A stretch of 25,877 nucleotides of DNA, taken from the IMG/VR virus record IMGVR_UViG_3300039707_000004, positions 1 to 25,877 of that record; one strand, written 5' to 3'. This document shows, in pieces, positions 1 through 25,877 of the stretch (positions are counted from its first letter, which is position 1; the number at the start of each line of letters is the position of its first letter). Both the position numbers and the translations under genes were made by a program. This DNA comes from a virus. The notes beneath the pieces are model-generated. The model did no database searches. It saw nothing but the letters and a program-made list of their open reading frames with translations, and had not been told where the DNA came from.

Positions 1-791
1 AGACAACGGTCGCTCGCCTCATCTCCCAAGAGCTAGGGGCCGTACATCCAGGAGACATAACAGAATACGACGCAGGTCAGCTTACCGGCATTGATGATAT
101 TCGACAGCTTGTTGCCGGCCTCAAGTACAAGCCAATTGGTAAGAGTCAGGTTAAGTGTGTCATCATTAACGAAGCTCATAGGTTGTCTGTAGCTGCTCAA
201 GATGCCCTCCTGACAGCATTAGAAGAACCAAGCGCTCACACCTACTTCTTCTTGACCACAACAGAAGGCAACCGGATACGTCCGGCGATCAAGACGCGTT
301 GCACATCCTATGAACTCAAGCCTGTCAGCAACAATACCCTGTTTGATTTCCTGGGTAAGATTGCCGATGCCGAACACTTCACGGTATCGGATGAAGTACT
401 AGACCTTTGTGTGAAAGAGTCCAGGGGATCACCACGTCAAGCTTTAGCCAACCTTGCAGTGTGTGCCAATATCGATGAGCGTTCCGAAGCTGTAAAGCTT
501 CTCCAGACGGCTGATGGTGAGGACCGCGAGACTATTGAACTCTGTCGTATGCTCCTGCGAGGGGGAGACTGGAGCCAGATCGCCACGGTCCTCAAGGGAA
601 TGAACGAGCAGAACCCGGAATCGATCCGCCAGACGGTCCGAGCCTACATGACCAAAGTCATCCTGGAATCCACAAAGGAACAAGAGCGCATCCATGCCCT
701 GAACATATTGGAAGTGTTCTCACAACCCTTTAACTACTATGATGGCCTAAGCCCAGTGATATTAGCAGTCGGAAAGCTCCTCTACACATAG
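1..791 (+). CDS. dnaX: DNA polymerase III gamma/tau-type clamp loader subunit, 5'-truncated by window edge
   Basis: Clamp-loader ATPase that would load the sliding clamp onto primed DNA for the phage replisome. The reading frame is open from base 3 and has no start in the window, so the N-terminus and most of the P-loop lie upstream. The visible part begins at the TTVARLI helix that follows a Walker A motif. It continues with IDDIRQLV, a Walker-B-like strand ending IINEAH (Asn where DnaX usually has Asp), the LLTALEEP helix, a sensor-1 strand FFLTTTE, and TRC in the SRC position, followed by a helical lid. This order matches the DnaX/RFC family. A shorter start near 183 would cut through the Walker B motif and is rejected. 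The following gene starts 7 nt after the stop. Confidence 0.9.
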   Translation, partial: TTVARLISQELGAVHPGDITEYDAGQLTGIDDIRQLVAGLKYKPIGKSQVKCVIINEAHRLSVAAQDALLTALEEPSAHTYFFLTTTEGNRIRPAIKTRCTSYELKPVSNNTLFDFLGKIADAEHFTVSDEVLDLCVKESRGSPRQALANLAVCANIDERSEAVKLLQTADGEDRETIELCRMLLRGGDWSQIATVLKGMNEQNPESIRQTVRAYMTKVILESTKEQERIHALNILEVFSQPFNYYDGLSPVILAVGKLLYT

Positions 792-798
792 GTATAAC

Positions 799-1344
799 AT
801 GGCACAGAGGGTAACACGGACACGGACTAGCCCATTGCTAGAAAGTGAGGCGTTGTTAGATGAGTACACTGAATCCTTAATGATCGATAAGTATAGCCTA
901 GACGTTGGGCTGATCGAACAGGCTAGAGTATATAATAGTGTGGGCATCGGCTACGTGAATGCGATGTCAGTACGTGACTTCGCTAGGGCTGAGCTAGATA
1001 GGGCTAAAGCCGAGGCCGATCGCACCATACGTAACCAAGCGATTGACGAGAACATACGCATTACCGAAGCACAGGTATCCAATAAGATACTTGAAGACCC
1101 ACTTTATCAGGATGCGAACCGTGAGTACCTGGACTGGAAAGCCCTAACGGAGAAGTGGCTAGTCCTTAAAGAGTCGTTTGGTCAACGTGCGTATGCCTTA
1201 CGTGATCTGTGTCAATTGTGGATGTCTAATTACTATGCGGACACGGCGATCCAATCTGATACTGCGGAAGCTCGCGACAGGTTAGCAACCAGTGCTCGCA
1301 TACAAGAAGCGGAACAAAGGAGAAGGAGGCGTGAGAACTCGTAG
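799..1344 (+). CDS. Helical phage protein, possible UvsY-like recombination mediator
   Basis: A 181-residue, highly charged and mostly helical protein with a very basic end (QRRRRRENS). The segment around residues 100-150 (DPLYQDANREYLDWKAL, then QRAYALRDLCQLW and NYYA) resembles phage proteins encoded next to ssDNA-binding protein and UvsX genes. The gene sits between the clamp-loader subunit and the gp32-like and RecA-like genes. I therefore infer, without proof, a role in loading recombinase or SSB, comparable to T4 UvsY. No catalytic motif is visible. The start ATG lies 7 nt after the upstream stop and has only a weak ribosome site, so coupled translation is likely. Confidence 0.85.
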   Translation: MAQRVTRTRTSPLLESEALLDEYTESLMIDKYSLDVGLIEQARVYNSVGIGYVNAMSVRDFARAELDRAKAEADRTIRNQAIDENIRITEAQVSNKILEDPLYQDANREYLDWKALTEKWLVLKESFGQRAYALRDLCQLWMSNYYADTAIQSDTAEARDRLATSARIQEAEQRRRRRENS

Positions 1345-1354
1345 GATACAATTG

Positions 1355-1564
1355 ATGATTGAGTTTGAGGTTCCACCAAGGGTTAGCTTTGGGGAGTTGA
1401 GAGACTTTATCATCACTGAGTTGGAGTCAGGTGGCGGCAATCGGCATTCGAGTGATCCCCTGTTTCACTCCCTAGAGAATGTCCACGTCAGTAAACCTAT
1501 CGTACCCTGGCGTGACCCATCGAAGAAGAGGTTAGCTAAAATCAAGGCGATCAACCAGAGCTAG
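1355..1564 (+). CDS. Small hypothetical protein
   Basis: A 69-residue protein beginning MIEFEVPPRV and ending KAINQS. I chose the ATG at 1355 because an AGGA sits 8 nt upstream and it follows the upstream stop (1342-1344). Earlier in-frame starts at 1292 and 1331 would overlap the previous gene, and the GTG at 1331 lies too close to its GGAGG. The sequence suggests a mixed alpha/beta fold with a Gly-rich loop (ESGGGNR) and a basic end (PSKKRLAKIK). I do not recognise a family. It lies 11 nt before the ssDNA-binding protein gene and is probably in the same transcript. Confidence 0.65.
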   Translation: MIEFEVPPRVSFGELRDFIITELESGGGNRHSSDPLFHSLENVHVSKPIVPWRDPSKKRLAKIKAINQS

Positions 1565-1575
1565 TGGAGAACTAG

Positions 1576-2625
1576 ATGCGTTCCCGAGAACGAGAGGATG
1601 ACAGCCCTCGCATGAGAAGCGGCGGCAACACACGCAGCCGATTTGTCTACACGCCACGCGACACGAGCACTGTCCAGAAGCGTGCGACACAATCCGGTGG
1701 GAGTTACGACACGTTCTTTGACTCCCGCTTTACCAAGTACACAGCACAGGGCGGATTTAATTGCATACGCATTCTGCCGCCAAGCTGGGAGGGTGCTGAT
1801 CACTTTGGCTTCGACTACTTCCTACACTCTAATGTCGGTCCGGATAACAGTCAGTACCTATGCCTAGAGAAGATGGCTGATCTGGCTGAACTCAAGGGGA
1901 TCGAGGGCGGACGTTGCCCGGTATGTGAAGAACGCCGTCGCCTGGAACGTGAGGGTGACACGGAAGAAGCCAATCAGATGAAGGTTGCTCGTCGTGTTGG
2001 AGTGTGGGTAATCGATCGTGAGAACGAGCGTGACGGTCCAAAGTTCTACGACATGTCGTGGACGATGGATAAGGATATTGCTTCCCTCCAGATTAATAAG
2101 CGTACCGGAGAAGCTATCCTAATCGATGACCCAGAAGAGGGCTTTGACTTTGAGTTTCAGCGTGAGGGTAAAGGTCTCAACACACGCTATATTGGTAAGC
2201 AGATTGCACGGCAGTCTAGCCCTATCAGTGACGACCCGAAGCAGCAAGAGCAGTGGTTAGAGTTTATCACTGAACATCCGATCCCTGATGTCCTTAACTT
2301 CTTTGAGTACGACTACATCGCTAAGGTATTCGCTGGACGTGCTCCGCCAGCAGAGCGTGACGAAGCGGAGGAAGTAGAGACCCGTCCCGTAGCGCGCTCA
2401 CAGCCGCGTCAGCGTGCGACAAGCCGTGAAGAGCCCCCGGATGATGATCCCCAGCCTCGCCCGCGTCAGCGCGTCTCTAGGCCGGCTGTAGAGGAGGTCG
2501 AAGAAGAAGACGTAGAGGAGGAAGCTGAACCAGCTAACGGTCACGACCGTGAGCCGGCTCCCATACCGAGAAGTGCTCGTGAACGCCTCACGGCAATGAA
2601 CGAACGGGTAACACGTCGTGGCTAG
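1576..2625 (+). CDS. gp32-like single-stranded DNA-binding protein
   Basis: A 349-residue protein with gp32-type architecture: a basic N-terminal arm (MRSREREDD...RSGGNTRSR), a core, and a C-terminal tail from about residue 255 that alternates acidic (EEVEEEDVEEEAE) and Pro/Arg-rich stretches. Four candidate zinc ligands, H84, C96, C114 and C117 (RCPVCEE), follow the His-Cys-Cys-X2-Cys order of the T4 gp32 zinc site, with a longer loop between the second and third. The protein would coat ssDNA and recruit replication and recombination proteins through its tail. GGAG lies 6 nt upstream of the ATG. The stop overlaps the start of the recombinase gene, matching the common phage SSB-UvsX pairing. 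The tail does not end acidic (TRRG), which is unusual. Confidence 0.85.
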   Translation: MRSREREDDSPRMRSGGNTRSRFVYTPRDTSTVQKRATQSGGSYDTFFDSRFTKYTAQGGFNCIRILPPSWEGADHFGFDYFLHSNVGPDNSQYLCLEKMADLAELKGIEGGRCPVCEERRRLEREGDTEEANQMKVARRVGVWVIDRENERDGPKFYDMSWTMDKDIASLQINKRTGEAILIDDPEEGFDFEFQREGKGLNTRYIGKQIARQSSPISDDPKQQEQWLEFITEHPIPDVLNFFEYDYIAKVFAGRAPPAERDEAEEVETRPVARSQPRQRATSREEPPDDDPQPRPRQRVSRPAVEEVEEEDVEEEAEPANGHDREPAPIPRSARERLTAMNERVTRRG

Positions 2626-3607
2626 TAAGCTCGCGTTGGTTGAGGGAGGGGGGAGCTACTTCCCCTCTCCAAACACGAAGCTAGAGTTCATCCCCTCCGG
2701 CTGCACGCTACTCGACTGTGTGCTAGGTGGTGGATGGCCGCTAGGCCGCATCAGCAACATTGTTGGAGACCGCAGTACTAGTAAGACCGGCCTCGTGATG
2801 GAAGCCTGTTCCAACTTCGCGATCAAGTATCCGAAGGGACGTATATTATATAGGGAGTCTGAGGCTGCGTTCGATGTTGACTACGCCGAATCCATGGGTA
2901 TGCCCGTTAACCGTGTTGAATTTGCACCCCCCGACAAGTTCTTCACCGTAGAGGACTTCTTTGAAGACCTCAGCCGTATCCTGGATGATCTAGCTAAGTC
3001 TAACATACCAGCGCTCTATGCCTTAGACTCCCTCGATGCCCTATCTGATCGTGATGAACTGGAACGTGAGATAGATAAAGGTAGTTACGGAGCAGCTAAG
3101 GCTAAGAAGTTATCCGAGTTGTTTCGTCGCCTCGTCCAGAAGATCGAACGGACCCGTGTCTGTCTCCTAATTGTCAGTCAAGTGCGTGATAACATTGGCG
3201 TTACGTTCGGCCAGCAATACTCTCGCTCTGGTGGTCGTGCGCTTGATTTCTATGCCAGCCTCATCGTATACCTTGCCAAGATTAAGACACTGGACAGGAC
3301 GATTGGAGGTGTAAAACGAGCGACTGGCATTACCGTTAGAGTTAAATGTACCAAGAATAAAATCTCTATGCCGATGCGGGAATGTGACTTCGACTATGAG
3401 TTTGGATATGGAATCAACTCTGTAAAGGCATCCCTGGATTGGCTAAAGTCTGTTGGTAAACTGACTGCTGACGATGCCAAGATCACGCTCAACAAACTGA
3501 CGGATGATCAATTCTTCGATCTGCAAGACAGGCTGAACGATACCGTTCCGCAAATCTGGCAAGAGATTGAGGATAAGTTCAGACCTAAGAGAAGAAAGTA
3601 CACGTAG
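2618..3607 (+). CDS. uvsX: UvsX/RecA-like recombinase
   Basis: A strand-exchange ATPase of the RecA/UvsX family, 329 residues. The Walker A motif at residues 50-57 reads GDRSTSKT, with Ser replacing the Gly before Lys; T4 UvsX is similarly non-canonical. Further landmarks are YRESEAAFD, a Walker B strand ending ALDSLDAL near residue 136, LLIVSQVRDNIG (sensor and DNA-binding loop region), and the Gly-rich SRSGGRALDFYASL. Translation starts at a GTG overlapping the last 8 nt of the SSB gene, implying coupling. The protein should form filaments on SSB-coated DNA for recombination-dependent replication, together with the SbcCD-like nuclease encoded elsewhere in the window. Confidence 0.9.
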   Translation: MASKLALVEGGGSYFPSPNTKLEFIPSGCTLLDCVLGGGWPLGRISNIVGDRSTSKTGLVMEACSNFAIKYPKGRILYRESEAAFDVDYAESMGMPVNRVEFAPPDKFFTVEDFFEDLSRILDDLAKSNIPALYALDSLDALSDRDELEREIDKGSYGAAKAKKLSELFRRLVQKIERTRVCLLIVSQVRDNIGVTFGQQYSRSGGRALDFYASLIVYLAKIKTLDRTIGGVKRATGITVRVKCTKNKISMPMRECDFDYEFGYGINSVKASLDWLKSVGKLTADDAKITLNKLTDDQFFDLQDRLNDTVPQIWQEIEDKFRPKRRKYT

Positions 3608-3610
3608 ACT

Positions 3611-3823
3611 ATGCAGAGAGAACGATTAGAAGAATGGAGATCAGTTCCAGGCGTTGATTTGCCAGAGCACTATCAGGTCAGTAACCTAGGTAGGATTCGG
3701 CATACAGACTATACAGATCGTAGGGGATGGCCTAGACGTAAACGTTTTGTTCATGGTCATGCTGGGGCAGTTAGGTTTAGACAGTTAAATCAGGATCGTA
3801 TTGGGAAGCCAAGGCAGTGGTAG
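3611..3823 (+). CDS. NUMOD4-motif fragment of a homing endonuclease
   Basis: A 70-residue protein whose N-terminal 35 residues match the NUMOD4 DNA-recognition motif (EEWRSVPG, then YQVSNLGRIRHT). NUMOD4 normally precedes an HNH nuclease domain. Here the protein ends soon after in a degenerate basic stretch (KRFVHGHAGAV) with no HNH residues. It therefore looks like a decayed or truncated free-standing homing endonuclease, although a DNA-binding-only product is possible. It starts 3 nt after the recombinase stop and overlaps the next gene by 7 nt, as if the remnant has been absorbed into the operon. Confidence 0.7.
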   Translation: MQRERLEEWRSVPGVDLPEHYQVSNLGRIRHTDYTDRRGWPRRKRFVHGHAGAVRFRQLNQDRIGKPRQW

Positions 3824-4323
3824 ATAGCCATGCCAAAGGTGCACAGTTCGAGCGAGATGTCTGCAAAAAGCTCTCGCTCTGGGCGTCTAATGGTCTGAGA
3901 GAAGACCTCTATTGGCGTAGCTCTATGTCTGGCGGCAGAGCTACGATACAAATTAGACAAGGTATAACCAACAAGTCACAAGCCGGTGACATATCCTCAA
4001 TTGATAGACAAGGCAGTGAGTTAGTCAATAGGTTCTGTATTGAGTGCAAACACTACGGCAACCTAGACCTCATCTCTGGCATCATCAAGAATAAAGGTGT
4101 GCTGTATAGCTTTTGGAATAAGCTTACACGTGATGCGAACGCGATCGGTAAGCTACCCTTCCTCCTGGCTAAACAAAACCATCTCCCGTCTCTGGTCCTC
4201 GTGTCGCCAGCTGGTGCGCTGACCCTCAATCTCAGGAAGAACATCGCTATAGCCACGCTGTATAGGTGGAATGCCATTTTATATAATGGAGATGACTTTC
4301 TCCGTTCGGAGTACCCCTTTTGA
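3817..4323 (+). CDS. PD-(D/E)XK nuclease, resolvase-like
   Basis: A 168-residue protein with the restriction-endonuclease-like core in order: E12 in the first helix (GAQFERDV), D58 in AGDISS, and E76-C-K78 in FCIECKHY. These form the metal-binding D...ExK active site. Short phage proteins of this type are often annotated as Holliday-junction resolvases or RecB-like nucleases. Its place directly after the recombinase fits resolution of branched recombination intermediates, but the substrate cannot be read from sequence. The start is a GTG, with GGGAAG about 8 nt upstream. Its TGA overlaps the ATG of the next gene (TGATG). Confidence 0.8.
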   Translation: MVDSHAKGAQFERDVCKKLSLWASNGLREDLYWRSSMSGGRATIQIRQGITNKSQAGDISSIDRQGSELVNRFCIECKHYGNLDLISGIIKNKGVLYSFWNKLTRDANAIGKLPFLLAKQNHLPSLVLVSPAGALTLNLRKNIAIATLYRWNAILYNGDDFLRSEYPF

Positions 4324-4868
4324 TGTGGCGTCAATCAAACCGGGCTGACAAACGTGCCCGGTTACTGGCTGATCGCCACTATAATCGTCAAAAGATAGGA
4401 ACACTGCAATTCGTTCCCCCAGGCCGTTGTCTCGTTCTCTATGCTAGAACTCTAACGGGTGAAGCTGTCTGGACAACTTCCTGGCCCTATGAAGAGTATG
4501 TTAAGCATGCCTGGGGTGGTGCATGGGTATGTAGTCTGTTCCGCAATGAGGGGGCAGGCCAAGCCTCACTCTTAATCCATCAGGCCATTCAAGCTACGAG
4601 AGCCATTTATGGTGAGCCTCCTCCATTAGGTATGATAACCTTCATTGATAGGGATGAAGTCAAATCAACAAAAGTGCATGGTAAAGATATCTGGGGCTGG
4701 ACCTATCGCAAGGCTGGCTTCCGGGAAGTTGGTGAAACACAAGGAGGATTGTTAGCACTACAAATGCTGCCCGATAAGATGCCCGAACCTGATAGACCCT
4801 TAACTGAGATTGAAGCAATACTGAGGAATAACAGGGAGCGGGATTATGCGTCCAACCATGCGAGCTAG
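4323..4868 (+). CDS. GNAT-fold phage protein, Mom-like
   Basis: A 181-residue protein with a phage-typical layout: RHYNRQKIGT near the N-terminus, a core strand CLVLYAR, then TTSWPYEEYVKHAW, SLFRNEG, GMITFIDRD, and the motif YRKAGFREVG resembling GNAT acetyl-transfer motif B (Y-x-K-A-G-F). The RHY plus GNAT-like arrangement recalls the phage Mu Mom DNA-modification family, so acylation-type modification of phage DNA is one possibility. I have no direct evidence for substrate. The ATG overlaps the previous stop, and the end overlaps the next gene by 23 nt, so it is tightly embedded in the operon. Confidence 0.7.
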   Translation: MWRQSNRADKRARLLADRHYNRQKIGTLQFVPPGRCLVLYARTLTGEAVWTTSWPYEEYVKHAWGGAWVCSLFRNEGAGQASLLIHQAIQATRAIYGEPPPLGMITFIDRDEVKSTKVHGKDIWGWTYRKAGFREVGETQGGLLALQMLPDKMPEPDRPLTEIEAILRNNRERDYASNHAS

Positions 4869-5046
4869 AGACGATAAGAAGGATAAGCGTGTTGTCAATT
4901 ACGGCCCCGGTCATCCAGACGCTCACTGTGCTATCTGCACGCACTACCAGGGCAGATCCTGCGAGCTAGTCCGGGGCCAGATTGCTCCGAGAATGTGGTG
5001 TGTACTTTTCAGCCGCAAACCTGGGGCACAGCGTGTGATTACCTGA
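4846..5046 (+). CDS. Small four-cysteine protein, HiPIP-like
   Basis: A 66-residue protein with four cysteines, C28-x2-C31, C39 and C52, in the setting CAICTHYQ...SCELVRG...MWCVLF. The spacing and the G-x-I-x-P-x-x-W-C segment resemble small phage and bacterial proteins annotated as high-potential iron-sulfur (HiPIP-like) proteins. A zinc or iron-sulfur site is inferred. GGGAG lies about 8 nt upstream of the ATG at 4846. The gene begins inside the end of the GNAT-like gene. Confidence 0.7.
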   Translation: MRPTMRARDDKKDKRVVNYGPGHPDAHCAICTHYQGRSCELVRGQIAPRMWCVLFSRKPGAQRVIT

Positions 5047-5126
5047 AAAATGGGAAATGAGGGTTTAACTGAACAAATCATGAACATACGGACGGTGCCC
5101 TCGTTGATAAAGAGGAAGTAAAGGCT

Positions 5127-5279
5127 ATGAAACGCTGGGAAGGTAGTAAAGAGGATGTGCGTCAGGATAAGAGAGAGGCTAAGAAGCGTGGCATGACTAT
5201 GGCTCAGTGGGAGCGGTCGGCCGCCGATAAACGTCAGGATAAAGCCGGCCGTAAGCGAATGAAGAGGAAAAAGAAGTGA
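5127..5279 (+). CDS. Small very basic protein
   Basis: A 50-residue protein (MKRWEGSKEDVRQDKREAKK..., ending MKRKKK) in which nearly half of the residues are Lys or Arg. AGAGGAAG lies upstream, and the TGA overlaps the GTG start of the dCTP deaminase gene (GTGA). Overlap and composition both support translation. Phage-encoded Lys-rich mini-proteins of this kind are common and usually uncharacterised. Nucleic-acid binding is plausible from charge alone. Confidence 0.65.
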   Translation: MKRWEGSKEDVRQDKREAKKRGMTMAQWERSAADKRQDKAGRKRMKRKKK

Positions 5280-5794
5280 GCATACTATCAGCCCAATCGA
5301 TCCGTCACCTATGCTCCCCGGACGAGAAAGAACGCTTTAACTACTCACGGTTAGAGTTCGGCCCCGTACATCCGCTGATTACCCCTTTTGTGGGTGAAAA
5401 GGTTGTCGTCAACGGCAAAAGCTATGGCCTCTCATCCTGTACCTACGATTGTCGTATTGCTGAGTCCATCGTCATTGGACCAACCAAGGCCGCACTCGTA
5501 TCGACAAAGGAATATTTCAGTCTGCCAGCAACAATATGTGGCTCAGTTCTGGACAAATCTAGCCATGCCAGGGTCTTCGTGAGTGCGTTCAACACCCATC
5601 TCGATCCCGGTTGGTGCGGTTATCTAACCGTTGAGCTTGTTAATTTAGGCTATGAGCATATCCGGTTTACCCAAGGTGATCCGCTGTGCCAAATTAAGTT
5701 TGAGTGGTTAGACTACCCGACTGAGATACCCTATAAGGGTAAGTATCAGAACCAAGAGTCCGGCCCACAAGAGGCAAGATACGAGAAACCCTAA
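5276..5794 (+). CDS. dcd: dCTP deaminase / dUTPase family protein
   Basis: A 172-residue trimeric dUTPase-fold enzyme expected to convert dCTP to dUTP (or to a related product), feeding thymidylate synthesis. Visible family motifs are YGLSSCTYDCRI, a substrate loop with DKSSHAR (compare GRSSLAR in bacterial Dcd), HLDPGWCGYLTVELVN containing the conserved catalytic-type Glu, and QGDPLCQIKFEWL. The GTG start overlaps the preceding TGA. The stop codon overlaps an ATG (TAATG) that opens a 12-codon remnant of the original sbcD start, showing that dcd and sbcD were once directly coupled. Confidence 0.88.
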   Translation: MSILSAQSIRHLCSPDEKERFNYSRLEFGPVHPLITPFVGEKVVVNGKSYGLSSCTYDCRIAESIVIGPTKAALVSTKEYFSLPATICGSVLDKSSHARVFVSAFNTHLDPGWCGYLTVELVNLGYEHIRFTQGDPLCQIKFEWLDYPTEIPYKGKYQNQESGPQEARYEKP

Positions 5795-5832
5795 TGTCCA
5801 TGTTACTCGCCTCAGACCTCCTTGTTCCATAG
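5794..5832 (+). pseudogene. Orphaned 5' end of sbcD-like gene
   Basis: The ATG at 5794 opens MSMLLASDLLVP followed by TAG at 5830-5832. Its first nine residues match the first nine of the intact sbcD-like protein starting at 6474 (MSILLASDL) with one difference, although the codons differ at several positions. After codon 9 the reading departs into the leader of the HNH gene. This is best explained as the native start of sbcD, left behind when the endonuclease gene inserted and supplied a replacement 5' end. Confidence 0.8.
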
Positions 5833-5843
5833 GAATCTCCTAT
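5829..5843 (+). promoter_or_regulatory. Hairpin occluding HNH ribosome site
   Basis: A perfect 6-bp inverted repeat, ATAGGA and TCCTAT with a 3-nt loop, pairs the AGGA ribosome site of the HNH gene with bases overlapping its ATG. It would restrict translation of the endonuclease. Hairpins of this kind keep some T4 homing endonucleases low or late; a similar role here is inferred. Confidence 0.45.
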
Positions 5844-6474
5844 GATTAGTGACTTAACTGGATCTACTTTTGGTAGATTGACTGTTTTGTCTATGTTAAG
5901 GCTTAATAAGCATAGGCGTACTGTATGGCTGTGTAGGTGTATTGAAGGTAATTTAGTAGAAGTTGATTCAGGAAGCTTAAAAAGTGGTAATACAACCTCC
6001 TGCGGTTGTTATAGAAAGGAATTGGTTGGTACATCTCGTAGGAAACATGGTAAGTCTTCTACTCCGCTTTATTTTGTTTGGGCTCAAATGAGGTACAGAT
6101 GTTTGAATGAGAGTAACTCTGATTATCCTGATTATGGTGGTCGTGGTATAAGATATTGTAATGATTGGGATTTATTTGAAAAGTTCGATGAATGGGCTAT
6201 AGATAGTGGTTACAAAGATGGTTTAATATTAGATAGGATAGATGTCAACGGTAATTATGAACCTAATAACTGTAGATGGGTAACTGATTTAGATAGCTCT
6301 CGGAATAAGAGGAATAATATAGTTATCCAAGCTTTTGGTGAAAGCAAAAAAATTCATGAATGGTTAAAGGATTCTAAGTGTAAAGTTCCTACTCATAAAA
6401 TCCTGTATGAGAGGATTAAAAATGGGTGGGAATCAGAGAAGGCCATATCAACACCTAAAATAGGTAATAGGTAA
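5842..6474 (+). CDS. Free-standing HNH homing endonuclease
   Basis: A 210-residue phage HNH endonuclease. The N-terminal zinc-type module reads DLTGSTFGRLTVL, then WLCRC and SCGC. The central domain has the family's YFVWAQMRYRC, YGGRGI and CNDWDLFEKF. The catalytic stretch ILDRIDVNGNYEPNNCRWV is followed by RNKRNN. A C-terminal NUMOD-like helix-turn segment (HEWLKDSK, then ILYERIKNGW) ends the protein. It nicks or cuts a target site to spread its own gene. The gene is clearly AT-richer than its neighbours and uses many AGA and TTA codons, supporting recent transfer. It lies between the orphaned and rebuilt starts of sbcD, and its TAA overlaps the sbcD ATG (TAATG). Confidence 0.92.
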   Translation: MISDLTGSTFGRLTVLSMLRLNKHRRTVWLCRCIEGNLVEVDSGSLKSGNTTSCGCYRKELVGTSRRKHGKSSTPLYFVWAQMRYRCLNESNSDYPDYGGRGIRYCNDWDLFEKFDEWAIDSGYKDGLILDRIDVNGNYEPNNCRWVTDLDSSRNKRNNIVIQAFGESKKIHEWLKDSKCKVPTHKILYERIKNGWESEKAISTPKIGNR

Positions 6475-7502
6475 TGAGTATACTTCTCGCGAGTGACTTA
6501 CACCTCACAGACTCATTTAAGGACTCATATAGATGGAATTTGTTACCATGGATAAAGCAATTAGCTATTGAGTATAAAGTTAGTCAAGTTATTTTGCTAG
6601 GAGATACCACAGATAGAAAGGATAACCATAGTTCAATATTGGTCAATAAGTTTATTGAGCAGATAACTGATCTAGCCAATTATGTAGATTGTTTTGTCTT
6701 AAAGGGTAACCACGATGGTATCATCGAGGATTTACCTTATTTCAACTTCATTGAGCACTTCAAAAGCAACGTAACCTTTATCTCAAAGATAACTAATTAT
6801 TGGCTGAGCCTACCGACTCGGCAAAAGTCAATCAATTGTTTATTTCTCCCCTCCACCCGAAAGTGGCAGGAAGACTGGCAAAATATCGATTTCAATCAAT
6901 ACGATTTGGTCTTTACTCACCAAACTTATGAGGGAGCAAAGTCCGAGACCGGGATATCATTGGACGGCATTCCACCATCGTTTTTCGCGAATTACCGTGG
7001 CAAAGTTTACAGCGGAGATGTTCACGTACCGCAAAAACTCCTATCCGGACGCATTGAATATGTGGGCGCACCTTATCGTATTCGTTTTGGTGATGTATTC
7101 CCTCCCCGTATTCTTCTTATTGGGGATAATCTCCGTACAACAAACTTTACTTTTGATTGCCTTAGCAAGCATGTACTTCTTTGTTCATCTGTCGAAACGC
7201 TAGACGAACAGGTCAAATTACATAAGGTAAAGACTAACGATCAAGTCAAAGTGCGTGTTAAGCTGTCACGCCAAGACTTACCTACGTGGAAGAACCTCAA
7301 AGATCAGATCAAGCACAAAGCTGCTGATGAGGGTTGGCAGCTATTCGGTCCGGAATTGTTACCCGTCAATGACGGTCCTGTGTCCGTTGTAAAACAGACC
7401 TCCGTATATAAAAATAGCAGCCAAGTTTTAGCTGACTTCATTCAGGCTAAGAACTTGTCTGGAAAGCAGGCCGAAATCGGCTTCTCACTCATCAAATCCT
7501 AA
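6474..7502 (+). CDS. sbcD: SbcD/gp47-like nuclease subunit (metallophosphoesterase)
   Basis: A 342-residue calcineurin-like phosphoesterase with all expected metal motifs: D8-L-H10, GD at 43-44 with a following D, GNHD at 78-81, H149 in FTHQTYE, and GDVH at 181-184. It should form the nuclease subunit of an SbcCD/gp46-gp47 (Rad50-Mre11) complex with the ATPase encoded at 13309-15150, processing DNA ends for recombination. The first roughly 250 nt are AT-rich like the HNH gene upstream, while the rest matches the operon, suggesting that the 5' end came in with the endonuclease. The ATG overlaps the HNH stop. Confidence 0.9.
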   Translation: MSILLASDLHLTDSFKDSYRWNLLPWIKQLAIEYKVSQVILLGDTTDRKDNHSSILVNKFIEQITDLANYVDCFVLKGNHDGIIEDLPYFNFIEHFKSNVTFISKITNYWLSLPTRQKSINCLFLPSTRKWQEDWQNIDFNQYDLVFTHQTYEGAKSETGISLDGIPPSFFANYRGKVYSGDVHVPQKLLSGRIEYVGAPYRIRFGDVFPPRILLIGDNLRTTNFTFDCLSKHVLLCSSVETLDEQVKLHKVKTNDQVKVRVKLSRQDLPTWKNLKDQIKHKAADEGWQLFGPELLPVNDGPVSVVKQTSVYKNSSQVLADFIQAKNLSGKQAEIGFSLIKS

Positions 7503-7522
7503 AATGTGGGGGTTTTTGCGAG

Positions 7523-10500
7523 ATGAAGCAAGTTGGACCTATAACTGCGTTTTCCAATTCGTTGCATCAAATGAAGTACTGCTCACCAGGGGAAGATTTC
7601 CGCGAGGCAATGAATAGGGTAGCGTTTGGTCTAAAGGATTCGGATAACCACTACCATCGACTCAGACACATACTATTACCACAACGATGGTTGCCAGCCG
7701 GACGTGTTCAAGCAGCCGTTGGCTCGACGAAATGGGTTACACTGTTCAATTGTTTTGTTAGCGGTACAATTGCGGATAGTTATGTTGACGGCCCTGGCTC
7801 GATTATGGACAGAGCCAAGGAAGCAGCAGCCACCATGCGGATGGGCGGCGGCATCGGCTACGATTTCACACCCCTGCGTCCACGTGGCGAGATGATCGCC
7901 AAGCTCCAGAGCCAAGCAAGCGGCCCCGTCTCCTTCATGGAGATATTTGATGCCGTATGCCGAGCTACCTGCTCTTCCGGGCATCGTCGTGGCGCACAGA
8001 TGGGTATACTTCGTTGCTTGGATGGTGAGTCGCGAGTTCATACTCTGAACGGTATAGAAAAAATTAAGGATTTGGTAGGTACTCGTCCTTATGTTTATGC
8101 GTGTGATCCTAAGACGCGTAAGGTTCATGTAGTACAAGCGGATAAGGTTTTTGTGTCTGATACCAATAGGAAACTTATTCGTATCGTATTTGATACGAAG
8201 GATTCTATAGACTGCACACCAGATCATTTGATTATGCTCTCAAACGGGGAGTATGTTCAGGTAGGTAAGCTACGCCGTGGTGATAGTATAATGGCAATTA
8301 AGCACGGTATAAACCAGACAGGTAATACTGACCATTTTAGTAAGACTGTAGGGTGTACCAATGGGCGTGCCGAGTATGAACATCGTGTTATTGCTAGAGA
8401 TATTTTAGGTGAAATGGTGGACGCTAATTGGCATGTTCACCATAGAGACGAGGATAGTTGTAATAATGATCCATCTAATCTGGAAATGGTGAACAGGTCT
8501 GAACATGCGAAATCACATGCCAGTAACCTGAATGTTCATAGGTTGAGAATCGCTGCTGAAAGAAAAGGTAAGACCAGGGCTGAACTTTATGGGGAAGAAA
8601 AGGCTGCTTTGTGGGAGGCTCGTCGTGAAGAAAGTCGTAAGAAAACTATATCTAACCATAGGGTGGTAGATATAATACAGATTGGAACGGCTGAGGAAGT
8701 ATTCGACATTTCCTTACCTAAACTCCATAACTTTGCTGTTAGTGGAGTTTTTGTCCACAACTGTGATCACCCCGATATTGAAGAGTTCATTAATGCCAAA
8801 AACAACCAGGATAAGTTGACAGGGTTCAACATCTCGATCGCTGTCACCGATGAGTTCATGGAGTGTGTTCTTGAGGAGAAGGAGTTCCCCCTAAAGTGGG
8901 GTGGTAGAGTATACCGTTACGTTGACGCTAATACCCTCTGGGAAAAGATTATGCGCTCAACGTTCGATTGGGCAGAACCCGGCATCCTGTTCATCGACAC
9001 AATCAACAAGATGAACAACCTCTATTACGCCGAGACGATAGCTGCAACCAATCCATGCTGTTTAACAGGGGACACTTTAGTGGCGGTTGCTGGTCGCGGC
9101 CCGGTTCCAATTAGACAGTTAGCTGAGGAAGCTTCTCCTGTACCTGTATTCGCTAAAAATAAAATGTCCGGTGTAACTCATGTTAGTTGGGGGCGTGCTC
9201 CCCGATGGGTTCGTAAGGCTAACATCGTTAAAATTACTCTTGATGACGGGACTACAGTTCGTTGCTCCGATGACCATCATTTTCCGCTAAGAGATGGCAG
9301 GAGAATTAAGGCAAGAGACCTAAATCCAGGCGACTCACTTTTCCGTTTTGATGCTGAGCGGCATTGGAAAAGTAAGGAAATGATTGTTGATGGTCGCACT
9401 GAGCATCATCTGATTGCTGAGGCTAAGTTCGATCGTGAGTTTGAGTGGGGACAGCATATAGACCAGTTTCAGGTGCATCATATTAACCACAATCATTTTG
9501 ATAATGATTGGGATAATATTGATGTCGTAACTGTTAAGGAGCATCAGCTTACGCACCATCGTCAGGCTATAGCAATCACTGCACAAAATAGGTATGAACT
9601 ACCTGTAAATCATAAGGTTGTATCGGTTGAGCCAGATGGTTTTGAGGATGTCTACAACATATCAGTTGATAAGTACCATAACTATGCTATAGTAACGAGT
9701 GATGTAAAAGGTAAATTGTCTGGTGTTTACACCGAAAACAGTGAACAAGCCCTACCCCCATTCGGTGCCTGCCTACTCAGTTCGTTCAACCTCGTTAAGT
9801 ACCTAACATCACAGCCTGTTCTAGCCGGCAGTAACCCATGGTCATTTGATTATGACCAACTGATTGAGGACATCCCCATCGCCGTACGTGCTCTCGACAA
9901 TGCCATTGACAAAGCGAGATACCCCCTCGCCGAACAGAAAGCCGAAGCCCTCACAAAACGCAGAATGGGTATTGGTATTACTGGCCTCGCAAACACGGCT
10001 GAGGCTATGGGGTTCTCCTACGGATCATCAGACTTCCTGGCCTTTGAGGACAAGGTGCTTAGTACGATCAACGAACACTGCTACCGGGCCTCTGCTGAAC
10101 TGGCTGCTGAAAAGGGTGCCTTCCCGCTTTATGATGAAGATCGTTACCTAGCCGGCCAGTTCATCAAGACCCTGAGCGACGAAACCCAAGACATGATCCG
10201 TCGCAACGGCATTCGTAACAGTCACCTGACATCGATCGCTCCGACAGGTACAATAAGTCTCGCTGCTGACAATGTAAGCTCAGCACTAGAACCTGTCTTC
10301 TCCTACGAGACAACTCGTAGCATCCATACCCCAACCGGCGTCACGATTGAGAAGCTGCAAGACTACGGCTATGCTTTCCTTAACATCAAGGGTAAGCTGG
10401 CTAAGGATGTCACGGCTGATGAGCACCTTAGTGTGCTTGCCGTAGCTCAGAAGAACATCGACTCTGCCGCCTCAAAGACGATCAACATGGACGGCAGGAT

Positions 10501-10708
10501 CATGTCGTGGTCTGAGTTTAAGGACATCTATCGCAATGCCTGGGAGCGTGGCTGTAAGGGTGTAGCCACCTTTAATTCATCCGGCAAACGGATGGCGTTG
10601 CTGACAGGCTCCGAAGAGCCAAAGAAAGAAGAGCCAGAACAGATACAGTTTATCGAGGGTGCGTCGTGTGACTACGATCCGATGACGGGACGCGCTGTCT
10701 GTAACTAA
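7523..10708 (+). CDS. Ribonucleotide reductase, probably class II, with two inteins
   Basis: A 1061-residue precursor that splices to about 585 residues. It reduces ribonucleotides to deoxyribonucleotides for phage DNA synthesis. Extein motifs include LPAGRVQAA, LFNCFVSG (redox Cys77), MRMGGGIGYDFTPLRPRG, GFNISIAVTDEF, the active-site NPC|SEQ (split by intein 2), PPFGACLLSSFNL, and APTGTISLAADNVSSALEP. The compact length, LPAGR and NCFVSG contexts, and absence of a nearby small subunit favour an adenosylcobalamin-dependent (NrdJ-type) enzyme, though class I cannot be excluded by eye. The C-terminus carries two Cys (ASCDYD...AVCN) that could act in re-reduction. A strong hairpin follows the stop. 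Confidence 0.93.
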   Translation: MKQVGPITAFSNSLHQMKYCSPGEDFREAMNRVAFGLKDSDNHYHRLRHILLPQRWLPAGRVQAAVGSTKWVTLFNCFVSGTIADSYVDGPGSIMDRAKEAAATMRMGGGIGYDFTPLRPRGEMIAKLQSQASGPVSFMEIFDAVCRATCSSGHRRGAQMGILRCLDGESRVHTLNGIEKIKDLVGTRPYVYACDPKTRKVHVVQADKVFVSDTNRKLIRIVFDTKDSIDCTPDHLIMLSNGEYVQVGKLRRGDSIMAIKHGINQTGNTDHFSKTVGCTNGRAEYEHRVIARDILGEMVDANWHVHHRDEDSCNNDPSNLEMVNRSEHAKSHASNLNVHRLRIAAERKGKTRAELYGEEKAALWEARREESRKKTISNHRVVDIIQIGTAEEVFDISLPKLHNFAVSGVFVHNCDHPDIEEFINAKNNQDKLTGFNISIAVTDEFMECVLEEKEFPLKWGGRVYRYVDANTLWEKIMRSTFDWAEPGILFIDTINKMNNLYYAETIAATNPCCLTGDTLVAVAGRGPVPIRQLAEEASPVPVFAKNKMSGVTHVSWGRAPRWVRKANIVKITLDDGTTVRCSDDHHFPLRDGRRIKARDLNPGDSLFRFDAERHWKSKEMIVDGRTEHHLIAEAKFDREFEWGQHIDQFQVHHINHNHFDNDWDNIDVVTVKEHQLTHHRQAIAITAQNRYELPVNHKVVSVEPDGFEDVYNISVDKYHNYAIVTSDVKGKLSGVYTENSEQALPPFGACLLSSFNLVKYLTSQPVLAGSNPWSFDYDQLIEDIPIAVRALDNAIDKARYPLAEQKAEALTKRRMGIGITGLANTAEAMGFSYGSSDFLAFEDKVLSTINEHCYRASAELAAEKGAFPLYDEDRYLAGQFIKTLSDETQDMIRRNGIRNSHLTSIAPTGTISLAADNVSSALEPVFSYETTRSIHTPTGVTIEKLQDYGYAFLNIKGKLAKDVTADEHLSVLAVAQKNIDSAASKTINMDGRIMSWSEFKDIYRNAWERGCKGVATFNSSGKRMALLTGSEEPKKEEPEQIQFIEGASCDYDPMTGRAVCN
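8015..8761 (+). mobile_element. Intein 1 in ribonucleotide reductase, HNH type
   Basis: Residues 165-413 (249 aa), starting at Cys in ILR|CLDGE and ending VHN|C, with Cys414 as the downstream nucleophile. The Hint blocks are present: block A CLDGESRVHTLNG, block B with TPDH, and F/G FDISLPKLHNFAVSG...HN. The middle holds an HNH homing domain (WHVHHRDEDSCNNDPSNLEMV, about residues 303-325). The flanks rejoin as MGILR|CDHPDIEEF, a conserved reductase segment. The insert is visibly AT-richer than the exteins. Confidence 0.92.
9059..9739 (+). mobile_element. Intein 2 in ribonucleotide reductase active site, HNH type
   Basis: Residues 513-739 (227 aa), from Cys in NPC|CLTGDTLV to EN|S, with Ser740 as the downstream nucleophile. 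Removing it restores NPCSEQALPPFGACL, the catalytic loop, so the reductase should be inactive until splicing. Block B reads VRCSDDHHF and block F is VYNISVDKYHNYAIV. An HNH domain occupies about residues 648-680 (FQVHHINHNHFDNDWDNIDVV). The penultimate residue is Glu rather than the usual His. Confidence 0.9.
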
Positions 10709-10715
10709 AGGCAAT

Positions 10716-10742
10716 GAAGCCCTGGCTAATCCCCAGGGCTTC
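10716..10742 (+). terminator. Terminator after ribonucleotide reductase
   Basis: A perfect 10-bp stem (10716-10725 with 10733-10742, GAAGCCCTGG arm) and 7-nt loop start 8 nt after the reductase stop. A T5 run follows only after 8 nt, so intrinsic termination is likely but not textbook. Confidence 0.7.
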
Positions 10743-10754
10743 ACCCGATCTTTT

Positions 10755-11186
10755 TGGTACTCTACTTGCTGATGGATCGTTACGCCCAGATTGGTTCCCA
10801 CTTACCTTATGACTCATTCCTAGGTTCATGGCACTTCACCACATTGGTTCTCAACCGCACGATGATTTAATTCTGACGCATCAGGTTCTCTACCCTGTTC
10901 TGATTCACCTAGATCACATGGTACTCTGATACGGCGTGGTTCATTCACAATGTATGGTACTCATCAGTTCGATGACTCACCCAACTCGTCTGGTACTCAC
11001 TCAGGAATAGGGTTCATTCCTACTACTCCGGTTCTCTCGTGTGTTTTGATTCACCCATGGACTTTGGTACGCTTTTGCAGATTGGTTCGTTCGAAGGCAA
11101 TGGAACTCTAGCAACCTTTGACTCGTTGAAACTCAATCCCAACGGCGCTCTAGCTCGTTATGGTTAACTCGACTCTAATGGAAAGT
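10755..11186 (-). repeat. Array 1: about 24 alternating 18-bp-spaced motifs, - orientation
   Basis: This fills the 509-nt gene-free region 10709-11217 between two convergent genes. Read on +, motif starts fall at 10755, 10773, 10792, 10810, 10829, 10845, 10863, 10883, 10901, 10919, 10937, 10955, 10973, 10991, 11010, 11029, 11048, 11065, 11083, 11101, 11119, then less clearly 11143, 11161 and 11179. Steps are mostly 18. From 10883 to 11119 two forms alternate for 14 units: TGGTACTC-like (GAGTACCA on -) and TGRYTCAY-like (GTGAACCA or GTGAGTCA on -). Spacers of about 10 bp are not conserved. Hairpins at 10716-10742 and 11191-11208 separate the array from both genes. Confidence 0.9.
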
Positions 11187-11190
11187 AAAA

Positions 11191-11208
11191 GGGAGCATTG
11201 CTGCTCCC
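11191..11208 (-). terminator. Intrinsic terminator of AAA+ gene
   Basis: A 7-bp stem (11191-11197 with 11202-11208) and 4-nt loop, followed on the - strand by TTTTACTTTC. It lies 9 nt past the stop of the AAA+ gene and insulates array 1. Confidence 0.85.
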
Positions 11209-11217
11209 CTCCCCTCG

Positions 11218-12645
11218 TTAGTTGACGGCGTGATCACTCAGGGTGTCGGACAACGCTTCAAACCCGAGAGCGATGGCCTTAATATCCTTACCGTTCTTTG
11301 GGGCCTGCTGACGGTTGAAGAACTCAGCCTCGTCCTTAACCTCAGCAGCAACGAATGCCAAGTCCTCACCGTTGATCAACGCTTCTGGATCACTCGTGCG
11401 CCGTAACGCCTCCAGCTTCGCCCTACCAACGGTCTCCTTAATCCTGGCCGGAATGTCCCCTGCCAGAATCTTAGCAGCCTCACTAACGTCAGCGTTCGGA
11501 TCAAGCAGCCCTCGTGCGAATGAGACAATCATGCGCTCAACGGCCTCCGGATCAGGCGTCGTAATCTCCAGAATAGTGTCGATGCGACCCGGACGCCGCA
11601 TTGCCGCATTCACACTTTCCGGATGGTTGGTCGTCAAGATCGTCATGATCTGGGCAACCTTTGAGTCAATCCCATCTAACTGGTTCAAAAGTTCGTTCAC
11701 GCCGTTATCACGAACCGTCCCGGCGATACGGTCAATGTCCTCTGCAAACACAACAACCGGCTGGTAGCACTCGGCATAGGTCAGAGCAGACGGCAACTCC
11801 GCACTGTTCTTCACGTAGATGAACGTCCACCCGTGTTTGATAGCCTCACGAGCGATGTAGTGAGCTAACATGGTCTTACCAGTGCCGTAAGCCCCGGCAA
11901 ACAATGCACCACGCTTCAACGGTTCCTTAATCTTCTTAAGGTTGGCCGTTTGCTGCAAAGGTACAAAGATGTTCCGAGCAATCTTAAGCTCAAGGTTCTT
12001 ATTGAAGATCGGCGTATCCTCCGTCATCTGGAAGAAACGCGGCTTTGGTAACTCTTCGGTCCGTCCGTTAGAGTCCGTAAAGGCAATGCTGAACGCCTTA
12101 CCCTTATGCAAGCTCTCGGTCAGTGCCAGCTTACGCACAACAGCCAGAAGCTTACGAATGCGCTTCTCATACTTCCGCTTGACCTTAATAGTCATCATGA
12201 AGATCATGCGGTTGTTCTCGAAGTTGACTCCGGTTCCAATCGTCGCCCCCTCCATTGCCGGAAGGATGAACGTCCCCCACGGCACTGTCATCGTCTTACC
12301 GTAGTCAACTTCAACCTCGATAGCCGGTGCTCCACCTTCCCACCAATTCGTTTCCTGGGTAACGACCCCAAGCTCACTCTCTATGGCTCTCACTAACGAG
12401 ATGGCTCCATCCCACGGCGGAACCGGGATTGAGTCATGGATAACCATGTTCTGCTGTTCGGCTTTATGCTTCCGCTCCAGCGACTTGATTACGTCACCAA
12501 GGTCAGCATCATCCGGGATGATGAGCTTATCACCCTCCCGAACGACATCCGGGTTATAGACCTTTGTGTTGTTCTCTAAGTCCTCACCCTCAGAGTCGAT
12601 AATCTGCTGCATTGCGCTTAGTAAATCTTTCCTACTTACTGCCAT
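11218..12645 (-). CDS. AAA+ ATPase
   Basis: A classic AAA ATPase of about 475 residues: Walker A GAYGTGKT, Walker B VVVFAEDID, sensor region TILTTNHPESV, and the arginine-finger/SRH motif RRPGRID, with a helical lid after it. This resembles FtsH/Cdc48-type modules. The N-terminal 200 residues, including a segment resembling a peptidoglycan/LysM-like or hydrolysis-independent binding fold (NPDVVREGDKLIIPDD), have no protease signature, so it is more likely a remodelling ATPase than a protease. I prefer the ATG at 12645 because AAAGGAGC lies just upstream, the same ribosome site used by several genes here. An in-frame ATG at 12714 with GAGGT is a real alternative, adding 23 residues. Confidence 0.85.
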   Translation of the reverse strand: MAVSRKDLLSAMQQIIDSEGEDLENNTKVYNPDVVREGDKLIIPDDADLGDVIKSLERKHKAEQQNMVIHDSIPVPPWDGAISLVRAIESELGVVTQETNWWEGGAPAIEVEVDYGKTMTVPWGTFILPAMEGATIGTGVNFENNRMIFMMTIKVKRKYEKRIRKLLAVVRKLALTESLHKGKAFSIAFTDSNGRTEELPKPRFFQMTEDTPIFNKNLELKIARNIFVPLQQTANLKKIKEPLKRGALFAGAYGTGKTMLAHYIAREAIKHGWTFIYVKNSAELPSALTYAECYQPVVVFAEDIDRIAGTVRDNGVNELLNQLDGIDSKVAQIMTILTTNHPESVNAAMRRPGRIDTILEITTPDPEAVERMIVSFARGLLDPNADVSEAAKILAGDIPARIKETVGRAKLEALRRTSDPEALINGEDLAFVAAEVKDEAEFFNRQQAPKNGKDIKAIALGFEALSDTLSDHAVN

Positions 12646-12747
12646 GTTTGCTCCTTTGTTTAGCCTGTACTTTATTAGGCTGATCAACCGTTCTCGTTCT
12701 TGTTGTAGAGTCATGTTACCTCACTTTGCCACTCCCCTAGTTATTGG

Positions 12748-13206
12748 CTAACGAATCAGTGCTCTAACCTCTTCTAGGACTATCAAGTCATTCAAGAAGT
12801 TGCTTCTCATTGAGGCTACTGTAGATCGTGTGCTTGGTACCCCTAGACGGTCTAGACCAGCTAAAATCTGATTGACTGAAATCGTCCGGTTTTGGTATAT
12901 CATCTTCTTTATTTCGTAGGATGCTCTCTTCCCCGATGGAAGCAAAGGTATTATTACTGCCTGTGTTGAAATTGCTTTCTCTTTTGCAGGCGGTGGGGTA
13001 AACTCATGTATCTTGTTCTTTGCTCTACTACGCTCATCGATTGCCCTTAACATCAGTGCGTAGAGATTACCTCCAATGTACTTGTTCTGCTTCCGTGGCA
13101 TTTGAGGATCGGTGACGATATAATGCCCTGTAGCATCCACAGTGACTTTGAGGCCATATCGCTCACTCAACTCCCTCTCGTATTTGTCCATTTCTACGTC
13201 AGACAT
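12748..13206 (-). CDS. Putative DNA-binding regulatory protein
   Basis: A 152-residue protein starting MSDVEMDKYE; AAGGGGAAG precedes this ATG, which I prefer to one 14 codons upstream. The N-terminal part (RYGLKVTVDATGHYIVTD) looks like a small beta-rich domain. The C-terminal 60 residues (YEIKKMIYQNRTISVNQILAGLDRLGVPS..TVASMRSNFL) look like a winged helix-turn-helix: helices around a VNQILAGLDRLG turn and a recognition-like STRSTVASM. It is divergent from the sbcC-like gene, and it may regulate that promoter region or the AAA+ gene downstream. Family not recognised. Confidence 0.7.
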   Translation of the reverse strand: MSDVEMDKYERELSERYGLKVTVDATGHYIVTDPQMPRKQNKYIGGNLYALMLRAIDERSRAKNKIHEFTPPPAKEKAISTQAVIIPLLPSGKRASYEIKKMIYQNRTISVNQILAGLDRLGVPSTRSTVASMRSNFLNDLIVLEEVRALIR

Positions 13207-13308
13207 AAGGCTTCCCCTTGAAGGACAGATCGCGCCCGCGACTAACATAAATTAGCGCAAAACGCTCTCTACCAACAAGAGCAAATTCGCGAAACTTGAG
13301 GCAAATCG
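13207..13308. promoter_or_regulatory. Divergent intergenic region before sbcC-like gene
   Basis: This 102-nt gap must carry signals for both the - gene and sbcC. It holds a dyad, GCTCT and AGAGC with a 9-nt spacer, just upstream of the sbcC ribosome site TTGAGG, and a weak + promoter candidate TTGAAG(13218)-19-TAACAT(13243). No confident - promoter was found. Confidence 0.35.
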
Positions 13309-15150
13309 ATGCAGTTACTATTCAACGAACTGATCGTTAAGAATTTCGGCTGCTTCGTAGGTGAGCACAGCTTCTTACTCAAACGTACTCCTGGCCTTTA
13401 CTTCATCAGCGGCAACAACGTAGCCGAACCTAGCCTAACAACAAACGGCTGTGGCAAGAGCACATTGTTTAACGCCTTATTCTGGTGCCTAACTGGCAAG
13501 ACCCTAAGAGTTCAGCGTCCTGGTGCCTCAATCGAATCCTGGCATTCTAAAGGCACAGTCAGTGTTACGCTAGAGCTAGAGATTGAACGTATTCACCACA
13601 TCACACGCACTCGTAAGCCTAATACATTAACCCTAGATGGCCGAACCGTGGACCAAGCTATCATCAATGACCTACTTAAGCTCAACGAAGAAACCCTCAA
13701 ACGAACCATAATCGTTGGGCAGTTCGCCCCAATGTTCCTAGACCTGAGACCGGAGCAGCAATCTGCCCTGTTCTCGGAAGCTCTGAACCTTGACCTATGG
13801 CTGACGGCTTCTGATCGCGCGGCAACCGAGCATAAACGATGCGAGACGCAAATCAACAAGCATGAATTAGCCAAAGCTGCGTTGATTGGACGCCACGATC
13901 AACTTCATGACCAGTACACACTGGAAGTAGAGCGTGAAAAGACATATGCCGAGAACCATAAGCGACAAATCTCAGAGGTTCGTCACGCGCTTGCCGTTGC
14001 TAGTCGCGACATAGACGCCGCTGCTGCCGCGCTTAGAGCCGCGACAGACGCGCGAAACAGCGAGACCGCGACCGGGGTAGCTGCCACGGAATTGCAGCGC
14101 GTACGCTCGCTAGAACGCACGCTATCGCGAGAACAAATTGAGACCGTCGCAAGCGTCCGAGCCATGCGCCGCGAGTTGGATTTAGTCACTACTAACCTCA
14201 AACGTTATCAGTCTACCAAGGAGGTCTGTCCGGAGTGTCATCAAGTGGTTAACGAGGCTCATATCAAGAGTAAGATCAGTCAACTGATACAACAGCATGG
14301 TGAACTGCTAGAGGATGTTGGTAGGGCTGAAAAATCCAGTAACGTCATTGCTGAAAAGCTGATCAAGTGTCGAAAGGATATTGCCCACATAGAAGAACAG
14401 ACGGCTCACGAACATGCTCAGCAAGAAGCTGCCGCCAAGGATTACCATATGGCGAAGCGTAAGCTTGACATCGCGACTTACCATCAGACTGACCTCACGC
14501 ATCAATTTAACACACTCATTAAGGCTAAGAACCCTTACACAGCTAGTTGTGAACAGCTAGCTGAATCCTATTTCGATGTTGAGAAGCAGATAAAGGCTAC
14601 TGACGAACTCCTCAAGGAACTCAACGAGACTAGCTCCATCTACAAGTACTGGGTATCAGCCTATAAGGAAATACGCCTTAATCTGATCGATGAAACCCTA
14701 CAAGAACTAGAGATAGCCACAAACAAACACATGCAATCGCTAGGATTACAAGATTGGCAAATTGAGTTCCGTACTGAAAAGGAGAATAAATCAGGTACAG
14801 TCACACACAGCTTTAACACGCTGATCTATCCAAATGGACAGACAGCGCCGATTATGTTTGAAGCCTATTCTGGTGGGGAGTCACAAAGGTTGCAGTTAGC
14901 TGTAACAGCGGCCCTCTCAGAGATCCTCCTAGACCGAGCCGGTGTCACAACCAACATTGAGATACTCGATGAGCCCTCCCGGCACCTCTCACAAGAGGGT
15001 ATCGCCGACCTGCTAGAGTGTCTCCGGGAGCGAGCTATTGATTTACGCCGGTGTATTTATTTTATCGATCACAACTCCCTAGAAAGTGCCCACTTTGATC
15101 GGATTATCACGATCGAAAAGCGACAATCCGGCTCTCTGATACTCAGCTAA
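13309..15150 (+). CDS. sbcC: SbcC/gp46/Rad50-like ATPase subunit
   Basis: A 613-residue SMC-type ATPase. The P-loop has the phage-type expanded form, GNNVAEPSLTTNGCGKST at residues 35-52. Long heptad-rich coiled coils follow, with a zinc-hook C307-P-E-C310 at the tip, then the ABC signature SGGES at 521-525 and Walker B ILDEPSRHL with D554-E555. It would tether and gate DNA for the SbcD-like nuclease (6474-7502). The two genes are about 6 kb apart rather than adjacent as in most phages. TTGAGG lies upstream of the ATG. The stop abuts the stop of the convergent XRE gene with no gap. Confidence 0.92.
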   Translation: MQLLFNELIVKNFGCFVGEHSFLLKRTPGLYFISGNNVAEPSLTTNGCGKSTLFNALFWCLTGKTLRVQRPGASIESWHSKGTVSVTLELEIERIHHITRTRKPNTLTLDGRTVDQAIINDLLKLNEETLKRTIIVGQFAPMFLDLRPEQQSALFSEALNLDLWLTASDRAATEHKRCETQINKHELAKAALIGRHDQLHDQYTLEVEREKTYAENHKRQISEVRHALAVASRDIDAAAAALRAATDARNSETATGVAATELQRVRSLERTLSREQIETVASVRAMRRELDLVTTNLKRYQSTKEVCPECHQVVNEAHIKSKISQLIQQHGELLEDVGRAEKSSNVIAEKLIKCRKDIAHIEEQTAHEHAQQEAAAKDYHMAKRKLDIATYHQTDLTHQFNTLIKAKNPYTASCEQLAESYFDVEKQIKATDELLKELNETSSIYKYWVSAYKEIRLNLIDETLQELEIATNKHMQSLGLQDWQIEFRTEKENKSGTVTHSFNTLIYPNGQTAPIMFEAYSGGESQRLQLAVTAALSEILLDRAGVTTNIEILDEPSRHLSQEGIADLLECLRERAIDLRRCIYFIDHNSLESAHFDRIITIEKRQSGSLILS

Positions 15151-16410
15151 TCATTTCTTTTTGAGGAGTATGTTATCGATCATCGTGTGTAGTAGGCTCG
15201 CTAGGCTCTCAGTTTGACCGCTGCTGATAGCAGCAAGCAACTCCTGATGCTGTCTAGCGAGCAACGCTCTAGTCAGGTTAGCTTCCTCCCGGATAGCATC
15301 CAGTATCGCGTCACTACTCGGATGATCTGCAAGCTGACGCTGAAAATCACTCGGTGGAGTTGGCTCTGTTACTGGTTGTACTTTAGCGGCCGCTCGATCA
15401 GCTTCCCTAGTGACTGCTCTAGCTGCCGTCTCATTAGCCAACACTCGCTCAGCGACTTTGAGCAAGTCTGCTGGATAGAAGTTGAGTGCGTTGCTTAAAG
15501 GTACATGGTTCTTAATTATCCATCGCGTGTTTAGACCACGCTCAGTTCTGGATATCTCCGTTGCCCATTTCTCACCGACTTTCTCGGCAAGTTGCATCTG
15601 GTTAATGTTCATCTTGATGCGAAGCACACGGATGAACGCACCGAGAGCCTCCGCTGTTGAGATAGTCTCTAGCTCACGCTGCCATATCGTCTCTTCGCCA
15701 ATCCCGGTACGCAAGTAGTCCTCCGTCGTACCGAGAACTCTAGCCACTTCACCTAACTTAGCAAAGTTAGGGTATATCCCGGTCTCTAGGTTAGTCAATT
15801 GCTGTACGGGTACCCCAGCTTGTTCTGCTACCATGCCAAGAGTTAGGTTTTTCTCGGTTCGTTTCGCACTGACTCTGCGACCGATGTCAGACATTCTCTC
15901 ATCCTCTTTCCCCACGAGGTAAGCTAGGGTTGTCTTCAACGCTGTCGATAGTTTCAATGCATGTTCGGGATCACCAACTTCGGCGTTCTCACTTTCGTAG
16001 ATGGCTATAACCTCTTCCGGAACTGAGGATAGGTTAGCCAAGTCCGCGCGTGACATCCGGGACTGCTCACGTGCGTATTGTAGACGACTCCCAAAGTTAG
16101 TTGGCATCACTAGTTTCGGGGTACGCGCATCCGCCCGGTCAGCCGCTTTCTCATCCTCAGCCAAGTCATCGGCCAACTCTTCTGGCGTTGATTTCTCAAT
16201 CTCGTTGAACAGTTGGTTGATCGTACGCTTCACATTCTCAGCAACACGCCAATCCGATGGACTTCGCGACGTGATGACAAATCGTCGTTGACCTTTGTAG
16301 GTGAAGTATAGACGTGGATGGTTATAGGTAACATCGAGAGAGACTGAATTGCCACCTTTTTCCTCGATGTATCTTTTATAGAGGATGTAATCCTCCCTGG
16401 TATTAACCAT
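15151..16410 (-). CDS. Regulator with three tandem XRE-type HTH domains
   Basis: A 419-residue protein. Residues 25-57 form a beta-rich module (HPRLYFTYKGQRRFVITSRSPSDWR) common in phage and plasmid proteins. Three successive helix-turn-helix domains of Cro/CI type then appear: about 107-166 (SRLQYAREQSRMSRADLANL), 176-236 (GRRVSAKRTEKNLTLGMVAE) and 257-321 (IRVLRIKMNINQMQLAEKVG). The C-terminal part is helical and charged. It may be a repressor or an architectural protein able to contact several sites at once. GGAGG precedes the ATG, which overlaps the stop of the upstream gene by 8 nt. Confidence 0.85.
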   Translation of the reverse strand: MVNTREDYILYKRYIEEKGGNSVSLDVTYNHPRLYFTYKGQRRFVITSRSPSDWRVAENVKRTINQLFNEIEKSTPEELADDLAEDEKAADRADARTPKLVMPTNFGSRLQYAREQSRMSRADLANLSSVPEEVIAIYESENAEVGDPEHALKLSTALKTTLAYLVGKEDERMSDIGRRVSAKRTEKNLTLGMVAEQAGVPVQQLTNLETGIYPNFAKLGEVARVLGTTEDYLRTGIGEETIWQRELETISTAEALGAFIRVLRIKMNINQMQLAEKVGEKWATEISRTERGLNTRWIIKNHVPLSNALNFYPADLLKVAERVLANETAARAVTREADRAAAKVQPVTEPTPPSDFQRQLADHPSSDAILDAIREEANLTRALLARQHQELLAAISSGQTESLASLLHTMIDNILLKKK

Positions 16411-16693
16411 TATTGATAACCTCCAGTTCGTGATAATCGGTAGGGTAACAATAGTTATTGAACCATGTTACGCCGTAATCCAATTTAAGTTGGTCTGTGT
16501 CCAAGACAAGACGTGACCTGTCTAGAACCACAATGGATTTGTCAGTACCCTCAATGACTATTAGCCCTAGTGCCAGAAGCTGAGTGCGTAGCTCTTGATA
16601 CTCCTTTTCTGTCGTCCGACGTAGATTTCTAACCTCTACGAAACGGTCAACAATCGGTCGATAGTTAGCCTTCGGTTTACGAGTCTTTGCCAT
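16403..16693 (-). CDS. Hypothetical protein, co-transcribed with triple-HTH gene
   Basis: A 96-residue protein beginning MAKTRKPKANYRPIVD, with a basic N-terminus, a helical ETTEKEYQEL-like segment, then a beta-rich half containing SIVVLDRSRLVLD. AAAGGAGA sits upstream of the ATG. It is the first gene of a two-gene unit behind the candidate promoter at 16758-16786 and overlaps the triple-HTH gene. Family not recognised; a small DNA- or protein-binding partner of the regulator is a guess from context. Confidence 0.75.
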   Translation of the reverse strand: MAKTRKPKANYRPIVDRFVEVRNLRRTTEKEYQELRTQLLALGLIVIEGTDKSIVVLDRSRLVLDTDQLKLDYGVTWFNNYCYPTDYHELEVINNG

Positions 16694-16757
16694 TCTCGCT
16701 CTCCTTTGTTTTCGGGTGACGTGCTCTTATAGGTATAGCTCGCGCGGCACGGTCACA

Positions 16758-16786
16758 AGTGTAACGCATTTCGCGTCGTCCCGCAA
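16758..16786 (-). promoter_or_regulatory. Candidate sigma70-type promoter for 16693-15151 unit
   Basis: On the - strand: TTGCGG (-35, 16786-16781), a 17-nt spacer, and TACACT (-10, 16763-16758), about 65 nt upstream of the ATG. The spacer's GCGAAATGCGT plus the following TAC is shared exactly with the + promoter at 19351-19379. Confidence 0.55.
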
Positions 16787-16861
16787 GTGCGTTTCTCGAT
16801 ATTTGCAGGGAAAAACGGGGACTGGCCTGTCTTTCGTCCCCTATTAGCTGCACGCGTTATA

Positions 16862-16913
16862 CAGATGCACGTTAGCGTTCCATGGAGACGGGTCATCCCA
16901 TGGAACTCATCTG
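16862..16913. other. Nested inverted repeat
   Basis: A 9-bp perfect stem GTTCCATGG / CCATGGAAC (16877-16885 with 16898-16906) is enclosed by a second 6-bp pair CAGATG / CATCTG (16862-16867 with 16908-16913). It lies in the 288-nt gap after the - gene ending at 16982. It may be a 3' structure, a terminator without a T run, or a protein site. A further 7-bp dyad CCAGGGA / TCCCTGG lies at 16929-16964. Confidence 0.5.
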
Positions 16914-16981
16914 CATGACAGGACTCGACCAGGGAGGCGCCAACCGTGTCTTAACGATCCCTGGCGTTGCTAATCTCGCTC

Positions 16982-17446
16982 CTAGTGGATGGTCTGCGGT
17001 TGCTCCATCAAACCTTTGAATGGATTGCCTAATGTGTGAGCATCGGACAGGTCTAGTAGCTCTAGCGCCGTGATCTTCTTCTTAGTCCGAACAACTCTAT
17101 AGGCTCTCATCACAAACTCAGATGCCGATCCGGCTGACAGGATAAAACATTCACCCTGCTCTGACATTTCGTTAGTGTCCATGTCAAACATCAAGAACAT
17201 CTTCTGTGCCTGAACGACGAAGCCGTGAGCGTCGAACTTATCGATCATATCCTTAACCGCATCCGCAGTGACCTTATCCGGTATGTCACCTATCGGCAAT
17301 AGATTGATAAGCTTGAATACTTTACCATCTTCATTCAATAGGAATGCAACCATGGCAAGGTCACCTTCTAGGTTCTTAATTATAGCTTTTCTAGCAGCCT
17401 CTATGACTTTATCCATAACGTTTTCGAGCGTTGCTCTGTTCAACAT
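16982..17446 (-). CDS. Hypothetical protein
   Basis: A 154-residue protein beginning MLNRATLENV. I chose this ATG because AAAGGAGC lies 5 nt upstream, inside the longer frame opening at 17467. It has a helical N-terminus (MDKVIEAARKAIIKNL), a beta-rich centre (MVAFLLNEDGKVFKLINLLP, and MFLMFDMDTNEM), then a SAGSASEFVMRAYRVV segment. No transmembrane segment or catalytic motif is evident. Family not recognised. It is the last gene of the - strand run 19192-16982. Confidence 0.75.
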   Translation of the reverse strand: MLNRATLENVMDKVIEAARKAIIKNLEGDLAMVAFLLNEDGKVFKLINLLPIGDIPDKVTADAVKDMIDKFDAHGFVVQAQKMFLMFDMDTNEMSEQGECFILSAGSASEFVMRAYRVVRTKKKITALELLDLSDAHTLGNPFKGLMEQPQTIH

Positions 17447-17457
17447 CAGATGCTCCT

Positions 17458-17739
17458 TTACAGCCACGTCTCAACAATTACAGGATCATCTTCTGGTTGC
17501 CGTGGCATACACACTAACCCTGGTGGTAGCATCTCGCGAATCTCCTCTAGCGTATCCGCAAGTAGGTATTTATTTAGAGGAGTCACCGTCTTCACGCCGA
17601 CAGCATGTGGCCGCGCCACATACTTATCGCCAAAGTCTTTTGTCTTATGGGTAATGACCCACATCGGTAGGATGCCCTGATACAGGGTATGTAGGTCATA
17701 GTCAAGCTGATGTGCTTCGGCAGCCGTTATCTGGGTCAC
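17458..17739 (-). CDS. Hypothetical phage protein
   Basis: A 93-residue protein from a GTG start overlapping the previous stop (GTGA), with AAAAGGAGC upstream. Features are QLDYDLHTLYQGILPMWVITHKTKDFGD, ARPHAV, and a helix TLEEIREMLPPGLVCMPRQPEDDP ending VIVETWL. Small proteins with this HAV...LEEIR...PPGL layout occur in many phages without assigned function. Confidence 0.75.
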   Translation of the reverse strand: MTQITAAEAHQLDYDLHTLYQGILPMWVITHKTKDFGDKYVARPHAVGVKTVTPLNKYLLADTLEEIREMLPPGLVCMPRQPEDDPVIVETWL

Positions 17740-18032
17740 CCGTTTCGCTCCTTTTTAATCTGACGCCATTGCCACTCTAGCGAGTCCGATAGCTCACCAG
17801 CGCAACAACGCCTTAACTTCTCGCAGTACCGACTTTTGTGCCAACCACAAGATTTCGGACTACGCCTACAAGAGTACATCTTAGCTACCTCATCACATTG
17901 CTGAGCATTCAGGTCACCTATGAACTGCTCATCTGCTGAGATAGTACCAATAGCTACCCCGCGCTCACGTTGAAGCTCCTCCATCCGTTTACGGATTGAA
18001 TCAAACTCATCAGCTATGCGCGTCTTCGCCAT
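17736..18032 (-). CDS. Small cysteine-rich hypothetical protein
   Basis: A 98-residue protein with a helical, charged N-terminal half and six Cys in the second half (C46, C55, C62, C70, C76, C77), including SCGWHKSRYC, suggesting metal binding. The start overlaps the previous gene's end by 23 nt, and GAGG lies upstream. Family not recognised. Confidence 0.7.
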   Translation of the reverse strand: MAKTRIADEFDSIRKRMEELQRERGVAIGTISADEQFIGDLNAQQCDEVAKMYSCRRSPKSCGWHKSRYCEKLRRCCAGELSDSLEWQWRQIKKERNG

Positions 18033-18501
18033 TGCCTCTAGTATCCTTTGTGAGTTCCGTTTTGATACTGAACCGGCTAGCGTGGTCTTTGCTATATGCG
18101 CCCTCGCGTACTGACTGATAGAGGAACGTCGCTAATGACCGTCCGTTCAACCTAACGGCGAAACGTTGCTCTACCTGATCGAGTATTTGCTGATGGGTTA
18201 ATCCGAGTGCCGCGTGTCGTAATACGTCCGTTACGTATCGCCGTTGTGGCACTCTATTATCCTTACGTGACCCTGTGTTGAGGTTGAAATCGACCTCGAA
18301 GTCAGGCAAGGTCTTTAAGGTATCGATTACCGTGTCAAGCTGAGACTTCACTAACCCTAGAGCTTGAACCCTATCCTGGTCTCGCTCATTGGCTATTTTC
18401 ATCGTCTCGATGTCTAGCCTACGCTTTTCCATACGCGCATTGAGGATCTTCATCTCCTCATCGATGGCAACGCCGATGTTTTGGATATATGTAGCCATCA
18501 T
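18010..18501 (-). CDS. Coiled-coil protein with C-terminal winged-helix-like part
   Basis: A 163-residue protein (MMATYIQN...). Residues 10-65 are heptad-like and helical (EEMKILNARMEKRRLDIETMK). Residues 85-140 (RRYVTDVLRHAALGLTHQQILDQVEQRF, then LNGRSLATFLYQ) resemble a winged helix. Two adjacent ATGs overlap the upstream stop (ATGATG). A small DNA-binding or regulatory role is inferred from the fold only. Confidence 0.75.
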   Translation of the reverse strand: MMATYIQNIGVAIDEEMKILNARMEKRRLDIETMKIANERDQDRVQALGLVKSQLDTVIDTLKTLPDFEVDFNLNTGSRKDNRVPQRRYVTDVLRHAALGLTHQQILDQVEQRFAVRLNGRSLATFLYQSVREGAYSKDHASRFSIKTELTKDTRGNGEDAHS

Positions 18502-18692
18502 TCAGCCCCTAGCAGTTCTTCGGCATCTTCAGCCGACATACAGGTTACATCCGCAGTGATGATACCGACAAAGGTAGCATCCCTGGCAAAGTTAAACTCC
18601 TGCTTACCGCCGTTGGCGATACAGCGAAGCAACTTCGCATAGTTAGCGTTGGTTAATCTGAACACTCCCCCATTGTCCATAACCAACTTCAT
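18498..18692 (-). CDS. Small hypothetical protein
   Basis: A 64-residue acidic protein (MKLVMDNGGVFRLTNANYAK, ending EELLGAE). AGGAG lies 7 nt upstream of the ATG, and the stop overlaps the next start. Family not recognised. Confidence 0.75.
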   Translation of the reverse strand: MKLVMDNGGVFRLTNANYAKLLRCIANGGKQEFNFARDATFVGIITADVTCMSAEDAEELLGAE

Positions 18693-18890
18693 TTAGTACT
18701 CCTGCAGGTTAAGCCACCCCGTCTCATCTGATACCAAGATGACTGATGGATCAGCCTTAATCTTGGCAAACACTCTCTGTCCACACTCCGGGCAGTAGTT
18801 AGGTAGCCTGGGATTAACCCAACAAAAGAGAGTGTTACAGCATGGCATTTGGATTAGCCGGAAATGTACCCGTTCACGTACTCTGCTCAT
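18693..18890 (-). CDS. Small zinc-ribbon protein
   Basis: A 65-residue protein starting MSRVRERVHF. I chose the ATG at 18890 because it overlaps the upstream stop (ATGA) and has AGGA 7 nt before it; a longer frame to 18995 would run far into the upstream gene. Cysteine clusters C17-C18...C23 and C33-P-E-C36-G form a zinc-ribbon pattern. A nucleic-acid or protein-binding role is likely, partner unknown. Confidence 0.72.
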   Translation of the reverse strand: MSRVRERVHFRLIQMPCCNTLFCWVNPRLPNYCPECGQRVFAKIKADPSVILVSDETGWLNLQEY

Positions 18891-19192
18891 GCGTATATCC
18901 TGTATTCCTCGACTAACTTGTCGATTGGCAGTTTTTTGAAGCGCTCGATATAAGGTAATACTTCCTCCTCCACCCAATTTGGGTGAAGCTTCCATCGTTG
19001 CAAAACGTTCTCGCAGTGGCTAAGTTCAGCCCTGGCTTCTGCACGTTCGTTAACCTCACTAAGGTTCTTTGACAGATAATCTAGGATAAGGTATCTCAGA
19101 TAATGCTTCTTATAGATTTTCCCGGCGTCCTGCTGATCATAGGGCACGAAGCCGTACAATCGCTGTGTGGTCTGTCCGTAGAAGATCGACAT
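18887..19192 (-). CDS. Hypothetical helical protein
   Basis: A 101-residue protein starting MSIFYGQTTQRLYG. The ATG at 19192 is chosen because GGAG lies 8 nt upstream; longer in-frame starts at 19249 and 19276 fall on the candidate promoter at 19248-19276. The rest is helical and charged (LSEVNERAEARAELSHCENV, then WVEEEVLPYIERFKKL). It is the first gene of the - strand run down to 16982. Family not recognised. Confidence 0.75.
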   Translation of the reverse strand: MSIFYGQTTQRLYGFVPYDQQDAGKIYKKHYLRYLILDYLSKNLSEVNERAEARAELSHCENVLQRWKLHPNWVEEEVLPYIERFKKLPIDKLVEEYRIYA

Positions 19193-19235
19193 TGTGGTCT
19201 CCGTCGGGATCACTTGATTAAAGGTATACTCATCT

Positions 19236-19258
19236 CGTGCTACGCGCATTGTAGCACG
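19236..19258. promoter_or_regulatory. Operator-like dyad over the - promoter -10
   Basis: A perfect 8-bp inverted repeat CGTGCTAC / GTAGCACG with a 7-nt centre covers the -10 of the - promoter. It could be a repressor site or an mRNA hairpin near the transcript start. Confidence 0.5.
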
Positions 19259-19276
19259 TGCGTGTACAGGCTGCAA
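19248..19276 (-). promoter_or_regulatory. Candidate promoter for the 19192-16982 run
   Basis: On the - strand: TTGCAG (19276-19271), a 17-nt spacer, and TACAAT (19253-19248, 5 of 6 to consensus). It lies about 55 nt upstream of the ATG at 19192. Confidence 0.6.
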
Positions 19277-19284
19277 GGCATTTT

Positions 19285-19320
19285 GCGCCGATGCTGTACC
19301 TACATAACACGGATCGGCGC
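19285..19320. promoter_or_regulatory. Operator-like dyad between divergent promoters
   Basis: A perfect 8-bp inverted repeat GCGCCGAT / ATCGGCGC with a 20-nt centre lies between the opposed candidate promoters. The wide spacing suits a dimeric regulator acting on both directions. A third, shorter dyad (CTTCTC / GAGAAG) lies at 19343-19363. Confidence 0.5.
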
Positions 19321-19350
19321 TATGAAACCTTTACACGCGTCACTTCTCGC

Positions 19351-19379
19351 TTGATGGGAGAAGCGAAATGCGTTACCAT
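19351..19379 (+). promoter_or_regulatory. Candidate promoter for helix-hairpin-helix gene
   Basis: TTGATG (19351-19356), a 17-nt spacer, and TACCAT (19374-19379). The 14-bp stretch GCGAAATGCGTTAC at 19363-19376 is identical to the one in the - promoter at 16758-16786, with the same register to the -10. The transcript would carry array 2 in its roughly 230-nt leader. Confidence 0.55.
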
Positions 19380-19425
19380 GTACGCGTACGCGTAAGCGCT
19401 GAACCTTTCAAACCATGTCACCCAA

Positions 19426-19603
19426 GAGTACCAATAGCGAGACGTGAACCACGACTAGCTAGAGAACCCCTGGCAGTTGAGTAAGTCAATCATCGGACGA
19501 GCACCAATTTATGAGAACGAGTCAGTATCCTGATGAGCACCAATCCTGAAACACGAGTCATAACCAATTGTGTAAAGAGTACCAACTCGCGAATGTGTAA
19601 CCT
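19426..19603 (+). repeat. Array 2: about 10 alternating motifs upstream of HhH gene
   Basis: Motif ends (final A of the CCA/TCA, or equivalent) fall at 19433, 19451, 19469, 19488, 19506, 19524, 19542, 19560, 19584 and 19602, mostly 18 apart. Type A (GAGTACCA, GAGAACCC, GAGCACCA twice, GAGTACCA) alternates with type B (GTGAACCA, GTAAGTCA, ACGAGTCA twice, GTGTAACC). The array runs from just after the candidate promoter almost to the ribosome site of the next gene. It is shorter than arrays 1 and 3 and has + orientation. With the dyads and promoters listed, it accounts for the gene-free stretch 19193-19617. Confidence 0.85.
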
Positions 19604-19617
19604 AACGAGGACAGATC

Positions 19618-21552
19618 ATGAGTGATCTTAGTGGTGGTGATATCTCACCAATGGAAGAGTTTCTCGAACCTATCATGCGGTTGACGCGTGATATCAAGTC
19701 AGCCGCGTTTACCTTAGGGGACGACGAGGCAAGGTTTCTGGTAGACTTTTACTACATCATCCAGGAAGACCGGAAACGGTCCTATGCACAAGTCCGTGCC
19801 CTGGAGACCAACCAGGAACCAAATGAAATCATCACGTGGTTTGCTGGTCAGTCGAAGCGCTTTGAGAACGAGATTAAGGAAGTTCTCAACGTCTACACGA
19901 CCAACCACGAGATGGGACAATACATGCGTTGTTCGCCTGCTGGATCAGAGGTGAGAACGACGTTTCGGACCTACGAAAAGATAGAAAATCTTGAAACCGG
20001 CCAGTCGGTTACGTCGTTTGATCGGCAAGGTTCGTACCTTACGAAGCCTCAGCTTATTGAGGTTGCATCGAGACCTTATCATGGTGATTTGGTATTGTTG
20101 ACGTGTGACGCTACGTCAACAAGGACAACGCCAAATCATAGGTGGTTGGCTAAGCTTGATAAGAGCAAGGATGCTGGTGTTGTTGTCTACCTGATGCGGT
20201 CCGGTGATAAGTTCCGTGTTGGTCGTTGCTCTTTTTTCACGAAGGCAGCTAAGGGTTCCTGGCTTGTTAATTTGCGGCTACGGGCTAGTCAGGAACAGGC
20301 GTCTGTATGGGTTCTGAAAACGTTCTCATCAACCTATGAGGCTAACATCTACGAAGACTTTGTGTCCACTCATTATGGGTTAACCGAGTGGCAGTTTAAG
20401 CCTTATCGTGGTAATCACGGTGGGCTTGTTGACCAGAGAGCAACGGATAAGTTGTTTCGTATGCTTGACGTTAAGGCTCAGTACGAGCGTGCGGCACAGT
20501 GTTTGCTTGACCATGGTAAGCACATTGACTTTCCGTTCTGGTCATGGACCGGATCAGTCAAGAAGCAAAGCCCAACACAAGCGATTGAAACGGCTGCTTA
20601 TAACCTGATGCCGGATGTGATGCTTGTGCCTGTGCCAACTAGTAGTTTTGGAAAGGTTGATTGGATACCGATAACTGACCTTTCCCGAGAACGTTATGAT
20701 GGGCTTGTCTATAGCTTGGATGTAGCAAGACATCATAAGTTCATCCAGGATGATGTAATAACCTGCAACAGTATCTACGGCATCGGCCCGGTACTCAGTG
20801 CCGGGTTGCTCGCTCATATCGACATCTCCAAAGCGAGCACGGTCGGCAAGATATGGCAGTACGCTGGTATCGCCGGTCCTATTGCCTCAGTCGATACCAT
20901 GCGCTTCCAGTATCGCGTAACCTTTGACTACGAGGTTGACTTAAACAACCCACCGAAGCTCATGCTAGAGAAGAAACAGGAAGCTATTTACCTTTTCCCG
21001 GACGGTGAGACCGAAGAGGGTAACAGTATCCTTCTCTATCAGGTTATCTTACCCGGTGATGAGAAGCCGCCTAAGGTCGTGGCACCGAACAACATCACCT
21101 ACGTATGTACGAAGAAAGTGCTGTCCGGTCAGACTCCCTGGCTGAAAGGACAGAAGCGTCCGTTCAATGCTAACCTCAAGGTTCTGCTCTGGAAGGTAGG
21201 GCAGAGCTTCATGAAGTTCAGCAATCGGCCTGAATGCTACTACGGTAAGGTCTACCGCGACCGCAAGATTTACGAAATCGAGCGTAACGAAGCTGGGGAG
21301 TTAGCGGAACAGGCTGCGGCTAAGTTGCTCGTCCTTAAGGATAAGACCACGGACGTTTACAAGTGCTACGAGTCTGGTAAGCTGCCGCCCGGTCACATTG
21401 ATGCCAGGGCACGTAGGTATGCGGTGAAGCTGTTCCTCGCCCATATGTGGGAGACTTGGTACAAGCTGCACTTCAAAAAGGAGCCGCCGAAGCCCTATCC
21501 GATTGCGATCCTGGGCCATGCGGATTATATCCCACCGCCAGTGAAACTCTAA
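19618..21552 (+). CDS. Transposase_20/HhH-domain DNA-binding protein with intein
   Basis: A 644-residue precursor giving about 364 residues after splicing. Residues 1-104 are helical. Directly after the intein, SIYGIGPVLSAGLLAHI...VGKIWQYAGIAG matches the helix-hairpin-helix domain at the C-terminus of IS110/IS116/IS902 transposases (Transposase_20). The remainder ends RRYAVKLFLAHMWETWYKLHF...AILGHADYIPPPVKL, as in phage proteins often labelled 'transposase'. The catalytic DEDD/RuvC-like N-terminal domain of IS110 is not visible, so I read it as a structure-specific DNA-binding protein, not an active transposase. AACGAGGA precedes the ATG. Non-coding arrays lie on both sides of the gene. Confidence 0.8.
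   Translation: MSDLSGGDISPMEEFLEPIMRLTRDIKSAAFTLGDDEARFLVDFYYIIQEDRKRSYAQVRALETNQEPNEIITWFAGQSKRFENEIKEVLNVYTTNHEMGQYMRCSPAGSEVRTTFRTYEKIENLETGQSVTSFDRQGSYLTKPQLIEVASRPYHGDLVLLTCDATSTRTTPNHRWLAKLDKSKDAGVVVYLMRSGDKFRVGRCSFFTKAAKGSWLVNLRLRASQEQASVWVLKTFSSTYEANIYEDFVSTHYGLTEWQFKPYRGNHGGLVDQRATDKLFRMLDVKAQYERAAQCLLDHGKHIDFPFWSWTGSVKKQSPTQAIETAAYNLMPDVMLVPVPTSSFGKVDWIPITDLSRERYDGLVYSLDVARHHKFIQDDVITCNSIYGIGPVLSAGLLAHIDISKASTVGKIWQYAGIAGPIASVDTMRFQYRVTFDYEVDLNNPPKLMLEKKQEAIYLFPDGETEEGNSILLYQVILPGDEKPPKVVAPNNITYVCTKKVLSGQTPWLKGQKRPFNANLKVLLWKVGQSFMKFSNRPECYYGKVYRDRKIYEIERNEAGELAEQAAAKLLVLKDKTTDVYKCYESGKLPPGHIDARARRYAVKLFLAHMWETWYKLHFKKEPPKPYPIAILGHADYIPPPVKL
19930..20769 (+). mobile_element. Intein in HhH gene with GIY-YIG-like insert
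   Basis: Residues 105-384 (280 aa), from MR|CSPAGSEV to TCN|S. Hint block B is TTPNH (H174) and block F is YDGLVYSLDVARHHKFI; the end is CN rather than HN. No LAGLIDADG or HNH motif is seen. The insert instead carries VVYLMR (188-194) and FRVGRC (199-204), spaced like a GIY-YIG pair, followed by EANIYEDFVSTHYG. Splicing restores QYMR|SIYGIGPV, at the conserved HhH hairpin. Confidence 0.85.
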
Positions 21553-21559
21553 CCTAACT

Positions 21560-21591
21560 AAATAGGTGGTGTGTAACAGCACCACCTATTT
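21560..21591 (+). terminator. Terminator after HhH gene
   Basis: A perfect 12-bp stem (21560-21571 with 21580-21591, AAATAGGTGGTG arm) and 8-nt loop start 8 nt after the stop. The A/T-rich stem base gives an ATTTA tail. It separates the gene from array 3. Confidence 0.8.
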
Positions 21592-21594
21592 ATC

Positions 21595-22140
21595 TGAACC
21601 AGATATGGACGTAGCGTACCAAGGAAATGACGTGAACCATGGTTGTGACGAGTACCATTTAACACGTGTGAGTCAAAGGTGATAAGAGTACCAAAAGACG
21701 AGAGCCGAGCCATGTATGTGAGGAGTACCATTATAAGTCGTGTGAACCACGAAGCTACGTGAGGACCATCGCCTTTGGGTGAACTATCCACCGGGGTTGA
21801 GTACCATAAAGTGCGTGTGAGTCAAAGGTGATAAGAGTACCAATATAGGAGAATGAACCAAGAATCGGATGAGTACCAAAATTGAAGGGTGAGTCATGGG
21901 TAAGACGAGTACCATCGGACTTAAATGAGCCAAACCGATTTGCGAGTGCCAAAAAGTGCGAGGCGTGAGTCATAGAGAAGAAGAGAACCAATCGTGATGA
22001 GTAAACCCAAGCCATGGATGAGCACCACAAGCCCCTATGTGAACCATCAGGAAGAGTGAGTACCATTGACCTTACGAACGAGCCAGGCTAGACACGAGAA
22101 CCAATAATCATGTGTGAATCATGGATTAGGTGAGAGCCAT
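21595..22140 (+). repeat. Array 3: about 30 alternating 18-bp-spaced motifs
   Basis: This occupies nearly all of the 648-nt gene-free region 21553-22200. Type A units (GAGTACCA, variants GAGGACCA, GAGTGCCA, GAGAACCA, GAGCACCA, GAGAGCCA) end at 21657, 21693, 21730, 21768, 21806, 21842, 21878, 21914, 21951, 21990, 22027, 22065, 22103 and 22139, that is every 36-39 bp. A type B unit (GTGAACCA, GTGAGTCA, ATGAGCCA, GTGAATCA) lies midway between most pairs, for example at 21675, 21749, 21824, 21860, 21896, 21932, 21972, 22046 and 22121. Spacers are not conserved apart from one 30-bp duplication. Unlike CRISPR, repeats and spacers are each only 7-10 bp. Confidence 0.92.
21665..21843 (+). repeat. 30-bp exact direct repeat inside array 3
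   Basis: The segments 21665-21694 and 21814-21843 are identical over 30 bp, including the normally variable spacer between a type B (GTGAGTCA) and a type A (GAGTACCA) unit. The offset is 149 bp. This points to array growth by local duplication followed by spacer drift. Confidence 0.9.
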
Positions 22141-22152
22141 TGAGATGTAGTG

Positions 22153-22185
22153 CAGCCCACTAGGAATGTGCTAAACGGTGGGCTG
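22153..22185 (-). terminator. Terminator-like hairpin of - strand cluster
   Basis: An 8-bp stem CAGCCCAC / GTGGGCTG (22153-22160 with 22178-22185) with a 17-nt loop lies 16 nt past the stop of the - gene ending at 22201. There is no T run, so termination is uncertain. Confidence 0.5.
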
Positions 22186-22200
22186 ACACTGACGCAAGGG

Positions 22201-22578
22201 CTAAGTGTTAGGTACTACTTCAATGTGATGCAGCCGTGCCTCACGTTTGTTCGCGCCCTGGATGCCGCTCAGACAGGCATCATGAAAGTCCCGGCACGGC
22301 TGCCGCCACCATAACCAATCACCGTTAGGCATCTCGATCGTTATCTCGTACTCGGTGAGGACGATCTGCGGTCTCACGACCGGCTCCTTAATCTTGAACT
22401 GCTCCCGGCGGAACCACTGCCGTGTCACCATATTACCCTGATCCGGATAGGGTACATCGAGCTTAACCAAGGCCCAGCCCTCGCCATGGTTATGGCTAAG
22501 CAGTACCCCAGAGTAACTCCGGGGATGCTTACCTAAATAGTACATGTCCGTGATTTCAACTTCATCACCCGATTTCAT
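22201..22578 (-). CDS. Hypothetical protein
   Basis: A 125-residue, mostly beta-rich protein: MKSGDEVEITDMYYLGKH, SGVLLSHNHGEGWALVKLDV, then YEITIEMPNGDWLWWR and a short helix ending EVVPNT. The first half suggests an SH3-like barrel. AAGGGGC precedes the ATG, and the start overlaps the upstream gene by 14 nt. Last gene of the - strand cluster, next to array 3. Family not recognised. Confidence 0.75.
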   Translation of the reverse strand: MKSGDEVEITDMYYLGKHPRSYSGVLLSHNHGEGWALVKLDVPYPDQGNMVTRQWFRREQFKIKEPVVRPQIVLTEYEITIEMPNGDWLWWRQPCRDFHDACLSGIQGANKREARLHHIEVVPNT

Positions 22579-22825
22579 GACTGCCCCTTTTAATCATGGC
22601 TGCGACAGTGGATGGACCAAACGTCCGCACCAAGTTCTCAAGGTTATGGATGCTCTGATGGGTCCATCCCTTTAGGCTATAATTGACGGCATCACGCAAC
22701 TCTTGAGGGAAACTATCGAATGCCTCCATACTATCCTTCAGCAAGTCACGCTCACTTACTGTAGCCGTACGCTTCTTACGCTTACGGCGTCTCTTACTGT
22801 GCTGTAGCTTAGCTAGGTCCAGCAT
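22565..22825 (-). CDS. Small basic hypothetical protein
   Basis: An 86-residue protein starting MLDLAKLQHS, with a Lys/Arg cluster (KRRRKRKKR) followed by a helical domain (LLKDSMEAFDSFPQELRDAV, then NLENLVRTFGPSTVAAM). I chose the ATG at 22825, with GGTGA 8 nt upstream, over the GTG at 22837 that overlaps that site. Two short hairpins lie just upstream (GATGAGA / TCTCATC, and GGGG / CCCC in 22838-22878). Nucleic-acid binding is possible. Family not recognised. Confidence 0.7.
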   Translation of the reverse strand: MLDLAKLQHSKRRRKRKKRTATVSERDLLKDSMEAFDSFPQELRDAVNYSLKGWTHQSIHNLENLVRTFGPSTVAAMIKRGSHEIG

Positions 22826-22878
22826 TGAAGTTGTCACCTGATGAGATAACCATTCTCATCTCACAGGGGTAATCCCCC

Positions 22879-23109
22879 CTAGTTAAGGACTGTCATGTTC
22901 ATGTTTGCCGGGTGCTTAGTACCTTCCAAGTCAATGTGGATGACATTGACATTGTGGCGCTTACACCATACCTGTATACCGATCGGCGTCCAGCCGACTT
23001 CAAGCCGTCCCCAATCGCGCGGTGACTGATTTGCCGGCTTCTCCTGCATGCATAAGCCACAGTGGAAGTATAGCTTGATCTGATCTGAATTAGGTATGTC
23101 TCGGGACAT
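22879..23109 (-). CDS. Small zinc-finger-like phage protein
   Basis: A 76-residue protein with C17-x2-C20 (HCGLCMQEKP) and C49-x2-H52 (VWCKRHNVNVIHID), a CCCH zinc-binding pattern. The SPRDWGRLEVGWTPIGIQVWCKRH block is typical of a small family found widely in phages with no known function. AAGGAA precedes the ATG. The stop of the upstream gene lies 1 nt before. Confidence 0.8.
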   Translation of the reverse strand: MSRDIPNSDQIKLYFHCGLCMQEKPANQSPRDWGRLEVGWTPIGIQVWCKRHNVNVIHIDLEGTKHPANMNMTVLN

Positions 23110-23424
23110 TCAGATTTCCTTCCAACCAACAGACGCACATGCAATCTTCTTGCCGCTATTAACCTCTTCAAGTACGTCCCCGACCGACATGCTTGTATGA
23201 CTAAGACCCTTCTTTTCGATCAGTTCCCTAGCCTCACCATTAGGGCTCCAATTCTCACCCTGCATGATACTGAACGCGGCGTTTGGACCGCCACACTCAA
23301 TGGTCTTGAGGTAAACGTGTGTCTCACTCAGCCTATTCGGATCAGGCACTTCCGTACCCATTATGTAGGTTCTAAAGTGCTCCGGCTTCATGTACCATAC
23401 CTTATACCTAATCGGATTTCTCAT
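23110..23424 (-). CDS. Conserved phage hypothetical protein
   Basis: A 104-residue protein (MRNPIRYKVWYMKPEHFRTY...) with the conserved-looking block MQGENWSPNGEARELI...GLSHTSMSVGD. I recall similar proteins in phages and plasmids without a proven role. AAGGAG precedes the ATG. The start overlaps the end of the next gene upstream by 17 nt. Confidence 0.8.
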   Translation of the reverse strand: MRNPIRYKVWYMKPEHFRTYIMGTEVPDPNRLSETHVYLKTIECGGPNAAFSIMQGENWSPNGEARELIEKKGLSHTSMSVGDVLEEVNSGKKIACASVGWKEI

Positions 23425-23593
23425 TGCCTAACTCCTTGTAGGTTCCGTTTGCCATCTCTCTAAGGATACGCCGCTTATGGTAAGCGGCTTCCTTCTTAGA
23501 TAGGCTAGAAGCTACGAGATGACCGTCCACCCTAAGGGTGTAACGGCCACCGTTCCGTAGATATCTAACCCTACTAACCGGGGTATTTTTCAT
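23408..23593 (-). CDS. Small basic hypothetical protein
   Basis: A 61-residue basic protein (MKNTPVSRVRYLRNGGRYTL..., with KKEAAYHKRRIL). The predicted fold is a beta hairpin and helix, similar to small DNA-binding or AP2-like beta-beta-alpha modules. The ATG overlaps the upstream stop (TGATG). Family not recognised. Confidence 0.7.
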   Translation of the reverse strand: MKNTPVSRVRYLRNGGRYTLRVDGHLVASSLSKKEAAYHKRRILREMANGTYKELGNEKSD

Positions 23594-23934
23594 CAGTCTA
23601 AGCGGGACACCTCAAAGGTCCCGTCCTTCTGGAAAATTGCTGTGATGCCGTAGTTGTACACGCGGATAACCTCATCACGTAGCTTCGTCTCCCACAGACA
23701 GGGCATCGGTGGGTCAGAGCCATCCACACTGTGATAGGTCAACTCAAAGTTCTTCCCTAACTCATAGCGACCGGCACCTTTAATCGGATGCCAACCGCTG
23801 ATGTACTTAGCCTGAACCTGTTCTGCTGCCGGCCTGCTATCATCAGGTGAGAAGAACGTGAGTATAAACCCTAGGTGATCTACCTGAGCTTGTGGATGCC
23901 GTTCGATCCAGATCATTCCGTCGTACAAGATCAT
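23593..23934 (-). CDS. Hypothetical protein
   Basis: A 113-residue protein, beta-rich (MILYDGMIWIERH, GFILTFFSPDD, ELTYHSVDGSD, GITAIFQKDGTFEVSRLD). AAAGGAAG precedes the ATG. No known motif seen. Confidence 0.72.
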   Translation of the reverse strand: MILYDGMIWIERHPQAQVDHLGFILTFFSPDDSRPAAEQVQAKYISGWHPIKGAGRYELGKNFELTYHSVDGSDPPMPCLWETKLRDEVIRVYNYGITAIFQKDGTFEVSRLD

Positions 23935-23945
23935 TTCCGCTTCCT

Positions 23946-24164
23946 TTACTCTCTGTGCTTCCCACGTAAAATTTCATTAGCTATGATGAACGCCGCGTCG
24001 TTAACTGACCTATCCGACAGTTCACGCAGCCGACGAAAGATGAAGTGTACCTTTTCGTCTTCACCACGTTCGATCATCTGGATAGCGCTCAACCCATAAC
24101 TTGAGTTGAGCTTTGACCATACCTCGGTACGCTTACGGAACTCTTCCAACCTCAAACTAGACAT
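23946..24164 (-). CDS. Small helical hypothetical protein
   Basis: A 72-residue, mostly helical charged protein (MSSLRLEEFRKRTEVW...IIANEILRGKHRE). GGAG lies upstream of the ATG, 11 nt separate its end from the next gene. Family not recognised. Confidence 0.7.
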   Translation of the reverse strand: MSSLRLEEFRKRTEVWSKLNSSYGLSAIQMIERGEDEKVHFIFRRLRELSDRSVNDAAFIIANEILRGKHRE

Positions 24165-24252
24165 CCTTTAGCTCCTTCTGTCTGCTGGAAAGGTTATGTA
24201 GAAGAATGTTATTTGACCTTTGCGGTGATGCACCACGTCAGTACATCTAGTA

Positions 24253-24285
24253 AGGCCCTGGTTTGTTATGGTTATTCCAGGGCCT
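24253..24285 (-). terminator. Terminator-like hairpin
   Basis: A perfect 9-bp stem AGGCCCTGG / CCAGGGCCT (24253-24261 with 24277-24285) with a 15-nt loop. It starts 11 nt beyond the TAG at 24296 but 92 nt beyond the TAA at 24378, favouring 24296 as the original gene end. Confidence 0.65.
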
Positions 24286-24295
24286 ATGAGTTGTA

Positions 24296-24403
24296 CTAAC
24301 TCAGGTCTATTTTGTAGAACGCTTCCGGAAGCTTCTTACCCTCTAACAAGATCGGCCGCAGGAACGCGACGATCTCCTTAAAGGTATACTTCCCTGCTAG
24401 GTT
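24296..24403 (-). pseudogene. Frameshifted C-terminal part of the 24378-24716 gene
   Basis: In the frame 1 nt away from the upstream gene, 35 codons run from NLAGKYTFKEIVAFL to FYKIDLS and TAG, with the coding-like third-position bias of its neighbours. There is no start codon for it. It joins naturally to the upstream product as GLE-NLAGKYTFKE. Confidence 0.6.
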
Positions 24404-24716
24404 CTAATCCGGCTGCTCTTATAAGCGTATGGTCATTGCCGCCGTCGTTCATCGTCCAGCAGAGTTTGTGGAGATGACGATCCAGTCCGACAAACTCACG
24501 AATGGGTTTAGTCAGCAGAGTGTTATCCATATTGTGGATATCGGCGAGGACGGGACGGAACTTTCGTTCACTGTCCAACTCCCAGGATGCTCCAGCTGCC
24601 TCACAAAGCACACCCAAGCAGCAGAACTTACCATCAGCACGCAGCTTCCCTATGCCCTGCTCAAACTCACCACTTTCCAGGTTCGCAAGCCAACGTTCAG
24701 CTAGTTCGATGTCCAT
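24378..24716 (-). CDS. Conserved phage hypothetical protein, probably frameshifted
   Basis: A 112-residue product: MDIELAERWLANLESGEFEQ, then GKFCCLGVLCEAAG, IREFVGLD and CWTMNDGGNDHTLIRAAGL. This is a recognisable small phage family (WL..L.SG.Y.QG...L......CCLGVLC...G) whose members usually end with a helix of the type F-x-E-I-A-x-x-I after the MND segment. Here that helix is missing, and the product ends EPSREVYL. A matching helix (YTFKEIVAFL) lies in the next frame. AAGGATC precedes the ATG, which overlaps the upstream stop (TGATG). Confidence 0.75.
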   Translation of the reverse strand: MDIELAERWLANLESGEFEQGIGKLRADGKFCCLGVLCEAAGASWELDSERKFRPVLADIHNMDNTLLTKPIREFVGLDRHLHKLCWTMNDGGNDHTLIRAAGLEPSREVYL

Positions 24717-24895
24717 CAGTTTGATCCTTTTAGGATGTAGTTCATGCCGTTGAGTACAGCTTCTTCTTTGCTTAGACCCTCGATATCGAGGAACTTCCCC
24801 TCAACCTCACCCTCGCCGGCATCACGGTATAGGATGCCATGCCAGATGTAATCTTTAGTTAAGGACCATTCATTCTCCTGGATTTTCCAATCCAT
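24716..24895 (-). CDS. Small hypothetical protein
   Basis: A 59-residue acidic protein (MDWKIQENEWSLTKDYIWHG, ending MNYILKGSN). AAAGGATA lies upstream of the ATG, and the TGA overlaps the ATG of the next gene. The segment GLSKEEAVLNGMNYIL resembles a helix following a substrate-like strand in many small phage proteins. Family not recognised. Confidence 0.75.
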   Translation of the reverse strand: MDWKIQENEWSLTKDYIWHGILYRDAGEGEVEGKFLDIEGLSKEEAVLNGMNYILKGSN

Positions 24896-24906
24896 AGCCT
24901 ATCCTT

Positions 24907-25080
24907 TCACTCGTAATGCGGTGTTGTCTCGGGATAGTCAACTCCCGGTTGATCCTCAATACGAACGTCATAGCGCCCTTCTGAGAGCACTGAATTGATG
25001 TCGCTACGTCTCCTGCTGTTTTCGTCTTCCGCCCATCCACGAGCCGCTGAGAGCGTTTCTGAGTGGGTCTCAGCCGTGAT
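24907..25080 (-). CDS. Coding stretch with no standard start (ATC or readthrough)
   Basis: Fifty-seven codons (ITAETHSETLSAARGW... to PETTPHYE, TGA) follow in frame directly after the TAA of the upstream membrane-protein gene. Codon choice and the ending YDVRIEDQPGVDYPE look like real protein. No ATG or TTG exists in frame, and the only GTG is internal and would leave 27 codons. A GGAG lies 7 nt before an ATC that abuts the TAA, so initiation at ATC, a lost ATG, or readthrough of the TAA are the alternatives. Confidence 0.5.
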   Translation of the reverse strand: MTAETHSETLSAARGWAEDENSRRRSDINSVLSEGRYDVRIEDQPGVDYPETTPHYE

Positions 25081-25377
25081 TTAGTATCTCCGGCTGATCC
25101 ATCCGGAGATGGCTCCTAGTACCTGACAAGCTCCAACTATGAAGCTTAATACCATGACTGCCATAAAGCCTGTCATGATCATGCCTCCGATAGGATTCGG
25201 ATTAACCTGTATTTTAAGTACTTCACCCCACCACACACTCATGTCAGTCCAAAATTGCCACCATGGGTCTGGCCGATTGATGTTGAAGATGCGTGCCCAT
25301 TCACATGAGTTCTCTGGCTTATAGCCAGCCGCACACATTTCAGACATCTGTTTGTATAGGTCATTCTGTAAGCCCAT
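25081..25377 (-). CDS. Small membrane protein
   Basis: A 98-residue protein with a soluble N-terminal half (MGLQNDLYKQMSEMCAAGYK, WWQFWTDMSVWW) and one strongly hydrophobic segment at about residues 63-88 (GGMIMTGFMAVMVLSFIVGA), followed by a short basic end (SRRY). One transmembrane helix is predicted, with positive-inside placing the C-terminus in the cytoplasm. AGGAG lies 9 nt before the ATG. Function unknown; a role at the host membrane is inferred. Confidence 0.75.
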   Translation of the reverse strand: MGLQNDLYKQMSEMCAAGYKPENSCEWARIFNINRPDPWWQFWTDMSVWWGEVLKIQVNPNPIGGMIMTGFMAVMVLSFIVGACQVLGAISGWISRRY

Positions 25378-25388
25378 TTCCCTAACTC

Positions 25389-25598
25389 CTAGTTACCAAG
25401 CAACGCCGACTGCCATAGGTCATACATATGACAGACAAATGGGTGGTAGTGCGTGTTTTGCATTGCTTGCCTGTAGACATCGACATCGATGGAATTCATC
25501 CATGCCGAGACAAAAGCCAAAGCAATGCAGTTGTCTATGTTGGCAGATGTATTTGGGAAATCTGTCTTTGCCTTGTCGTATGGGTATGTGTTGTCCAT
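25389..25598 (-). CDS. Small hypothetical protein
   Basis: A 69-residue protein (MDNTYPYDKAKTDFPNTSAN..., YDLWQSALLGN). Two AAGGAG boxes stand upstream; the ATG at 25598 suits the first, and a GTG one codon earlier is an alternative. It is helical, with His/Tyr-rich TRHYHPFVCHMYD-like content near the end. Family not recognised. Confidence 0.68.
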   Translation of the reverse strand: MDNTYPYDKAKTDFPNTSANIDNCIALAFVSAWMNSIDVDVYRQAMQNTHYHPFVCHMYDLWQSALLGN

Positions 25599-25627
25599 CA
25601 CTCCTTAGCTCCTTAATGAAATGTCAA

Positions 25628-25864
25628 TTACGACAGTTTCAACGAGCCATCAGCTGTAAGCGTGATGGCTGCAAACCATGAGCGCTTCGGGTGATTAGTC
25701 ACCGTCATCGACTTATGGGTTGCCATGTACTGTGCAACCGTTCCGTAGAACGGAGCCACGATCGAGGGGTCCTCGATGTGTATCCTATCCGCTCCCTGGG
25801 TCTTAATGGCCTCAAGGAAGCTCTTTTTTGTCTTGTACTTGTCAGCGTTGGCTATGCATGTCAT
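25628..25864 (-). CDS. Conserved phage hypothetical protein
   Basis: A 78-residue protein: MTCIANADKYKTKKSFLEAI, IHIEDPSIVAPFYGTV, MTVTNHPKRSWFAAIT. I recall this pattern (IANADKYKTKK, EDPS, TVTNHPKRSWFA) in many phages with no assigned function. The frame stays open to the window edge, so the true start could lie further upstream; no clear ribosome site precedes the ATG at 25864. Confidence 0.75.
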   Translation of the reverse strand: MTCIANADKYKTKKSFLEAIKTQGADRIHIEDPSIVAPFYGTVAQYMATHKSMTVTNHPKRSWFAAITLTADGSLKLS

Positions 25865-25877
25865 CTCAGTTTTACTC

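Follow-up and report, generated by a model that had tools for sequence, protein, structure and literature searches.

A displaced sbcD start beside an HNH endonuclease gene in an uncultured phage, and its possible origin by homing

To our knowledge, homing by free-standing phage endonuclease genes usually leaves no mark of the site of break and repair. The locus studied here, in an uncultured phage, raises the question of why an HNH endonuclease gene should stand between two copies of the start of one and the same gene, sbcD, and of where the second copy came from. The window, that is, the whole stretch of DNA that was analysed, is an entire IMG/VR virus record of 25,877 bases. It contains a replication and repair block made up, in this order, of clamp-loader-like, gp32-like, RecA-like, PDDEXK, dcd, HNH, sbcD and nrdJ genes, with sbcC further on. 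The features that matter for the argument are the following, in window positions.

5276..5794, + strand: dcd-like gene (dCTP deaminase family), the upstream neighbour (Pfam DCD, 4e-17; PHROG dCTP deaminase, 9e-38)
5794..5832, + strand: displaced start of the resident sbcD, codons 1-9 encoding MSMLLASDL (5794-5820), followed by LVP and TAG (sequence; score comparison; break between D8 and H10)
5821..5841, + strand: left junction and HNH leader, with a Shine-Dalgarno-like AGGA at 5831-5834, 7 nt 5' of the HNH ATG (sequence; GC break at 5822)
5842..6474, + strand: intact, AT-rich (GC 0.349) gene for an HNH homing-type endonuclease (PHROG 374 HNH endonuclease, 4e-63; family-invariant residues kept)
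6474..7502, + strand: intact sbcD, encoding an SbcD/Mre11-type phosphoesterase subunit, with the start MSILLASDLHLTD and a TAATG overlap with the HNH stop (Pfam Metallophos, 1e-12; PHROG SbcD-like, 2e-30; active-site residues kept)
6474..6803, + strand: putative donor-derived 5' segment of sbcD, its right end uncertain, at 6741-6803 by composition and possibly as far as the gene end (GC and codon usage)

The two starts of sbcD

The last base of the dcd stop (TAA, 5792-5794) is also the first of an ATG at 5794 (TAATG), which opens a frame of 12 codons, MSMLLASDLLVP-stop (5794-5832; ATG TCC ATG TTA CTC GCC TCA GAC CTC CTT GTT CCA TAG), exactly as an earlier note on this DNA had described. The stop of this stub lies 9 nt before the HNH ATG (5842), with AGGA (5831-5834) between them. 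The HNH ORF encodes 210 aa, and the last base of its TAA (6472-6474) is again common to the next ATG, that of sbcD (6474), an intact gene of 342 aa. Sequence and ORFs thus also bear out the description of a complete sbcD, starting with MSILLASDL, directly after the HNH gene and overlapping it as TAATG.

Does the stub derive from sbcD? Scored against the sbcD start, it reached 36, the next best of the 654 ATG-started nonamers in the window (sbcD itself aside) being at 17; among 29,721 ATG-started nonamers of other loci, only true sbcD starts came within 12 points of its score. A search of the 1.5 kb upstream of sbcD in 75 relatives returned no second copy of their own sbcD start (0/75), and the best upstream match there amounted to 56% of the self score, as against 92% here. 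D8 and H10 were invariant when the protein was aligned with nine relatives; the stub ends after D8-L9 and before the histidine codon, that is, inside the catalytic D-x-H motif. Judged by its sequence, the stub is the displaced start of sbcD and of no other gene, and the score comparison and the upstream search of relatives together show two copies of one target-gene terminus flanking the HNH ORF. A 12-codon frame existing independently of sbcD, an observation that the earlier note had set against its own reading, was not seen.

The earlier note had also claimed that the copies are one residue apart with several synonymous differences, and a direct comparison confirmed it: the two starts are identical in 8 of 9 residues and in 15 of 27 bases. 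The single residue difference is M3 versus I3. Five of the eight common residues are written in different codons (S2, L4, A6, S7, L9), both serines switching between TCN and AGY, and the same codon serves only M1, L5 and D8. By codon log-odds, the stub is core-like (-2.7) and the second start neutral. Neutral decay was simulated by scattering twelve base changes at random on each copy (300,000 draws each), and at least 8 of the 9 residues were kept in 1 and 0 of the draws, from either copy respectively. Because neutral decay almost never gives 8/9 residues together with 15/27 bases, the copies most likely grew apart while each served, under selection, in a working gene of its own, most simply in two phage lineages, and were joined only later. 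The comparison supports an origin of the second start from a diverged sbcD, and not from a recent duplication. Nothing speaks more strongly for a donor than this divergence in bases as against residues, and it does not depend on composition.

The HNH gene and the relatives of sbcD

The HNH protein matches the HNH endonucleases of PHROG 374 over nearly its whole length (4e-63) and keeps zinc-finger-like cysteines and other family-invariant residues; NCBIfam, Pfam and PDB sequence searches with it gave no match. Its relatives occur in 984 phage records, the family being scattered among phages. These observations support the placing of the gene in a homing-type phage family, with homing activity and specificity as predicted properties. 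A survey of 169 other HNH places, of which 136 have a downstream gene that could be used, brought up no clear duplication of a target start. Four loci (two of which are the same sequence) reached or exceeded the score of the window, through matches that are longer, much weaker and do not start at a gene start. A separate candidate came from locus L220, where the C-terminal stretch of a small ORF is seemingly repeated just after an HNH gene (L220:206-277 and L220:1012-1083; 11/23 aa, 41/69 nt); as a mirrored, C-terminal displacement it was too weak, it may be a tandem paralogue, and it was left out of the count.

A 9-mer, AGTGACTTA, is present near the starts of both the HNH gene (5848-5856) and sbcD (6492-6500) and nowhere else in the window, 0.2 being expected; two copies arose in 3 of 100 shuffles. 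It partly encodes the family-typical DLTG, and the pair is possibly a trace of recombination, or else chance. Elsewhere in the window, the nrdJ-like ribonucleotide reductase gene (7523-10708) apparently holds two inteins with HNH_3-type endonuclease domains, in stretches that are likewise AT-rich (GC about 0.42). The protein encoded at 19618-21552 has an intein-like domain (Pfam Intein_splicing, below the cut-off), and we take the sequence after this domain (GIGPVLSAGLLAHI...) to resemble the helix-hairpin-helix part of IS110-type transposases.

The sbcD product retains the SbcD phosphoesterase motif residues D8, H10, D44, N79, H80, D81, H149 and H184, and an SbcC-like partner gene is found at 13309-15150. 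From sbcD to this sbcC, further downstream, it is 5.8 kb, with nrdJ and opposite-strand genes in between; in most relatives, sbcC follows sbcD within about 2 kb. Viral and genome contigs yielded about 85 relatives of sbcD, none above 43% protein identity over the matched part, and 44 further phage records hold more distant ones. The surrounding module (ssb-like, recA, PDDEXK, sbcD, sbcC) is conserved in relatives. Among the about 85, all at or below 43% protein identity, sbcD is intact and is in no case preceded by dcd or directly by an HNH gene. A recA-based scan for uninserted relatives found none, a dcd-based scan found dcd genes without sbcD, and a degenerate scan for an uninserted MSMLLASDLH allele was empty. 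At the DNA level, the matches listed among phage records extend over no more than about 240 bases, in nrdJ. As neither an uninserted relative nor a donor turned up in the collections searched, a single contig is the basis for reconstructing the event.

A possible route of insertion and its alternatives

We propose, with a probability of about 0.72, that a free-standing HNH homing gene reached the 5' end of the resident sbcD through break-induced recombination, the partner being a diverged phage that already carried the HNH gene directly upstream of its sbcD. Cleavage by the enzyme would have fallen at about codon 9-10 of the resident gene, within the conserved D-x-H motif. On the right, the broken end would then have been repaired by homology with the donor sbcD, with copying that began somewhere within the donor gene and ran back over its start and the HNH gene with its ribosome-binding site; the left-hand end, which had no homology, would have been joined just before the HNH leader. 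In the product, dcd would be followed by the first nine codons of the old sbcD as a stub, then by the HNH gene and a complete sbcD with the donor start. The host gene would survive because the start/stop overlaps keep this string of genes plausibly co-translated, the stub handing ribosomes over to the HNH gene. We infer the cut site, the direction of repair, the donor and the function of the overlaps from the product itself. The mechanism explains where the stub lies and where exactly it ends, why a complete second start follows, how the two starts came to differ at synonymous sites and how the AT-rich block arose. The TAATG overlap suggests that translation of the gene string was kept, including the "restored coupling" put forward in the earlier note. 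Its central proposal, endonuclease invasion with a co-converted donor segment, is supported in part, by the displaced sbcD start, the homing-type family of the HNH gene and the diverged second start; phylogeny contributes no donor (AU test, p=0.81).

How far into sbcD would the donor tract reach? Two-break GC segmentation of 5276-7502 set one edge at 5822, two bases past the ninth codon of the stub, and the other at 6803, inside sbcD (GC.495/.347/.446). The composition break within sbcD on which the earlier note had staked its reading is thus present, with a permutation p of 0.017 in sbcD alone, and a shortfall in GC of the first 86 codons, compared with the remainder, at least as large as the one here occurs in 1 of 80 relatives. 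The AT-richness claimed for the sbcD 5' end is, however, modest. A GC3 change-point inside sbcD was not significant (p=0.28). Codon usage is HNH-like up to about codon 89 (nt 6741), with a break that is borderline (p=0.048) and that has a counterpart in another gene of the window (p=0.01). The remainder of sbcD is AT-rich too, at GC.432, other genes being at about.49. Because there is a GC break near 6803 and such a difference between the 5' part and the rest is rare in relatives, the evidence leans towards a donor tract of about 270-330 nt, covering part of the gene, rather than one that spans all of sbcD.

The low GC of the whole of sbcD would also suit a cassette exchange, in which an HNH-sbcD module replaced the entire resident sbcD by ordinary or illegitimate recombination just inside the start; cutting would not be required, and the donor tract would be the whole gene. 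So would the place of sbcD between dcd and nrdJ, and not close to sbcC as in most relatives, and so would the phylogeny, for which the earlier note had suggested comparing the 5' end with the rest: trees of residues 1-109 and of the remainder were poorly resolved, with best matches that differ by name, and the 5' data, with no close relatives to draw on and a stub too short for a tree, did not reject a placement among the relatives of the 3' part (AU test, p=0.81), so that no significant conflict emerged. Set against this exchange, the break near 6803 and the 1/80 of relatives speak for a partial tract, and we regard it as unlikely, albeit the best of the alternatives.

A translational relay is a much poorer candidate for the origin of the stub. 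The 12-codon frame would then be a leader peptide, retained and selected for passing ribosomes from dcd to the HNH gene, and its TAATG overlap with dcd, the short distance of 9 nt from its stop to the HNH ATG and the intervening AGGA are all in line with this. Overlapping starts are moreover usual for sbcD in relatives, with a 4-nt overlap in 29 of 57. A relay explains the coupling, but not why the peptide should be an sbcD start, with 8/9 residues the same in differing codons; it may be a role that the stub took on secondarily rather than its origin.

It is more improbable still that the HNH gene sits in a self-splicing intron after codon 9, splicing of which would join MSMLLASDL to HLTD. The break does fall between codons and at the same residue in both copies. 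Yet the Rfam search returned no intron family, either at the gathering threshold or at E<=1, so no self-splicing intron was recognised, and no conserved ribozyme core was found. The HNH gene has its own start and stop, and the downstream gene has a complete start of its own. Group I introns usually end in U (exon) and G (intron-final), which the presumed ends here, exon C and intron-final A, do not fit. Finally, a simple tandem duplication of the sbcD start at insertion, followed by drift, would give the same layout but is hardly credible, being contradicted, unless the stub was always under coding selection, by neutral simulations that reached 15/27 bases with 8/9 residues at most once in 300,000.

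Comparison with known systems

Under the preferred reading, in which homing brought a donor start into sbcD, the stub is a short relic of the resident gene that fixes the left junction with almost single-base precision and points to replacement from a diverged gene. The locus would then show how a homing gene can settle among conserved active-site codons and leave its target intact, and it offers a testable cut site. It suggests that such invasions can swap a gene start without breaking the gene. As a generalisation, which we put forward tentatively and consider doubtful as yet, free-standing HNH genes of phages may travel with the 5' part of their target, the incoming start restoring a target that is functional, co-translated and no longer recognised by the enzyme, and the old start being left as a relay peptide. 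If this holds, distant phages would repeatedly exchange gene starts by way of such invasions.

Replacement of a gene terminus by an endonuclease is known from fungal mitochondria and co-conversion is known from T4; a displaced target start in a phage is apparently new, no example having been found described in the open-access papers searched. In T4, the free-standing homing endonucleases SegF, SegG and MobE have their flanking sequence co-converted, and the start of mobE overlaps the upstream stop as UAAUGA (PMC2988022). The present locus is similar in that a free-standing phage endonuclease gene adjoins its presumed target gene. However, the T4 cases are described with converted flanks and not with a broken stub of the target on the far side, which is present here.

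In Tremella, duplicated N-termini have been described around mobile introns (PMC7315562). There, as here, an N-terminal fragment of the host gene is duplicated around a mobile element, and partial replacement from a foreign source is proposed (PMC7315562). The Tremella elements are mitochondrial introns or intron relics, whereas our locus has no intron signature and its downstream copy has its own start codon (PMC7315562).

The same signature is seen with endonuclease ORFs of fungal mitochondria, which brought foreign C-termini and displaced the native ones, leaving copies of low DNA and high protein identity (PMC3630166). Hybrids with such mobile ORFs comprise Allomyces atp6, Rhizopus atp9, Mortierella cox2 and Glomus atp6, atp9, cox2 and nad3, and the Glomus atp6 copies share 63.5% DNA identity and 91% protein identity (PMC3630166). 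In the phage too, the endonuclease ORF would have arrived with a foreign terminus of its target, the native terminus being displaced beyond the ORF, and the copies are diverged in DNA and conserved in protein (15/27 nt vs 8/9 aa). In the fungal hybrids, the C-terminus was replaced, in mitochondria and by LAGLIDADG or GIY-YIG endonucleases, whereas here it would be the N-terminus, in a phage, with an HNH endonuclease and with overlapping start and stop codons. The locus would thereby extend the fungal-mitochondrial mode of gene-terminus replacement to phages.

What the first reader, a model, noticed from the sequence alone, without database searches (positions are those of the whole stretch)
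19426..22140. Possible system: HhH (Transposase_20) protein flanked by its own arrays
The gene at 19618-21552 keeps the IS110-type helix-hairpin-helix segment but shows no DEDD catalytic domain, and has arrays of the same family on both sides. In IS110 elements the non-coding ends matter to recombinase function (established). Here the flanks are instead phased DNA motifs. Inference: the protein recognises or bridges the arrays for genome replication, segregation or structure. The triple-XRE protein (15151-16410) is the rival candidate binder.
Basis: inference. Interest (0 to 1): 0.8.

Follow-up and report, generated by a model that had tools for sequence, protein, structure and literature searches.

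The report
Phage RNA-guided TIGR-Tas system with intein
This phage carries a TIGR-Tas system, a recently described relative of the IS110 transposases in which one protein is steered to DNA by short two-part guide RNAs made from repeat arrays; the system is known, but this copy has a self-splicing insert in its protein gene and a third guide array elsewhere on the contig.

Summary
They are a known kind: a dual-repeat TIGR-Tas system (Faure et al., Science 2025, PMC12045711). The spliced protein matches solved TasR (phmmer 2.9e-11). The precursor passes NCBI's curated TIGR_Tas model (170 bits, cut-off 100). The modelled fold of an intein-free homologue has only TasH/TasR as significant PDB hits. 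No nuclease or DEDD domain was found, so it is a TasA.

The "18-bp phased motifs" are alternating edge (GUGARYCA) and loop (GAGUACCA) repeats of ~36-nt guide units. Motif-free scanning finds such arrays at 74 of 80 relatives' loci; no shuffled control reaches the threshold. Arrays run sense with tas in 74 loci, antisense in 2.

New in detail: a 280-aa intein exactly before the Nop helix-hairpin-helix, and a third array 8 kb away on the other strand. In relatives, spacer pairs joined by the loop repeat travel together while edge junctions break (36/54 vs 10/63 kept, p = 1.9e-8). No target was found in the phage itself, in relatives, or above control among virus contigs; what the guides aim at remains open.

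The parts
19618..21552 (+). tas gene (TasA type), precursor of 644 aa; 364 aa after intein removal
   Evidence: NCBIfam NF052498 170.3 bits; phmmer of the spliced protein to TasR 9mty 2.9e-11; alignment with 13 homologues
19930..20769 (+). in-frame 280-aa intein, aa 105-384, inserted directly before SIYGIGPV (Nop helix-hairpin-helix)
   Evidence: Pfam Intein_splicing; 36-37% identity to SPO1-group helicase inteins; gap in all homologues
19407..19602 (+). 5' TIGR array, about 5 units, starting after and ending in truncated edge repeats just upstream of the tas start codon
21594..22152 (+). 3' TIGR array, about 15 edge-spacer-loop-spacer units
   Evidence: chain of 13 vs at most 4 in shuffles
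21559..21592 (+). perfect hairpin between tas stop codon and 3' array
   Evidence: RNA fold -20.9 kcal/mol, z -6.7
22149..22186 (+). hairpin directly after the truncated last edge repeat of the 3' array (terminator-like, no T-run)
   Evidence: RNA fold -15.6 kcal/mol, z -2.5
10737..11168 (-). third TIGR array in trans, about 12 irregular units, same repeat family
10713..10745 (-). terminator hairpin at the truncated last edge repeat of the trans array
   Evidence: z -5.3

Best explanation
A phage-encoded dual-repeat TIGR-Tas system of the nuclease-less (TasA) type. Supported by sequence: a Nop-domain Tas protein beside arrays of alternating edge and loop repeats with variable spacers. Inferred from the studied relatives: the arrays are transcribed; a host RNase working with Tas cuts each edge repeat to give roughly 36-nt tigRNAs (half edge, spacer A, loop, spacer B, half edge); a Tas dimer holds the box C/D-like ends of both repeats; spacer A pairs with one DNA strand and spacer B with the other, opening and bending a 16-18 bp target. 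With no nuclease domain, the complex should bind and block rather than cut. The protein must first splice out a 280-aa intein that separates its N-terminal helices from the Nop helix-hairpin-helix, so function probably depends on splicing. The targets are probably outside the phage (host or competing elements).
For: NCBIfam TIGR_Tas equivalog passed by the window protein and two homologues. phmmer/hmmsearch hits to TasR and TasH ahead of IS110. Homologue fold matches TasH/TasR first. De novo 36-nt arrays at 74 of 80 relatives' loci, sense to tas in 74 against 2 antisense, median 21 nt from the stop codon. Truncated edge repeat plus hairpin at array ends in the window. Spacer pairs across the loop repeat are inherited together. 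No nuclease domain in the exteins. No self-targets.
Against: No RNA data exist for this locus. The window's units are irregular and its first repeat positions (box D) are degenerate compared with relatives. The intein's penultimate residue is Cys rather than the usual His, so splicing is not certain. No target was found anywhere.
Confidence: 0.9

Rival explanations
1. One reading: duplex-DNA repeats (iteron-, partition- or scaffold-like sites) bound by the HhH protein for replication, segregation or genome structure.
For: Regular short repeats flank the gene.
Against: Arrays are sense to the gene in 74 loci against 2, have truncated ends with hairpins, alternate two repeats with variable spacers, and pair with a family whose studied members use such arrays as guide RNAs (PMC12045711).
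Confidence: 0.04
2. Same TIGR-Tas locus, but inactive: the intein no longer splices and the irregular arrays are decaying.
For: Irregular spacing (16-22 nt) and degenerate repeats; intein ends Cys-Asn rather than His-Asn; no other sampled relative has the intein.
Against: The 644-codon frame is open throughout and conserved Tas residues are retained. Repeat cores are conserved across three arrays.
Confidence: 0.15
3. An IS110-family transposase or its remnant with non-coding ends.
For: Weak PF02371 hit and the PHROG label 'transposase'.
Against: No DEDD domain. The two homologues score 26.7-28.8 bits against NCBIfam IS110 (cut-off 140) and the window protein does not appear at E 0.1, while all three pass the TIGR-Tas model. 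Many-unit arrays instead of one bridge RNA.
Confidence: 0.01

Closest known systems
TIGR-TasA, dual-repeat type (Flavonifractor plautii FpTIGR; Faure et al. 2025, PMC12045711)
   Same: Solo Nop-type protein without nuclease; adjacent arrays of two alternating repeats with short spacers and ~36-nt units; truncated edge repeats at array ends; found in tailed phages
   Different: Intein inside the Nop protein, an extra ~80-aa insertion after the HhH segment, irregular unit spacing, and a third array in trans about 8 kb away. The word intein does not occur in that paper's main text
TIGR-TasR / TasH (PDB 9mty; 21kl and related)
   Same: Homologous Nop domain by sequence and fold; repeats ending in CCA/CA
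   Different: No RuvC or HNH domain here, so DNA cutting is not expected
IS110/IS621 bridge-RNA recombinases (8wt6)
   Same: Shared C-terminal RNA-binding (Transposase_20) segment; weaker fold and profile matches
   Different: No DEDD catalytic domain; a multi-unit guide array instead of one bridge RNA
Box C/D snoRNP Nop5/Prp31
   Same: Nop-domain logic and paired box C/D-like motifs (as stated in PMC12045711)
   Different: DNA rather than RNA targets and no methylase; the relation was not tested here and neither protein appeared among the fold hits shown

Membership tests
TIGR-Tas (dual-repeat) | Nop-domain Tas protein homologous to TasR/TasH | tested here: met
   NF052498 170.3 bits, cut-off 100; phmmer 9mty 2.9e-11, TasH 5.4e-6; fold of homologue L007
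TIGR-Tas (dual-repeat) | Adjacent array of two alternating 8-12 nt repeats with ~8-12 nt variable spacers, ~36-nt unit | tested here: met
   Window units, chain of 13 vs at most 4 in shuffles; 74 of 80 relatives
TIGR-Tas (dual-repeat) | Box C (CCA-type) and box D motifs shared by edge and loop repeats | tested here: inconclusive
   Both repeats end in YCA/CCA in the window. The box D equivalent is clear in relatives (GA at the start of both repeats) but degenerate in the window
[quoted passage not shown]
   Trans array: truncated edge runs into a terminator hairpin. 3' array: truncated edge plus hairpin without T-run. The 5' array ends at the tas leader instead
TIGR-Tas (dual-repeat) | Array transcribed and processed to ~36-nt tigRNAs bound by Tas | not testable with these tools
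   Needs RNA sequencing
TIGR-Tas (dual-repeat) | tigRNA-guided DNA binding on both strands | not testable with these tools
   Target searches only gave chance-level results
TasA subtype | No fused HNH or RuvC nuclease | tested here: met
   No such Pfam hit in the exteins or in 13 homologues; N-extein is helical
IS110 transposase | N-terminal DEDD catalytic domain | tested here: not met
   No hit at E up to 1 in the window protein or up to 0.1 in homologues
IS110 transposase | NCBIfam IS110 equivalog cut-off (140 bits) | tested here: not met
   28.8 and 26.7 bits in two homologues; window protein not listed at E up to 0.1
Iteron/partition-type DNA site arrays | Duplex repeat sites bound by the linked protein | not testable with these tools
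   Circumstantially disfavoured by strand bias and variable spacers

The most novel reading that the evidence does not exclude
Splicing of the intein acts as a switch on an RNA-guided DNA binder: TasA becomes active only after splicing, then serves guides from three arrays, one in trans, to silence competing genetic elements without cutting. In this clade, guide arrays would be rebuilt by shuffling whole tigRNA cassettes at edge repeats.
Probability: 0.2. Interest if true: 0.6.

Novelty: new member of a known kind. Interest (0 to 1): 0.4.

Why it matters
TIGR-Tas was described in 2025, and its natural targets, array turnover and the role of nuclease-less TasA are open. This clade has at least 394 relatives among virus contigs and offers many arrays for studying turnover. 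The linkage pattern (spacer pairs kept across the loop, broken at the edge) is an evolutionary argument, independent of RNA sequencing, for what the guide unit is and how arrays change. An intein inside a Tas protein is an unusual detail that is easy to test. The PHROG label 'transposase' (phrog_4285) evidently covers Tas proteins.

Tried and rejected
Duplex-DNA sites, IS110 element, and the XRE protein as binder: see the rivals. Self-targeting: own spacer pairs against own record, four geometries, gaps 0-4, against re-paired spacers: no excess. Targets in relatives: 11 exact 16-nt hits against a mean of 11.3 for re-paired spacers; with 9-nt spacers, 3 against 7.5 at one mismatch. IMG/VR scans: two 18-nt targets from units shared by several arrays hit two and one gene families, without convincing further matches from the same arrays. 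Two 16-nt targets gave 70 and 30 hits; the larger clusters lie in genes that look like a phage SSB and a tail sheath (own reading of the translations), but two patterns with one half scrambled gave similar numbers and cluster sizes, so they are taken as chance. The early target searches used 9-nt spacers; relatives show 8 nt, so the main test was repeated. A fixed-period scan misses the window's arrays because their spacing drifts, and many 36-period stretches in the largest records have low-complexity consensus and are not TIGR arrays. A genome-contig scan found one relative, on a short MAG contig, so no reliable host was obtained. Named phages: only distant hits, among them Salicola phage CGphi29, the paper's TasH phage; plasmids: none.

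Full report
WHAT WAS CHECKED. The window is a complete IMG/VR virus record of 25,877 bases, itself possibly a fragment, with phage genes for a gp32-like SSB, a UvsX/RecA-type recombinase, SbcC/D-type proteins, an intein-bearing ribonucleotide reductase and an HNH endonuclease. The ORF 19618-21552 encodes 644 aa. Pfam finds an intein-splicing domain and a weak Transposase_20 segment. The intein runs from Cys105 to Asn384, followed by Ser385; removal gives 364 aa. Alignment with 13 intein-free homologues places the insertion directly before the conserved SIYGIGPV segment. The other members of the family cluster have ORFs of 220-411 aa, so no other sampled copy seems to carry such an insert.

THE ARRAYS. 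On the + strand, arrays lie at about 19407-19602 and 21594-22152. A third of the same repeat family lies at about 10737-11168 on the - strand. The loop-type core is GAGTACCA and the edge-type core GTGARYCA; they alternate with intervals of about 10 nt. The longest chain is 13 repeats, against at most 4 in 100 dinucleotide-preserving shuffles. The 3' array and the trans array end in a truncated edge repeat directly followed by a hairpin. A perfect hairpin separates the tas stop codon from the 3' array.

RELATIVES. With the C-extein as query, 16 relatives were found in IMG/VR; 13 of them carry periodic arrays detectable with the window's own motif. An alignment query found 394 relatives, of which the best 80 (with some redundancy, and including earlier loci) were examined. 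A test using no motif (six consecutive units, at least five of six identical per column) gave a 36- or 37-bp array at 74 of 80 loci (one locus's best period was 39), with three more just below threshold; block-shuffled controls never exceeded 9 columns. Typical units are two 10-nt repeats with 8-nt spacers, e.g. GAACGAGTCA-8-GAGAGAACCA-8. Arrays are sense to tas in 74 loci and antisense in 2, downstream in 65 and upstream in 11, with a median of 21 nt from the stop codon to the end of the first repeat.

IDENTITY. The arrays match the published TIGR architecture: alternating 8-12 nt edge and loop repeats, ~9-nt spacers, 36-nt tigRNAs, truncated edge repeats at the ends, and a Nop-domain protein related to IS110 (PMC12045711). 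The protein agrees. NCBIfam NF052498, 'TIGR-Tas system RNA-guided endonuclease', is passed at 170.3 bits with a cut-off of 100. That family name says endonuclease, but no nuclease domain is present here, so TasA is the fitting subtype. phmmer of the spliced sequence hits TasR 9mty (2.9e-11) and TasH (5.4e-6) before IS621 (0.32). The AlphaFold2 model of homologue L007 (mean pLDDT 82.7) has only TasH and TasR chains below E 1e-3 in the PDB, followed by IS110-family recombinases. The window precursor modelled well only in parts of the exteins.

HOW IT WORKS. Supported by sequence: the protein-array linkage, the sense orientation, the repeat and spacer layout, and the absence of a nuclease. Inferred from the studied relatives (PMC12045711): processing into tigRNAs by a host RNase with Tas, a Tas dimer holding both repeats, spacer A and spacer B pairing with opposite strands, and bending and opening of the target. 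Inferred here: without a nuclease the complex blocks transcription or replication of its targets, and the intein must splice first.

ARRAY EVOLUTION (extra result). Among 49 non-redundant records with assignable repeats, for spacers seen in two records the right-hand neighbour across a loop repeat is the same in 36 of 54 cases, but across an edge repeat in only 10 of 63 (Fisher p = 1.9e-8; raw pairwise counts). So spacer A-loop-spacer B behaves as a cassette and most breaks fall at edge repeats. This agrees with the tigRNA unit and supports the edge/loop assignment. The records share ancestry, so the p-value is only indicative.

TRANS ARRAYS. The window's third array is about 8 kb from tas on the other strand. 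Records G007 (arrays at about 11, 24 and 81 kb, tas at 30 kb) and G009 (about 1.2-2 kb, tas at 20-21 kb) also hold remote arrays with the same repeats as those near tas.

TARGETS. None found. Own genomes, relatives' genomes and selected IMG/VR scans gave chance levels; patterns with one half scrambled gave similar hit numbers and clustering. The targets most likely lie in hosts or co-occurring elements that could not be identified here; this remains open.

JUDGEMENT. The system has been known since 2025, so the locus is a new member of a known kind. The intein and the trans array are its unusual points.

Noticed in passing
window 7523-10708 (+): Ribonucleotide reductase gene with two Intein_splicing and two HNH stretches: this phage carries inteins in at least two genes.
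   Followed up: no
PHROG family phrog_4285: Labelled 'transposase', but all 13 aligned Tas homologues match it; the label is probably wrong for this family.
   Followed up: partly
L008:9680-10636 and L013:9644-10636: Their Tas proteins carry an insertion with a CxxCHG...C pattern after GLLAHI, possibly zinc-binding, at a different place from the window's insertion.
   Followed up: no
records G007 and G009 (loci L026-L036): TIGR arrays scattered tens of kilobases from the single tas gene.
   Followed up: partly
L191 (JACQNC010000010.1): A short contig filed under a Woesearchaeota MAG carries a tas gene followed by a TIGR-like array; possibly a misbinned virus contig.
   Followed up: no
window 19930-20769: The Tas intein resembles inteins of SPO1-group helicase genes. 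Its middle part looks faintly like a degenerate GIY-YIG nuclease by eye; no profile supports this.
   Followed up: no
window 21664-21692 and 21813-21841: The same edge-spacer-loop stretch (GTGAGTCA AAGGTGATAA GAGTACCA) occurs twice in the 3' array with different following spacers, a break inside a unit rather than at an edge.
   Followed up: no
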